From Bartonella sp. CM31XJBT (GTDB lineage: Bacteria > Pseudomonadota > Alphaproteobacteria > Rhizobiales > Rhizobiaceae), in the NCBI RefSeq assembly GCF_028618555.1, contig NZ_JAQITD010000012.1, positions 1 through 64,000 on the forward strand: 64,000 bases of DNA, in the 5' to 3' direction. The notes beneath the pieces are model-generated. The model was not told where the DNA came from. It made no database searches and saw only the letters and a list, made by a program, of their open reading frames with translations. Shown here piece by piece: positions 1-64,000 of the stretch; positions within the stretch are counted from its first letter, which is position 1, and each line of letters starts with the position of its first letter. The position numbers and the translations under genes were made by a program.

Positions 1-1019
1 TTTCAGAATCTTCTCACTCTTTAGCCGATCAGATGATTGTGCGTCCAGTTCATAAAGAACAGCCTTCTCCACAATTGAGTGAGACGCTTTCAGTTTCTCA
101 CTTTTTGACCACGCCCTCTACAGATGCGGTATTGTCTATGTCTGTAGCTCCAGCGATGGTGTTTCACAACGAAATGCAAACAGTGCGTGCGGGAAGAGGG
201 ATTCTAAATAAAAGTAAAAAGAATGCAGCTTTATGGACCTATGCGATTAAATCTAAAGAGAGTATTGCGACAGAGCATATAGATTTTAAGTTAGATCAGA
301 CAGGTATTGTTTTAGGGATCAATGGTTTAAGCGAGTGGGAAAATGGAGAATTTTATATAGGTGGTTTTGGCAGTTATGATCGTGTCCGTGTTGCGCATGC
401 ACGGGGGGGTATCAGTGGTATCAATACTTATGGTATTGGCGCTTATGTCACTTATTTGGATCATAGTGGATGGTATCTCGATGGTATTTTAAAATACAAT
501 CATTATCAAAATACTCTAAAGGCAGTTTCAACGAATGGTTTAGGGATTGAAGGAAGTTATAGGCAATGGGCGGTGGGCGCCTCCTTTGAAGCAGGTTATC
601 GACTTCAGACGTCAAAGAACAGTTGGTTGCAGCCTTATGGACAATTTACATGGTTGCAAGTTGAGGGTAAAGAAATCAAGTTATCGAATGACATGACAGG
701 TGACATGCGTCCATTCACTTCATTACGCAGTGAGGTTGGTTTATCTTTAGGATATGAATTTGGTTCTCACATGGATTCCTCATCGCTTGCGTATATTACA
801 GCAGCATGGTTGCGTGAGAATAAAGATGACAATCAAACGTTAATTAATCAACGGCATTCCTTTACCACGGACTTATCAGGGAATGCAGGTAAATTAGGAA
901 TAGGTTTAAGCAGTTTAGTGAGTGAGAAGTTAAAGTTATATGGTGAGGCCCATTATATTAAAGGGCGTAAAACAAAACAGTCCCTTCAGGGAATTATAGG
1001 TGTACGCTATAGTTTCTAA
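1..1019 (+). CDS. Autotransporter, C-terminal barrel (5' end outside window)
   Basis: The open frame enters from the left edge (first full codon at base 3) and ends at TAA 1017-1019, so only the linker and the translocator are present. The product ends in a beta-barrel of about 270 residues with the terminal aromatic signature (RYSF) of outer-membrane autotransporters; a Ser/Pro-rich linker precedes it. An internal ATG at 33 is not the real start, because the frame is open before it and matches the third autotransporter (4777-7338). Every stretch I compared is identical in DNA to 6320-7338, and divergence begins just after the stop. The barrel would export an N-terminal passenger that is not visible here. 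The family resembles the inducible autotransporters described in Bartonella; that link is an inference. Confidence 0.85.
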   Translation, partial: SESSHSLADQMIVRPVHKEQPSPQLSETLSVSHFLTTPSTDAVLSMSVAPAMVFHNEMQTVRAGRGILNKSKKNAALWTYAIKSKESIATEHIDFKLDQTGIVLGINGLSEWENGEFYIGGFGSYDRVRVAHARGGISGINTYGIGAYVTYLDHSGWYLDGILKYNHYQNTLKAVSTNGLGIEGSYRQWAVGASFEAGYRLQTSKNSWLQPYGQFTWLQVEGKEIKLSNDMTGDMRPFTSLRSEVGLSLGYEFGSHMDSSSLAYITAAWLRENKDDNQTLINQRHSFTTDLSGNAGKLGIGLSSLVSEKLKLYGEAHYIKGRKTKQSLQGIIGVRYSF

Positions 1020-1379
1020 ATATATGGTTATTTTTTAGTTATCTTTAAATATATGATTGTTTTAAAGGTCTTTAATTAAAGGTTCAGAGAACAATTTTTC
1101 AGAGCATGCAGCTTCGTTGTTCATGATAAACTGTATACCCTTATATACTTGATTATGCATTACTTTTTATCTTTGATAAGAAAACTCCGAGAAAATGCTA
1201 AAGAAGCACTATAAGAGCGCTCTTATATTCTTGATCAAAAAAGTATTTAAAAACTATAAAGAACGGTTTTTTATGAGATAAGGAGGATTTTTAAGAAGGA
1301 TTGTTGCAATCTAAGGTTGAAAATATATTTTGTAGAGCTAATTACGTTTAGTGTCTATGCAGGCGTGAAGGGGGAGGAT
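1020..1379. other. Intergenic region upstream of second autotransporter
   Basis: No gene is visible. The stretch holds a perfect 16-bp palindrome (1211-1226) and an AGGAGG-like sequence near 1280 with no ATG at a useful distance. A TTG at 1317 would extend the downstream gene by 21 codons, but that extension would sit in front of a complete signal peptide, so it is probably untranslated leader. Confidence 0.6.
1211..1226. promoter_or_regulatory. Perfect 16-bp palindrome, operator candidate
   Basis: ATAAGAGCGCTCTTAT reads the same on both strands and lies about 150 bp upstream of the autotransporter start at 1380. There is no following T-run, so it is not a terminator. A dimeric regulator site is possible; no known consensus is recognised. 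Confidence 0.35.
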
Positions 1380-3944
1380 ATGGCTCTACAATATAAATGG
1401 AAACGACATTGTTGGATACTCATGTTGAGCAGCTGTTTTGTGCAAGCTGCTGCTGCAAATGAGGGGGGAACAGCACTTTTTTGTCAATCTTCAAGTTATG
1501 AAAATGATAAAGTATTTCAAGATCAATACAATGAGGATATGAAAACAGGCAGATGCATACTTGGAGCCTCTAATGATGCCATGGTAAGAACGCGCAATGA
1601 ATTAGACTTTTTGAAAAAGCCTAGCGATTTTATCATGGATAAGGGTGCTAGAGTGTTTGCGAGTCAACAGGAACTTGACAGTAGTCATCGTGACAATGCT
1701 GGATATAATGCACAAGAACAAAATACTGCGTTTCTTAAAAAGCCTGAACTTATCTCCATTAAAGATGGGGCAATTTTAGAAAATTATATCCTTGATAATG
1801 AAGGTAAAGCATACATTTCAAATGATGGTGAGATTGATAGTCCAGGGCGATCCATTAATAACACTGTAAGGAATGGTGCAGAGCTTTATGTGTATGCAGG
1901 AGGACTCAGTGAGAATAGTAAAATTGAACATGGTGGAATTGAAAATGTTCAGGCTTTGAAGGGAAAACAAGGTTTTTCGAAAAATGCTGTTGTTGAAGAA
2001 GGCGGACACCAAAGTGTTGGAAATGGAGGAAAAGTAGAAGGGACTAAAATTTATGGTGGTGAGCAGCTTGTTTTCGGCGAGGGGGATATTGGAGGAGAGA
2101 TTAAAGGGAGTAGTGCTTCTCATACTGTCATTTATGGTCAAGATGAAACACTAGGCCAACAAAAAGTATATGATGGCGGAAAAGTTTGGAATACGAAAGT
2201 TATGCGAGGGGGTGTCCAAGAGGTTGGAAAAAAGTCTCAGAGTGCAAAAAATGGTGGTTTTGCATTTGACACAGAAGTTTTTGGTGGTGGTAAACAACGT
2301 ATCTTAAAAGGCGGTCAGGCTATTGGAGTCACTTTAAATGAGAGTGCTATTCAGGAAATATATACTGATGGATCTGTAAAGAATCTAACAATGAATGATC
2401 AAACAAAATCATGGGTGCATGCTGGAGCAACATTAGAAGGCAAGACACAGGTAAACCATTCTGGGCAGATCCATCTTTATGCTGGGAATGATCAACAACG
2501 CACCACAGTAGAAGATATTATTTTAAATGGAAAAGATACAAAACTGTACTCTGTTACTGATGAGTTTGATGGAAAAAGTTCTTTGATACAAAAATTAAGT
2601 GGTGAAGGGAGTGTTATTTTTTCGTTTACAGGTTCTGATCCATATTATTCTCAGCTTCATGTGAATAATCTTTCAGGAAATTTACATTTCGCGTTCAATA
2701 CTACGATTGCCCATAACCGTGGTGATTATCTCTTGGTTGAGAAAGGCGCTGGGAAACATACAATAAGTGTTGCTGATTCTGGAGTTGAAATCACGGATCC
2801 TTTTTCAAATAAGCGTGATTTAATTACGGATCAAAGTGGTGGTGCGCATTTTACGCTGACAGATCTTAAGGGTGAAAAAATTAACGCCATTGATGGTGGA
2901 ACTTATATGTATGATTTGAAAGAAAGAAAGGATGAAAATGGGAAAGTTTGGTTTTTATCGGCAGACCGCCTCAGTGGACCAGAGCCTTCTATGCCAGATC
3001 CGACAGATCCTTTTTTTCCTGGTGAAACATCAACAACCCCCTCTACAGATGCAGTGTTAACGTTGTCCGTAGTCCCTGGACTTATTTTTAATAATGAGTT
3101 GCAAGTTGTACGGAATGGTAGAAAAATTTGGGACAGAAATAAGAAAGATATCGAACTATGGACTTATGGGATTAAGAGCAGAGAACGTGTTGCGACAGGC
3201 CATACACACTTTAAGCTTGGGCAGACAGGTTTAGTCTTTGGTGCTGATCAGTTGAGTGAATTAAGGCATGGAGAGTTGTATGTTGGTGGTTTTGGGAGTT
3301 ATGATCAAGCACGTGTTTCTCATGCACGAGGTGGTGATAGTGATTTGAGCTCTTATAGCATTGGAACTTACGCAACTTATTTTGATCATCGTGGATGGTA
3401 TATGGATGGTGTTTTGAAATATAATTATTACCGAGATAATTTAAAAGCCATCTCAACGAATGGTTTAGCTATTCAAAGTCATTACAATCAGTGGGCGATA
3501 GGTGGATCATTTGAGATTGGCTGTTATTTTGAACCGGCACAGAATACTTGGATGCAGCCTTATATCAAGCTAACAGGTTTGCAGGTTGAAGGTAAAAGAA
3601 TAAAACTTTCCAATGAAATGATAGGTGATCTAAGCCCATTAAATTCATTCCGCAGTGAAGTTGGATTGACTGCAGGACATGAATTTTTTGTGAATTCAGA
3701 AACTTCATTAACAGCTTACATTATGGCAGCTTGGTTGCGTGAGAATATAAATAATAATTATACGACAATTAATAAGCAGTATAAATTTATTACAGATTTA
3801 TCAGGCAGTGCGGGTAAATTGGGAATTGGTTTAAACGGTACGGTCAATGATAAACTAACACTTTATGCGGAAGCACATTATCTAAAAGGACATAAGATTA
3901 AGAATGCTCTTCAAGGTATTTTAGGATTACGCTATAGTTTCTAA
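1380..3944 (+). CDS. Autotransporter outer-membrane protein, AIDA-like passenger
   Basis: A complete 854-residue autotransporter. The start chosen is ATG 1380, because it opens a clear signal peptide (basic MALQYKWKR, hydrophobic core, AAA-type cleavage near residue 25); a GGGGAGG lies at 1371-1377, unusually close to the ATG. Residues about 130-400 form a passenger of short glycine-rich repeats, each with a core like GGxQxVxxGGxVxxT, typical of AIDA/pertactin-type beta-helices. A pertactin-like region follows, then a short Pro/Asp/Thr linker near residue 545, and a C-terminal barrel of about 270 residues ending in RYSF. The barrel is clearly homologous to those of the flanking autotransporters but diverged, while the passenger differs far more. 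Likely role: a surface-exposed adhesin or host-interaction protein. The exact ligand cannot be read from sequence. Confidence 0.9.
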   Translation: MALQYKWKRHCWILMLSSCFVQAAAANEGGTALFCQSSSYENDKVFQDQYNEDMKTGRCILGASNDAMVRTRNELDFLKKPSDFIMDKGARVFASQQELDSSHRDNAGYNAQEQNTAFLKKPELISIKDGAILENYILDNEGKAYISNDGEIDSPGRSINNTVRNGAELYVYAGGLSENSKIEHGGIENVQALKGKQGFSKNAVVEEGGHQSVGNGGKVEGTKIYGGEQLVFGEGDIGGEIKGSSASHTVIYGQDETLGQQKVYDGGKVWNTKVMRGGVQEVGKKSQSAKNGGFAFDTEVFGGGKQRILKGGQAIGVTLNESAIQEIYTDGSVKNLTMNDQTKSWVHAGATLEGKTQVNHSGQIHLYAGNDQQRTTVEDIILNGKDTKLYSVTDEFDGKSSLIQKLSGEGSVIFSFTGSDPYYSQLHVNNLSGNLHFAFNTTIAHNRGDYLLVEKGAGKHTISVADSGVEITDPFSNKRDLITDQSGGAHFTLTDLKGEKINAIDGGTYMYDLKERKDENGKVWFLSADRLSGPEPSMPDPTDPFFPGETSTTPSTDAVLTLSVVPGLIFNNELQVVRNGRKIWDRNKKDIELWTYGIKSRERVATGHTHFKLGQTGLVFGADQLSELRHGELYVGGFGSYDQARVSHARGGDSDLSSYSIGTYATYFDHRGWYMDGVLKYNYYRDNLKAISTNGLAIQSHYNQWAIGGSFEIGCYFEPAQNTWMQPYIKLTGLQVEGKRIKLSNEMIGDLSPLNSFRSEVGLTAGHEFFVNSETSLTAYIMAAWLRENINNNYTTINKQYKFITDLSGSAGKLGIGLNGTVNDKLTLYAEAHYLKGHKIKNALQGILGLRYSF

Positions 3945-4308
3945 ATATGTGTGTACACGGCTGATTAATTTTACAAATGTAATTGTTTTGCAAGCTTAAA
4001 CAGATAACGCCCGGCTATGTCTTTTCGAGAGTATAGGGACTTTCTCAAATAGTAGGAATGTCTTTATACTCTCTCTTTTAAAGGCAACATACTGAATTTA
4101 TAATAATAATTCATTTCTATGCATGTTGAATGAGAGTCCCGAGTATCATAGGATTCTCTCATTTCAAATCTGTTTATGTTGAATCAATCAAAATTATTCG
4201 CCTAGCACATCACAAGCGGGATGAACATGTGTATAAAAACTATATAAGAAAAGAGTAAAAATGTCTCTTATGAATCTTCTCTAGTGTCAAGGGCTATCAT
4301 AACATTAG

Positions 4309-4536
4309 GATGGCAAAGTGTATGATGATATCGGCTCGCTTCTTCATAAGCGTAAAGATTGGGGACGCAATGGCTTTACCGGTATACCATTCATGGGATG
4401 ACGTCGCGAAATGGGTTCGGGTGCGTTGAGAGATGTCTCTTTAAAACAAGCGCGTGAATGTACAATTCAAAGGCGTTTTGTGTTCCGTGAAGGACGTGAC
4501 CTCGTTAGGCACGAGCATTTTGTTCATCTAACTTCA
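4309..4536 (+). pseudogene. Phage-type tyrosine integrase fragment (DUF4102 N-terminal region)
   Basis: Reading from GAT 4309, the frame gives a stretch resembling the N-terminal DUF4102 domain of P4-like integrases: DGKVYDDIGSLLHKRKDWG, then after one in-frame TGA (4402-4404) RREMGSGALRDVSLKQARE, then FREGRD. In intact relatives the same order reads roughly KLxDGxGLxL...GxRREMGLGAxxxVSLxxAR...REGxDPI. There is no start codon, the match ends after about 70 codons, and no catalytic domain follows, so this is a relic. The single stop suggests fairly recent decay. It indicates that an integrative element once sat at the autotransporter locus. Confidence 0.75.
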
Positions 4537-4633
4537 AATATTGAAAATTGTTCCTTGAACTCAAGTAAACAATTTGAATTTTATTAAGATTTTCAGCCGT
4601 AAGTTAGAACTTTCTAGTGGCTTTTATAGAAAC

Positions 4634-4677
4634 ACAACTTAAAGTTGTTTATATTAAAAAATACACTTAAAAAGTGT
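4634..4677. repeat. Two adjacent short inverted repeats upstream of third autotransporter
   Basis: ACAACTT-A-AAGTTGT at 4634-4648 is followed by ACACTT-AAA-AAGTGT at 4663-4677, about 100 bp before the start at 4777. Either could be a regulator site or a leader hairpin. Both are AT-rich, so chance occurrence is possible. Confidence 0.3.
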
Positions 4678-4776
4678 TTCTAAACATAAATAAAACACAT
4701 TACGATACAATCTAAGACGAGTTACCTACGTAGCCGTGGGATATTTTTCTAAATAATTGAGAGTGGAGTGTCGATA

Positions 4777-7338
4777 ATGCAGTATAAACATAAGTTGAGT
4801 TTTTCAGTATTGATGATCAGTAGTTGTCTTGTACAAGTTGCAAGTGCAGTTGAAAACAGGAATGAAGAGTTAAAAAGATTAGAAAATGTGGGAAGTGGAG
4901 GGAAGGTACCAAAAGGTTCAGCACTGATTACAACCCTTTTCAACAATAATGTTAAGATCGAAGGTGGTGGTGTTGAAATTGTTGAAAATGGAGCAACTTC
5001 TGTAGGTGCCACTATTGAAAAAGGAGGGATGCAAATAGTTACGCGTGGAGGAAATGCAATAGATGCTAAAATCCTTGGAGGTCAGCAGTTTGTTCATGAA
5101 GAGAAAAATATTGATCTTACAAGCGTGGAGAGAAAAAGTAGTGCATATAAATCCACAGTTTCGGGGGATAGTGGAGCAGTGGGACAGCAGAATGTGTATG
5201 ATGGAGCGTGGGTGTGGTATACGAAAGTGGAAAATAACGGAGAACAAAATCTTTATGCAGGAGAAAGAAAAGAGGGGGGAAAATCAATGTATGCTGAGGT
5301 CTCTGGAAATGGGAGGCAGCACGTTTTAGCGTTAGGAGAATCTTTTGCTACTAATTTGAAAGATCATGCTATTCAAGTTGTATATCCTGAAGGGTTTGTG
5401 GATGGTCTGACTGTTAACAGCTTTGCTAAGTCGTGGTTCCATGTTGGTATAAAAGATGTCGTTGGAGAAGTAAGGATCAATGATCACGGAGAACTTTATT
5501 TATTCGCTGGTGATAGGACAAATCATACGACTAAGAAAAAAATTCCTATAAAGGACAGAGTTGAAGAAACAATATTTGAGGTTGGTGAACGGAATATGGG
5601 AGAAAAACCTCAGATTGAAATTGAAGATTTAGGGGGGAAGAATGGGACTGTTATTTTTACTTCTATCCCGTATGATCCACGACATATTTCACTTCATGTT
5701 GAGAAACTTTCAGGAAGTTTGCATTTTCGATTCAATATTAGTGCTACGGGGGATGCAAGTGATTACTTGTCGATTGATGAAGGTTCAGGTAATCACAAAA
5801 TAAGCGTTGCAGATTCTGGTCGTGAAATTACAGGTCCTATCTCTCAGAAAAATGGTTGGACCACAGAGATTAATTTAGTTACTAATAAATTTGGAGGCGC
5901 TAATTTTATTCTGGAAGATCTTTCGGGTAAGGACATTACAGCTGTTGATGGTGGAGCTTATCAGTATGTTTTACGAAAGAGAGAAAGATGTGCTGATTCT
6001 AGTGGTTATTCTACAATTTGGTATTTAAGTTCTGCCTCTGAAGGTACGACACGTTCGAATACTGAAACACAGTGTGTAAACAAGAAAACGAAGATTCCTC
6101 TTGCATTGTCTGAGCAAGGTGCTTCTTCTAGAGGAAAAAATACCGGTTCTCGTAAACCTACTACAAAACAACCAGCTAAACTACGGCCTCCACGTCATTT
6201 AAGAGAAGCGCAGAATGTCTCTAGTGTTTCTGTATCTTCCTCTCAAGAAAATCAGAATCGTCTGGTGTTTCCTCTAGCCAGTTCTCATCCTCTTTCTGCT
6301 GAAGAGCAACAAACTGCTGTTTCAGAATCTTCTCACTCTTTAGCCGATCAGATGATTGTGCGTCCAGTTCATAAAGAACAGCCTTCTCCACAATTGAGTG
6401 AGACGCTTTCAGTTTCTCACTTTTTGACCACGCCCTCTACAGATGCGGTATTGTCTATGTCTGTAGCTCCAGCGATGGTGTTTCACAACGAAATGCAAAC
6501 AGTGCGTGCGGGAAGAGGGATTCTAAATAAAAGTAAAAAGAATGCAGCTTTATGGACCTATGCGATTAAATCTAAAGAGAGTATTGCGACAGAGCATATA
6601 GATTTTAAGTTAGATCAGACAGGTATTGTTTTAGGGATCAATGGTTTAAGCGAGTGGGAAAATGGAGAATTTTATATAGGTGGTTTTGGCAGTTATGATC
6701 GTGTCCGTGTTGCGCATGCACGGGGGGGTATCAGTGGTATCAATACTTATGGTATTGGCGCTTATGTCACTTATTTGGATCATAGTGGATGGTATCTCGA
6801 TGGTATTTTAAAATACAATCATTATCAAAATACTCTAAAGGCAGTTTCAACGAATGGTTTAGGGATTGAAGGAAGTTATAGGCAATGGGCGGTGGGCGCC
6901 TCCTTTGAAGCAGGTTATCGACTTCAGACGTCAAAGAACAGTTGGTTGCAGCCTTATGGACAATTTACATGGTTGCAAGTTGAGGGTAAAGAAATCAAGT
7001 TATCGAATGACATGACAGGTGACATGCGTCCATTCACTTCATTACGCAGTGAGGTTGGTTTATCTTTAGGATATGAATTTGGTTCTCACATGGATTCCTC
7101 ATCGCTTGCGTATATTACAGCAGCATGGTTGCGTGAGAATAAAGATGACAATCAAACGTTAATTAATCAACGGCATTCCTTTACCACGGACTTATCAGGG
7201 AATGCAGGTAAATTAGGAATAGGTTTAAGCAGTTTAGTGAGTGAGAAGTTAAAGTTATATGGTGAGGCCCATTATATTAAAGGGCGTAAAACAAAACAGT
7301 CCCTTCAGGGAATTATAGGTGTACGCTATAGTTTCTAA
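4777..7338 (+). CDS. Autotransporter outer-membrane protein, AIDA-like passenger
   Basis: A complete 853-residue autotransporter. ATG 4777 is preferred over GTG 4768, because GGAG at 4765-4768 is correctly spaced for it and it begins the signal peptide (MQYKHKLSFSVLMISSCLVQ, Ala-rich cleavage region after). The passenger has glycine-rich AIDA-type repeats (for example GGGVEIVENGATSVGATIEKG). A basic, Ser/Pro/Thr-rich linker of about 110 residues (roughly 425-540) separates it from the barrel; the gene at 1380 has a much shorter linker. The C-terminal barrel ends in RYSF. The last 1,019 bp are a copy of bases 1-1019, which implies recent duplication or gene conversion of linker and barrel. Likely function: surface display of a variable passenger toward host cells. 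Confidence 0.9.
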   Translation: MQYKHKLSFSVLMISSCLVQVASAVENRNEELKRLENVGSGGKVPKGSALITTLFNNNVKIEGGGVEIVENGATSVGATIEKGGMQIVTRGGNAIDAKILGGQQFVHEEKNIDLTSVERKSSAYKSTVSGDSGAVGQQNVYDGAWVWYTKVENNGEQNLYAGERKEGGKSMYAEVSGNGRQHVLALGESFATNLKDHAIQVVYPEGFVDGLTVNSFAKSWFHVGIKDVVGEVRINDHGELYLFAGDRTNHTTKKKIPIKDRVEETIFEVGERNMGEKPQIEIEDLGGKNGTVIFTSIPYDPRHISLHVEKLSGSLHFRFNISATGDASDYLSIDEGSGNHKISVADSGREITGPISQKNGWTTEINLVTNKFGGANFILEDLSGKDITAVDGGAYQYVLRKRERCADSSGYSTIWYLSSASEGTTRSNTETQCVNKKTKIPLALSEQGASSRGKNTGSRKPTTKQPAKLRPPRHLREAQNVSSVSVSSSQENQNRLVFPLASSHPLSAEEQQTAVSESSHSLADQMIVRPVHKEQPSPQLSETLSVSHFLTTPSTDAVLSMSVAPAMVFHNEMQTVRAGRGILNKSKKNAALWTYAIKSKESIATEHIDFKLDQTGIVLGINGLSEWENGEFYIGGFGSYDRVRVAHARGGISGINTYGIGAYVTYLDHSGWYLDGILKYNHYQNTLKAVSTNGLGIEGSYRQWAVGASFEAGYRLQTSKNSWLQPYGQFTWLQVEGKEIKLSNDMTGDMRPFTSLRSEVGLSLGYEFGSHMDSSSLAYITAAWLRENKDDNQTLINQRHSFTTDLSGNAGKLGIGLSSLVSEKLKLYGEAHYIKGRKTKQSLQGIIGVRYSF
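6320..7338 (+). repeat. Direct repeat of bases 1-1019 (autotransporter barrel)
   Basis: Base 6320 aligns with base 1 at a constant offset of 6319. All compared lines are identical and the encoded 328 residues match exactly. Identity ends at the base after the stop codon (A at 1020, G at 7339), with only about 20 further similar bases. The left limit is unknown because the window begins inside the repeat. Confidence 0.95.
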
Positions 7339-7723
7339 GTATATGGTTATTTTTTAATTGATCTCAATGTGTGTAGAAGGATTTTCAAACCAAGTGTCTA
7401 GGTTCGTCCTCTTTAAAGAAGAAGGCTTTCAAAAAGATATATTTTTTGCATGTGAGTTTTTTCTTATGACTTTTTATTGCTTAAATGATAATTTTGATGG
7501 GAAGCATTTAAGATTATGAAAGAAGGTTCAATATTTATTGAGAGTCGGTAGCGCATCTTTATGATGGGATGAGCGATTGCAGGTATTTTTATTAAAGTTT
7601 TCTTTATAATTCATTCTATATTTTGAGAATTTGTGTAGATTTTTGCAGAGTCACTTGGCAAAGGGCTCCTTGCTCGCTATAGAAACAGTCAGAGAATGTT
7701 ATAAATGAAATAAAGGTGAGTAA
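7339..7723. other. Intergenic region upstream of ndk
   Basis: This 385-bp AT-rich stretch probably carries the ndk promoter. No recognisable gene, RNA or repeat was seen. Confidence 0.5.
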
Positions 7724-8146
7724 ATGGCTTTAGAGCGTACTTTTTCGATGATTAAACCAGATGCAACCCGTCGTAATTTGACTGGCGCAATTACTAAAAT
7801 GCTTGAGGATGCGGAGCTACGTGTTATTGCGTCTAAACGTGTTTGGATGAGCAAACGTGAGGCTGAAAAATTTTATGCTATTCATAAAGAACGCCCTTTT
7901 TTTAGTGAATTGGTTGAATTCATGTCTTCTGGTCCAACCGTTGTACAAGTTTTGGAAGGCAAAAATGCAATAGCTAAAAACCGTGAAGTAATGGGGGCTA
8001 CGAATCCTAGTGATGCAGAAGAAGGGACAATTCGTAAGGTTCATGCTTTATCGATTGGCGAAAATTCTGTCCATGGATCCGATAGTGCTGAAACGGCAAA
8101 AACAGAAATCGCCTTTTGGTTTTCTGAGATAGAAATTGTTGGTTAA
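7724..8146 (+). CDS. ndk: Nucleoside diphosphate kinase
   Basis: 140 residues, the usual length for Ndk. The enzyme transfers the gamma phosphate from ATP to NDPs through a phosphohistidine, balancing cytosolic NTP and dNTP pools. The N-terminus [15 protein letters not shown] and the active-site segment [12 protein letters not shown] (His near residue 117) are diagnostic. An AAGGTGAG sits just before ATG 7724. The gene stands alone, facing the convergent pgsA-uvrC unit, with a hairpin terminator after it. Confidence 0.97.
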
Positions 8147-8180
8147 TAAAGCGTTTATAATAATAAAGCGTATATAAGAA

Positions 8181-8215
8181 GCAAAAATCCGAAACACTAT
8201 ATTTCGGTTTTTTGC
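8181..8215. terminator. Hairpin terminator after ndk
   Basis: GCAAAAATCCGAAA (8181-8194) pairs with TTTCGGTTTTTTGC (8202-8215) over 14 positions with one mismatch and a 7-nt loop. The right arm is T-rich on the plus strand and the left arm A-rich, so it could work in both directions. Confidence 0.75.
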
Positions 8216-8310
8216 TTATAAGATTATAGACTTTTTTGAAAGCATATGGAGCATTAATTGTTTTTTAGCTTTTAATATTACAGCTGCTTTTACGAAAATA
8301 TAAAGCCTAT

Positions 8311-8390
8311 TTACTCTTTTTTGAAGAGCTTTTATCTATATACCACCCTTACTTGTAATGTGCAAAAAAGTGCTTGATTGATTTATCATT
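8311..8390. repeat. Dispersed intergenic repeat, partial copy G
   Basis: The blocks TTTTTATC...TATACCACC, CTTGTAATGTGCAA and TTGATTGATTTA line up with the family seen at 19224, 21233, 40239, 54385 and 54598. It is degenerate and lacks the left block. It lies between ndk and pgsA. Confidence 0.4.
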
Positions 8391-8474
8391 AATAAAAATA
8401 AATCAATCTTATGCTATTCTTATCTCTTATTTAAGTACAAAAAGATAAATTATCATTATAAATCTCCATACTCT

Positions 8475-9056
8475 TCATAGGATAACGTGTTTTAAACCTG
8501 CACGAAAATAATCCCACCCTGTCCACAATGTAAGGAGGGCAGAAATCCACAGCATAGTAATGCCAAACTCTACTGTGTAAGGGAAAATTTTATTACCGGC
8601 TGGTCCAGCTAAAAGAAATACAATAGCGATCATTTGTACAAAAGTTTTCCATTTTGCAAGACGAGAGACAGGAACACTAACTTTTAACTCAGCCAAATAT
8701 TCACGTAATCCTGATACAAGAATTTCTCTGCAAAGAATGATAATAGCTGCCCATAGTGTCCACCCAGCGATGGTACTGTCTGCGGCAAGCAAGAGCAAAC
8801 AAGCAGAGACGAGAAGTTTATCGGCAATTGGATCTAACATGCGACCAATATTGGATGTTTGTTCCCAAATACGAGCAAGGTAACCGTCAAGAAAGTCAGT
8901 AATGGATGCAACGATAAAAATGGAAACAGCAATCCAGCGAGTGATATCACTTGATTGTAGTCGCCCTTCTAAAAAAAAGCATGCAACAACCATTGGGACT
9001 GCAACAATTCGTGCATAAGTTAAAATATTTGGAAAAGAAAAAGTATGATTTTTCAT
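8475..9056 (-). CDS. pgsA: CDP-diacylglycerol--glycerol-3-phosphate 3-phosphatidyltransferase
   Basis: 193 residues, an integral inner-membrane enzyme that makes phosphatidylglycerol phosphate, the committed step to phosphatidylglycerol and cardiolipin. The CDP-alcohol phosphotransferase signature D-G-x2-A-R-x8-G-x3-D-x3-D is complete at residues 57-79 (DGYLAR...GRMLDPIAD). Several hydrophobic segments flank it. The gene lies 72 bp downstream of uvrC on the same strand, the usual uvrC-pgsA order in this group, so co-transcription is likely. Confidence 0.96.
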   Translation of the reverse strand: MKNHTFSFPNILTYARIVAVPMVVACFFLEGRLQSSDITRWIAVSIFIVASITDFLDGYLARIWEQTSNIGRMLDPIADKLLVSACLLLLAADSTIAGWTLWAAIIILCREILVSGLREYLAELKVSVPVSRLAKWKTFVQMIAIVFLLAGPAGNKIFPYTVEFGITMLWISALLTLWTGWDYFRAGLKHVIL

Positions 9057-9128
9057 GGAGCCATTTTTAATTCTTGTGAAAGAGAATATATTTCCTTAAC
9101 GTAACAAGTCGAAGGTTATGAAACAAGC

Positions 9129-11108
9129 CTATTTTTCATGAAAATGGTTATGAATTTTTTGTGCAATTGTCATAGAAATTCCCGTAACTTTTTTTAAATC
9201 TTCAAATGAGGCACTAGCAACAGCTTTGGCACTTCCAAAATGATGAAGCAATGCACGCTTTCTTGTCGGACCAATATTTTCGATTTCATCAAGTGGGTTT
9301 TTGAATGTTGCTTTTTTTCGTTTTATCCTATGAGTTCCAATCGCAAAACGGTGTGCTTCATCACGCAGACGTTGCAAAAAATAGAGGATAGGATCACGTG
9401 GAGGAAGTGTAAAGGGGGGGATACCTTTTATAAAAAATCGTTCACGTCCCGCATGACGGTCAACACCTTTGGCGATTCCAACAACTGTGAAGAGATCATT
9501 TAATTGTAATTCAGCAAGTATTGCATGTACGCTGTTGATTTGTCCTTCACCACCATCGATTAAGATAAGGTCAGGCCAAATGGGAAAAAGATCATCATCT
9601 TTTATGTCATGACTTCTATTTGGCAGATCATACTCTTTGATAAGGCGTGAAAATCTTCGTTTAATCACTTCTTTCATCATGCCAAAATCATCGCCAGGCG
9701 TGATATCTGTTGAGCGAATGTTGAATTTTCGATATTGATTTTTAATAAATCCCATTTGACCAGCAACAATCATAGCCCCTACAGCATTTGTTCCCATGAT
9801 ATGAGAATTGTCATAGACTTCTATCCGGCGTGGAGGAACAGGTAGTTGGAATGTTTTAGCAAGACCTTGAAGCAATTTTGTATGGGTGGCTGTTTCAGAA
9901 AGCTTATGTTCAAGTGCTTCATGAGCATTGAGATAGGCACGATTAACAAGAGTTTTTCGTTCACCTTGTTTAGGTAAAGAGAGGGACACTTTGTGATTTG
10001 CTTTGAGACTAAATGCCTCTGTAAGAAGTGTCTTTTCTTCAATTTCTTCAGATAAAAGGATGCTTTTAGGAAGTGGTTTATCATCGTAAAATTGGGCAAG
10101 AAAACTCGCTAAAATTTCAGTGCGGGAAAAAGAGGGATCTGCTTTAGGAAAATAGGCACGGTTTCCCCAATTTTGCCCCATGCGAAAAAAGAACACTTGA
10201 ATACAGGTCATTCCTTCTTTTTGCGCAATTGCAAATACATCCGCTTCTTTTATCGTTTGAGGATTAATACCTTGATGGCTTTGTATGTGAGAAAGGGCTG
10301 ATAAGCGGTCACGATAGGAAGCTGCTTGTTCAAAATCAAGATTTTCTGCGGCTTTATGCATAGCTTGAACCATATCGCTTTTAATAGATTGATCTTTTCC
10401 CGAAAGGAACGCTTTTGCTCCTTTCACCAGTTCTTTATAATCACTGTCACTAATTTCATGAGTACAAGGTGCAGAACATCGCTTAATTTGATAAAGCAAG
10501 CAGGGGCGTGTACGGTTTTCAAAAACTGAATCAGTACAGGTTCGTAATAAAAAGACGCGTTGTAAAACATGAACTGTTTGTGTCACTGCACCAGCAGAAG
10601 CAAAAGGACCAAAATAGTGAGCTTTTCGTATTCGAGCACCACGATGTTTGTAAAGTGCAGGCACTCGATGATCATCTGTAATCATAATATAAGGAAAACT
10701 TTTATCATCACGTAGGAGTACATTAAAATGTGGATGCAATCTTTTGATGAGATTGGCTTCTAAAAGGAGTGCTTCTGTTTCTGTATGGGTGACGATAAAT
10801 TCCATATGATATGTTGCACGAATCATGCGGGTAATACGATTATTGTGTCCTTGTTCACGTGTATAGTTTGAAACACGTTTTTTGAGATTACGGGCTTTGC
10901 CAACATAGAGAATATCACCATTTTCACCAATCATCCGGTAAACCCCTGGCTTATGCGGAAGGTGTCTAACAAACTCTTGTATGAACTTGATACCTTGGAA
11001 TTGATTTTTCTCATTGCTTTGATTAGCATTATGCCATGTAATATTAGAGAGAAAAGAAAGTTTTTCCCGTTCATTTTGCGGACAATTTGTATTACTTTTC
11101 AGGACCAT
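9129..11108 (-). CDS. uvrC: Excinuclease ABC subunit C
   Basis: 659 residues. UvrC makes both incisions around bulky DNA lesions once UvrB is loaded. Visible domains: an N-terminal GIY-YIG nuclease ([20 protein letters not shown] near residues 53-72), a UVR motif that contacts UvrB (around residues 243-278), the RNase H-like C-terminal nuclease region (VYDNSHIMG and [10 protein letters not shown]), and paired helix-hairpin-helix motifs at the end ([29 protein letters not shown]). The 45 or so residues before the GIY-YIG domain are poorly conserved, so the start at 11108 is less certain than the rest. Confidence 0.97.
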
Positions 11109-11505
11109 TCCGTTTATTACAAATATGTTGTTCGTTTAATGTATGAAATATTCTTTTTTATTAAATAATGATTATTTATGTCTTTATAATTTTTTTCTAT
11201 AAATAATATCTTATAGCATAAGAGTATGATTTTAGAGAGCCGATCTTTCATAAAAAACATGAGAGTTGTTATTCTAAGACAGCTTTATGAATTTGCCTAA
11301 TTTATCCATTAAAATGATTGAATAGGAAATTCATGATGATTAAGAGGATAGACTTTCTAAAAGGAAAAAAATTAATTCACGCTGATCGTTATTAGCTTAC
11401 CATTATAATATGTTGGTATTATCCAAAGAATCAAAGAACTTTATCATTTAATGCCTTTGTATTTTACAACATGATATTTGATTTAGAAAAAATATAGAGA
11501 AAAGT
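11109..11505. other. Intergenic region between rlmJ and uvrC
   Basis: About 400 bp of AT-rich sequence, probably holding the uvrC promoter. No gene, repeat or structured RNA was recognised. Confidence 0.5.
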
Positions 11506-12369
11506 CTAACATAATAGATGTTCTTTTTGAAGCCACTTATGCGTTATTTGGGCATTTTCATCTTGTCCCAGACGGTTGATAAGAAAGGGGCTGAGTTTTT
11601 TCATTTCTTCTTCCAAAAGGTAGGGAGGGTTAATAATAATCATACCACTTCCATTCATTGTCGGTGGACTTGAACTTTTTCGGATACGCATTTCAAGCTG
11701 TAGAATCTTAGGAATTCCGGTTTGATAAAGCGCGTGAAGAAAACTTTCAATTTCTTTGTCATATTTAACAGGATACCATAAAGCGTAGATTCCTCCAGAA
11801 AAGCGACGATAGGCTTTCGTTAATCCATCAATAAGGCGGGAAAACTCTCCAGTTTTTTCAAAGGGAGGGTCAACAAGGATAAACCCACGTTTTTCTTTTG
11901 GTGGTACATGAGCATTTAAGGAAAGCCAACCATCTAAATGCAGAACTTTTGTCTGATAATCTCCTGCAAAGTTTTTTGCTAAAATATGATAATCTTCATT
12001 GTGCAATTCTATTGCGGTGAGGCGATCTTGTTTCCGTAATAATTGACGAATAAGAACAGGAGATCCAGGATAAAATACAATTTCTTTTTCCCCTTTATTG
12101 AGGGCATCAATGATATCACACCATGGACAAAGGAGTGTTCTTAAATCTTCTGGGATAGGAGTTGAAAAAAGTCGTTGGACACCTTCGCGCCACTCTCCTG
12201 TTTTATATGCTTCTAAAGAAGAAAGGTCATAAATACCGATTCCAGCATGCGTATCTATAACGCGAAAAGCTTTTTCTTTGCGTTTGAGATATTCTACAAT
12301 GCGAGTGACAATAATGTGTTTAAAAACATCAGCAAAATTGCCAGCATGATAAATATGCCGATAATTCAT
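11506..12369 (-). CDS. rlmJ: 23S rRNA (adenine(2030)-N(6))-methyltransferase
   Basis: 287 residues from ATG 12369. The frame is open 15 codons further (to 12414), but family members begin MNYRHxYHAGNFADVxKH, exactly the sequence at 12369. RlmJ methylates N6 of A2030 in 23S rRNA using S-adenosylmethionine. The SAM-binding segment is VIDTHAGIGIYDLSS and the N6-adenine methyltransferase catalytic motif is DPPFE (in ILVDPPFEKTG). It is flanked by long non-coding DNA on both sides and appears monocistronic. Confidence 0.93.
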   Translation of the reverse strand: MNYRHIYHAGNFADVFKHIIVTRIVEYLKRKEKAFRVIDTHAGIGIYDLSSLEAYKTGEWREGVQRLFSTPIPEDLRTLLCPWCDIIDALNKGEKEIVFYPGSPVLIRQLLRKQDRLTAIELHNEDYHILAKNFAGDYQTKVLHLDGWLSLNAHVPPKEKRGFILVDPPFEKTGEFSRLIDGLTKAYRRFSGGIYALWYPVKYDKEIESFLHALYQTGIPKILQLEMRIRKSSSPPTMNGSGMIIINPPYLLEEEMKKLSPFLINRLGQDENAQITHKWLQKEHLLC

Positions 12370-14012
12370 GGAGTAAACTCTATCATATGTATAACTGTAC
12401 CGGATTATTAGCATAGAATAATAGAATTGATATCCATAAAAATATTCTTATAGAAATCAAACAATACCCTCACTCCCACATTATACACTACAGAAAAAAT
12501 ATTAATGTCATCGGAGCATTTATTCACAAGGCTATTTTTATATTATGAGATTAATCGTTAAAATTTTAAATTTTTTATATGAAAGATAGACAAGAAGAGA
12601 TCAAACATTTCAATAGAGATATTTATGTTGTAAGAGATTTTTCTTTATGATCGCGGACTCTTCCAGGAAGACTATAAAAAACACTCAATTAACGAGAATA
12701 TTAGTGAAGTTTGTTGAAAAATTGAAGGGTATCTTTCAAATTCATTCATAAATTTTCTTGTTTAAAGATTAAAGAATTTCAAATGCTTGATAAAAACATT
12801 GTTACATTTATAAGTTTTTTTAGCGAGCGTAAAATTATGGATAGAGCAATAAAGTGCTGGTGTTATAGTGATAGATTTTTGTAAAAGTGTGAATGAATCT
12901 CATTGCTTTAAGCGGAGCCAAAGCTTTACATTATACACGCTAAATAGCTAGGTTATTGTGTATGATGCTAAAATAAAACTTTTAAAAATTGATATGTGCT
13001 CTGCAAGCTATCTCAATCAAAATGAGGAATTTTAAACTAAAGTAAATAGGTTTATCTATCTCTAACACTGTATTATCGAGCGGCTTTATGAGGTAATCTT
13101 ATAAAAAAGGCTAGGATAAGAAATTCTTTTTATATGGATTATGCTTCGATACCATGCCTTTGATTGAATGTAATTTTCTATTCCTGCCCATTCTGTTTTC
13201 AATACTGAGATAGGTTAAACACATGATATTATGAGAACGCATGCCCAGAATCCGGAGACGTGTAATAGTTAGAGCATACAGTGGCTTAGAGAGCTGGTTA
13301 TATGGAGGTATTTTCTGAATAAAGGCGCAAGCTGGTACCTTTTTTATTTTTTAGCAGTATTGCCATACCTCTTGGCACTTGAGTTAGTTCATAAAGTGCA
13401 TTTTTACTCTTTCCGCTAATAGTTTTTATTTATACGCCAGATATTTAACTGAACGCGATGATGGCTCATATTTCGTATTGTACATAGAATAATGAATGAT
13501 AAAATTCCTACCCCAACGCAAAGAATAAATGTTGTGCGTAAGATGATAGTTTTTGAAGAGACTGATGATGTGTTAAGAAAGTTTTTTAGAGATTTTTCTT
13601 TCTGAATTTTTTAATTGAATACGTAAAGTATTTTACAACATGTTATGATCTTTATCAGTAAAGGATAATTTGACGGAAATGTTTGTAATGATACGTAAAA
13701 CATTGTGTAAAAGGAGAGACATTAGTTATAGTATTTACAGGAAGATGAGTAACCTAGGAGATCAGATGAAGTTATTTTAGAAAAGTTTTTAAGTGTTTTG
13801 AATTTTGTATGAGGCGGTTTATCATTGTTGAATAGTTTGTGTTATAGTACGCTAAAAAGGGATGAGAGGATAAAAAGTTCTTTTGCAATAAAAGCGTGTA
13901 ATTGTTTTTAAGTTAAGAAGAAAATATACAAGTAAGATATTATTTTGATACATTCTTCAGAGGAAGCATGAATAAATGAAATCAAATTTAAAAGCATAAG
14001 TTAGAGAGAGTA
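12370..14012. other. 1.6-kb gene-free gap
   Basis: No open frame of credible length exists on either strand. The only recognised element is a copy of the dispersed intergenic repeat at 13369-13445. In many related genomes the segment before tatA carries scpA, scpB, nagZ and neighbours, so this gap may be what remains after deletion or decay. I could not recognise any gene fragment in it. Confidence 0.6.
13369..13445. repeat. Dispersed intergenic repeat, copy A
   Basis: Carries CTCTTGGCACTTGAG, then CATAAAGTGCATTTTTA, then TTTATACGCCAG, in the same order and spacing as copy B at 21233 and, in part, copy D at 54385. The right half (CTTGTGACGTGCAAG block) is missing or decayed. Confidence 0.55.
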
Positions 14013-14315
14013 ATGGGTAATATTTTTTCACCAACGCATTTAATTATAATTTTATTGATTATCTTTGTGCTTTTCGGTCGCGGTAAAATTTCTGAATTAA
14101 TGGGCGATGTTGCTAAGGGAATTAAAGCCTTCAAAAAAAATATGAAGGAAGAAGATGACAGCATTGAGGATAAAGTTGAAATGGCTCCTACTTCCCAAAT
14201 AATTGATGTAGAATCTCAACAATCTCAGCCGTTATCGGTAAAACATGCAACAGCGCGCAGAAAGGTTTCTTCTGCTTCTAAAAAAAGCAAAACATCTGTT
14301 GCTAAAAAACAGTAA
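14013..14315 (+). CDS. tatA: Sec-independent translocase protein TatA
   Basis: 100 residues: one N-terminal membrane helix (about residues 8-23), the [22 protein letters not shown] hinge and amphipathic helix typical of TatA, and a charged C-terminal tail. TatA oligomers form the channel that exports folded, often cofactor-containing proteins carrying a twin-arginine signal. It is the first gene of tatABC, 55 bp before tatB. Confidence 0.95.
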
Positions 14316-14370
14316 CAAAAACGCAATCATCATTGTGCATTATTTTTTGATGAGAAAGTCGAATTAAGAG

Positions 14371-14775
14371 ATGTTTGGGATTGACGGACCAGAGTTTATC
14401 GTAATCTTACTTGTTCTCATCATTGTCGTTGGACCGAAAGATTTACCTAAAATATTAAAGACAGTAGCAAAGATAAGAGCGTATGTGTATTCAACAGCAA
14501 ATGAACTTCGTCATCAGTTTGATGATGTAATAAAACAAATCGAGCGCGATGATTTGCAAAAAGTATGTTCGGATATTAGCGATTCAAGCAAGAAGTTGGC
14601 AGAAACTTTTGATCCCATTCAAAATACATTAGAAGATATCCACGATAATTTGGATGTTAAGGCAACACACCATAAATCAAAAAAAGATAAAGAAATTTTG
14701 GAATGCGATCAAAACGTAACCAATAAAGATACGACAGTATCTATTGCTTCTAAAGATAAAGAAGATATGTCATGA
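14371..14775 (+). CDS. tatB: Sec-independent translocase protein TatB
   Basis: 134 residues with a short N-terminal membrane helix (MFGIDGPEFIVILLVLIIVV), the GPKDLPK hinge characteristic of TatB, and a long amphipathic helix. TatB pairs with TatC in the receptor that binds twin-arginine signal peptides. The last codons overlap the tatC start by 4 bp, which suggests translational coupling. Confidence 0.95.
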   Translation: MFGIDGPEFIVILLVLIIVVGPKDLPKILKTVAKIRAYVYSTANELRHQFDDVIKQIERDDLQKVCSDISDSSKKLAETFDPIQNTLEDIHDNLDVKATHHKSKKDKEILECDQNVTNKDTTVSIASKDKEDMS

Positions 14776-15554
14776 ATGTTAAGAAAGATGAAGTTGATGC
14801 CCATATGGCACCACTTTTAGAACATTTAATTGAACTTCGTCAGCGAATTATTGCTGCCTTGGTTGCATTTATGATCGCTTTTATGATGTGTTTTCTTGTT
14901 AAAGATTATATCTTAAATTTTTTACTATGGCCATATCAGTGGGCAATGAAAATAGCAGGGGGTAATCCTGAGGGTATTCGTTTGCAATCAACGCAAGTAT
15001 GGGAAACTTTTTTAACGAAGATGAAGCTTTCTGCTTTTGGGGGAATTATTTTATCTTTTCCCTATACGGCTTTTCAGTTTTATAGTTTTATTGCACCAGG
15101 GCTTTATAAAAATGAGCGGATGGCTTTTTTACCATTTCTCATTGGGGGGCCTATTTTATTTTGTATTGGGGGAGCGTTTGTTTATGGTCTATTAGCGCCA
15201 ATAATACTATGGTTTAGCCTTTCTCAACAATTTCTTCCAGATGTTCATTTAAAAATAGAGTTTATAGTGCGTATTTCTGATTATTTGGGCTTTATGACAT
15301 CGTTTATCCTAATTTTTGGTTTGATTTTTCAATTACCTCTTGTCATCAGTCTTTTAACAAAAATTGGATTTTTAACGTCTTATGATTTGGCGTCTAAACG
15401 AAAATGGGCTATTTTGCTCTCTTTTATTATTGCGGCAATCATAACGCCGTCGGATTTTTTTACGATGTTTGCAGTGGCTTTACCAACGATAGCACTTTAC
15501 GAGATTTCAATTTTAATTGCTTACAGTATAGAAAAGAGAAGAAAATCCGCTTAA
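14772..15554 (+). CDS. tatC: Sec-independent translocase protein TatC
   Basis: 260 residues with six predicted membrane segments. TatC is the polytopic core of the twin-arginine receptor. The conserved N-terminal LLEHLIELRQRI segment, the FLTKMKLS loop and the C-terminal region AAIITPSDFFTMFAVALPTIALYE match the family. It starts at an ATG overlapping the end of tatB and is followed 61 bp later by serS, as in other members of this order. Confidence 0.97.
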   Translation: MNVKKDEVDAHMAPLLEHLIELRQRIIAALVAFMIAFMMCFLVKDYILNFLLWPYQWAMKIAGGNPEGIRLQSTQVWETFLTKMKLSAFGGIILSFPYTAFQFYSFIAPGLYKNERMAFLPFLIGGPILFCIGGAFVYGLLAPIILWFSLSQQFLPDVHLKIEFIVRISDYLGFMTSFILIFGLIFQLPLVISLLTKIGFLTSYDLASKRKWAILLSFIIAAIITPSDFFTMFAVALPTIALYEISILIAYSIEKRRKSA

Positions 15555-15615
15555 GAAAAGTGTATAATCTTATGCGATAAGGAATGAATAAAAACAATAT
15601 AAATGAGGAATTTTT

Positions 15616-16893
15616 ATGCTTGATATTAAGTGGATTCGTGACAATCCTGAGAAATTAGATAAAGCACTCGTAAGTAGAGGTCTTGAGCCACAAGCTGAAA
15701 GGTTAATACAACTTGATCTTGCACGTCGGTCGCATATTGCTAAGGTGCAATTGGCGCAGAAACGTCGCAATGCTGTTTCAAAGGAAATAGGACAGGCTTT
15801 AGCGGTATCGGATCAGCAAATGGCTGAACGTCTTAGAGCTGAAGTTGAAGAGATTAAAGCTTTTCTTTCCTCTGCAACAGTGGAAGAAAAACAGCTGACG
15901 GAGAGTCTTGAGAAAATTCTTTCAGCACTTCCAAATATTCCATTAGATGATGTTCCAGAAGGTAAAGATGAAAGTGATAATGTCGTCATTCGACATTTTG
16001 GTACACCTCCAACATTTAATTTTACACCAAAGGAACATTTTGATCTTGGTCAAGATCTCAAGCAGATGAATTTTGAACGAGCTAGTCGTTTGTCTGGAAC
16101 ACGTTTTACAGTACTTTCAGGGGCATTAGCACGGCTAGAACGAGCATTAGGCCAGTTTATGCTTGATGTGCATGTCAATGAGAATGGTTACACAGAAGTC
16201 TCAATACCTCTTCTTGTTCGTGATGAAATTGTTTACGGAGCAGCACAATTACCGAAATTTGCTGAAGACCTTTTTCGTACAACAGATGGTCGATGGCTTA
16301 TTTCCACAGCAGAAGTGCCATTAACCAATTTGGTCAACGATGAAATTCTTGAAATATCAGATTTACCACTGCGATTTTCTTCTTTATCTCCTTGTTTTCG
16401 TTCAGAGGCGGGAGCAGCCGGTCGTGATACGCGCGGTATGTTGCGTCAGCATCAATTTTGGAAAGTTGAAATGGTCTCGATTACCAGTGAAGAGCAGTCT
16501 TTAATTGAATTAGAACGTATGACGGAATGTGCAGAAGATATATTAAAGCGGCTTGGTTTGCCTTTTCGCACAGTGGTTCTTTCTACTGGTGATATGGGGT
16601 TTGCAGCGCGTAAAACCTATGACATCGAGGTTTGGCTTCCTGGTCAAGAATGTTATCGTGAAATTTCTAGCTGTTCAGTTTGTGGAGATTTTCAAGGTCG
16701 TCGTATGAATGCGCGCTATCGTAAAGAAGGCGATAAAAAATTGCATTTTGTTCATAGCCTTAATGGTTCTGGTACGGCTGTTGGACGTTGTCTTATTGCC
16801 GTACTTGAAAATTATCAACAGGCTGATGGATCAATTATTATTCCAGATGTTTTACAACCTTATATGGGAGGCATGCGCTGTATTACTGCTTAA
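15616..16893 (+). CDS. serS: Seryl-tRNA synthetase
   Basis: 425 residues, standard length. The enzyme charges tRNA-Ser (and tRNA-Sec where present) with serine. The N-terminal residues 1-110 form the long antiparallel coiled coil that grips the tRNA variable arm. Class II catalytic motifs follow: motif 2 [21 protein letters not shown] and motif 3 [20 protein letters not shown]. The start ATG 15616 is preceded by GAGGAA. It sits between tatC and the pcm region. Confidence 0.97.
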
Positions 16894-16914
16894 TTTTACG
16901 AAAGGAGAGACAAT

Positions 16915-17022
16915 ATGCGTTTATTGCCAAGAGGTGATGATACACAGACGCAAGTTTTTGCCATTTTAAAAGAAGCAGTTTGTCAGTATGATAAAAGTGT
17001 ACCTCCATTGGAGATTGAATGA
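16915..17022 (+). pseudogene. 35-codon frame between serS and pcm, possible internally deleted surE
   Basis: ATG 16915 follows a strong AAAGGAGAG (16901-16909) and is read for 35 codons to TGA 17020, just before pcm. Gene order here in relatives is serS-surE-pcm, and surE is otherwise absent. The peptide begins MRLLPRGDD, loosely like the SurE start MRILLTNDDG, and ends SVPPLEIE, loosely like the SurE end SVTPLxxD. This fits an internal deletion that joined the two ends of surE, but the matches are short. Alternatives are a true small protein, or a leader peptide coupling translation to pcm. Confidence 0.45.
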
Positions 17023-17026
17023 TACT

Positions 17027-17686
17027 ATGGGGCAAAAGGGTATTTTACAATTTCGTGAGGAGTTAGCCGCTCTTGTACTGAAAATGCGTAGCAAAGGCAT
17101 TGATGACGTGCGATTTTTTTCGGCATTAGAGAAAATTCCGCGTCAACAGTTTGTTGCTGCTCCTTGGTTCAATAGTGCTTATGATAATAAAGTTATTCCC
17201 CTTGAGTGTGGTGAATATATGGAACGTTTGGAAGAACAACTCTTAATTCTTTCGGCATTATCGTTGAAAAAAAGGCATCGTGTCTTAGAAATTGGTACAG
17301 GATCTGGTTTTTGTACTGCTCTTATGGCATGTCTGAGTGACCGCGTGACAACGATTGATCGTTATAAAACGCTTGTTGATTTAGCACGCCAAAAATTTCA
17401 AACTTTAGGAATTGAAAATATTGTTATAAGGCAGATTGATGGAAGTCATAGTGTGACAGGCTTAGGATCATTTGATCGCATTCTTATTTGGCCATCACGT
17501 TTTGATGAACCAAAGGAATTTTTAGAACTTTTAGCTGAAAATGGAATTCTCATTCAGGCGATAGGACCTGACGAAGGGGTACAAACGGTGACGCGCTATA
17601 CAAAAATTGGTAGTCGATTTGAGTGTTTAGAACTATTCCAAGTGCGTTACCAACCTTTTATTAAAGGCATTGCGGAGATACTTTAA
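17027..17686 (+). CDS. pcm: Protein-L-isoaspartate O-methyltransferase
   Basis: 219 residues from ATG 17027; an upstream in-frame start at 16988 is rejected because it overlaps the small frame and adds unconserved sequence. PCMT methylates isoaspartyl residues in damaged proteins so they can revert. The SAM-binding motif I is VLEIGTGSG (residues 87-95), preceded by the family's RLEEQLLILSAL segment. The usual partner surE seems lost just upstream. The nucleotide-binding motif is intact, so the protein is probably functional. Confidence 0.88.
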   Translation: MGQKGILQFREELAALVLKMRSKGIDDVRFFSALEKIPRQQFVAAPWFNSAYDNKVIPLECGEYMERLEEQLLILSALSLKKRHRVLEIGTGSGFCTALMACLSDRVTTIDRYKTLVDLARQKFQTLGIENIVIRQIDGSHSVTGLGSFDRILIWPSRFDEPKEFLELLAENGILIQAIGPDEGVQTVTRYTKIGSRFECLELFQVRYQPFIKGIAEIL

Positions 17687-17841
17687 TTTTTAAAAGCTAA
17701 GAAGTTTCTGCAAATTGTCTACGTTAAATTCATTTTGATCTTATATAAAGATATTTATGAATAAAACATCTCATTTTAACTCTTCGGTAATTTAAAAAAG
17801 CTTTAATGGAGTGAGTTGATTATTGATGAGTGAGCAAAACG

Positions 17842-19023
17842 ATGTATCTAAAAGCTTTGGATAATATTTTCCAGCATAATTTTCAGAGAATAACTTTTTT
17901 AGCGGTGGTAACTATTGTTGCTGGTTGTAGTTCTGGTACACAGCGTTTTTCCAATACGTTCTCTCATCGTACGGTATCATCTCAATCAAATATATCAAGC
18001 ACTATGTATACAGACCCGCGAATGCTATCATACGGTAGTGGTATGATACAAAGCACTGAATTGCCACCTGTGGAATCAGGTGATGATTCGTGGGGAGATG
18101 ACAATTCTCCCTATAATTTTCCACATCAAGATAGGATAACTTCTTCTGATGGTCGCGTTATGGGCTCCCCTCCACGTAATCTTGGAACACTTTCTCGTTC
18201 ACAAATGGATAAATCTCCTATTTTTCGGCGGAATTCTTATATTGTCCAGAGTGGAGATACACTGCTCAGTATTGCACGACAAGTAGGGGTTAGTGTTGAG
18301 GCATTAAAATTAGCAAACGGTATAAACAGCAATTCCATTTATATCGGTCAGGTACTGGTTGTTCCAAGCAGGCGTACATTATCAGCTTCAAATGCACACA
18401 ATAATAACGATTGGGCAGTGTCAACTACAGAATCTACATCCCAATCTCAAGTGATGTCCTCTATAAAAAACAAGAAGTCCTCTCCTATATATAAAGCTCC
18501 TGTAACAACGCCACCCTCTGCAAAGATGAACAAATCAAGTTCTGAGAAAAATTTTTCTAAACAGATGACGCAATTGAAACATGAGACTCGTTTGTCAAGT
18601 ACTGTTACGAATACAGATAATATGACGACTCCGCAAGCCACAGGAATTTCTAAGATGCGTTGGCCAGTACGAGGGCGTTTATTAAGCCAGTTCGGTCAAA
18701 AAAAGGGAACAGTAATGAATCGAGGAATAGATATTGCAGTGCCTGAAGGGTCTTCGGTAAAGGCGGCAGAAAATGGTGTGGTTATTTACGCGGGAGATGG
18801 ATTAAAAGAGCTTGGTAATGTTGTGATGATTCGACATGAAAATGATATTATCACTATTTATGGATGTAATAGTAAGCTTGTTGTTAACAAAGGACAAAGG
18901 ATAAGGCGCGGTGATGAGATTGCTAAATCTGGTGTTTCAGGAAATGTTAAAACGCCACGTGTCTATTTTGAGATGCGTAAGAATTCATTACCTGTTGATC
19001 CCCTTAAATATTTAGAAAACTAA
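17842..19023 (+). CDS. NlpD/EnvC-like lipoprotein with LysM and degenerate LytM (M23) domains
   Basis: About 393 residues. Start uncertain between GTG 17830 and ATG 17842; GAGTGAG at 17828-17834 favours the ATG. An N-terminal hydrophobic segment ends in the lipobox VAGC, so it is probably an outer-membrane lipoprotein. A LysM domain (YIVQSGDTLLSIARQVGVSV...GQVLVVPS, near residues 135-180) binds peptidoglycan, and a low-complexity Ser/Lys/Thr linker leads to a C-terminal M23/LytM domain. The metal-binding residues look replaced: the usual HxGxD start reads NRGID, the usual YxH reads YGC, and the usual HFE reads YFE. That pattern is typical of catalytically dead activators of cell-wall amidases such as NlpD and EnvC, so a role in septal peptidoglycan splitting is likely. 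Confidence 0.88.
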   Translation: MYLKALDNIFQHNFQRITFLAVVTIVAGCSSGTQRFSNTFSHRTVSSQSNISSTMYTDPRMLSYGSGMIQSTELPPVESGDDSWGDDNSPYNFPHQDRITSSDGRVMGSPPRNLGTLSRSQMDKSPIFRRNSYIVQSGDTLLSIARQVGVSVEALKLANGINSNSIYIGQVLVVPSRRTLSASNAHNNNDWAVSTTESTSQSQVMSSIKNKKSSPIYKAPVTTPPSAKMNKSSSEKNFSKQMTQLKHETRLSSTVTNTDNMTTPQATGISKMRWPVRGRLLSQFGQKKGTVMNRGIDIAVPEGSSVKAAENGVVIYAGDGLKELGNVVMIRHENDIITIYGCNSKLVVNKGQRIRRGDEIAKSGVSGNVKTPRVYFEMRKNSLPVDPLKYLEN

Positions 19024-19708
19024 TTTATTGATGACTTTTACATTTGAATAGTCTTACAGTTTATAGAAAATTCATGAAAAACAATTGATTTTCTTAAATC
19101 AATAACATAGCAGCAAAAAATCATTGGTTTCAGGAGAGTAGTTCGTGGGGGGCGTTAGATATTACCATCTTTGTATTTATGAAAGTGTAAGAAATAGTAT
19201 CATACTATTTGTCAGCTTTGAGTGTTCCAATTGCTCTTGCATTTGAGAGAAGCATGAAAAAAAATATTTCACGCCTTTCTTAAAAAGTTTTTATCTACAG
19301 GCTCATTTCATATGTGTGACGTGCAAGAAAATCGTTTTGATTAATTCAGAAGGTTTGAAATAAGAGCGTTTTATTGTATTTAGATCTGTCGTTCGATATC
19401 AAAAACGATAAATTATCTATATAAATTAAAGTTTGTTCATTAGAAAAATTATCTTGTATAATTTATTGAGTTAGTGAAAAGATTTATATTGTAGGATATA
19501 CAATAGGGGAAAGTGAATCTATTTTTTAAGATTTTTCTCATTGTATTTTGGTATTCTGCCTCTTAAGGATTTATTGTATTTTTGTAAAGCTGTGATTAGA
19601 TTATGTAGTTATTGCTTTTTATGATAAATTCTTTAGGAATTTTTTCTGTATCGGAATTTCATTTTAATAGAGTGGGAAATACCTGAGGTTTAACTATAGG
19701 AGATAAAA
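19024..19708. other. Intergenic region before yajC
   Basis: A 685-bp AT-rich gap. It carries copy F of the dispersed repeat at 19224-19368. No coding frame is credible. The yajC promoter is presumably near its right end. Confidence 0.5.
19224..19368. repeat. Dispersed intergenic repeat, copy F
   Basis: Contains TTGCTCTTGCATTTGAGA, GTTTTTATCTACAGGC, TGTGTGACGTGCAAG, TTTTGATTAATTC and GGTTTGAAAT in the order seen in copies B (21233) and C (40239). This is one of the best preserved right halves. Confidence 0.6.
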
Positions 19709-20161
19709 ATGTTTATTACGAACGCTTATGCTCAAGTTGCAGGCGATGTTTCCGGTGGAATTTCATTTGCTAACGCTGTCCCATTCATTTTAATTTTTGC
19801 AATTATGTATTTTTTTATCATTCGTCCACAGCGTGCCCAAATGAAAAAACGCCAAGAAATGCTTAATGCAGTACGTCGTGGTGATACAGTTATAACGGGT
19901 GGTGGTATTATCGGCAAGGTTACGAAGGTTCACGACGAGAGTGGTGAATTAGAGGTTGAAATTGGTGAGAGTATAAATATTCGTGTTATTCGCTCAACAT
20001 TAGCTGATGTGCGCGTTAAAGGTGAGCCGATTGCAGAAAAAAAATCAAAACTTAATGCTAAAGCAAAAACACCACAAAAGTCTAAATCTAAAACGACAAC
20101 GAAAGAAGATATGAGTATCTCTGAAGAGAAAAAAGCTATATCAAAGGAAAATGCATCTTAA
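19709..20161 (+). CDS. yajC: Preprotein translocase subunit YajC
   Basis: 150 residues: a short periplasmic start, one membrane helix (about residues 23-40, PFILIFAIMYFFIIRPQRAQ), and the conserved cytoplasmic VRRGDTVITGGGIIGKV segment, followed by a Lys/Ser-rich tail longer than usual. YajC associates with SecDF-YidC at the Sec translocon. AGGAG lies before ATG 19709. In relatives secD and secF follow directly; here they are missing from the next 460 bp. Confidence 0.95.
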   Translation: MFITNAYAQVAGDVSGGISFANAVPFILIFAIMYFFIIRPQRAQMKKRQEMLNAVRRGDTVITGGGIIGKVTKVHDESGELEVEIGESINIRVIRSTLADVRVKGEPIAEKKSKLNAKAKTPQKSKSKTTTKEDMSISEEKKAISKENAS

Positions 20162-20623
20162 GGTGTAATGGCAGTTTATTACATTTTTTAAGCATTTTTG
20201 TAAAAAGCTTGGCAAGATCAAGACAATTTCATTGGAAAAGGGGCTTTTATAGTGGCTACAGAAAATGGAGTTTTTGTTTTCTTTAGATTATTAAAATAGT
20301 TGCTTTATTTATAGAATATTACGCAATTTTTTTCTGTTTTTTAAATAAGATCATTGTTTTTATAAAAAGAAATTTGTGAGTAAATAAGCTGAGGAAACTT
20401 TTTAAAAGATAGATTTATTGAAGCAGGTATAGCAATTTATCGCGATTTATTACCAAATTTTCCTATATTTGTTGTATGAGAAGATTAGGGTATTATATAA
20501 AAATTTTTACTTCAGTACTAGGTTATGGTTAACATATCAATGTTTATATCAGCCTTACTTTAATTTTTATGGTGAGAAGTAGCAAAGACAATTGGATTAT
20601 TCAAAAATAAAAGGTGCTTATTC
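20162..20623. other. Gap where secD and secF would be expected
   Basis: 460 bp with no coding frame and no recognisable SecD or SecF fragment. In related genomes yajC is followed by secD, secF and then the Mth938-like gene, which here begins at 20624. Either secDF lies elsewhere or the locus has been rearranged. Confidence 0.5.
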
Positions 20624-21010
20624 ATGTTCGATGCAATTCAAATTCGTGAAGCACATTTTCCAAGTCGCGCACCTATTGATGCTTATGGAAATGGTGGGTT
20701 TCGTTTTGCTGATATGTCTCATAGAGGTTCTATTATTTGTGTACCATCAGGTATTTATGGCATTGACATGGCAGGGCCTATTCCCACTCAAGGGGATATA
20801 TCTCGTGTTTTAGAAGAAGCTTCTGAAATCGAAGTTTTATTAATAGGTACTGGAATTGAATTATTACGATTACCTGAAGAGTTACGGGTGCTTTTAGGGG
20901 AAAAACGTATTTCATCAGATACAATGAGTACGGGAGCGGCGGTGCGTACATTTAATGTTTTATTGGCTGAAGATCGCGCTGTTGCGGCGTTATTATTTGC
21001 GGTAGAATAG
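20624..21010 (+). CDS. Mth938-like domain protein (NDUFAF3 homologue)
   Basis: 128 residues of the Mth938/DUF498 family. Family signatures are the GYGNGGFRF-like segment (here IDAYGNGGFRFAD), the PSGIYGID region, LLIGTGIELLRLPEELR, and the STGAAVRTFNVLLAEDR ending. The mitochondrial homologue NDUFAF3 is an assembly factor of respiratory complex I. The next gene is homologous to NDUFAF6, another complex I assembly factor, so a shared role in assembling NADH dehydrogenase is a reasonable inference. No catalytic residues are recognised. Confidence 0.88.
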   Translation: MFDAIQIREAHFPSRAPIDAYGNGGFRFADMSHRGSIICVPSGIYGIDMAGPIPTQGDISRVLEEASEIEVLLIGTGIELLRLPEELRVLLGEKRISSDTMSTGAAVRTFNVLLAEDRAVAALLFAVE

Positions 21011-21908
21011 AGTATTGTTTAATAAAACAAATGCTCTCGTCTAGTATGAAAGACTTGTGCGATTATTTTTCTGCGCCGTAAAGTACCGTCGTTTAAGGCG
21101 GTGATATAAGGGTATAGAATATACATAACTTAACATATTAAAGTGTTTTTAAATACAAAAGTGTTTTTAAATACAGCGGCAAGTATTTAGGACAAAGCTT
21201 GCTCGTCGTTCCTAATGAATCACATGAGTGATCAACTCTTGGCACTTGAGACAGTTCATAAGAGGCATTTTTAATTCTTTCTTATACAGTTGTTACCTAC
21301 AAGCCAGTTACGCTTGGGACGTGCAAGGGAATGGTTTTTATTAATTTAACATGGAATTGGTTTGAAATGAAAGCATATCTACGATATTTGGGATTCTAAT
21401 TTAACATACAAAACAACAAATTATGATTATAAATCAATGTATTGATAGTAACAGAAACTCACCGAGAGCAATTGGACTTTTTACAAATTGGTGTTGGTAA
21501 GAACCTTTGTCTTTTAGGATGGGGAGGAGGTCAATGATTTGATGAAGTTTTTGTGATCAGTGCATTTTTTATAAAATAACATTGTCATCCATCCACTGAA
21601 AAAGTGTTTTTCGTTGTTTGTTGTTCAAGTTTTACTATGCATGTTACGATTGTTTTTTAGCTTTTTTACTGCAAATGAAAACTTGAAGTCCTATAAGATA
21701 AGTTTTATCAGAAAAATTATTTATTTAATTTTTTTCTTTCTAAAACGAAAAGTGACTAGAAAAGAAACTTTAATTCACAATACAGTTAAGAGACACATTT
21801 AAAAATCTTATTTTCTGAACTGTATTTGCGTATCCTTCATTTTTTAATATGAATAAAAAGAGGATATTAATTTAATTGCTAAAAAAGGGACGTTAATAGG
21901 TTCATAGA
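21011..21908. other. 900-bp intergenic gap
   Basis: Contains copy B of the dispersed repeat. A 62-codon frame at 21614-21802 is AT-rich, lacks a good ribosome-binding site and has no recognisable homology, so it is not called. This gap splits two genes that are normally close together. Confidence 0.5.
21233..21374. repeat. Dispersed intergenic repeat, copy B
   Basis: The most complete copy: CAACTCTTGGCACTTGAG, CATAAGAGGCATTTTTA, CTTGGGACGTGCAAG, TTTTTATTAATTTAAC and GGTTTGAAATGAAAG. It shares the left block with copy A and the right blocks with copies C and F. Confidence 0.65.
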
Positions 21909-22769
21909 ATGATAGGCTCTCTTCCTTATTGTCTTGATATTTTACGTACCATAGATCGTGATCGCTATATATCGGTTTTATTTGCGCCTAAAAAAAAGCG
22001 CCAAGCATTGGCTGCTCTTTATGTATTTAATGCTGAAATTTCTCGTATTCGCGAAAGTGTACATGATCCACTCATAGGAGAAATACGGTTACGTTGGTGG
22101 TATGATACTATTGCTCATGGTGAAATGCAAACGAGTGGAAACAATCCGATTTTGAATGATTTATTAAAAGCAATGACTCTTTTTAATTTACCTAAGACAG
22201 CTTTTTTACGTTATTGTGATGCGCAAATTTTAGATCTTTATCACAATCCAATAGAAACACTTCATGATCTAGAGCATTATTGTGGTGAGACAGCAGGCAT
22301 AATTTTACAGCTTTCTTGTCAGATATTAGATCCTGAAACTGCACAAGAGTTTACAGATATCTATGAACATGGAGGGATTTCTCAAGGGTTAAGCGGTGTA
22401 TTGCGTCTTTTATCATTCATGCAATCACGATATCAATATTATTTACCTACTGATATATTAAAGGCTGTAGGAGTGAATAGGGAAGATTTGGAATCCCATC
22501 GTCTCAGTGATCAACAAAAGGGTCGTATTGTTGAAGCTATGGTAGCATTATCGCGCGATCATTATACCCAATTTTACGAGTATTCTTGTACTTTACCTAG
22601 AATTCTTAAGCCAGCTTTTCTTCCATTGGTCATTGTACCGGCTTCTCTTCAAAAAGCTATACAGCTGGGGGCAGCAATTTTTCAAGAGAGTGCAACTTTG
22701 CCATTGATATATCGCTATTGGTTGATAACAAGGGCAGCAATAAGCGGCAATTTTCCAAAGATACTGTAA
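21909..22769 (+). CDS. Squalene/phytoene synthase family protein (NDUFAF6-like)
   Basis: 286 residues of the trans-isoprenyl diphosphate synthase fold. Conserved parts: FAPKKKRQALAALYVFNAEISRIRE, the EIRLRWWYD segment, and YCGETAGIILQLSCQIL. The Asp-rich substrate motifs of true squalene and phytoene synthases are not seen: the first reads NAEISRIRE and the second, normally LRDxxED, reads LRLLSFMQS. This points away from terpene synthesis and toward the NDUFAF6-type branch, whose mitochondrial member assists complex I assembly. The neighbouring NDUFAF3-like gene supports this. Activity cannot be excluded from sequence alone. Confidence 0.82.
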   Translation: MIGSLPYCLDILRTIDRDRYISVLFAPKKKRQALAALYVFNAEISRIRESVHDPLIGEIRLRWWYDTIAHGEMQTSGNNPILNDLLKAMTLFNLPKTAFLRYCDAQILDLYHNPIETLHDLEHYCGETAGIILQLSCQILDPETAQEFTDIYEHGGISQGLSGVLRLLSFMQSRYQYYLPTDILKAVGVNREDLESHRLSDQQKGRIVEAMVALSRDHYTQFYEYSCTLPRILKPAFLPLVIVPASLQKAIQLGAAIFQESATLPLIYRYWLITRAAISGNFPKIL

Positions 22770-23682
22770 AAGAATATTACTACGTTGGAATGCGTAACAT
22801 GGAGACTGATTTTCTCATATGAAGATAAAAGGAGCCATTGTGATTCCAAACCATTTTTTTGTTATAAAAAATGTTGATGTTTTGGTTGTTATGAACGCAA
22901 AAGAATAAGAAATTTTATGATCTTGAAAATACAGTGTATTTCTTCATCAGTAATATGTTTTATTCAGTGTATTGGATGGGTGAGATGCAGATAAAGAAAA
23001 ACATGAGATAAATCTTAATACATTGGTTTGTTGGATGAAGAACTTTTAAGTACTCTGCATGTATTGATTGTAGCTCATTTGCAAATGAAATAAAATTTCT
23101 ATTTTATGAGAGAAGTTATCTTAGCAGTCTATAAGTCTATAAAAAACTCTTATTTTTGAGAAATTATAACATCATAATTGATGACTGTTATGATTTATGA
23201 ATATATTGATTTATAATGATAATTCGTTTTTTCTCATATTGAATGAGAGTCTTGAATAGAAAAAGATTTCTCCATTTTTATAATGAATTTTAAAAATAGT
23301 TTTTTTGTATATTATAAGTTTGGTGTGTAAATGAAATCATTTAAGGAAGAAGCAATATGCTCCTTATGAATGATATTAAGAGTAGTAATATGATGAGCTA
23401 TAAATGAGTGACGATAGGGATGATATTTATAGCTTAATGGGCGACAACCTTTACAACCTTTGGATGAATAATGTTTTTTAATGCGTTGCAAAAACGACTC
23501 TACATTCCATTGACTATTTTCTCGCAAATCCATACATGCACTGATTTGCGAGAGAATGAATCATTATACAAGTGTTTGATCCTAAGATATGCAAACAAGA
23601 GATCTATCTTACCTCTTCAACTATAGACGAAGAGCTGACGGAAACTTTATCAAATAAGTTCTTTAAATTATGTAAAATCTTT
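22770..23682. other. 900-bp intergenic gap before the ppiD end
   Basis: No credible gene. A 73-codon minus-strand frame (23312-23533) has no homology I recognise. A strong inverted repeat lies at 23520-23553. The stretch near 23238 (TTGAATGAGAGTC) resembles one near 4124, perhaps another decayed repeat. Confidence 0.5.
23520..23553. repeat. Perfect 11-bp inverted repeat with 12-nt loop
   Basis: TCTCGCAAATC (23520-23530) and GATTTGCGAGA (23543-23553) are exact complements. No T-run follows on either strand, so a standard terminator is unlikely. It lies about 130 bp beyond the 3' end of ppiD (minus strand), so it could be a ppiD mRNA end structure or a protein-binding site. Confidence 0.5.
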
Positions 23683-25572
23683 TTATTGGAGAGCGTTAAA
23701 GATCTGATTATAATTTGTGCTATTAATTTCCAAAGGATGTTCTTTATTGGCAACTTGTAGCATTTCTAGCTTGAGATCTTCTCTTATCATCATATCTATA
23801 TTGGTGCGGACTTCAGTTGAAAGAGTATGAGACGTGATATCTTTAGGCATGGTTACAGTCTTTATTTGATAAATGATACGGTTTGTTGCAACCGGACCTT
23901 TTATGATGCCATAATGACCTTTGGGAGCGGAAAATAATGCTTTAATGCCTTCAACGCCAAGGGTTTCAGATGAGTCTTGACGCCGGAGGGTGGGTGTTGT
24001 TTGTTTTGTAACACCAAGACTACGAGCAAGAGCAACAAGACTTTTTCCTTCCGTGAGCTGTTTGAGAGCATTTTGGGCTTTTTCATCAAGAAGACGTTGG
24101 ATTTCCTCATTTTTCCATTGAGAAAGAACATCTAGCTTAGCCTCTTCAAGTGTCTTATCACGGGCAGGAATAATTTTATCGACCTTGTACCAGAGATATC
24201 CACCATTTTGAAAAGAGAGAGGATCAAGATCGACTCCTTCGTTTGATTGATAGATGGCATTCAGTAAAATATCTTTTTGAGGTAAATCCGTGAGTATTGC
24301 ACCTTCAAGCGTTTTTCCTGTTTTATCAATGGTAATTGTGCGCAAAGATAACTTGTATTGGTCAGCTAACTCTTTGAGAGAAGCACCCTCAAAACGAGCA
24401 TTTTCAATGGCTGCATAATTGTTACGGATATCATCAGTAGCACGATTTTTGGCAAGTGTTTGGCGAATATTTTCTTCTACACTTTCAAAAGGAAGAGAGC
24501 TTGAGGGTTCAATATGCGTGACGCGAATGATAACAGGTCCTTGTAAGTCATTTATCACAGAACTGACTTGGCCTTGTTGAAGTTCAAAAATTTCAGATGT
24601 CAGATGATTAGGAAGTTCATTTTCTGCGAGAGGCCCTTTTTTTATTTCATTAAGAGTCTTTTTTTCAGCTTTTACCAGTTCATCAAAACTCAATCCATCA
24701 GCTATTTTTTTTGCTGCATTATCGGCTTCTTCGCGTGAGGGGAATCGCAGTTCTTCGAATGTACGCTTTTCAGGCGTTACAAAACGTGAAGCATTTTGTG
24801 TATAATAGGCTTTCGCCTCATCTGTTGAGATATCTTGAGGTTTTACAAAATCATTAAGTTCTATAGATAGCAAAGAGACAGTGCGGTATTCTGGAGCACG
24901 AAATTGACTTTGATGTGTTTCAAACCATTTTTGTAATGTTGCGTAATCAGGATCAGCAATTGTTTTCTTTTCTTTTAGATCAATAACAAGATAATCAGCA
25001 ATACGCATTTCTTCTTGATAAAGAGCAAGTGCTTTATAAAAGAGATTTGGTGCCTTCATATCAGAAAGTAAAGCAGCAATAAGCTGATTACGCTTTTCTT
25101 GTTTGGTGTAATAATTAAGAAAAGCACTTTCACTAATACGTAAATGCTGAAGATAGTTATAAAACAAGTTTTTATCAAAAGTGCCATTTACCTGGAACAT
25201 CTTATCAGAACCAATCGTATGAGCTATTGTATCTTTTGAAAGACTTATTTTCATTTTACGTGCTTGTTCATCAAGAAGTACATTTTGTTGTAATTGATTA
25301 AATACAAAAGCAGGAATTTGGTATTGCTGCATTTCATTTGCTGTAAACATTCGTCCAAGATGAGCTGCATATGCTAAACGTGCGCTTTGATCGGCGAGTG
25401 CAAGACGATAATCATCGATAGTTACTGTGGACTTTCCAGATGTAATAAGATCTCTTTCACTTTTTTTGTGTAACTGCGGTACCCCCCATAAAAGAATGAA
25501 GCATAAGAGTAAAATAGCAAGGAAAATTCTAAAAATCCAAGAATTTGTAGCATTTCTTATGATGTCAAGCAT
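23683..25572 (-). CDS. ppiD: Periplasmic chaperone PpiD (peptidyl-prolyl isomerase, SurA-like)
   Basis: 629 residues. A single N-terminal membrane anchor (about residues 12-32, WIFRIFLAILLLCFILLWGV) tethers a periplasmic body: a SurA_N-like chaperone domain (residues 35-190), a parvulin domain near residues 240-355 (FEELRFPSREEADNAAKKIADG...PLAENELPNHLTSEIF), and a second C-terminal chaperone region. PpiD sits at the SecYEG exit and helps newly exported outer-membrane and periplasmic proteins fold, which could include the autotransporters of this window. It is divergent from tpiA, with a 150-bp shared promoter region. Confidence 0.9.
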   Translation of the reverse strand: MLDIIRNATNSWIFRIFLAILLLCFILLWGVPQLHKKSERDLITSGKSTVTIDDYRLALADQSARLAYAAHLGRMFTANEMQQYQIPAFVFNQLQQNVLLDEQARKMKISLSKDTIAHTIGSDKMFQVNGTFDKNLFYNYLQHLRISESAFLNYYTKQEKRNQLIAALLSDMKAPNLFYKALALYQEEMRIADYLVIDLKEKKTIADPDYATLQKWFETHQSQFRAPEYRTVSLLSIELNDFVKPQDISTDEAKAYYTQNASRFVTPEKRTFEELRFPSREEADNAAKKIADGLSFDELVKAEKKTLNEIKKGPLAENELPNHLTSEIFELQQGQVSSVINDLQGPVIIRVTHIEPSSSLPFESVEENIRQTLAKNRATDDIRNNYAAIENARFEGASLKELADQYKLSLRTITIDKTGKTLEGAILTDLPQKDILLNAIYQSNEGVDLDPLSFQNGGYLWYKVDKIIPARDKTLEEAKLDVLSQWKNEEIQRLLDEKAQNALKQLTEGKSLVALARSLGVTKQTTPTLRRQDSSETLGVEGIKALFSAPKGHYGIIKGPVATNRIIYQIKTVTMPKDITSHTLSTEVRTNIDMMIREDLKLEMLQVANKEHPLEINSTNYNQIFNALQ

Positions 25573-25726
25573 TGTTCAGGTCCATTTTTAATGTGAGTTA
25601 TTATCAAAGCTGTAATGGAATTTGCAATAAAGAGATGAAAGATGCAAGCTTTAAAGACTTGCTTTCATTTTATAATTTGGTAACTACAGATAAACAATGT
25701 ATTGTAAGAGCTCTTGAGGTGAAAAT

Positions 25727-26491
25727 ATGTCTCAAAATATTCGGCCTTTTCTTGCTGGAAATTGGAAAATGAATGGAACGAGTGAATCGCTTGGAGAGTT
25801 GCGTGCTATTGCTACAGGCGTTAGCTCTGATCTAGGTCATCTTTTTGAGGCGCTTATTTGTGTTCCAGCAACGCTTTTATCGCGTGCTTCTAATACGCTG
25901 AATGGTGAAAATCTCCTTTTAGGAGGACAAAATTGTCACTTTGATGATCATGGTCCTTATACTGGAGATGTTTCAGCTTTTATGCTTAAAGAAGCGGGAG
26001 CAAGTCATGTTATTATTGGGCATTCAGAACGTCGTACAGTGTACCAAGAAAATGATGCGATTGTCTGTGCCAAAGTACAAGCTGCGTGGCGAGCAGGTCT
26101 TGTGGCTCTTGTGTGTATTGGTGAAACATTGGAGGAGCGTAAGAATAATAAAGTACTGGATATTCTCACGCAGCAGCTTGAAGAATCTTTACCAGATGAT
26201 GCAACAGAAGAGAATACCATTATCGCTTATGAACCAGTTTGGGCGATAGGCACCGGCAATACAGCGACTCCAGAAGATATTGCAAAAGTACATCATTTCA
26301 TTCGTGATAAGGTGCGCTCTCGTTTTGGTGATGAAGGCAATAAGATTCGTTTGCTTTATGGTGGATCCGTAAAGCCATCCAATGCATTTGAGCTTTTAAG
26401 CATTGCTCATGTTAATGGTGCTTTGATAGGTGGAGCAAGCTTAAAAGCGATTGATTTTTTAACTATTTGCGATGTTTGTCGTAAACTATAG
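25727..26491 (+). CDS. tpiA: Triosephosphate isomerase
   Basis: 254 residues, normal length. Interconverts dihydroxyacetone phosphate and glyceraldehyde 3-phosphate. Active-site residues are in place: Lys in GNWKMNG, His in IIGHSERR, and the catalytic Glu in AYEPVWAIGTG; the phosphate loop LLYGGSVKPSN is also present. Start ATG 25727 follows a GAGGTG. It heads a run with secG, pyrG, kdsA and eno. Confidence 0.97.
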   Translation: MSQNIRPFLAGNWKMNGTSESLGELRAIATGVSSDLGHLFEALICVPATLLSRASNTLNGENLLLGGQNCHFDDHGPYTGDVSAFMLKEAGASHVIIGHSERRTVYQENDAIVCAKVQAAWRAGLVALVCIGETLEERKNNKVLDILTQQLEESLPDDATEENTIIAYEPVWAIGTGNTATPEDIAKVHHFIRDKVRSRFGDEGNKIRLLYGGSVKPSNAFELLSIAHVNGALIGGASLKAIDFLTICDVCRKL

Positions 26492-26573
26492 CAGAGAAAT
26501 TTGAGTTTCCCCTTGGATTGTGCGTTATTTATGTGTAAATAGCTATTAAAGAGTTATTTGAAGAGCAGGGTTT

Positions 26574-27026
26574 ATGCAAACAGTACTTATAGTTATTCAT
26601 TTTTTGATTGTGATTACTTTGGTTGGTGTTATATTAATTCAACCTTCAGAAGGTGGTGGGCTAGGTGTGAGTAATAGCTCAGGGTTGATGAAAACTCGTG
26701 GATCTCGAAACCCTTTAACACGTTTGACTGCTATTTTAGCCTGTTGTTTTTTTGTTGTGTCTATTGGACTTACCGTGGTGGGTAATATATCAAATTCTAG
26801 TTCTGATATCTTAAAGCGTATACCGGTTAATTCAGAACAGAATTCTACCGATAAAGGCTCAGGCTCAGTTCCATCATCAAATGATGAGTCTTCCCCTTCT
26901 GTTCTTGAACAGCTAGGAGGCACTTCGAATTCTCCGCAGGAACAGAAACAGTCCACAAATCCTGAAGCAGAAAGTCCAGTTCCACAGGTTCTTGAAAACA
27001 CAGTTCCGGATAACAGTACAAAATAG
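26574..27026 (+). CDS. secG: Protein-export membrane protein SecG
   Basis: 150 residues: two membrane helices (about residues 3-22 and 53-73) joined by the conserved loop LIQPSEGGGLGVS...MKTRGSRNPLTRLT, followed by a Ser/Glu/Pro-rich tail of about 70 residues that is longer than in enterobacteria but common in this order. SecG is the accessory subunit of SecYEG. It lies between tpiA and pyrG, the usual place in Hyphomicrobiales. Confidence 0.95.
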   Translation: MQTVLIVIHFLIVITLVGVILIQPSEGGGLGVSNSSGLMKTRGSRNPLTRLTAILACCFFVVSIGLTVVGNISNSSSDILKRIPVNSEQNSTDKGSGSVPSSNDESSPSVLEQLGGTSNSPQEQKQSTNPEAESPVPQVLENTVPDNSTK

Positions 27027-27051
27027 TTTTTTAAGAAAATATAGACTTTTT

Positions 27052-27077
27052 AAAAAGGTGATTTTTTCACCTTTTTT
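27052..27077 (+). terminator. Hairpin terminator after secG
   Basis: AAAAAGGTGA (27052-27061) pairs with TCACCTTTTT (27067-27076) around a 5-nt loop of T residues, and T residues follow. A typical intrinsic terminator separating tpiA-secG from pyrG. Confidence 0.75.
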
Positions 27078-27153
27078 ATTTTAGAAGAAAAATTGTTTCT
27101 TTTTGCATTTTTTGCTGGAAAAATCATTATAAATTGCTTATCACCATAAGCCC

Positions 27154-28782
27154 ATGGCACGTTATGTTTTTATTACTGGTGGTGTGGTTTCTTCCCTTGG
27201 AAAAGGCATCGCAGCGGCGGCGTTAGCAGCGTTATTACAGGCTCGTGGTTATCGCGTACGTCTTCGCAAACTTGATCCTTATTTAAATGTTGATCCAGGT
27301 ACGATGTCACCTTATCAACATGGTGAAGTATTTGTGACCGATGATGGTGCAGAAACGGATCTTGATCTTGGTCATTATGAGCGTTTTACTGGGCGTTCTG
27401 CAAATAGCCAAGATAGTATTACAACAGGGCGTATTTATCGCAATATCATTGAACGAGAGCGGCGTGGTGATTATTTGGGGGCAACAGTCCAAGTTATTCC
27501 TCATGTTACAGATGAAATTAAGAGATTCATTACGATGGGAAATGAAGAATTTGATTTTGTTTTATGTGAGATAGGTGGAACGGTTGGTGATATTGAAGCA
27601 ATGCCTTTTCTAGAAGCGATTCGTCAGCTTCGCAATGAGTTACCGAGACAAAATGTCGTTTATGTCCATCTCACATTAATGCCTTATATTCCTTCAGCAG
27701 GTGAATTAAAAACGAAACCAACACAACATTCTGTCAAAGAATTGCAAGCAGTTGGTATTTCTCCTGATATTTTGCTTGTACGTGCAGATCGATCTATTCC
27801 AGAAACAGAACGGTGCAAATTATCACTTTTTTGCAATGTTCGCTCCAATGCAGTCATTCAGGCATTAGATATGCCAACGATTTATGATGTTCCTATGGCA
27901 TACCATAAGGAAGGTTTGGACTCTGAAGTTCTTTGCGCTTTTGGAATCGATTCGGCACCTTCCCCCAAGATGGATCGTTGGGAGGATATTACGCATCGTA
28001 TTCACAATCCTGAAGGAGAAGTCACGATTGCTATTGTAGGGAAATATACGGGCTTAAAGGATGCTTATAAATCTCTTATTGAAGCGATTGCGCATGGTGG
28101 TTTAGCGAATAGAGTGAAAGTTAATATTGAGTGGATTGATTCGGAACTTTTTGAAAAAGAAGATTCTGTTTCAGCTTTACAAAAAGCCCATGGTATTTTG
28201 GTTCCAGGTGCTTTTGGGGCACGTGGGGCAGAAGGGAAGATTCGAGCAATTCAATTTGCACGAGAGCGTAAAGTTCCATTTTTAGGGATTTGTTTTGGGA
28301 TGCAATTAGCTTGTATAGAAGCTGCGCGCAATATTGCACAGATTGAGAATGCTTCATCGAGTGAGTTTTGCGAAACAGACAATCCAATTGTAGGTTTAAT
28401 GACAGAATGGCTTAAAGGAGACGTCCTTGAAAAACGTACAAGAAATGGTGATCTCGGCGGTTCGATGCGCCTTGGTGCTTTTGCTGCTGAATTAAAAGAA
28501 GAGAGTCATATTGCTCAAATTTATGGGATGACCAAGATTGTCGAGCGACATCGTCATCGTTATGAGGTCAATATTGATTATAAGGATAAGTTAGAACAGT
28601 GTGGTTTGATTTTTTCTGGGATGTCTCCTGATGGTATTTTACCAGAAACGATAGAATATGTAGATCATCCATGGTTTATTGGTGTTCAATATCATCCAGA
28701 ATTAAAATCCCGTCCTTTTGATCCACATCCGCTTTTTTCTTCTTTTATTGAAGCTGCTGTAGAACAAAGTCGATTAGTTTAA
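27154..28782 (+). CDS. pyrG: CTP synthase
   Basis: 542 residues. Converts UTP to CTP using ATP and glutamine. The N-terminal synthetase domain carries the P-loop-like [14 protein letters not shown]; the C-terminal class I glutamine amidotransferase has the nucleophile in [10 protein letters not shown] (Cys near residue 380) and the His/Glu pair in YHPELKS. No clear Shine-Dalgarno sequence precedes ATG 27154. It begins a probable pyrG-kdsA-eno unit. Confidence 0.97.
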
Positions 28783-28818
28783 TGCATAAATTGGGTTACT
28801 TTGCTCTTGAGGGATAAA

Positions 28819-29655
28819 ATGACTAAACCAAATGCCCGTGTGAAAGTTGGAAATATGATTTTTTCAAATGAAATGCCTCTTTCATTAATTGCAGGGCCGT
28901 GTCAGATGGAAAGTCGTGATCATGCTTTTGAAATGGCTGGTCGTATTAAAACAATTACCGATCAGCTTGGTATCGGGTTTGTTTATAAATCAAGTTACGA
29001 TAAAGCCAACAGAACCTCTTTGGGGGCGGCACGTGGTATTGGTCTTGAAAAAGCAATGTCCATTTTTTCTGATTTAAAAAAAGAGTTTAATTGTCCCATA
29101 TTAACTGATGTGCATACAGAAGAGCAATGTACAATTGTTTCTTCTACAGTTGATATTTTACAAATACCGGCTTTTTTATGTCGTCAAACAGATCTTTTGG
29201 TAGCAGCAGCCAAAACAGAATGTGTTATTAACATTAAAAAAGGTCAGTTTTTAGCGCCGTGGGACATGGAGAATGTTTTAAAAAAGGTTGTTTACAGTGG
29301 TAATCCGAATGTTATGCTTTGTGAGCGAGGCACGTCATTTGGTTACAACCGACTTATTTCTGATATGCGTTCGTTGCCTATTTTACGTTCATTTGGTGCT
29401 CCTGTTATTTTTGATGCAACGCATTCTGTTCAAGAACCTGGAGGGCAGGGGGCTTCATCTGGTGGGCAGCGTCAATTTGTTGAAATTTTAGCGCGTGCAG
29501 CTGTCTCTGTTGGGGTAGCTGGTATTTTTTTAGAAACACATCAAGATCCAGATAATGCACCTTCTGATGGACCCAATATGGTTAAAGTTGATGATTTACA
29601 AAGATTGCTTGAGACTTTAATGGAATTTGATTATCTGTCAAAAAAGTTGAGTTGA
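28819..29655 (+). CDS. kdsA: 3-deoxy-8-phosphooctulonate synthase (Kdo8P synthase)
   Basis: 278 residues from ATG 28819; an in-frame TTG at 28801 is less likely because GAGGGA at 28809-28814 serves the ATG. Condenses phosphoenolpyruvate with arabinose 5-phosphate to give Kdo8P for the lipopolysaccharide inner core. Signatures include LIAGPCQMES, YKSSYDKANRTS and DATHSVQEPGGQG. It lies 36 bp after pyrG and just before eno. Confidence 0.96.
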   Translation: MTKPNARVKVGNMIFSNEMPLSLIAGPCQMESRDHAFEMAGRIKTITDQLGIGFVYKSSYDKANRTSLGAARGIGLEKAMSIFSDLKKEFNCPILTDVHTEEQCTIVSSTVDILQIPAFLCRQTDLLVAAAKTECVINIKKGQFLAPWDMENVLKKVVYSGNPNVMLCERGTSFGYNRLISDMRSLPILRSFGAPVIFDATHSVQEPGGQGASSGGQRQFVEILARAAVSVGVAGIFLETHQDPDNAPSDGPNMVKVDDLQRLLETLMEFDYLSKKLS

Positions 29656-29681
29656 GAAGAGAAAAAATATTTCATTAATAG

Positions 29682-31013
<1,332 letters not shown>

Positions 31014-31105
31014 AAGTATAAGATCATTTAGATTATGAAATTGAGATTTCTTATCAAAGGCATATACGCAATAATTTTTAAGTGTTTAAATTTATAGGGA
31101 TTAAG

Positions 31106-31513
31106 ATGAGAGGTATAATTATTAGTCAAGATCAAGGAACTTATCTCGTTGCTGGTGATGATGGTAAACGTTATCAGTTTGCGACTTGGGATTGGTTGGG
31201 AAAGAATCCACCAAGGATTGGTGATGCTGTTGATTTTGTCTGTGAAGGGGGGGGTGTCAGTTCTGTTTTTCCATTGTTGAGATCAGGTACAGAGAACACA
31301 AAGATAATGTTCGCACTGCTTTGTTGGGTTGCAGGTATCTTTGGTGTCCATCGCTTTATGGTTGGTAAAGTTAGGACTGGTGCTTTAATGCTAGTTCTAT
31401 CTTTATCATTGTTTGGATTGATAATTACCGGCATTTGGGCAATTGTTGATTTTATAGTCATTCTTGGTGGAAGATTTACGGATAAAGATGGAAATCAGAT
31501 TACAGATTTGTGA
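31106..31513 (+). CDS. TM2 domain-containing membrane protein, intact copy
   Basis: 135 residues from ATG 31106 (AGGGA upstream; GTG 31082 would add eight unconserved residues). The N-terminal 55 residues form a soluble region of uncertain fold (IIISQDQGTYLVAGDDGKRYQF, AVDFVCEG). It is followed by a TM2 domain: two membrane helices with the family motif FGVHRFMVGKVRTGALM between them and a DFIVILGGRFTDKDGN end. TM2 proteins have no settled function. A second, frameshifted paralogue lies at 31895-32340; together with the two ftsB copies they form a tandem duplication. Confidence 0.85.
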   Translation: MRGIIISQDQGTYLVAGDDGKRYQFATWDWLGKNPPRIGDAVDFVCEGGGVSSVFPLLRSGTENTKIMFALLCWVAGIFGVHRFMVGKVRTGALMLVLSLSLFGLIITGIWAIVDFIVILGGRFTDKDGNQITDL

Positions 31514-31894
31514 AAATCTTATAATAAAAAAAGGTAATTTAGCTCGCTTTTTATTTTTATAAATATATTAAGTTGCATAATGCAAGATTATTGTACTCTA
31601 TTTCTTTAATGTGAGATATTAAGAGAAATATGCACAATTGAATAAAAGTATTGAAAAAGACTGTGCTATTTTATGTGGGTAAAACAACGACGTAAATCAA
31701 CTAAGGTTGTTTTGTATTGCTGCTTATAGCAGCAGAAAGCGTTAGATCATTGGAGGGCAAAACTATTTTAATTTCATGTTTATCACGGTGAGTACGAATT
31801 GTATTTACACCGTGAGGTTAATCCGCATATTATCGAATTGAAATTAATCTCTTTATGAATAACACATAAGGAGCAGCTTTATAGGTGGGCAAGA
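31514..31894. other. Gap holding the decayed first ftsB copy
   Basis: Contains the ftsB pseudogene (31673-31849). The sequence just before it (GAAAAAGACTGTGCTATTTTATGTGG type) is shared with the leader of the intact ftsB at 32523, which shows that the duplicated unit includes the ftsB upstream region. Confidence 0.7.
31673..31849 (+). pseudogene. ftsB remnant (decayed duplicate)
   Basis: From ATG 31673 the frame reads MWVKQRRKSTKVVLYCCL and then stops, aligning with the start of the intact protein at 32523 (MWTKQKRRSIKVRFVLPL). Further on, another frame reads YHGEYELYLHREVNPHIIEL, aligning with YHGEYGLYSRSEVNQHISEL. The rest of the gene is missing. The copy has a stop, at least one frameshift and a lost 3' half, so it is a clear pseudogene. 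Confidence 0.88.
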
Positions 31895-32340
31895 ATGAAA
31901 GGTAAGATTATTGGTCATGATCAAGGAGATTATTTCATTTCAGGGGCTGATGGTAAGCGCTATCAATTTGCGAATTGGGATTGGTCAGGAAAAACGCTGC
32001 CGAAGGTTGGTGACGTCGTTGATTTTGTGTGTGAAGGTGATACCATTAAATCTATTTTCCCTATCTTGACTGAAGGTCAGTCACAGCAATCAAAAGTGAC
32101 GTTAGCGGTCGTTTGTTTTTTCTAGGTGGACTAGGGATTCATCGTTTTATTGTTGGTAAAGTTGGAACTGGCATTGTAATGCTTCTTATAAATATACTAA
32201 GTATAATCAGTCTACCATTTACTTTTGGGTTAGGGATTATAGGGATTATTTTTATAATTACACCTTGGGTATTGATTGATTTTATAGTCATTTTAACAGG
32301 AAATTTTAAAGACAAAGATGGGTGTAAAATCACAAGTTAG
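31895..32340 (+). pseudogene. TM2 domain-containing protein, second copy with -1 frameshift
   Basis: Starts at ATG 31895 and runs in frame for 76 codons (MKGKIIGHDQGDYFISGADG..., close to the copy at 31106) to a TAG at 32123-32125. The -1 frame, from the T-run at 32116-32121, continues FFLGGLGIHRFIVGKVGTG... to the stop at 32340, supplying the TM2 domain. The junction is T TTT TTC directly before TAG, a canonical -1 slippery heptamer in the correct phase. It may be a one-base deletion in a T7 run, a phase-variable tract, a sequencing error, or programmed frameshifting. If joined, the product would be about 148 residues with the same layout as the intact copy. Confidence 0.75.
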
Positions 32341-32522
32341 TGGGATATCCAATATTTGTAATACAAAAAGTGGGGCATTCAGCTTACTTTGATTGTATTA
32401 AGGGGGGATAAATTGAAATAACAAATTATTTTGGTGTAGATTTGGTAATGAGGTATTAATCAAAATCATGCATAGTTGAGCAAAATATTAAAAAATTTGT
32501 GCTGTAAAGACTGTGCTATTTT

Positions 32523-32834
32523 ATGTGGACAAAGCAGAAACGTCGATCAATCAAAGTACGCTTTGTACTACCTCTTATGACGGTGGGAGTCTTAAGCTAT
32601 TTCAGTTATCACATTTATCATGGTGAGTATGGATTGTATTCACGCAGTGAAGTTAATCAGCATATTAGCGAATTAGAAAAGGAGCTTCATAAAATAGAAG
32701 CTGAGCGGATATTCATGGAAAAGCGTATTTCTCTTTTACGCAATGGGCATATAGAAAAAGATATGTTGGATGAGTATGTCCGAAAGAATTTGAACTTTTC
32801 TAAGCCAAATGAACTGACAATCTTAATACCTTGA
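32523..32834 (+). CDS. ftsB: Septum formation initiator family protein (FtsB/DivIC-like)
   Basis: 103 residues: a basic N-terminus, one membrane helix (about residues 13-30) and a periplasmic coiled coil (HISELEKELHKIEAERIFMEKRISLLR), the layout of FtsB. FtsB acts in the FtsQLB complex that signals septal peptidoglycan synthesis. Position between eno and pdhA is the normal one in this order. It is the intact member of a duplicated pair; the other copy (31673) has decayed. Confidence 0.88.
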   Translation: MWTKQKRRSIKVRFVLPLMTVGVLSYFSYHIYHGEYGLYSRSEVNQHISELEKELHKIEAERIFMEKRISLLRNGHIEKDMLDEYVRKNLNFSKPNELTILIP

Positions 32835-32970
32835 AATTGATACTAAAGGTAAATGAAAAATCGCTTAATTTAAACAACAATCAGCAATGATATTGTTTAA
32901 GCCGATTGATAAGGCTTGTAACTTTTGTTCGTAAAGGTTATTCCTAAATAATCATAAAAGGGAGTTTAAT

Positions 32971-34011
32971 ATGGCAGAACGACTTAAAAAAAATTCTGCG
33001 TCGGCGGCGCGCACTGCATTATCAAGCACCACAAAGAAAGCACCAATAGCAGATTTTACAAAAGAAGAAGAAATTGATGCTTATCGTGAAATGCTTTTAA
33101 TTCGCCGTTTTGAAGAAAAAGCAGGACAACTTTATGGTATGGGGCTTATTGGGGGATTTTGTCACCTTTATATTGGTCAGGAAGCCGTTGTTATAGGAAC
33201 ATTGAAAGCGGCAAAAGAAGGTGATCAGGTTATTACGTCTTACCGTGATCATGGTCATATGTTAGCGGTTGGGATGAGTCCGCGTGGTGTCATGGCAGAA
33301 TTAACGGGGCGCCAAGGTGGCTTTTCCAAAGGGAAAGGTGGCTCGATGCATATGTTCTCTAAAGAAAAGAACTTTTATGGAGGACATGGTATTGTTGGTG
33401 CGCAGGTTCCCATTGGTTCAGGTTTGGCATTTTCGAATCAGTACCTTGGTAAAGATAATGTGACATTGGTTTATTTTGGTGATGGTGCTGCAAATCAGGG
33501 GCAGGTTTACGAGAGTTTTAATATGGCTTCACTTTGGAAGCTTCCCGTTGTTTATATTATTGAAAACAATCAGTATGCTATGGGAACGTCAGTTTCACGT
33601 GCATCTGCAGAAACTGATTTTTCCCGACGTGGTCTTTCTTTTGAAATTCCAGGTATTGTTGTTGACGGTATGGATGTTCGATCAGTAAAAGGAGCTGCTG
33701 ATGAAGCAATTTCTTGGGCACGCTCAGGTAAAGGACCGATCATTCTTGATATGCAGACCTATCGCTATCGTGGTCATTCCATGTCTGACCCAGCAAAATA
33801 TCGTTCAAAGGAAGAAGTCCAAAAAATAAAAGAGGAGCACGATCCGATTGATCAAGTAAAAAGTCGGATTCTTAAAAAAAATTGGGCGAGCGAAGACGAT
33901 TTAAAATCTATTGAGAAAGAGGTCCGTGCAATTGTTGCTGATGCGGTAGATTTTGCACAAAGTGATCAAGAGCCAGATGCTTCTGAGCTCTATACTGATA
34001 TTTTAGTTTGA
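32971..34011 (+). CDS. pdhA: Pyruvate dehydrogenase E1 component, alpha subunit
   Basis: 346 residues. With PdhB it decarboxylates pyruvate using thiamine diphosphate and acetylates the E2 lipoyl group. The thiamine-binding motif is [23 protein letters not shown]...ENN; the phosphorylation-loop region [18 protein letters not shown] is also conserved. A GGGAG precedes ATG 32971. First gene of pdhA-pdhB-pdhC, 16 bp before pdhB. Confidence 0.97.
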
Positions 34012-34027
34012 TGCGAGGGAAGCAAGT

Positions 34028-35395
34028 ATGTCTATTGATATTTTGATGCCGGCGCTTTCACCAACTATGGAAGAAGGTAAACTGTCTAAATGGCTCAAGA
34101 AAGAAGGTGATAAGGTTAGCTCTGGCGATGTTATTGCTGAAATTGAAACGGATAAGGCTACAATGGAAGTAGAGGCCGTTGATGAAGGTACTCTTGGTAA
34201 AATTTTTGTGCCTGAAGGTTCAGAAGGCGTAAGGGTTAACACTGTTATTGCAATTTTGTTAGAAGAAGGTGAGCGTGCTGAGGATATTTCGCAACCTACG
34301 GATACAGCACAAAAACCTAAGGAATCTGCTCTTTCTCTACCTTTGTCAGTTCCGCAGGCTGCTCCTACTTTTGATACATCTCTTAATTTTGATATTCCAG
34401 CGGGAACACAAATGGTTACAATGACAGTTCGTGAAGCGCTTAATCAGGCTTTGGCTGAAGAAATGCGGCGTGATGAAACAGTTTTTCTTATGGGGGAAGA
34501 AGTCGCGCAATATCAAGGTGCCTATAAGGTTAGTCAGGGTTTGTTGGAAGAATTCGGAGAACGCCGAGTTATTGATACCCCAATTACAGAGCACGGCTTT
34601 GCTGGGCTGGCTGTCGGGGCTGCTTTTGGTGGGTTACGTCCTATTGTCGAGTTTATGACTTTTAATTTTGCGATGCAGGCGATGGACCAAATTATTAACT
34701 CAGCAGCCAAAACACGTTATATGTCTGGTGGACAAATGACCGCTCCTATGGTTTTCCGAGGTCCCAATGGTGCGGCTGCCCGTGTTGGTGCTCAACATTC
34801 TCAATGCTATGCTGCATGGTATAGTCATGTACCAGGTCTGAAAGTTGTCATGCCTTATAGTGCTGCAGATGCAAAAGGTTTGCTGAAAGCTGCTATTCGT
34901 GATGATAATCCTGTTATTTTCCTTGAAAATGAGATTTTGTATGGGCATCAATTTGATGTTCCTCAACTGGATGATTTTCTTTTGCCTATTGGTAAGGCGC
35001 GTATTCATAAGTCTGGACAAGATGTGACGATTGTTGCATGTGGAATTGGGATGCATTATGCTGTTCAAGCGTTACCAGAAATTGAAAAACTTGGTATTGA
35101 TGTTGAATTGATTGATTTACGAACCATTCGCCCTATGGATCTTCCAACAATTCTTTCGTCAGTTAAAAAAACAGGTCGTTTGGTAACAATTGAAGAGGGA
35201 TTTCCTCAGTCATCCGTGGGAACTGAAATAGCAACGCGTGTTATGCAGCAGGCTTTTGACTATCTTGATGCGCCAATTGCTACGATTTCTGGCAAAGATG
35301 TTCCGATGCCTTATGCCGCTAATCTTGAGAAGTTGGCTTTGCCTAATACTGCTGAAATTATTGAGGCAGTTCAGGCTGTGACATACAGAACATAA
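34028..35395 (+). CDS. pdhB: Pyruvate dehydrogenase E1 component, beta subunit, with N-terminal lipoyl domain
   Basis: 455 residues. Residues 1-78 are a lipoyl domain with the modified lysine in ETDKATME; a Pro/Ala/Ser linker leads to the transketolase-like beta subunit from about residue 128 ([35 protein letters not shown] split by the active-site Glu region). The lipoyl fusion is common in rhizobia-like alphaproteobacteria but not in E. coli. A long stretch of this domain ([20 protein letters not shown] and eight more residues) is identical to that of pdhC. Confidence 0.96.
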
Positions 35396-35409
35396 CGGAG
35401 GAAAGCATA

Positions 35410-36753
35410 ATGCCCATTAAAATTACAATGCCAGCGCTTTCCCCTACGATGGAAGAGGGAAATTTAACAAAATGGAATATTAAGGAGGGAGATAAGGTTT
35501 CCTCTGGTGATGTTATTGCTGAAATTGAGACGGATAAAGCGACAATGGAAGTCGAAGCCGTTGATGAAGGTAGGGTTGCTAAAATTGTTGTTCCTGCTGG
35601 AACACAAGGCGTTAAAGTAAATGCTTTAATTGTTGTTTTAGCAGAAGAAGGTGAAGATTTAGCTGAAGCTGCAAAAGTTACAGAAGAAATCTCTTCTTCT
35701 ACAAGACAAGAATCAGAGGGCATCAAACAGACAGATTCTCTGAAACAGACGGACTCAAAGGGAATAAAAATGTCTCATGAATCATCAACTGGGCAATTAA
35801 TACAGCAAGATAAAAAAGAAGCTCGTCTTTTTGCCTCTCCCTTAGCGCGGCGATTAGCATCTCAGGCAGGTCTTGATTTATCCCTTATTTCTGGAAGTGG
35901 TCCGCATGGGCGTATTATTAAGCGCGATGTGGAAAAAGCTGTGAGCAGCGATATTTCTAAAGTGTCTTATTCATCACAGATAGGGGAGCTAACAGCTACA
36001 GGTGCTTCAGACAAACAGATATTGAAACTCTTCAAAGAGGATGAATATAGCTTCGTTCCCCATAATAATATGCGTAAAACAATCGCGACACGTTTGGTGG
36101 AATCAAAACAGAAAGTCCCACATTTCTATGTAACGGTAGATTGTGAACTTGATGCGCTATTAGCACTGCGTACACAACTGAATGCTGCTGCACCAATGGT
36201 TAAAAGGCAAGAAGAAACTCAGCCTACTTATAAGCTTTCTGTTAATGATATGGTGATCAAAGCTGTCGCACTTTCTTTGAAAGCGGTTCCTGATGCGAAT
36301 GTCTCTTGGCTTGAAGGTGGGATGATTCATCATAAACATTGTGATGTTGGGGTTGCTGTTTCCATTCCCAATGGATTAATTACACCGATTATTCGCCATG
36401 CAGAGGAAAAGCCGTTATCACTTATTTCCAAAGAGATGAAGGATTTTGCAAAGCGTGCGCGCGAGGGCAAGTTAAAAATGGAAGAATATCAGGGTGGAAC
36501 AACAGCTGTATCAAATATGGGGATGTATGGTATAAAAAGTTTTTCTGCTATTCTTAATCCACCGCATGCGACGATTTTTGCGATTGGAGCAGGGGAGCAG
36601 CGCGCCGTTGTTAAAAATGATGCATTAGTCGTTGCGACAGTTATGTCAGTTACGATTTCTGCTGATCATCGTGCTGTCGATGGTGCTTTAGCAGCAGAGA
36701 TCGCGCGGACTTTTAAGAAGATGATTGAAAATCCATTAGCAATGTTGGTTTGA
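35410..36753 (+). CDS. pdhC: Dihydrolipoamide acetyltransferase (E2 of pyruvate dehydrogenase)
   Basis: 447 residues: one lipoyl domain (1-80, lysine in ETDKATME), a linker, the peripheral subunit-binding domain (ASPLARRLASQAGLDLSLIS...GPHGRIIKRDVE, about 138-175), and the catalytic acetyltransferase domain ending in the active-site segment ISADHRAVDGA. Transfers acetyl groups to CoA and forms the core of the complex. GGAGG lies before ATG 35410. A palindrome overlaps its stop codon. Confidence 0.96.
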   Translation: MPIKITMPALSPTMEEGNLTKWNIKEGDKVSSGDVIAEIETDKATMEVEAVDEGRVAKIVVPAGTQGVKVNALIVVLAEEGEDLAEAAKVTEEISSSTRQESEGIKQTDSLKQTDSKGIKMSHESSTGQLIQQDKKEARLFASPLARRLASQAGLDLSLISGSGPHGRIIKRDVEKAVSSDISKVSYSSQIGELTATGASDKQILKLFKEDEYSFVPHNNMRKTIATRLVESKQKVPHFYVTVDCELDALLALRTQLNAAAPMVKRQEETQPTYKLSVNDMVIKAVALSLKAVPDANVSWLEGGMIHHKHCDVGVAVSIPNGLITPIIRHAEEKPLSLISKEMKDFAKRAREGKLKMEEYQGGTTAVSNMGMYGIKSFSAILNPPHATIFAIGAGEQRAVVKNDALVVATVMSVTISADHRAVDGALAAEIARTFKKMIENPLAMLV

Positions 36754-36768
36754 ACTGTTTAACAGTTC
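36752..36768. promoter_or_regulatory. 17-bp palindrome at the end of pdhC
   Basis: GAACTGTT-T-AACAGTTC starts inside the pdhC stop codon. Its loop is too short for an RNA hairpin terminator, so a protein site in the pdhC-lpd gap is more likely, if it is functional at all. Confidence 0.25.
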
Positions 36769-36966
36769 TTCACGTAAATTGTGAGAGAGTGTATTAAGAG
36801 AATAAAAGCAAATTTAACGAGTTTGAAGAGCAATGTTATTGCTATTTCTGGTTTGGGTAAAGCATTTACGTAAGCAAAAGACATAAGATAATTCTGTCAT
36901 GTTATTTTGCAGACTTAAGTTCAAAAAGTGCATATCCGTTTTATATATATCCATGGAGGAATTACT

Positions 36967-38427
36967 GTGGCAAATCTTTATGATGTAATTGTGATTGGAT
37001 CAGGTCCAGGCGGATATGTAACCGCAATTCGTGCAGCACAATGTGGCTTTAAGACTGCGATTGTTGAACGTGAACATTTGGGAGGGATCTGTTTAAATTG
37101 GGGATGTATTCCAACAAAGGCCCTTCTACGTTCAGCGGAAATGAAACATTTTGCTGAACATGCGAAAAATTATGGACTAAAAATTAATGGTTCCATTGAG
37201 GCAAACATCAAAGATGTTGTGGCACGTTCACGCGGTGTTTCAGCACGTTTAAATGCTGGTGTTGATTTTCTAATGAAAAAAAACAAAATTGATATTATTT
37301 GGGGTGAAGCAAAGCTTACTAAAGAAGCAAAGGGAAGCCATCCTGCGGAAATTATGGTTTCTTCATCCTCCAAGCCGATTATGCAACCGCAAAATCCAGT
37401 CCCTAAAGGGACGTTAGGGGAGGGAACTTATCAAGCAAAACATATCATTATTGCAACAGGTGCACGTCCTCGTGTCCTTCCTGGTATTGAGCCAGATGGA
37501 AAACTCATTTGGACTTATTTTGAAGCTATGATACCGTCATCAATGCCAAAATCGCTTTTGGTTATAGGGTCTGGGGCTATTGGCATTGAATTTGCCTCTT
37601 TTTACCGTGATATGGGGGCGACAGTAACTGTTGTTGAAATGATGCCCCATATCATGCCTGCTGAAGATATTGAAATTTCAATGTTTGCTCGTAAACAGTT
37701 AGAGAAAAGAGGTTTACGCATTCTTCGTCAAGCAAAAGTAACAAAGGTTGAAAAGTCTTCCGATTCTGTGACTGTACATATTGATGTTCAAGGTAAAATA
37801 GAGACAATAACTGTTGACCGGTTAATTTCCGCTGTAGGGGTGAAAGGTAATATTGAGAATCTTGGTTTAGAATCTTTGGGAATAAAAACCGATCGCGGGT
37901 GCATTGTAACTGATGAATGGAGTTGGACGGGGGTGGAAGGCATTTATGCTATTGGTGATGTAGCAGGTCCTCCTATGTTGGCCCATAAAGCAGAAGAAGA
38001 AGGAGTGATATGTATTGAGCATCTTGCAGGTTTGAAGAGTGCTCATCCGCTTGATAAAAGAAAAATTCCAGGGTGTACATATTGTACACCACAGGTTGCC
38101 TCTGTAGGGCTTTCAGAAGCGGCTGCAAAAGAAGCAGGTTATGATATACGTATTGGTCGTTATTCTTTTGCTGCGAATGGTAAGGCGATTGCTTTGGGTG
38201 AAGATCAGGGGTTAGTAAAAACGATTTTTGATAAAAAAACAGGACAGCTTCTCGGGGCCCATATGGTAGGGGCTGAGGTAACAGAATTGATACAGGGTTT
38301 TGTTATTGCTATGAATCTTGAAACAACAGAAGAAGAATTAATGCATACTGTCTTTCCACATCCGACCTTATCGGAAATGATGAAAGAAAGTGTATTAGAT
38401 GCTTATGGTCAAGTTTTAAACGCTTGA
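36967..38427 (+). CDS. lpdA: Dihydrolipoamide dehydrogenase (E3)
   Basis: 486 residues from GTG 36967, chosen because GGAGGA at 36955-36960 is six bases upstream and the FAD fold (DVIVIGSGPGGYVTAIRAAQ) begins at once; an upstream GTG at 36928 adds 13 unconserved residues. The redox disulfide is in GGICLNWGCIPTKAL, the NAD fold in VIGSGAIGIEFAS and the catalytic His in HPTLSEMM. An insertion near residues 135-152 (PIMQPQNPVPKGTLGEG) is typical of the PDH-linked E3 of this order. It reoxidises the lipoyl groups of pdhB and pdhC. Confidence 0.95.
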   Translation: MANLYDVIVIGSGPGGYVTAIRAAQCGFKTAIVEREHLGGICLNWGCIPTKALLRSAEMKHFAEHAKNYGLKINGSIEANIKDVVARSRGVSARLNAGVDFLMKKNKIDIIWGEAKLTKEAKGSHPAEIMVSSSSKPIMQPQNPVPKGTLGEGTYQAKHIIIATGARPRVLPGIEPDGKLIWTYFEAMIPSSMPKSLLVIGSGAIGIEFASFYRDMGATVTVVEMMPHIMPAEDIEISMFARKQLEKRGLRILRQAKVTKVEKSSDSVTVHIDVQGKIETITVDRLISAVGVKGNIENLGLESLGIKTDRGCIVTDEWSWTGVEGIYAIGDVAGPPMLAHKAEEEGVICIEHLAGLKSAHPLDKRKIPGCTYCTPQVASVGLSEAAAKEAGYDIRIGRYSFAANGKAIALGEDQGLVKTIFDKKTGQLLGAHMVGAEVTELIQGFVIAMNLETTEEELMHTVFPHPTLSEMMKESVLDAYGQVLNA

Positions 38428-38494
38428 TGACTGGATTGTATGAAAAATTTTATATTTTTGATTGTTACTTCGTATTTATAAGGCAAAGGCTTAA

Positions 38495-39457
38495 ATGGTT
38501 ACGGTTGTTGATAGAGTTACAAATAGACGTTTGCGTCATCCTGAAAAGGCACATCGTCCTGATACAAGCGTTCAAAAAAAGCCAGATTGGATTCGTGTAA
38601 AAGCGCCAACATCACCAATTTATAAGGAAACACATGGTATTGTACGTACGCATAAGTTAGTGACTGTATGCGAAGAAGCTGGTTGCCCTAATATTGGCGA
38701 ATGTTGGAGCCAGAGGCATGCTAGCTTTATGATTTTAGGTGAAATATGTACGCGTGCTTGTGCTTTTTGTAACGTTGCAACAGGTATTCCACTTGCCGTT
38801 GATGATAATGAGCCAGAACGTGTCGCCGATGCTGTTGCACGGATGGAATTAAAACATGTTGTCATTACATCTGTTGATCGTGATGATCTTGCTGATGGTG
38901 GTGCTGAGCATTTTGCAAAAGTTATTTATGCGATTCGTCAAAAAACTCCTAAAACAACAATTGAAGTTCTTACACCTGATTTTCGTCATAAGGATGGCGC
39001 TTTAGAAGTTGTTGTTGCTGCTAAGCCTGATGTTTTTAATCATAACTTAGAAACAGTTCCTTCTAAATATTTGAAGGTCCGTCCAGGGGCGCGTTATTTT
39101 CATTCAATTCGTTTATTACAACGCGTTAAAGAACTTGATCCAACAATTTTTACAAAATCGGGAATTATGGTTGGCCTTGGGGAGGAGCGAAATGAGATTT
39201 TGCAATTGATGGATGATTTGCGCGCTGCTGATGTTGACTTTATGACAATTGGACAATATTTGCAGCCTACACGAAAACATCATCCAGTTGTTCGTTTTGT
39301 GCCTCCTGAAGAATTTGAGTCTTTTGCCAAGATTGGTAAAGTAAAAGGATTTTTACATATGGCTTCCAATCCTCTGACGCGTTCATCTCATCACGCTGGA
39401 GATGATTTTGCCATTTTGCAAAAAGCGCGTGATGAAAAATTTTCCTTACAGAGATAA
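38495..39457 (+). CDS. lipA: Lipoyl synthase
   Basis: 320 residues. A radical SAM enzyme that inserts two sulfurs into octanoyl groups on lipoyl domains. Both iron-sulfur cluster motifs are visible: the auxiliary cluster cysteines in [12 protein letters not shown] and the radical [11 protein letters not shown]. The C-terminal [10 protein letters not shown] supplies the conserved Ser-containing end. Position right after lpdA supports its role in activating the pyruvate dehydrogenase encoded here. Confidence 0.97.
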
Positions 39458-39459
39458 TT

Positions 39460-39921
39460 ATGCCGATTTTTACAATACATCGGCAGATCACCCATAGTGC
39501 CAGTGAAATGTTTGATCTGGTTTCAGATATTGAGCGTTATCCTGAATTTTTACCAATGTGTGAGTCTTTAATAATACGTTCTCGAAAAGAATATGGAAAA
39601 AAAATATTGCTTCTTGCGGATATGACCGTTGGCTATAAGATTATTCGTGAAACTTTTACGACTCAAGTATTTCTTCAGCCGGAAAAAAGTCTTATAGAAG
39701 TTAAATATATTGATGGTCCATTCAAATATCTTGAAAATCGTTGGGCCTTTCATGATATTGAAAATACCAATGCATGTAATGTAGAGTTTTTTATTGATTA
39801 TGAATTTAAAAGTAAAACGCTTGGATTAGTGATGGGCTCAATGTTTGATATTGCGTTTCGTAAATTTACCGAGGCTTTTGAGAAGCGTGCGCATCAGATT
39901 TATGGCTCTACGGTAACATAG
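39460..39921 (+). CDS. Coq10/RatA-like START-domain protein
   Basis: 153 residues of the polyketide cyclase/START fold. Signatures include SDIERYPEFLPMCESLII, the DMTVGYKIIRETFTTQV strand and YEFKSKTLGLVMGSMFDIAFRKFTEAFEKRA. Mitochondrial and alphaproteobacterial Coq10 proteins bind ubiquinone and aid respiration; the E. coli homologue was also named RatA. It starts 2 bp after lipA, the normal order here, so the two are translationally close. The ubiquinone role is the more likely one in this lineage. Confidence 0.88.
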   Translation: MPIFTIHRQITHSASEMFDLVSDIERYPEFLPMCESLIIRSRKEYGKKILLLADMTVGYKIIRETFTTQVFLQPEKSLIEVKYIDGPFKYLENRWAFHDIENTNACNVEFFIDYEFKSKTLGLVMGSMFDIAFRKFTEAFEKRAHQIYGSTVT

Positions 39922-40498
39922 TCTATTCTGTTATTTTTTAACAATACGTATTGCTTATAACAGCGTGAAGGTGAAAACCGGTTTCCATCTTTACTATTTG
40001 TTTTTAATTCAGCTTTCAAAAGCATATTGAAGGAACATCATTTTAAATGATGAAGATGATGTACAGCTTCACTCTTTTGTTTCTCTCTTTTTTAATGGAT
40101 ACACATCCGTTAAACAGAACGCCCAAATAGAACATACTTGCGTCATACCCATTTCATAATAGTGCTCATAATAAATAGTATAGATCCTTCGTAAAAGCAT
40201 ATAAACTCCACATCTGTACGTTTATGAACAAGTCAGCCTGCACCATTTATTTGCCATCTCTCAAGATGTTGCGCCAGCTCTTAGCACTTGAGAGAGAGGT
40301 ACAAGTGTCCCTTTCTTTAATCATTTTATTTACTACAGTTTTTTTCTCTTGTGGCGTGCAAGTGAATAAATTTGATTAATTCAACCTACACAGGGCTGAA
40401 GTGAGATAACTTTACGCTATTCAGGTCTTTCATTTTCAAGTTGTGGGCGACTATAGACTCAATGTGGAATAGAGAATTTTGAAATTAGTATGGGGAAT
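39922..40498. other. Intergenic gap between two convergent units
   Basis: 577 bp with no gene. It carries copy C of the dispersed repeat at 40239-40410 and otherwise shows nothing recognisable. Confidence 0.5.
40239..40410. repeat. Dispersed intergenic repeat, copy C
   Basis: Blocks: CACCATTTATTTGCC, AAGATGTTGCGCCAGCTC, TTAGCACTTGAGA, CTTGTGGCGTGCAAG, TTTGATTAATTCAAC and GGGCTGAAGTGAGA. The far-left blocks also match copy D at 54385, so the full unit is about 170 bp. The stretch from ATG 40266 happens to be open for 37 codons, but the frame is not conserved in other copies. Confidence 0.6.
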
Positions 40499-40987
40499 TC
40501 AGTGAAGTAATTCCAGAATCATTTTAAAAACATTTTCAACAGTTGCATGGCGGATAGCATTGCGATTAAGATGAGCAAAGTGCATTTCTTTGTGCAGGGG
40601 GGGGTGATTTTTATAAGCTATTGCGCAATGCACAAGTCCTACAGGTTTATCAAGACTTGCACCTCCTGGACCAGCAATCCCTGTTACAGAAACTGCAATG
40701 TCAGCTTGTGAATGTTTTAATCCACCCTCCGCCATTACAAGAGCAACTTCTTTTGAAACGGCACCATAGGTTCTTATAAGTTCAGCACAAACGCCAACAA
40801 GGCGTGTTTTGGATTCATTTGAATAAACAACAAATCCACAATCGAGAACATCTGACGATCCTGCAATATTTGTGAGGCTTGCAGCAATGAGTCCCCCTGT
40901 ACAAGACTCTACAGTTGTTAACAGTAAACCTTTTTGGCGAAAGGTATTAAGGACTTCATGTGCTTGTTTTTCACAAAGATATGTCAT
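40499..40987 (-). CDS. CinA C-terminal family protein (nicotinamide-nucleotide amidase type)
   Basis: 162 residues, the stand-alone C-terminal CinA (PncC) domain without the N-terminal molybdopterin-binding part. Characteristic segments are TVESCTGGLIAASLTNIAGSSDVL, YSNESKTRLVGV and VSVTGIAGPGGAS. Proteins of this type deamidate nicotinamide mononucleotide to recycle NAD. Its ATG overlaps the ispDF stop (ATGA), so the two genes are co-translated. Confidence 0.93.
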   Translation of the reverse strand: MTYLCEKQAHEVLNTFRQKGLLLTTVESCTGGLIAASLTNIAGSSDVLDCGFVVYSNESKTRLVGVCAELIRTYGAVSKEVALVMAEGGLKHSQADIAVSVTGIAGPGGASLDKPVGLVHCAIAYKNHPPLHKEMHFAHLNRNAIRHATVENVFKMILELLH

Positions 40988-42174
40988 TGGGGAATTTCTC
41001 CTGAATAAAGAACGCTCGCTGTTGCAAGAGCAGCAATTCCCTCACCACGACCAATAAATCCAAGCTTTTCATTTGTTGTTGCTTTGATAGAGATTCGATC
41101 AGGTGTCATTGCAAGTATTGTCATAAGATTTTCTGTCATAGCATGACGATAGGGACCAATTTTAGGATTTTCAGCGATAATTGTGATATCAACATTGGCG
41201 ATACGACCATCTGCTTGTTTTATAATATCGAGAGCATGACGGAGAAAAATTTCTGATGATACATTTTTCCATTGAGGATCAGAGGGAGGAAAATGTGTAC
41301 CGATATCTCCAGCACCTTGAGTTGCAAGAAGGGCATCTGTTAATGCATGAAGAGCAACATCCGCATCGGAGTGTCCATTTAATTTTTTATGAAAAGGGAT
41401 TTTTATACCACATAATATAAGAAAATCACCATCTTCAAAAGAGTGAACATCATAACCATTGCCGGTACGGATATCAGGAAACATTTGCATTTTCTTTTGG
41501 AGATATAAATGTGCAGTATTAAAATCTTCATGCCATGTAATTTTTATGTTGTTAGGATCCCCAGGAACGGTACGCATAGGAATTCCAAACCATTCGGCAA
41601 TTGCAGAATCGTCAGTGAATTCTTGTTTGCAAGCTTGTTTTGCTTGTTTATGGGCCGCTAAGATATGTTCAAAGGGAAAACACTGTGGAGTTTGTGCACT
41701 ATAAAGATGGGTACGGGGAATTGTTTCTAAAACATGCTGATTATTTATACGTTTAAGGGTATCAGAGATGGGCAGAACAGGAAGAACACCTTCTTGAGGC
41801 GTGATAGTGTTGTGAATGTTATTAAAAAGCTTGTTTTCAATAAAAGGGCGTGCACCATCATGAATATGCACATATTGGGGGGAAAATTTTTTAAGTGCCT
41901 GAAGTCCATGTAAGGTAGAGATTTGACGTGTATTGCCTCCTTCAACAATAATAAGGCGCTCTTTAAAATCGCCAATAGCTTGTTCACAGATTTGACGATC
42001 TTCTGGATGAATAACAAGGATAATTGTTGTGATAGCTGGATGCTGCAAAAAACAATGCACGGTATGATAAATAATCGGCTTTTGTCCTAGAAGCCGATAT
42101 TGTTTTGGAATTTTATAGGGAGATCCTGCTCTTTCACCCCGTCCAGCGGCTAATATTATTGCTGCAATAGAAAT
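40984..42174 (-). CDS. ispDF: Bifunctional IspD/IspF, apparent ATT start
   Basis: 396 residues if read from ATT 42174. Residues 1 to about 230 are the IspD cytidylyltransferase (IAAIILAAGRGERAGSPYKI) and the rest the IspF cyclodiphosphate synthase (GYDVHSFEDGDFLILCG, LNGHSDADVALHALTDALL); they act at two steps of the MEP isoprenoid pathway. No ATG, GTG or TTG lies in frame between the stop at 42199-42201 and GTG 42060, and starting at 42060 would delete the CTP-binding loop. AAGGAGA (42187-42181, minus strand) is ideally spaced for ATT 42174. It lies 24 bp after rirA and overlaps cinA. Confidence 0.88.
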   Translation of the reverse strand: MSIAAIILAAGRGERAGSPYKIPKQYRLLGQKPIIYHTVHCFLQHPAITTIILVIHPEDRQICEQAIGDFKERLIIVEGGNTRQISTLHGLQALKKFSPQYVHIHDGARPFIENKLFNNIHNTITPQEGVLPVLPISDTLKRINNQHVLETIPRTHLYSAQTPQCFPFEHILAAHKQAKQACKQEFTDDSAIAEWFGIPMRTVPGDPNNIKITWHEDFNTAHLYLQKKMQMFPDIRTGNGYDVHSFEDGDFLILCGIKIPFHKKLNGHSDADVALHALTDALLATQGAGDIGTHFPPSDPQWKNVSSEIFLRHALDIIKQADGRIANVDITIIAENPKIGPYRHAMTENLMTILAMTPDRISIKATTNEKLGFIGRGEGIAALATASVLYSGEIPQ

Positions 42175-42198
42175 ACTTAATCTCCTTGTATTATAATC

Positions 42199-42642
42199 TT
42201 AGTTTTCTTTTTTGTCATTAATTTTAAAATGATTTTGAAAGGATGGTTGTTGTAGATCAGCAAGGGATATCATGGACAACACCTCAAAAAAAGCATTTAA
42301 TGCTTTTTGAAGTGCGGTATTTAAACCACAAAAATCAAACAAGGGGCAAGTTGGTTCTGCAGTATCGAAACATTCTGCTAGGGAAAAGTTGTCTTCTGTT
42401 ACTTTCACAACATCAGCGACTGAAATCTCTGCTGCGGGTTTAGCCAATCTAACTCCACCATTGCGTCCACGCACTGTTTGTATAAAACCTGCTTGAACAA
42501 GCAGCTGAAGGATTTTAAATAAAAAAAGTTCTGAAACGGCATATGCTTTAGCAATTTCTGGAACACGACTGAGAGTTCCCTGATTATCTGCACAATACAT
42601 GAGCATTCGAAGAGCATAATTTGTTTGTTTTGTTAATCGCAT
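42199..42642 (-). CDS. rirA: Rrf2-family iron-responsive regulator RirA
   Basis: 147 residues. An N-terminal winged helix-turn-helix (MRLTKQTNYALRMLMYCADN, VRGRNGGVRLAKPAAEI) is followed by three cysteines (C91, C99, C105 in AECFDTAEPTCPLFDFCGLN) that would hold an Fe-S cluster. This matches RirA, the rhizobial iron regulator that represses iron-uptake genes when iron is sufficient; IscR-like or NsrR-like assignments are less likely. It heads the rirA-ispDF-cinA unit, and a perfect palindrome lies in its upstream region. Confidence 0.9.
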   Translation of the reverse strand: MRLTKQTNYALRMLMYCADNQGTLSRVPEIAKAYAVSELFLFKILQLLVQAGFIQTVRGRNGGVRLAKPAAEISVADVVKVTEDNFSLAECFDTAEPTCPLFDFCGLNTALQKALNAFFEVLSMISLADLQQPSFQNHFKINDKKEN

Positions 42643-42687
42643 CTCATTTCCTTCGTAAAGTATCGTCGAACACAGTCTATTTTAAAG

Positions 42688-42703
42688 ATATTTTGCAAAA
42701 TAT
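42688..42703. promoter_or_regulatory. Perfect palindrome between rirA and ntrY, operator candidate
   Basis: ATATTTTGCAAAATAT is self-complementary over 16 bp, 46 bp upstream of the rirA start and in the divergent promoter region shared with ntrY. AT-rich palindromes are typical targets of iron regulators such as RirA, Irr or Fur, so autoregulation is possible. The specific regulator cannot be told. Confidence 0.45.
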
Positions 42704-42815
42704 AGAAGCTTTTCCTCATTGACTATATTTGCCCTATTTTAAATGTAGTATTAGTATTGTCAATTTTTGCTACAAAAGGTTATATGAGAATAATGGGATA
42801 AGGGTATGTAAGCTC

Positions 42816-45083
42816 ATGACGAATATAACATCTGTGACGAATCTTCAAGACATAGATAAAAATACTTATAACGATGAGTTGTATCGTTTAAGTAAGGTAT
42901 ATATTTTTTTAGGGATTACAATTATTGTATTGGCTTTACTTACGGCCTCTGTTTCGTTTATTATTCTTATTGGATTAACTCCTGTTGTTCCCAGTAGAAC
43001 GGTAACCCTTATTCTTATAGGGATTAATAGTTTTTGGGTTTTAGGGCTTATTGTCATCGTTTTTTATGAGATGATTCCGATCATTCGTGCTTGGCGTTCA
43101 AGGCGTGCAGGATCGCGTCTTCATGTGCGTCTTATTTCATTGTTTGCACTTGTTGCGACAATGCCAGCTGTTGCTGTAGCTCTTGTATCGGGTCCAGCAC
43201 TAAATTTGGGACTTGATCGATGGTTTGATACAACAACGCGGCAAATTGTGGGCTCTTCTATTGATTTAGCAAATGCTTATGCAGATGAAATGCTTCAAAA
43301 TTTAAAAAATTTATCCTACGCGATGGCATTTGCACTTGATAACAAAAAACTCTTAGAACGTAATCCAGCTGAATATAGGATGCAATTGACGCGTCATGCT
43401 ATAGGACGCAATTTGCGTGGTGCATTTTTGTTAAGTTCTAGCGGAGCTATTTTTGTATCGAGTGCTCTTGGTGATGAAGATAAACTGCCAATTCCTCCTT
43501 CTCATCTTATTGAACGTGCAACCAGTGCGAGACCTTTTTCTTTTCAACCAGGCGTTCATGATTATTTTGGTATTATTTTAAAATTTACCAACATTCCAAA
43601 CACATTTTTATATTTGGTGCGTGACGTTGATAAAGGTGTTTTATCTGCTTTGCGTTTGACAGAAGTTAATACAGATCGTTATCGTGATTTAAATGAAAAT
43701 CGCCTGCTGACACAGATTGCATTTGGTATGCTTTATTTGTGTCTTTTTTTTAGTTTATTCTTATCAGCTATTTGGGCTGCTATTGCTGTTGCTGATCGTT
43801 TAGTGCGTCCTATTCGTCTTCTCATTAGTGCTGCCGATGATGTTGCTTCTGGAAATATGGAAATTTTCGTGCCAGTACGAGCAAAAGATGGAGATATTGG
43901 GCAATTATCCAAAACTTTTAATTACATGGTCAGTGAATTGAAAAGTCGGCGTAATGAGTTGATTGCAGTGCGTGATCAAATTGATGAAAGACGGCGTTTT
44001 TCTGAAGCTGTGTTATCGGGTGTAACAGCGGGAGTAGCAGGTATAGATGATAATGGTGATATCACCATTATCAATCGGTCTATTGAAGCGATGTTTGATA
44101 TTCGCTCTGAGCACGTTGTTGGACAAAGTCTTTTATCTTTAAGCGCTGAAATTTGGCAGGTTTTTCAGTTTGTGCGTTCATTAGATCGTAAAAACCATCG
44201 TGAACAGGTCACTTTAAACGTTGCAGGAAAAGAGCGTGTCTGTAATGTTCAAGTTACGATGGAGGAGGATGATGGACAGGGGCAATCTTGGGTTCTAACA
44301 ATTGATGATATTACTGACCTTGTTGCAGCGCAACGTACAGCGGCGTGGGCGGATATTGCGCGGCGTATTGCGCACGAAATTAAAAATCCTCTTACACCTA
44401 TTCAGTTATCCGCTGAACGCATTCGTAAACGTTATAACAAAGCTATTACACAAGATAGAGAGGTTTTTGAGCGGTGTATTGACACGATTATTCGGCAGGT
44501 TGGAGATATTGGGCGTATGGTTGATGAGTTTTCCTCTTTTGCACGTATGCCCAAACCCAAAATGCATATTTTAGATATACGAGAATTGTTGCGCGAAGCA
44601 TGTTTCTTGATAGAGGTGACGCGACATGATATTCATTTTGAGCAAGATTTAGGAACTCTACCACTTATGGGTGCATTTGATAACCGTCTCATTGTACAGG
44701 CTTTCTGCAATGTTATCAAAAACGCGAGCGAATCCATAGATTCAGTTATGCGAGAGGAAAATATTCACGGTCATATTCTTGTCCGTTCTTATCGACAGAA
44801 AGAATGGGTGGTTGTGGATGTTGTTGATAACGGGAAAGGACTTCCTAAAGAGCAAAGACAAAAGTTATTAGAACCCTATATAACAACGCGGGAAAAAGGA
44901 ACAGGACTGGGGTTAGCCATTGTGCGCAAAGTTATTGAAGATCACGGTGGTTTCATGGAGCTTCATGATGCACCGGAGAGTTTTTATGAAGGTCGTGGTG
45001 CGATGATCCGTTTGATATTTCCTGCGGATGGGGGTAAGCAGGGTAATATTATACAAGCCATAAATCATAAGATAGGGGAATAG
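42816..45083 (+). CDS. ntrY: Sensor histidine kinase NtrY
   Basis: 755 residues from ATG 42816; the frame is open to 42729, but the added segment is unconserved and overlaps the promoter region. Three membrane helices at the N-terminus (about residues 30-120) and one near residue 315 frame a periplasmic sensor region. They are followed by HAMP (RLVRPIRLLISAADDVASGN), PAS, and a HisKA domain with the phosphoaccepting His in RRIAHEIKNPLTPIQ. The ATPase has N box NVIKNASESID and G boxes DNGKGLP and GTGLGLAI. It partners with NtrX, which begins 1 bp after its stop. Confidence 0.94.
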   Translation: MTNITSVTNLQDIDKNTYNDELYRLSKVYIFLGITIIVLALLTASVSFIILIGLTPVVPSRTVTLILIGINSFWVLGLIVIVFYEMIPIIRAWRSRRAGSRLHVRLISLFALVATMPAVAVALVSGPALNLGLDRWFDTTTRQIVGSSIDLANAYADEMLQNLKNLSYAMAFALDNKKLLERNPAEYRMQLTRHAIGRNLRGAFLLSSSGAIFVSSALGDEDKLPIPPSHLIERATSARPFSFQPGVHDYFGIILKFTNIPNTFLYLVRDVDKGVLSALRLTEVNTDRYRDLNENRLLTQIAFGMLYLCLFFSLFLSAIWAAIAVADRLVRPIRLLISAADDVASGNMEIFVPVRAKDGDIGQLSKTFNYMVSELKSRRNELIAVRDQIDERRRFSEAVLSGVTAGVAGIDDNGDITIINRSIEAMFDIRSEHVVGQSLLSLSAEIWQVFQFVRSLDRKNHREQVTLNVAGKERVCNVQVTMEEDDGQGQSWVLTIDDITDLVAAQRTAAWADIARRIAHEIKNPLTPIQLSAERIRKRYNKAITQDREVFERCIDTIIRQVGDIGRMVDEFSSFARMPKPKMHILDIRELLREACFLIEVTRHDIHFEQDLGTLPLMGAFDNRLIVQAFCNVIKNASESIDSVMREENIHGHILVRSYRQKEWVVVDVVDNGKGLPKEQRQKLLEPYITTREKGTGLGLAIVRKVIEDHGGFMELHDAPESFYEGRGAMIRLIFPADGGKQGNIIQAINHKIGE

Positions 45084-45084
45084 T

Positions 45085-46443
45085 ATGGTATCAGATATCT
45101 TGATTGTTGATGATGAAGCAGATATTCGTGAGCTTGTTGCTGGTATTTTAGAGGATGAAGGTTATGAAACGCGCGTTGCTTGTAACTCTGATGAAGCATT
45201 GGCTCAAATTAGTGAGCGTATTCCAAAGCTCATTTTTTTGGATATTTGGCTACAGGGTAGTCGTCTCGATGGTTTAGCACTGCTTGATGAAATTAAAACA
45301 CAATATCCGGCTCTTCCGGTCGTTATGATCTCTGGTCATGGTAATATTGAGACGGCTGTTTCCGCTATAAAGCGAGGGGCATATGATTTCATTGAAAAAC
45401 CTTTTAAAGCTGATAGACTTGTATTGGTTGCAGAGAGAACACTTGAAAATTCAAATTTAAAACGTGAGCTTTTAGAATTACGAAAGCGTTCGAACGAGAC
45501 ATTAGAGTTGCTCGGAAAATCGACAGTTATAAAAAATTTGCGTCAAATCATAGAAAAAGTAGCACCAACCAATAGTCGCATCATGATAACAGGTCCTTCA
45601 GGGGCAGGAAAAGAGACTGTTGCACGAACTATTCATGCGCTTTCAACGCGTTCGAATGGGCCATTTGTTACAATAAATGCTGCAACGATTACTCCGGAAA
45701 GAATGGAAATAGAGCTGTTTGGCAGCGAAATGGAGGGAAGAGAGCGTAAAATCGGTGCCTTAGAGGAAGCTCATGGTGGTATCTTATATCTTGATGAAAT
45801 TGCTGACATGCCGCGTGAGACTCAAGGGAAGATTCTTCGGGTTTTAACGGGGCAAACATTTGAGAGAATTGGCGGCACAAAACGTGTTAAGGTGGATGTC
45901 CGTATCATTTCTTCGACAGCGCAAAATCTTGAAAACCTCATTTCTGATGGGCGCTTTAGGGAGGATCTTTTTCACCGTCTTTCCGTTGTTCCTATTGTTG
46001 TTCCTCCCCTTTCAGCGCGTCGTGAAGATATTCCAGAACTTGTACATCATTTTGTAAAAACAATATCACAGCAGGTTGGGATTAAACCGCGTGCAATCAG
46101 TGATGATGTGATTGCTATTTTGCAAACGCACGCTTGGCCGGGTAATGTGCGGCAATTACGTAATAATATTGAGCGTCTTCTTATTCTTGTGCGGGATGGT
46201 GATGGTCCTATAACAGCGGACTTTCTTCCCAGTGAAGTAAGTGATTCTTTGCCACGCCTTCAAATGGATTCAGATGAAAGTATAATGGATTTGCCGTTAC
46301 GTGAAGCTCGAGAATTGTTTGAAAAGAGATATTTAGTGGCGCAGATTGGGCGTTTGGGTGGAAATATATCACGTACTGCTGAATTTATAGGCATGGAGCG
46401 TTCAGCTTTGCACCGTAAACTTAAAGCGCTTGGAGTTTCTTAA
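45085..46443 (+). CDS. ntrX: Response regulator NtrX
   Basis: 452 residues: receiver domain (phosphorylated Asp in IFLDIWLQGSRLDG), AAA+ domain with Walker A GPSGAGKE (about residue 172) and Walker B GGILYLDEIAD, and a C-terminal Fis-type helix-turn-helix (AEFIGMERSALHRKLKALG). The sigma-54-contacting GAFTGA loop is not seen: between the ELFG and LDEI segments the protein reads GSEMEGRERKIGALEEAHG. Loss of this loop is usual in alphaproteobacterial NtrX, which suggests action on sigma-70 promoters. ntrB and ntrC, often upstream, are absent here. Confidence 0.94.
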   Translation: MVSDILIVDDEADIRELVAGILEDEGYETRVACNSDEALAQISERIPKLIFLDIWLQGSRLDGLALLDEIKTQYPALPVVMISGHGNIETAVSAIKRGAYDFIEKPFKADRLVLVAERTLENSNLKRELLELRKRSNETLELLGKSTVIKNLRQIIEKVAPTNSRIMITGPSGAGKETVARTIHALSTRSNGPFVTINAATITPERMEIELFGSEMEGRERKIGALEEAHGGILYLDEIADMPRETQGKILRVLTGQTFERIGGTKRVKVDVRIISSTAQNLENLISDGRFREDLFHRLSVVPIVVPPLSARREDIPELVHHFVKTISQQVGIKPRAISDDVIAILQTHAWPGNVRQLRNNIERLLILVRDGDGPITADFLPSEVSDSLPRLQMDSDESIMDLPLREARELFEKRYLVAQIGRLGGNISRTAEFIGMERSALHRKLKALGVS

Positions 46444-46446
46444 GCG

Positions 46447-47823
46447 ATGCGTGTTATTATTTGTGGAGCAGGACAGGTTGGTTATGGGATAGCAGAGCGT
46501 CTTGCTGCTGAAAATCATGATGTTACTGTTATTGATATCGAAACGAGATTAATTGAAAAGATTCGCGATACATTGGATGTGAGAGGTTTTGTTGGTCACG
46601 GTTCACGGCCTGAAGTTCTTTTGGCAGCAGATGCAGACAAAGCTGATATGTTGATTGCTGTTACTTTGTTTGATGAAGTCAATATGGTAGCTTGCCAAGT
46701 AGCACATTCATTATTTAATGTGCCCACAAAAATTGCTCGTATTCGCTCACAATCTTATTTAGAGCCACGTTATAAGACGCTTTTTTCCAGAGAGAATATT
46801 CCCATTGATGTGGTTATTTCGCCAGAAGTTGAAGTTGGGGAAATGGTTTTGCGCCGTATTGCTTTACCTGGTGCAATAGATGTTCTTTATTTTTGTAATG
46901 ATGATATTGTTGCGCTAGCCTTGGAATGTATGGAAGATTGTCCAGTTATTAATACACCTTTGCGTCAATTAACAGAGCTTTTTCCAGATCTTCATACGAC
47001 GGTTACCGCTATTAAACGTGGCGCGGAATTATTGGTTGCACATTCAGAAACGCAATTACGCGTTGGTGATATAACCTATCTTGTTGTTTCTCGTGAACAG
47101 ATGCGTCGTGCTGTTGGGCTTTTTGGTCATAAAGAACAAGATGCACACCGCATGATTATTGCAGGGGGTGGTCACATTGGCCTTTATGTTGCACAGGCGA
47201 TTGAAAAGCGTTTCCATAAATTAAAATTGAAGATTATAGAATCGCATAGAGAAAGAGCTCTTACAATTGCTGATCAGCTTGAAAAAACGACAGTCTTATA
47301 CGGTAACGTGTTAGATCCAGTGATTCTTCAAGATGCGGGAATTGATCAGTCCGATTTAATGATTACATTGACCAATCAAGATCAGGTTAATCTCTTAAGC
47401 GCTATTATTGCTAAAAGATTGGGCTGCAAAGCCAATATGGTATTGATTAATAATGTTGCCTATCAAGAATTTAGTCGTGCTGTTGGTGTGGATGCATATC
47501 TTAATCCCCATAGCGTTACAATATCGAGAATTTTGCAACAAATGCGCCGTGGGCGTATTCGTTCTGTTCATTCAGTTTTTAATGGCCGAGCAGAAATTAT
47601 TGAAGCTGAAGTGATGCAAACATCTTCATTAGTTGGTAAGTCATTATCAGAGCTCAATTTATCAGATGGTTTGAGAATTGGTGCAATTTATCGCAATAAG
47701 ACAATAATACAGCTTTCGGCAGATACGCGTATTTTGTCTGGTGATAGAATAGTGATTTTTGCTCTTGCTGATAGGGTTCGTGATGTTGAACAACTCTTTC
47801 GCGTAAGTTTAGAATATTTTTGA
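46447..47823 (+). CDS. trkA: Trk potassium transporter regulatory subunit TrkA
   Basis: 458 residues in two similar halves, each with an NAD-binding RCK_N fold (RVIICGAGQVGYGIAERLAAEN and MIIAGGGHIGLYVAQAIEKR) and a TrkA_C domain. It gates K+ uptake through a Trk membrane channel. It begins 3 bp after ntrX, so ntrY-ntrX-trkA form one operon, the standard arrangement in this order. Confidence 0.95.
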   Translation: MRVIICGAGQVGYGIAERLAAENHDVTVIDIETRLIEKIRDTLDVRGFVGHGSRPEVLLAADADKADMLIAVTLFDEVNMVACQVAHSLFNVPTKIARIRSQSYLEPRYKTLFSRENIPIDVVISPEVEVGEMVLRRIALPGAIDVLYFCNDDIVALALECMEDCPVINTPLRQLTELFPDLHTTVTAIKRGAELLVAHSETQLRVGDITYLVVSREQMRRAVGLFGHKEQDAHRMIIAGGGHIGLYVAQAIEKRFHKLKLKIIESHRERALTIADQLEKTTVLYGNVLDPVILQDAGIDQSDLMITLTNQDQVNLLSAIIAKRLGCKANMVLINNVAYQEFSRAVGVDAYLNPHSVTISRILQQMRRGRIRSVHSVFNGRAEIIEAEVMQTSSLVGKSLSELNLSDGLRIGAIYRNKTIIQLSADTRILSGDRIVIFALADRVRDVEQLFRVSLEYF

Positions 47824-47833
47824 TGTATTATCT

Positions 47834-48643
47834 ATGGATATTTGTACTTTTTGGTATAGTGGACAATTAAGATTGGTGGATAGGCTTTGTTTGTCTTCAA
47901 TGGTTAAAACTGGACAGCGCGTTAAGCTTTTTAGTTATGATAAAAAAATAGATAATCTCCCTGCTGGTGTTGAGCTGCATGAAGCCGAATCAATTTTACC
48001 ACGCTCAGCAATTTATCGCCTTGATCCCGATTTTTCTGATGATAAACTAGGGTGTACAATTGTTCAGTTCTCGGATTTTTTTCGTGTTATGCTGATGAAA
48101 TATCAACAAGGTGTTTGGTTAGATACAGATGTTTACCTTGTTAAACAATTTCATCCAGATGCCGATAAGGTTTGGTTGGCAAGAGAAAATAATACAAGAG
48201 TAGGCGTTTCTGCACTTTATTTTCCGCCCAATAACCCTATTATAAAAATATTTGAAGATTATTGGGCAGGCACAGAAATTATTCCTCATTGGCTTGGGTT
48301 TAAGCGTCGTGTTTGGAGACCGTTCTGGTTAAAGAGGAAAAAAATGCCGATTTTACCGGGAAATCTTGGCGTTACAATATTTGGCAATGATGGTATTTCA
48401 CGATTAGCAAAACGATATGGTTTTTTTCATGAAGCAAGGGAAAAGGAAACTTTTTATTATTGGACTGGGCGAAAAACTGAACGTATTTTTGAACCAGCTT
48501 TTGGCGTAAAGCCGCTTACAGATTCACGCTTGATAGGCTTTCATATTCACAGAAAGACAAAGACCACGAAAAGACCTCAGGAAGGAAGTTTTTACCATTG
48601 GGCGGTATCTCGCATTCCTGATGTTCATCATTTGTTTAGGTAG
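47834..48643 (+). CDS. GT32-like sugar transferase
   Basis: 269 residues of the glycosyltransferase family with a sugar-binding DXD motif. The segment SDFFRVMLMKYQQGVWLDTDVYLVK carries the DXD (LDTDV), the hallmark of alpha-1,6-mannosyltransferase-like (GT32) proteins; IHIHRKTK near the end may close the site. No signal peptide is seen, so it probably acts at the cytosolic face on a lipopolysaccharide or capsule intermediate. It starts 10 bp after trkA, where hfq and hflX lie in relatives. Donor and acceptor are unknown. Confidence 0.8.
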   Translation: MDICTFWYSGQLRLVDRLCLSSMVKTGQRVKLFSYDKKIDNLPAGVELHEAESILPRSAIYRLDPDFSDDKLGCTIVQFSDFFRVMLMKYQQGVWLDTDVYLVKQFHPDADKVWLARENNTRVGVSALYFPPNNPIIKIFEDYWAGTEIIPHWLGFKRRVWRPFWLKRKKMPILPGNLGVTIFGNDGISRLAKRYGFFHEAREKETFYYWTGRKTERIFEPAFGVKPLTDSRLIGFHIHRKTKTTKRPQEGSFYHWAVSRIPDVHHLFR

Positions 48644-48705
48644 AGTTATTATTGCTATTTTAACTATTGAGATTTTAATCTATCTTATACATCTCTTGAT
48701 TGTAG

Positions 48706-48734
48706 CTTGCACAAGAGAGTAATGTTAGCATATG
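48706..48734 (+). promoter_or_regulatory. Possible heat-shock (sigma-32) promoter upstream of clpP
   Basis: CTTGCA, a 17-bp spacer, then CATATG, 56 bp before the clpP start. It resembles alphaproteobacterial RpoH promoters (CTTGAA, 17 bp, about CYATAT). Weak on sequence alone, but the gene is a classic heat-shock target. Confidence 0.3.
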
Positions 48735-48789
48735 GATAAAAACATTGAATGTGTAAAGAGCGGTTGTTATATGAACGGAAAGTAAAAAT

Positions 48790-49422
48790 ATGAGTGATCC
48801 AATGAAAACAGCATTAAGCCTTGTTCCTATGGTTATTGAACAAACCAATCGTGGTGAGCGGGCCTATGATATTTTTTCCCGTCTTTTAAAGGAGCGGATT
48901 ATTTTTATTAATGGTCCTGTTGAAGATGGTATGGCAATGCTTGTTTGTGCACAATTGCTTTTCTTAGAAGCGGAAAATCCTAAAAAAGAAATTAGTCTTT
49001 ATATTAATTCTCCAGGTGGTGTCGTAACATCTGGTATGGCTATTTATGATACTATGCAGTTTATTCGCCCTCCTGTTTCTACGCTTTGCATGGGGCAAGC
49101 GGCATCTATGGGGTCTTTATTGTTAACAGCTGGAGCAAAAGGTCATCGTTTTACATTGCCAAACGCACGCATTATGGTGCATCAACCATCTGGAGGTTTT
49201 CAAGGTCAAGCTTCAGATATTGAGCGACATGCGCAAGATATTATAAAGATGAAACGGCGTTTAAATGAAATTTATGTCCAACATACGGGGCAAGATTATG
49301 AGGTTATAGAGAAAACTCTCGATCGCGATCATTTTATGACAGCAGAAGAAGCCAAAGCGTTTGGCTTAGTTGATGATGTTATACAATATCGTGCAGAAAC
49401 TGAAAAAGAAGAAAAAGATTAA
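48790..49422 (+). CDS. clpP: ATP-dependent Clp protease proteolytic subunit
   Basis: 210 residues. The serine peptidase ring of ClpXP. Catalytic triad: Ser106 in GQAASMGSL, His131 in [11 protein letters not shown] and Asp180 in LDRDHFM. The N-terminal [28 protein letters not shown] is typical. It is followed by clpX and lon, a protein quality-control cluster. Confidence 0.97.
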
Positions 49423-49605
49423 GAATTTTTATAGAAAAAACAGCTACTTTAAATCAAAGAGTTTTATAAAAAATATCGCAAAATAAGAGAAACACCTAAA
49501 AATATTGAGACATGCATGGTTTTCTATATGTCTTTTAGTTTTCATGATGAAAAGCTTCCTTTGAAAAGGCAAAGTATTCATATATCGTGGTGAAAGGAAA
49601 GAAAA

Positions 49606-50880
49606 ATGAGCAAAATTAGCAATAGCGGGAACGAATCAAAAAATACTCTCTATTGCTCGTTCTGCGGCAAGAGTCAGCATGAGGTGCGTAAGCTCATTGC
49701 GGGGCCTACTGTATTTATCTGTGATGAATGTGTAGAGCTTTGCATGGATATTATTCGGGAAGAAAATAAGTCTTCTGGGGTTAAGGTGCGTGATGGTGTT
49801 CCTACGCCACAGGAAATTATAACAGTTCTTGATGATTATGTTATTGGTCAGCAGCATGCGAAGCGTGTTCTTTCTGTTGCTGTGCATAATCATTATAAAC
49901 GGTTGGCGCATCAGTCTAAAAGCAATGATATTGAGTTGGCAAAATCAAATATTCTTCTTGTTGGTCCAACGGGCTGCGGTAAAACTTATCTCGCACAAAC
50001 ATTAGCACGTATTATTGATGTACCTTTTACGATGGCGGATGCGACCACTTTGACTGAAGCAGGTTATGTGGGGGAAGATGTTGAAAATATTATTCTTAAG
50101 CTCCTTCAAGCAGCAGATTATAATGTTGAACGTGCACAGCGTGGTATTGTTTATATCGATGAGGTTGATAAGATTTCTCGTAAAGCAGATAATCCTTCTA
50201 TTACAAGAGATGTTTCGGGGGAAGGAGTTCAGCAAGCGTTATTAAAAATTATGGAAGGAACGATTGCTTCTGTTCCTCCTCAAGGTGGACGTAAGCATCC
50301 GCAACAAGAGTTTCTTCAGGTTGACACCACAAACATCTTATTCATTTGTGGGGGAGCTTTTGCAGGTTTAGAACGGATTATTTCAGGGCGTGGTGAAAAA
50401 ACTTCTATTGGTTTTTCTGCGACCGTTAAGGCTCCTGATGAGCGTTGTGTCGGTGAAATTTTTCGTGATTTAGAGCCTGAAGATCTTATAAAATTTGGTT
50501 TAATACCAGAATTTATTGGACGCCTTCCTATAGTCGCTACCTTAGAGGATTTAGATGTTAACGCCCTCATGCAAATTTTATCACAACCTAAAAATGCATT
50601 AGTAAAGCAATATCAGCGTCTTTTTGAAATGGAGAATGTCGAGTTAGCATTTCATGAAGATGCTTTACGTGTTATTGCAAAGAAAGCAATTGAACGTAAA
50701 ACTGGTGCTCGTGGTTTGCGTTCAATTATGGAGAAGATCCTTCTTGAGACGATGTTTGAGCTACCGGCTCTTGAAGGCGTTCAAAAAGTGGTTATTTCGA
50801 GTGATGTCGTTGATGGGAAAGCGCGTCCTCTTTATATTTACTCAGAACGTGCAGAAGATAAAGAAAATGTATCAGCATGA
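49606..50880 (+). CDS. clpX: ATP-dependent Clp protease ATP-binding subunit ClpX
   Basis: 424 residues. The unfoldase that recognises substrates and feeds ClpP. An N-terminal zinc-binding domain carries CSFCGK...CDEC; the AAA+ module has Walker A GPTGCGKT and Walker [10 protein letters not shown]; the ClpP-binding loop and the sensor-2 region TGARGLRS follow. Start ATG 49606 has a GGAAAG upstream. It is 184 bp after clpP. Confidence 0.97.
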
Positions 50881-50955
50881 CATTGTGCGATGCACAATAT
50901 AAAAGGTGGTAATGAATGGTATTTGATGGGTGTTTCTAATAATATCATTATAATG

Positions 50956-50984
50956 CTTGATTTATGTATGAGTAATTACCACTT
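50956..50984 (+). promoter_or_regulatory. Possible heat-shock (sigma-32) promoter upstream of lon
   Basis: CTTGAT, a 17-bp spacer, then CCACTT, 80 bp before the lon start. Similar in form to RpoH promoters of this class. Low confidence because the -10 element is imperfect. Confidence 0.3.
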
Positions 50985-51063
50985 CATGTACAGTGAAGAG
51001 CTGAGGTTTTCTAAAGGTGAGCTGGTTGTTGTAGGTAGCTCATAGGCTCCAGAAAGGAGAGTT

Positions 51064-53490
51064 ATGCAATATATTGATGAAAAGACAGATGAAGTAAGAG
51101 ATGGGGTTTATGCTGTTTTACCTCTTCGTGATATTGTTGTCTTCCCCCATATGATTGTTCCACTTTTTGTGGGCCGCGAAAAATCAATTCGTGCTCTTGA
51201 AGAAACGATGGCGGTTGATAAGCAAATACTATTGGTGACACAAAAAAATGCTTCTGATGACGATCCAAAATCAGAGGATATTTATCATATTGGTACATTT
51301 GCTAATATTCTTCAACTTTTAAAGCTTCCTGATGGTACTGTAAAGGTTTTGGTTGAAGGAACTGCACGTGCAAAAATTAGTCAATTTGCTTTAAGTGAAG
51401 GTTATCATCAGGCTTTTGCAACTGTTACAGAAGAACCTAGAGAGAGTGATGTTGAGATTGAAGCTCTTTCAAGGTCAGTGATTGCTTATTTTGAAAACTA
51501 TGTAAAGCTTAATAAAAAAATCTCTCCTGAAGTTGTGAATGCGATTGGCCAGCTTGATAATCCTTCTAAGCTTGCCGATACGATTGCTTCTCATTTGATG
51601 ATTAAACTTGCAGAAAAGCAAGAAATATTAGAGCTCTTACCTGTGCGGGCCCGTCTTGAACGTGTTTTGTCCTTCATGGAAGGAGAAATTTCTGTTTTGC
51701 AGGTTGAAAAACGTATTCGTTCGCATGTTAAACGGCAAATGGAAAAAAACCAACGAGAATATTATCTCAATGAGCAGATGAAGGCTATTCAAAAAGAGTT
51801 AGGAGCAGGTGATGATAGCCGAGATGAACTCTCTGAATTAGAAGAACGTATCAAGAATACAAAACTATCCAAGGAAGCGCAGGAAAAAGCTGGAGCAGAA
51901 TTGAGAAAATTACGGAATATGTCTCCTATGTCTGCAGAAGCGACAGTTGTACGTAACTATCTTGATTGGTTATTAGCAATGCCTTGGGGTAAAAAATCTA
52001 AGATTAAAAACAATTTAGATTTTGCTGAAAAGGTCATGAATAATGAACATTTTGGTCTTGAAAAAGTTAAGGAGCGAATTATTGAATATTTGGCCGTACA
52101 AAGTCGCGCGTCAAAGATAAAAGGTCCCATTATTTGTTTGTTAGGTCCTCCAGGTGTAGGGAAAACATCATTAGCGCGCTCTATTGCAAAGGCAACGGGA
52201 CGTGAGTATGTTCGTATCTCATTGGGAGGTGTCCGAGATGAAGCAGAAATTCGTGGACATCGCCGAACATATATTGGATCGATGCCTGGAAAAATTATCC
52301 AGTCTATGAAAAAAGCAAAAAAATCTAATCCGCTTTTCTTGCTTGATGAAATTGATAAAATGGGCCAAGATTTTCGTGGTGATCCTTCATCCGCTTTATT
52401 AGAAGTTCTTGATCCTGAACAAAATGGTACATTCATTGATCACTATTTGGAAGTTGAATATGATCTTTCTGATGTCATGTTTATCACAACTGCCAATACG
52501 CTTAATATTCCAGGTCCGTTAATGGATCGTATGGAAATTATTCGTATCGCTGGTTATACTGAATGTGAGAAAATGGAAATTGTTAAACAGCATCTTTTAC
52601 CAAAGGCACTAAAAGATCACTGTTTGTCTAAAAAAGAACTCAGTATTTCTGATGGAGCACTAAGGTCAATTATTCAGTTTTATACACGTGAGGCAGGCGT
52701 TCGTAACCTTGAACGTGAACTCATGAAAATTTCCCGCAAATCCGTTACAAAAATTCTCAAAACACATCAAAAATCTGTAAAAGTTACAGAAAGTAATATT
52801 CATGATTTCTTGGGTGTTAAACGTTATCATTACAATCAGATTGAAGGAGAAAATCAAGTTGGTGTTGTAACAGGTCTTGCGTGGACAGAAGTCGGTGGAG
52901 AGTTATTGACCATTGAAGGAGTTATGATGCCCGGCAAAGGTAAGATGACTGTAACTGGAAATTTACGTGATATTATGAAAGAGTCCATTTCAGCGGCCGC
53001 ATCTTATGTGCGTTCTCGTGCTGTTGATTTTGGTATTGAGCCTCCACTTTTTGAAAAACGCGATATCCATGTTCATGTTCCAGAGGGGGCGACACCAAAA
53101 GATGGTCCCTCTGCTGGGATTGCAATGGTGACAGCAATTGTGTCGGTCCTTACAGGAGTAGCTGTGCATAAAGATATTGCAATGACTGGTGAAATTACTT
53201 TACGTGGACGCGTTTTACCCATTGGTGGATTAAAAGAAAAACTCTTAGCAGCTCTTCGAGGAGGGATAAAAAAAGTACTTATTCCTGAAGAAAATGCAAA
53301 AGATTTGGTTGATATTCCTGATGATGTCAAAAATAATATGGAAATTATTCCGGTAAATCATGTGAGTGAAGTTTTGAAACACGCTTTGGTTCGTTTTCCA
53401 GATACTATTGAATGGAAAGAACCCTCTACAGTGGCTGTCCCAATCCGGTCAGAGAGCAGTGATAGTGACGGAATACAGATTGCGCACTGA
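51064..53490 (+). CDS. lon: ATP-dependent protease La
   Basis: 808 residues: an N-terminal substrate-binding domain (about 15-205), a coiled coil, the AAA+ domain with Walker A GPPGVGKTS and Walker B PLFLLDEIDKM, and the C-terminal peptidase with the catalytic Ser in PKDGPSAGIAM and Lys in GGLKEKLLAA. Lon removes damaged and regulatory proteins. AAAGGAG precedes ATG 51064. Confidence 0.97.
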   Translation: MQYIDEKTDEVRDGVYAVLPLRDIVVFPHMIVPLFVGREKSIRALEETMAVDKQILLVTQKNASDDDPKSEDIYHIGTFANILQLLKLPDGTVKVLVEGTARAKISQFALSEGYHQAFATVTEEPRESDVEIEALSRSVIAYFENYVKLNKKISPEVVNAIGQLDNPSKLADTIASHLMIKLAEKQEILELLPVRARLERVLSFMEGEISVLQVEKRIRSHVKRQMEKNQREYYLNEQMKAIQKELGAGDDSRDELSELEERIKNTKLSKEAQEKAGAELRKLRNMSPMSAEATVVRNYLDWLLAMPWGKKSKIKNNLDFAEKVMNNEHFGLEKVKERIIEYLAVQSRASKIKGPIICLLGPPGVGKTSLARSIAKATGREYVRISLGGVRDEAEIRGHRRTYIGSMPGKIIQSMKKAKKSNPLFLLDEIDKMGQDFRGDPSSALLEVLDPEQNGTFIDHYLEVEYDLSDVMFITTANTLNIPGPLMDRMEIIRIAGYTECEKMEIVKQHLLPKALKDHCLSKKELSISDGALRSIIQFYTREAGVRNLERELMKISRKSVTKILKTHQKSVKVTESNIHDFLGVKRYHYNQIEGENQVGVVTGLAWTEVGGELLTIEGVMMPGKGKMTVTGNLRDIMKESISAAASYVRSRAVDFGIEPPLFEKRDIHVHVPEGATPKDGPSAGIAMVTAIVSVLTGVAVHKDIAMTGEITLRGRVLPIGGLKEKLLAALRGGIKKVLIPEENAKDLVDIPDDVKNNMEIIPVNHVSEVLKHALVRFPDTIEWKEPSTVAVPIRSESSDSDGIQIAH

Positions 53491-53672
53491 TTCACTTATC
53501 TCATTTATAACGGCATTTTTTAGGTGGCAGAAGGCGTTGTTGAGGTTATTATTTTGTTTTTTGTTGGAAAAAGTGAAAAATTCCGTGAATAACTGTGATT
53601 ATTGCTAAAAAAACAATGTTTTGGATAAAAATAAGACTTCTGTTTGCTGTACTTTTCAATAAACTGACCAAT

Positions 53673-53691
53673 AACATGATTAAGTCATGTT
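53673..53691. promoter_or_regulatory. Inverted repeat upstream of the HU gene, operator candidate
   Basis: AACATGA-TTAAG-TCATGTT, 7-bp perfect arms with a 5-bp spacer, ending 28 bp before ATG 53720. The position between promoter and start fits a repressor site or a leader hairpin. Confidence 0.4.
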
Positions 53692-53719
53692 CAGGTAATA
53701 TAGGGAAAGGAAATATTTT

Positions 53720-53998
53720 ATGAATAAAAGTGAATTGGTTAGCTCCGTTGCTGAAAAGGCAGGTGTTTCGAAAGCGCAAGCTGGTGCTGTTGTTGATGCT
53801 TTTATGGCTTCTGTAACAGAAGCTTTAGCTTCAGGGGGAGATGTTCGTCTTCCAGGTTTTGGCACTTTTGAAGTTTCTCATCGTGCTGCAACAAAGGGGC
53901 GTAATCCTTCAACTGGTGCTGAAATCGATATTCCAGCACGTTCTGTACCCAAATTTTCTGCAGGAAAAAGCCTTAAAGAAGCAGTTAATAAAAAATAA
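53720..53998 (+). CDS. hup: DNA-binding protein HU
   Basis: 92 residues, standard HU length. Dimeric nucleoid protein that bends DNA. The beta-arm region carries [31 protein letters not shown], with the Pro that intercalates into DNA, after the N-terminal helices [20 protein letters not shown]. An AGGAAA precedes ATG 53720. A strong terminator follows at 54012. It comes after lon, as in many proteobacteria. Confidence 0.96.
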
Positions 53999-54011
53999 TT
54001 TAAGCTACATT

Positions 54012-54046
54012 AAAAAAACCCGATTTATTTATAAGCGGGTTTTTTT
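54012..54046 (+). terminator. Intrinsic terminator of the HU gene
   Basis: AAAAAAACCCG (54012-54022) pairs exactly with CGGGTTTTTTT (54036-54046); the right arm ends in the T-run. A classic rho-independent terminator. Confidence 0.9.
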
Positions 54047-54384
54047 AACACATGTGTTATGCGCATTTTTCATATAAAACTTTGAGATCTTTGCGATACT
54101 TTTTATTTTCATGTATTGCTGGTATTTTTGAAAATGATTTTAAGTTTTGTATAAAATACTGTCAGCTTAAAATATATTGTTTTTAGTCATTTTCAATGAA
54201 ATATTGCACCGTATTAATTGAGCACTGGTATGGCTTATAAAATGTAATATTAACTTTTATTACGCTGAAGTGTTACGGTATTTATTTCAAAACAAGATCC
54301 GTAAATAATATGAGGCGGAAAACTCTGTAAAGTCCATAAAAGTTATTATATATCACCATTTACGCTTAATAAAAGTGCATGTTG

Positions 54385-54556
54385 GTGCCACCGTGCTATC
54401 TATTTTCTTAGTTCCTATAATGTTGCGACTAGCCCCAGATATCTGAGACGAGTGCATAAGGGATAGTTTTATTCTTTTACTCTTATACGCCAACCTTGCT
54501 TGTGACACACCAAGAGGATAATTTTATTGATTTATTAGAGAGCCTGAAATGAAAGA
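54385..54556. repeat. Dispersed intergenic repeat, copy D
   Basis: Shows the far-left blocks (GGTGCCACCGTGCTATCTATTT, AATGTTGCGACTAGC) shared with copy C, then GTGCATAAGGGATAGTTTTATTC, CTTATACGCCAA, CTTGCTTGTGACACACCAAG and AGCCTGAAATGAAAG. It is about 170 bp and among the longest copies. Confidence 0.6.
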
Positions 54557-54597
54557 ATCTTTTGATATTCAGATTTGGTTTTCAATATTGTGATTTT

Positions 54598-54726
54598 TCT
54601 TGGCATTTGAGAGGGGAGAGATAGCTCCAGCTCTATCCTACAAATATTTTTTCCATATCTTTATTTCACTTGTGATATGCAAGCGAGTATTTTTCCTTCA
54701 TCATACAAGAGTTAAAATGAGAGAAC
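54598..54726. repeat. Dispersed intergenic repeat, copy E
   Basis: TTCTTGGCATTTGAGA, then CACTTGTGATATGCAAG, then a GTTAAAATGAGAGAA end. It lies directly after copy D in the same orientation, so this gap holds a tandem pair. Confidence 0.5.
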
Positions 54727-55099
54727 ATCACAAATTTTGAGGGAGGAAGTTACAAAACAGAAAAATTACTCTTATAAAATAATATACATTACGTAATATA
54801 AAAACTATTAATAAAGATAGTACAGTATTACGTGTGTATTTTTCATCTATTTTTTTGATTATTCATAATATATTTATATGATTATTTTTTTTAGTCATTA
54901 AATCATATTAAATTGTTTATAGCGGTAAAGGTTTTTTATAGCCAAAAGTTATTTCACAGCACCTACATAATTGAATAAATGATGAAATGTAGGTAGTATT
55001 TATTGATTGGAGGAGACAGTCTTTAAAAGGCTTTAGAATGATTTTTTCACGAGAGTCATAAAGATCTATTCAGTAGGTGAGAGGCGAATCGTATGTTTT

Positions 55100-56512
55100 T
55101 TATAAACAGGAGCTCTTTGATTCTTTATCTGCTAACCACTGAGTACAATCATTGAGAGCTCTCGCTGTTATGGCTTGTTTTTTTACTAATTTTTTTTCTT
55201 TACTTGGTAAGCGTTTCCCTGAATGTTTAATAGAAGCAATAGGGGGAAAAAGTCCGAAATTGATATTCATTGGCTGAAAAGACTGTGTTTCTGCTTTTTC
55301 ATCTATGATGTGTCCCCCCGTAATATGATTCAAAAGGGCTCCGAATGCTGTAGTTTGTGGGGGGAGGCAAGGGGAAATATGATGATATTCGGCAGCAGCA
55401 AAACGTCCAGCAAGAAGCCCTATTGCCGCTGATTCTACATAACCTTCACATCCGGTAATTTGCCCTGCAAAGCGTAGTTGTCTTTTTTGTTTTAAACGAA
55501 GGGTTTGATCAAGAATAATTGGCGAGTTGAGGTAGGTATTGCGGTGAAGACCACCAAGACGCGCAAACTCTGCTTTTTCAAGACCGGGAATCATTCTAAA
55601 AATACGAATTTGTTCACCATATTTCAGTTTTGTTTGAAAGCCGACCATATTATAAAGCGTTCCAAGTTTATTATCTTGGCGTAATTGAACGACAGCATAG
55701 GGTTTAACTGTAGGGTTATGGGCATTAGTTAAGCCCATAGGTTTCATAGGACCATGTCTTAACGTTTCAAGTCCGCGCTCAGCCATAATTTCAATGGGGA
55801 GGCATCCATCAAAATAGGGCGTTTTTTCAAAGTCACGAAACTCTGTTTTTTCAGCATTTTTTAACGCTTCAACGAATGTTTCATATTGTTCTTTGTTGAG
55901 GGGACAATTAAGGTAATCTTTTCCCGTTCCCTCAGGACCAATTTTATCATAGCGAGATTGATACCAACAAATGTTGATATCAATACTGTCGGTATGGATA
56001 ATAGGTGCAATCGCATCAAAAAAAGAAAGAGCTTTTATACCGGTTATTGCTTGTAATTTTTGAGCAAGTGCAGGCGATGTAAGGGGGCCCGTTGCAATGA
56101 CAACATGTTTCCAAGCTTTAGGAATTTCTTGAACTTCTTCACGTTTGATTGTTATAAGGGGGTGGTTTTCGAGTGCTGTCGTAACGGTTTTTGAAAATCC
56201 ATCACGGTCAACAGCAAGAGCACTCCCTGCGGGAACTTTGTTGGCATCAGCAGCTTTCATAATTAACGATTTTGCTAATCGCATTTCAGCATGTAAAAGC
56301 CCTACGGCATTTGTTAATGAATCATCGCAACGAAACGAATTTGAACAAACCAGTTCTGCCAATTTATCGGTTTTATGGGCATCTGATTTTTTTTCGGGTC
56401 GCATTTCATGCAAAACAACAGGAATTCCTGATTGAGCGATTTGCCAGCTCGCTTCACACCCCGCAAGACCGCCACCGATGATATGAATTGGGATATCAAA
56501 TGTCTTTAACAT
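55100..56512 (-). CDS. trmFO: Methylenetetrahydrofolate--tRNA (uracil-5-)-methyltransferase TrmFO
   Basis: 470 residues. A flavoenzyme that methylates U54 in the tRNA T-loop with methylene-THF as carbon donor. The FAD-binding N-terminus [19 protein letters not shown] is followed by LHEMRP and the active segment ELVCSNSFR with the catalytic Cys; the C-terminal [10 protein letters not shown]-like motif reads [11 protein letters not shown]. It stands alone on the minus strand next to tRNA-Leu. Confidence 0.96.
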
Positions 56513-56646
56513 AATTGACTTTTAGCGTAAGCAGTTATGTATGAAAAGCATAGATTTTGTTTTTTTTAATATATTTGTTTGCTTTTTTTCTGTAATTAAT
56601 GGTATAGAAACGCCGCTTGTATAAGGTTATTAGCTTGTAAGTTTGA

Positions 56647-56729
56647 GCGGATGTGGCGAAATTGGTAGACGCACCAGATTTAGGTTCTGGCGGGAGACCG
56701 TGGGGGTTCGAGTCCCTCCATCCGCACCA
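56647..56729 (+). tRNA. tRNA-Leu (anticodon TAG)
   Basis: 83 nt including an encoded CCA. The acceptor arm GCGGATG pairs with CATCCGC; the anticodon stem CCAGA/TCTGG closes the loop TTTAGGT with anticodon TAG; the variable arm is long, as in class II tRNAs; the T-loop is GGTTCGAGTCC. It reads CUA and probably other CUN leucine codons. Confidence 0.97.
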
Positions 56730-56864
56730 AAGCAATCCCTTAGGTGCTACGGATTTCTACGTGTCTGAAATTCCGCTTCATGGTAAATGTAACACTCGAA
56801 GTGTTAGAATGTAATGATTATTAGAGTGGGTTGATCCCTCTCCTTAGAAAAATGAAGGTGTTTA

Positions 56865-58292
56865 ATGCAGGTTACCGAGACGCTTAATGAAGGACTGAAG
56901 CGCGAAATTAAGATCGTGGTTCCAGCGAAAGATTTAGAAGAAAAGTTGAATGAACGATTGGATGATACCAAGGGAAAAATCAAGCTTAATGGTTTTCGTC
57001 CCGGTAAAGTGCCTAGTGGGCATTTGCGAAAAATGTATGGTAAATCCTTTATGGCGGAGATTCTCAATGAGATACTCAGTGATGCACCCCGTTCTATTTT
57101 AGCAGACCGCAATGAACGTGCAGCGATGCAGCCAAAAATTGATATAGATGAAGATGAAAAAATTCTAGATGGCAAAGCTGATTTTACTTTTAGTTTAAAG
57201 TATGAAGTTTTACCAAAAATTGACATTAAAGATTTTGAACACATTACGGTTATCCGTGAAATTGCAACTGTTCCTGAACAGGATATTGATGATCAAGTCA
57301 AACGCGTCCTTTCTTCTACGCGTAATTATTCCCTAAAAGAGGGGAATTCTGAAGAAGGTGATCGTATTACCATAGATTATCAAGGTAAGCTTGAAGGCGT
57401 TCCATTTGAAGGTGGGGCAGATAGTGATGCACAACTGATTCTTGGGTCAAAACAATTTATTCCTGGTTTTGAAGAGCAATTGGTTGGTGTGAAAGCTGGG
57501 GATGCAAAAACGATTTTTGTTAAATTTCCAGATAATTACAGTGCGGCACATTTGGCGGGACGGGAAGCAGAGTTTGACATTACTATCAAAGCTGTCTTTA
57601 AACCAGATGAATTAAAAATTGATGATGAAGCAGCGCAAAAAGTTGGTTTAGAGTCTCTAGATCGCTTACGTGAGGTCGTTCGTGGGCAGATTGAAAGCCA
57701 ATATGGTTCAGTGACACGTCAAAAAGTTAAGCGTCAAATTCTTGATGCTTTAGATGCTGATTATAATTTTGAGATTCCTGAAGAACTTTTAGAAGTTGAG
57801 TTTAACAATATATGGGCTCAGGTTAATGATGATTTGAAAAAGGCTGGGCGCAGTTTTGAAGATGAAGGTATTACAGAAGAAAAGGCACGGGAGGAATATC
57901 GTGTCCTTGCGCAGCGTCGTGTTCGTCTTGGTTTGGTGCTTTCTGAAATTGGAATGAAGGTTGGTGTTAAAGTTAGTGAGGATGAGCTAAAAGCAGCCGT
58001 TTTTGATCAGGTTCGCCAGTATCCTGGACAAGAGAAAGAGATTATGGATTTTTTCCGTAGGACTCCGGAAGCTGTTGAAAATCTACGTGCTCCGATTTTT
58101 GAAGAAAAGGTCATTGATCATTTATTAGCACAGATAAAAGTCACAGATAAAGAAGTGACGGTTGAAGAGTTGATGAAAGAATATGACGAATCAGATGTTC
58201 CTGAAGAAAAGCCGGCAAAGAAAAAGTCTGCAGTGAAAGAAACGTCTACAGAGAAAAAACCAGCTAAGAAAAAGGCTCCTAAAAAAGCTTAA
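56865..58292 (+). CDS. tig: Trigger factor
   Basis: 475 residues. The ribosome-bound chaperone that meets nascent chains. The N-terminal ribosome-binding domain carries the GFRPGKVP signature (residues about 44-51); the middle FKBP-type isomerase spans about 155-245 ([29 protein letters not shown]); the C-terminal chaperone region ends in a Lys/Ala/Pro-rich tail. A hairpin follows the gene. Confidence 0.96.
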
Positions 58293-58308
58293 TATTTATG
58301 CAAACAGA

Positions 58309-58333
58309 ACAAGCCCGATAGAAACGGGCTTGT
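58309..58333 (+). terminator. Hairpin after trigger factor gene
   Basis: ACAAGCCCG (58309-58317) pairs exactly with CGGGCTTGT (58325-58333) around a 7-nt loop. The following bases are only partly T-rich (GTTGTAAG), so termination strength is uncertain. Confidence 0.6.
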
Positions 58334-58421
58334 GTTGTAAGATTTATGTTCTGGGGTTACACTGAGAGAATGGTTTTAGATAAGCCATGAGTATATTTTA
58401 AATATTGGTAGTGGATTGGCA

Positions 58422-59921
58422 ATGAGCATCATTGATACGCGTACTCCTGATTCTAAGCGTTTTATTTCTGGAGTTACAGGTGATTGGGAAGTCATCATTG
58501 GCATGGAAGTTCATGCGCAAATCATATCAAATTCAAAACTTTTTTCAGGAGCATCAACAAAATTTGGTGCAGAGCCGAACAATCATGTATCACTTATTGA
58601 TGCAGCCATGCCAGGTATGTTGCCTGTTCTTAATCAAGAATGTGTTCGTCAAGCGGTTCGAACGGGGTTAGGATTAAAGGCGCATATTAATTTAAAGTCT
58701 GTTTTTGATCGCAAAAATTATTTTTATCCAGATTTACCGCAGGGGTATCAGATTTCTCAATTTCGCTATCCCATTGTGGGAGAGGGAAAGATTATCATAT
58801 CTGTTGGTCCAGATTCGAATGGCCAATTTGAGGATATTGAAGTGGGAATTGAGAGGTTGCATCTTGAACAGGATGCTGGAAAATCGATGCACGATCAACA
58901 TCCAACGATGTCTTTTGTAGATCTTAATCGTTCTGGTGTTGCTCTTATGGAAATTGTTTCCAAACCTGATATGCGCTCATCAGATGAAGCCAAAGCCTAT
59001 ATGACAAAATTGCGTACGATTGTTCGTTATTTGGGCACTTGCGATGGCAATATGGATGAAGGTTCTATGCGTGCAGATGTCAATGTATCTGTTCGTCGTC
59101 CTGGTGAAGATTTTGGAACGCGCTGTGAAATTAAAAATGTTAATTCTATTCGCTTTATTGGTCAAGCAATTGAGTATGAAGCGCGTCGTCAGATCGCAAT
59201 TTTAGAAGATGGAGGCGTCATAGATCAAGAGACTCGGCTTTTTGATGCCGCTAAAGGTGAAACGCGTTCTATGCGCTCAAAGGAAGAAGCGCATGACTAT
59301 CGTTATTTTCCTGACCCTGATCTTTTACCATTAGAATTTGATCAAGCATTTGTGGATGCTTTGGCAGCAGACTTACCAGAATTGCCTGACGCTATAAAAG
59401 CACGTTTTATTAAGGAAATGGGATTGACAGTGTATGATGCTTCCATTCTTGTGACAGAAAAGGCTATTGCTGATTATTTTGAAGAGGTAGCGCGTGGGCG
59501 TGATGGAAAAATAGTTGCCAATTGGGTGATTAACGACCTTTTAGGGGCTTTAAATAAAGATAATCGTGAGATTGAAGAGTCCCCAGTATCGCCAAATCAA
59601 TTGGGAAGTATTATTGATCTCATAAAAGAAGGAGTTATTTCTGGAAAAATTGCCAAAGATCTTTTTGAGATTATTTGGAATGAGGGGGGTGATGCACGCC
59701 AAATTGTAGAAGAGCGAAATATGAAGCAGGTAACGGATACAAAGGCTATTGAAAGAGCTGTTGATGAGATCGTTGCTAATAATTCTGATAAAGTTGCGCA
59801 AGCAAAGCACAAACCTGCTTTAGCTGGTTGGTTTGTTGGACAGGTAATGAAAGCAACAGGTGGTAAGGCAAATCCCCAAGCTGTTAATGAATTGGTTAAG
59901 ATGAAACTTGGCATAGATTAA
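58422..59921 (+). CDS. gatB: Aspartyl/glutamyl-tRNA amidotransferase subunit B
   Basis: 499 residues from ATG 58422 (in-frame TTG 58416 rejected). GatB is the kinase/amidotransferase part of GatCAB, which converts Glu-tRNA(Gln), and often Asp-tRNA(Asn), to the amidated forms. Signatures: [42 protein letters not shown] and [10 protein letters not shown]; the C-terminal YqeY-like tail ends in NELVKMKLG. gatA and gatC are not in this window, which is normal for the group. Confidence 0.97.
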
Positions 59922-60103
59922 ATTTTTATGGGGTGGAGAAGAAGCCATACATATGATATCTTCTTGAAATTAAAGGATAGCACGTTAACCTATCAATTGG
60001 AATTGTAGTTGAATTTACGAGTAACTTTTTCGATAATTTCAATCGTTAATAATTTTATTCCAACGATTAATTTCATGAGCGCACTAAATGAATGGAATAG
60101 CAG

Positions 60104-60502
60104 ATGGCTCGTTTTTTTAAGCAAATCTTCACATGGTGGAATGGCAATACCATTGGTACGCGTTTTTTCACATGGCGCAAAGGTAAGCGGATAGGGGAAG
60201 ATCAATTTGGAAATATATATTATGAAGGAGGACTTCATAAGGATGGTTATCCGCACCGTTGGGTTATCTATAAAGACTATTCTGAGGCCTCTACTATTCC
60301 ACCAGGTTGGCACGGCTGGATTCATCATCGCTGTGAGTGTCCACCAACACAGGAGGATTATCATCCTTATGAATGGGAAAAGCCTCATGTTGCAAATATG
60401 ACAGGAACAAGTGAGGACTATCGACCAAAGGGGGCTATCACCTCCAATGGAGAGCGTTCTTGTGTGCATGAAGATTATGATGCGTGGTCACCTAAAAAAT
60501 AA
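60104..60502 (+). CDS. NDUFA12 family complex I accessory subunit
   Basis: 132 residues homologous to mitochondrial NDUFA12 (B17.2). Conserved stretch: GTRFFTWRKGKRIGEDQFGNIYYE, then HRWVIYKDYSEASTIPPGWHGWIH and the C-terminal YDAWSP. In alphaproteobacteria this protein is a supernumerary subunit of NADH:ubiquinone oxidoreductase on the cytoplasmic arm. DUF2155 follows, as in relatives. Confidence 0.92.
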   Translation: MARFFKQIFTWWNGNTIGTRFFTWRKGKRIGEDQFGNIYYEGGLHKDGYPHRWVIYKDYSEASTIPPGWHGWIHHRCECPPTQEDYHPYEWEKPHVANMTGTSEDYRPKGAITSNGERSCVHEDYDAWSPKK

Positions 60503-60589
60503 CATGTTTTAATGTGCGTGTGTATTTTTGTCTTATTTGACTCTATGTTATGAAAAGAATTATTTTTTTAAGGTGCGATTGATTTTGAT

Positions 60590-61018
60590 ATGATGAGATT
60601 TTTTTTATTGTTAGGGGTGAGGCATTTTTTTTATATTTTTTTAATGGGAATTTTAGTGTTTTTATCCTTAAATAGTGGAGTGCGGGCTGAACGTATTAGC
60701 AATGGAATTGCTGTTTTTGCGGGTCTTGACAAAATCACGGGGCGGACTACACGTTTTGAAGTTACTCTTGGTAAAATTTATCAGTACGGTGCATTACAGG
60801 TAACTCCACGTGCGTGTTATACGAGCTCTAAAGATGAACCCACGCGTACAACAGGTTTTGTTGAAGTCAATGAAGTGACATTAGATAAAAAAATACGGCG
60901 TATTTTTACAGGATGGATGTTTGCGGATAGTCCTGGTTTGAACGCTGTTGAGCATCCTATTTATGATGTATGGTTAAAGGATTGCAAGCAGAATTCTCAA
61001 GATCTTCCTCTTCAATGA
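60590..61018 (+). CDS. DUF2155 domain-containing exported protein
   Basis: 142 residues with an N-terminal signal peptide (about residues 1-33, cleavage near VRA-ER). The mature part has the DUF2155 core: AVFAGLDKITGRTTRFEV, YGALQVTPRACYTSSKDEP, FTGWMFADSPGLNAVEHPIYDVWLKDC. Two cysteines (in ACYTS and KDCKQ) could form a periplasmic disulfide. Function unknown; conserved next to NDUFA12 in alphaproteobacteria, and possibly envelope-related. Confidence 0.88.
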   Translation: MMRFFLLLGVRHFFYIFLMGILVFLSLNSGVRAERISNGIAVFAGLDKITGRTTRFEVTLGKIYQYGALQVTPRACYTSSKDEPTRTTGFVEVNEVTLDKKIRRIFTGWMFADSPGLNAVEHPIYDVWLKDCKQNSQDLPLQ

Positions 61019-61905
61019 TTAGTGTATTATCTATTTATAATACATTGATTTATAATAGTTATTTATCATTTTACAACTTAATAGGAGGTTCAAATTCCTA
61101 TGATTACCTCATTTAAAATTTTTTATATTGAATTGATCCAAACTATTCTCTTGCGCGTTAAAAGTGACGGATGTGTAAATAAGACTGTCTAAGAAAGGAA
61201 TAAAAAACTCCGTCATGAACTGTTTAAATTCAAAGATGCATCATTAGAATAAACATATTTTTTCAGTGTTTCATAAGAGACAGTTCTTGAATTATATCTG
61301 TAAAAGGTTGAAATGAAAGGCTTGTTTATATTTGTTAAAGAGATGAACTGACGCTTTTGCATTTATGAGGGAAACAGACTATCAAGTAAGTAATTCATCA
61401 TGAAACACCAATCGGTATATCTAGAGAACGCCTGTGTTGGTAGTTCTTTTCTCATAGAGATGTCGTTTTTTATTCAAAGAGTAGAAGCAATGCAATCTCT
61501 ATTAATGGAAAAATTGAGATTTAAGATTATTTAAAGTTTATCAATCGAAGTATAGCTTGGTTAAAAAATGCAGTGATCAATATATTTCTAGTAAGAAAAC
61601 AATGTTTATATATTTTTATTATATACCACACTCATAAGTGAGTTTGTCTATTCGTAAGTCCTTGTATATTGCATGATAACTTCACATTTAAGTAAGCAGG
61701 ATACCATTAAGTTTGTAAATCATATTCTTGGTATCCGTGCTTTTTAAAATCTTTTGTATAAAATACACGTGTTTTCATGTAGAGCTATTGAAAATTTAAA
61801 AAGGGGCCTCGAAGAGGCGTTAAAAAGATTTTGTATCACTGGGAGTGGTATATTTATTTTGTATAAAGAATAACCCATTTTCTGAAAAATACGAGATTTT
61901 ATACA
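61019..61905. other. 890-bp gap before rhomboid gene
   Basis: No gene is visible. In relatives aat and accBC often lie in this region, so it may be a deletion scar. It includes a hairpin at 61806-61818 and a weak resemblance to the dispersed repeat near 61268-61320 (CATAAGAGACAGTTC, GGTTGAAATGAAAG). Confidence 0.5.
61806..61818 (-). terminator. GC-rich hairpin, terminator-like on the minus strand
   Basis: GCCTC-GAA-GAGGC is a perfect 5-bp stem. Read on the minus strand it is followed by CCCCTTTTT, which resembles a terminator, but no minus-strand gene lies nearby. It could be a remnant of a lost gene or a leader element of the rhomboid gene. Confidence 0.35.
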
Positions 61906-62637
61906 ATGAAAGTTTCTAGTCACAACCATAATGATGTTTCCCGATTGCCGAAACAACCTAAAGAACCCTTATTGAATGTTCCATTTATTATAGTTGTTTT
62001 GATAGCATTTTGTTTTTGTCTTTATTGCATTTCTCAGTATTTTTTTTCTCATCAGTTTTATGTTGAAAGCCTTGAGTTTTTTTCATTTATACCAGCATTG
62101 TTTAAGAGGGATCCTGTAGCATTTTGTTATACCATGGTGAGTTATTCATTTATGCATAGTAGTTTTAAACATGTTGCTCTTAATATGGTTTGGCTTTTGG
62201 TTTTTGGCTCTCCTTTAGCAAGGCATTTTGGTGTTTTACGTTTTTTAATTTTTTGGGTGTTAACGGCAGTTATTTCTGTTTTGACTTATTTTACATTTCA
62301 TCAAGAAAGTACCATATCACTTATTGGGGCGTCAGGTGCCGTATCTGGAATGATGGGTGCTATTGCACGTTACGGTTTTCCTAGTGGGAATCTAGCTGTC
62401 AATGCGCAGAACGAAAAACTTTTGGGACCTTTATTGTCTGTCAAAAAAGCTCTGTGTTCTAAGGGGGTGCTTGTTTATATGAGTGTATGGCTAGCGACTG
62501 ATTTTATCATAGGTATTTCTTCTATTTTGTTTGAAGAAAATGGCATCTCAATAGCATGGGAAGCTCATATTGGCGGTTTTTTTGCGGGTTTTTTGTTGGT
62601 TGGTTTTTTTGATGTTTCACAAAAAATTAAAAACTAG
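61906..62637 (+). CDS. Rhomboid family intramembrane serine protease
   Basis: 243 residues with about six membrane segments. The catalytic Ser is S143 in GASGA and the His is H221 in WEAHIGGFF; an upstream Asn (N93 in HVALNM) fits the oxyanion position. Rhomboids cleave membrane-spanning substrates within the bilayer; the substrate here is unknown. The gene converges with the methyltransferase at 62634, and the two stop codons overlap by 4 bp. Confidence 0.92.
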   Translation: MKVSSHNHNDVSRLPKQPKEPLLNVPFIIVVLIAFCFCLYCISQYFFSHQFYVESLEFFSFIPALFKRDPVAFCYTMVSYSFMHSSFKHVALNMVWLLVFGSPLARHFGVLRFLIFWVLTAVISVLTYFTFHQESTISLIGASGAVSGMMGAIARYGFPSGNLAVNAQNEKLLGPLLSVKKALCSKGVLVYMSVWLATDFIIGISSILFEENGISIAWEAHIGGFFAGFLLVGFFDVSQKIKN

Positions 62638-63464
62638 GATCTAAGATATTGATGTGCCACATAAAGTGCTATTGTTGCTGCATTTGAAACATTTAATGAC
62701 TTAATATTTCCAGGCATATCAAGGCGTGTTAAAGCGCAAACGGTTTCGCGTGTTTTTTTACGTAAACCTTTACCTTCTGCTCCTAAAACAAGAGCAATTT
62801 TATTCCCTGTTAATGCTGTTTCTAGAGGTTGGTCACCTTCTGAATCGAGACCAAAGCTTGTAAAACCTGTTTGATGAAGTTCTTGAAGAGCTTCAGCGAG
62901 GTTTCGTACGGTAATATAATGAATCATTTCCAGAGCTCCAGATGCCGCTTTCGCAAGAACACCGCTTTCGTGGGGAGAGTGACGGCAAGTTGTAATAAGT
63001 GCTTTAGCTTTCAATGCAACTGCAGAGCGCATAATAGCGCCAACATTATGTGGATCGGTAATTTGATCCATGACAATGACCAGATCAGTATTGGTTAGTT
63101 CCGACAGTTTGCATGGTTTGAGGGGGAGAGTTTCCAGAACAATACCTTGATGAACAGCCTCACTTCCAACAAGCGAATCAAGATATTTGGGGGTGCATAA
63201 TGTAACAGAGCAAGGATAATCTGATTCGGATATATTTAATCGTTTTAAGGCATTTTGTGTAACGTAAAGACATTTTAAAATTCTTTTTGGGTTTTCTAAA
63301 GCAGCCTGAACAGAATGAATACCATAAAGATAGATGATCCCTTGCTGTAAAGAAGCAGCTTTCTTCTTTGGGTGTGTAAAAGATCGAGAAGGAGAGCCTT
63401 TTGTATCGCGATATCGGCGACGCAAACGAGCATAATGAGAATTTTGTGATGTTTTTTCTTTCAT
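62634..63464 (-). CDS. rlmB: TrmH-family 23S rRNA (guanosine-2'-O)-methyltransferase RlmB-type
   Basis: 276 residues. A basic N-terminal extension (about residues 1-40) precedes the substrate-binding domain (YLYGIHSVQAALENPKR) and the SPOUT knot domain with its three motifs: DPHNVGAIMRSA, IALVLGAEGKGLR and SLNVSNAATIALY. The 2'-O-methylation of G2251 is the role of RlmB; another TrmH-family target cannot be ruled out. It lies upstream of tRNA-Tyr, as in relatives. Confidence 0.9.
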   Translation of the reverse strand: MKEKTSQNSHYARLRRRYRDTKGSPSRSFTHPKKKAASLQQGIIYLYGIHSVQAALENPKRILKCLYVTQNALKRLNISESDYPCSVTLCTPKYLDSLVGSEAVHQGIVLETLPLKPCKLSELTNTDLVIVMDQITDPHNVGAIMRSAVALKAKALITTCRHSPHESGVLAKAASGALEMIHYITVRNLAEALQELHQTGFTSFGLDSEGDQPLETALTGNKIALVLGAEGKGLRKKTRETVCALTRLDMPGNIKSLNVSNAATIALYVAHQYLRS

Positions 63465-63670
63465 AGCTTCTTTATAGCGTGTTAATAAGAAAAATAGAGA
63501 GAAAAAAATCTATGATTTAAAATTATGAGCAGGAAATTTGTACAGAACTGTATTTATTCTGTTGACAGATACAATAGTAATCGTCATAACCACTTCGCAA
63601 TCAGATTGAATTGAATGGGTATTCAAGATGGTTGTCGTGATGTCTCATTGCGTGACTTTATCGGTGTAAT

Positions 63671-63754
63671 GGAGGGGTGCCCGAGTGGTTAAAGGGGGCG
63701 GACTGTAAATCCGTTGCGTATGCTACGTTGGTTCGAATCCAACCCCCTCCACCA
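63671..63754 (+). tRNA. tRNA-Tyr (anticodon GTA)
   Basis: 84 nt with encoded CCA. The acceptor GGAGGGG pairs with CCCCTCC; anticodon GTA lies in the loop ACTGTAAAT; the long variable arm is typical of bacterial tRNA-Tyr; the T-arm is GTTGGTTCGAATCCAAC. Confidence 0.97.
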
Positions 63755-63785
63755 TTCATCGAAGGAGAGTTAGTACGTGGGTCAT

Positions 63786-63859
63786 GCGGGTATAGCTCAA
63801 TGGTAGAGCAGCAGCCTTCCAAGCTGAATATGCGGGTTCGATTCCCGCTACCCGCTCCA
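63786..63859 (+). tRNA. tRNA-Gly (anticodon TCC)
   Basis: 74 nt with encoded CCA. The acceptor GCGGGTA pairs with TACCCGC; D-arm AGCTCAATGGTAGAGC; anticodon TCC in the loop CTTCCAA; T-arm GCGGGTTCGATTCCCGC. It lies 31 bp after tRNA-Tyr, probably on the same transcript. In this order tuf commonly follows, beyond the window edge. Confidence 0.97.
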
Positions 63860-64000
63860 AATGGTTGTTGATGATTGGGCAAATAGGTATGATGGAGGAT
63901 ATTCCATTTATAGATTGGGTGGGGTTTTGCCTCTAAGAGTTGTGGTTATTGGGCTGTTTACAGTCTGGTCAGACTCATTTTTGCAGGACTGACCCTAGGT

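Follow-up and report, generated by a model that had tools for sequence, protein, structure and literature searches.

An apparent ATT start codon of the fused isoprenoid gene ispDF, conserved across Bartonella and shared with related genera

Introduction

Where does translation of ispDF begin in Bartonella when its open frame holds no ATG, GTG or TTG (NTG) ahead of the conserved IspD N-terminus, and what could keep so unusual a start in place? The question was raised by the window, a stretch of 64,000 nt from Bartonella sp. CM31XJBT (contig NZ_JAQITD010000012.1, positions 1 to 64,000). An earlier note, made from its letters alone, had read ispDF as starting at ATT and had suggested low or autoregulated expression of an essential enzyme downstream of the iron regulator rirA. 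Few non-canonical start codons have been characterized by experiment (PMC5472188). A literature search covering one open-access library found no earlier report of an AUU start for Bartonella ispDF.

Results

The ispDF locus in the window

The features of the locus are collected in Table 1. The rirA stop TAA occupies 42201-42199 and the ispDF open frame starts immediately after it, at 42198. From this stop to the IspD loop the codons read GAT TAT AAT ACA AGG AGA TTA AGT ATT TCT ATT GCA GCA ATA ATA, and the window sequence contains no in-frame ATG, GTG or TTG over this interval. As the earlier note had observed, none precedes the IspD N-terminus; the first in ispDF is GTG 42060, 46 codons in and beyond the LAAGRG loop of IspD, which we take to be nucleotide-binding. 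The window holds 39 largely non-overlapping ORFs of 150 codons or more. In 38 of them a usual start codon follows the preceding stop by no more than 19 codons, and ispDF alone has its first ATG, GTG or TTG farther away than that. Both domains were found, nearly complete, in one chain above the Pfam cut-off (IspD, residues 3-226, E 5.5e-59; YgbB/IspF, residues 235-388, E 1.5e-62), the best match among solved structures was the bifunctional IspD/IspF 1w55, and the nearest named relatives of the protein were those of Bartonella sp. AU18XJBT (96 % identity) and B. grahamii (94 %). The extent originally assigned to the gene, 40984-42198, corresponds to the open frame, of which 42198 is merely the edge, whereas the translated gene runs from 40984 to 42174. 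The strong ribosome-binding motif described ahead of the ATT is present as well, but the 7-base gap given for AAGGAGA applies to AAGGAG, that for AAGGAGA being 6.

Table 1. Features of the ispDF locus in the window
Feature	Coordinates	Strand	Basis or remark
ispDF open frame, stop to stop	40984-42198	-	404 codons
ispDF CDS (fused IspD cytidylyltransferase and IspF cyclodiphosphate synthase)	40984..42174	-	396 codons from ATT, plus stop; reading frame and Pfam
ATT start codon of ispDF (putative)	42172..42174	-	Homologous column in Bartonella; ATG at that column in G142 and G224
Shine-Dalgarno AAGGAG	42182..42187	-	7 bases between AAGGAG and ATT
Leader, untranslated, rirA stop to ATT	42175..42198	-	In relatives, length variable and stop codons inside
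rirA (Rrf2 family), directly upstream of ispDF	42199..42642	-	Pfam Rrf2, E 4.8e-35; the name rirA is that of the earlier note
cinA C-terminal-domain gene	40499..40987	-	Pfam CinA, E 4e-50

Several further features of the region were recorded. In the window, rirA and ispDF lie in one frame with a single TAA between them (42198-42201), an arrangement that varies among species, and readthrough of this TAA would yield a RirA-IspDF fusion. The ispDF stop and the cinA ATG overlap as ATGA (40984-40987), the usual sign of translational coupling. A TATAAT-like box lies at 42195-42190 with ATGACA 17 bases before it; 12 such boxes occur in the region against 8.6 expected. On the forward strand, within ispDF, a terminator-like hairpin of 11 pairs with a T-rich tail is present at 42074-42098, one of six terminator-like sites in 40400-42900 (1.8 expected). 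The RNA folding energy over the ispDF start was unremarkable (z -0.92), and no Rfam family reached its gathering score in 40000-44000. Elsewhere in the window, a 502-codon ORF on the forward strand (36919-38427) has its first ATG 74 codons in, with a GTG or TTG at codon 4.

The start column across Bartonella

We matched ispDF in 70 of 71 Bartonella genomes, the exception being G062 (85 % complete), and read the 5' end in all 70. We took as the start column the codon located seven positions ahead of the L in LAAG. It held ATT in 61 genomes and ATA in nine, and in none of the 70 did it hold ATG, GTG or TTG. A sequencing or assembly error concealing an ATG, the weakness that the earlier note had flagged in its own reading, is excluded by this agreement, which refutes error as the cause of the ATT, and we give it next to no chance. 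A Shine-Dalgarno sequence (at least four bases matching TAAGGAGGT, 6-10 bases before the column) was present in 69 of the 70, with none found in G056.

Other sites of initiation are conceivable. The second ATT (42168) might serve, or in some species an NTG farther upstream; ribosomes might also start in another frame and shift, or read through the rirA TAA, which the common frame and single stop in the window would permit. The second ATT is not conserved, however, its column holding AAT, AAC, GTT, ACT or others in relatives. Readthrough as a general mechanism was rejected, as frames and stops differ between species: in several the interval between rirA and ispDF holds additional stops, and one Bartonella locus (L086, genome G002) has an ATT start and lacks rirA within the 699 upstream bases read. 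Upstream NTGs do occur in a minority, comprising a TTG two codons before the ATT in 5/70 and an NTG four to five codons before the column in 6/70; the latter are, in five genomes, a GTG or TTG beside AAGGGG at a distance of five codons from the column and, in G056, an in-frame ATG four codons before ATA, where neighbours carry the Shine-Dalgarno. The TTGs, though, are variable and touch the Shine-Dalgarno, and in 59/70 genomes the stretch that begins at the preceding stop and ends four codons short of the loop has no NTG at all. In G006 a GTG lies within the strand preceding the loop. In G016, G033, G034 and G027 a single codon separates an in-frame stop from the ATT, leaving no usable in-frame start upstream. 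Judged from these alignments, the absence of a usable NTG start would be doubtful for G056 only, and an alternative start appears very improbable overall.

All nine ATA genomes fell among 13 diverged members of the genus (protein identity 60-64 %; 2.2-2.9 Mb), presumably of bee-gut type. This group also contained G056 and the five genomes with a GTG or TTG beside AAGGGG. ATC precedes ATA in 7/9 of the ATA genomes, so that the start in those seven may be either ATC or ATA, both of the same codon class. Separately, ispDF in G027 (C1:433285-434489, L100) is split into IspD and IspF frames overlapping near residue 235, which may reflect a frameshift, a genuine separation of the two domains or a misassembly.

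The start column outside Bartonella

The search was extended to 151 genomes of the family (two of them Bartonella) and 121 of the order (four from the family), with three genera searched more fully. We looked at 5' ends in 124 non-Bartonella family genomes, among them 111 of the 146 that matched in the family search, and in 43 of the 114 matched order genomes outside the family; the last 40 stretches were chosen partly for open frames beginning near the gene, which favours missing starts. Automatic placement succeeded for 120 family and 32 order genomes, and the 15 others stand outside the counts below; the 11 of these that were read (all but G133, at a contig edge, G274, G193 and G179) each show an NTG. 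None of the 32 placed order genomes lacks an NTG, nor do ten further order genomes. Twelve of the 120 placed family genomes are entirely without one, all of them in genera g7, g6, g51 and g96, and in five more genomes of these genera (G225, G227, G226, G229 and G221) the only NTG is distant or badly placed.

In these four genera the start column held ATT, ATA or ATC in 17/18 genomes: ATA in four, ATC in one and ATT in one of the six g51 genomes, ATT in all seven of g96 and the one of g6, and ATT in three and ATG in one of the four of g7. The comparison with related species that the earlier note had called for thus bears out its reading of the start, both within Bartonella (ATT or ATA in 70/70) and beyond it. 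At the same column, G142 (g73) and G224 (g7) read ATG TCT GTT GCA where Bartonella reads ATT TCT ATT GCA, G148 has TTG, and several members of the order have ATG. An ATG at the homologous column in sister species marks the ATT column as the start, and this homology is the best evidence for ATT 42174 short of protein data. In g27 the ATG stands two codons upstream of the column, and locus L109 has upstream ATGs. The occurrence of ATG in some sister genomes (G142, G224 and g27) indicates that the unusual codon is dispensable.

Some placements within this branch allow other choices. Initiation in g27 may occur at an ATT before its ATG, and in G076 (g7) at an ATA that precedes its ATT by two codons and lies closer to GAGG. 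In genus g17 (G086, G188; L105, L111), the codon immediately before the column is an ATT lying 8 bases after GAGG, and nearby NTGs are only poorly placed; g17 perhaps has a further AUU start at that position.

Relation to rirA

We read the upstream neighbourhood at 14 loci. A rirA-like gene lay just upstream in five of six Bartonella loci and in one locus each of g7, g6, g73 and g27, and a divergent gene, presumably dusB-like, in one locus each of g51, g96, g17 and g64. AUU, AUA or AUC (AUH) starts thus occur without rirA in the upstream stretch read (g51, g96 and G002), and ATG starts occur beneath a rirA-like gene (g73 and g27), so rirA does not explain the start. A start dictated by, or coupled to, rirA was rejected on this comparison, and a special role of the upstream iron regulator is unsupported.

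Possible selection on the codon and its history

Codon constancy was assessed in 56 Bartonella genomes, that is, the 57 outside the diverged group minus G027 with its split gene. Fourteen columns are invariantly isoleucine in this set, and only the start column keeps to a single codon throughout. When the first ten codons were excluded from tree building, it required no change on the resulting tree, against 1-18 for the other 13. The opening codons of genes are usually under constraint, and codons 2 and 4 of ispDF are also frozen in the 56 genomes; zero change was seen at 10 of 143 invariant degenerate columns. The constancy of ATT, ranking first of only 14 isoleucine columns, is therefore suggestive of selection but not strong. 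A firmer indication is that ATT, ATA and ATC interchange throughout the branch, whereas NTG never appears at the Bartonella column. ATA is one transition and ATT one transversion from ATG, yet none of the 70 genomes has made the change, which suggests that something keeps the weak class. In a survey of closely related genomes, change from an ancestral AUG to AUU was recorded at only 1 of 61,358 starts (PMC5622118).

A tree (81 rows, a simple model, many weak forks) placed the AUH genera in two groups within the family, the relation of these groups to each other being weakly supported. Its seven start-codon changes include one that is false, since L236 was labelled AUH and its real start is an upstream ATG. 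The AUH start may have arisen once or twice and reverted to ATG in places.

infC and IF3 in Bartonella

The likening of this start to that of infC proved apt. infC was present in 71/71 Bartonella genomes, and its start position held ATT in 29 of 30 loci loaded (the thirtieth did not match the pattern used), as it did in the window's own genome. This parallel is partly weaker than it appears, because an in-frame ATG follows six codons after the infC ATT in 11 of 19 loci inspected and in the own genome, the other eight having none. Paired infC matches were seen in G042:C1, G051:C93 and G052:C33, spaced by roughly 1.8 kb in G051 and G052 and by roughly 14 kb in G042, and these are possibly duplicated IF3 genes.

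The use of ATT by both infC and ispDF could also mean that IF3 or the initiator tRNA has relaxed fidelity in Bartonella, AUU then being an ordinary start without control. IF3, however, looks intact: that of the own genome aligns over residues 16-178 of 178 to IF3 of solved structures, and its KITLRFRGREMAHQ stretch differs from solved IF3 by at most one residue. AUU starts are also uncommon in the window, since all 38 large ORFs besides ispDF have a usual start codon near the preceding stop. We hold relaxed fidelity to be highly unlikely.

Discussion

Building on the start column, its codon class and conservation, its independence from rirA and an intact-looking IF3, we propose, with a probability of roughly 0.7, that ispDF is initiated at AUU, that this initiation is weak because IF3 discriminates against it, and that selection has held it so. 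Translation would begin with fMet at AUU 42174-42172, positioned by the strong Shine-Dalgarno. The third base of AUU, AUA and AUC pairs imperfectly with the initiator tRNA, which would lead IF3 to eject most of the complexes formed, leaving initiation weak. Selection would have kept the weak codon class in Bartonella and related genera, with slow IspDF synthesis as the outcome. In vitro, raising IF3 to 1.5 uM cut the share of full-length product to 31.1 % when a CAU anticodon read AUU but increased it for matched pairs (PMC10158994).

A simpler account is that the AUU start lowers IspDF output without regulation, a constant low setting that drifted in and was kept as little IspDF is needed. 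The same Bartonella start-codon data fit it, ATG in some sister lineages would mean that the level is adjustable, and Staphylococcus aureus offers a precedent in the AUU start of cvfC1, which showed no effect of medium (PMC13009471). The lack of any NTG in 70 Bartonella genomes, although one base change away, speaks against it, and we regard this account as rather unlikely, though the most serious of the competitors.

If initiation is instead discriminated by IF3 as proposed, the rate of IspDF synthesis would rise when active IF3 per ribosome falls and drop when it rises, and ispDF would share the IF3 set-point of infC, as Bartonella infC also begins with ATT. Low or controlled output is thus the likeliest consequence of the start, as the earlier note had anticipated, but literal autoregulation is impossible for a metabolic enzyme; control by IF3 is a form of regulation that fits one and is offered as a candidate mechanism. 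IF3 is homeostatic in E. coli (PMC5472188), so the effect on ispDF could be constant low output rather than regulation. Only tentatively, then, do we suggest that ispDF is slaved to IF3, coupling isoprenoid precursor supply to the ratio of free IF3 to ribosomes in Bartonella and its relatives. Were this so, a growth-rate sensor at the level of translation would act on an essential biosynthetic enzyme and would have been retained through much of the family branch; the precursors concerned serve bactoprenol, ubiquinone and tRNA prenylation. The AUU, AUA and AUC starts of Bartonella and four genera, set against sisters with ATG, form a natural experiment on the retention of weak starts. Annotation pipelines that accept NTG only would probably truncate or misplace the IspDF N-terminus.

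Among known systems, E. coli infC has an AUU start through which IF3 regulates itself (PMC5472188). ispDF has the same codon class with a Shine-Dalgarno ahead, but infC encodes the discriminating factor and so closes an autogenous loop, whereas the metabolic enzyme encoded by ispDF could only follow IF3. A second AUU gene of E. coli, pcnB, encodes poly(A) polymerase, which, unlike IspDF, is not known to be an essential biosynthetic enzyme. Its AUU start is named in PMC4245954 and in the reference list of PMC13009471, a cited title stating that AUU limits translation, and both genes place AUU on a chromosomal enzyme gene. In Streptomyces, the start of sigR is repressed by IF3 and kept in 34/34 species surveyed (GTC in 32, GTT in two; PMC5472188). 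Like ispDF, sigR is a non-infC gene with an unusual conserved start and a strong ribosome-binding site; it differs in having GTC rather than AUH, in encoding a sigma factor with an anti-sigma partner, and in that its control has been demonstrated experimentally. AUU and AUA starts in S. aureus gave about 10 % of AUG output in poor medium, and ccpN up to 30 % in rich medium (PMC13009471). Staphylococcus ccpN (AUA) and cvfC1 (AUU) share with ispDF a strong Shine-Dalgarno and conservation between species (PMC13009471), but they encode a regulator and a small protein, while AUU, AUA, AUC and AUG replace one another at the ispDF start within a single family. The non-canonical starts met in this analysis were mostly in translation, RNA or regulatory genes. 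As far as sequence comparison can tell, ispDF joins this small class of conserved non-canonical starts, as a general property of the genus as sampled, and it stands out there as a metabolic enzyme gene with an ATG alternative in sister species.
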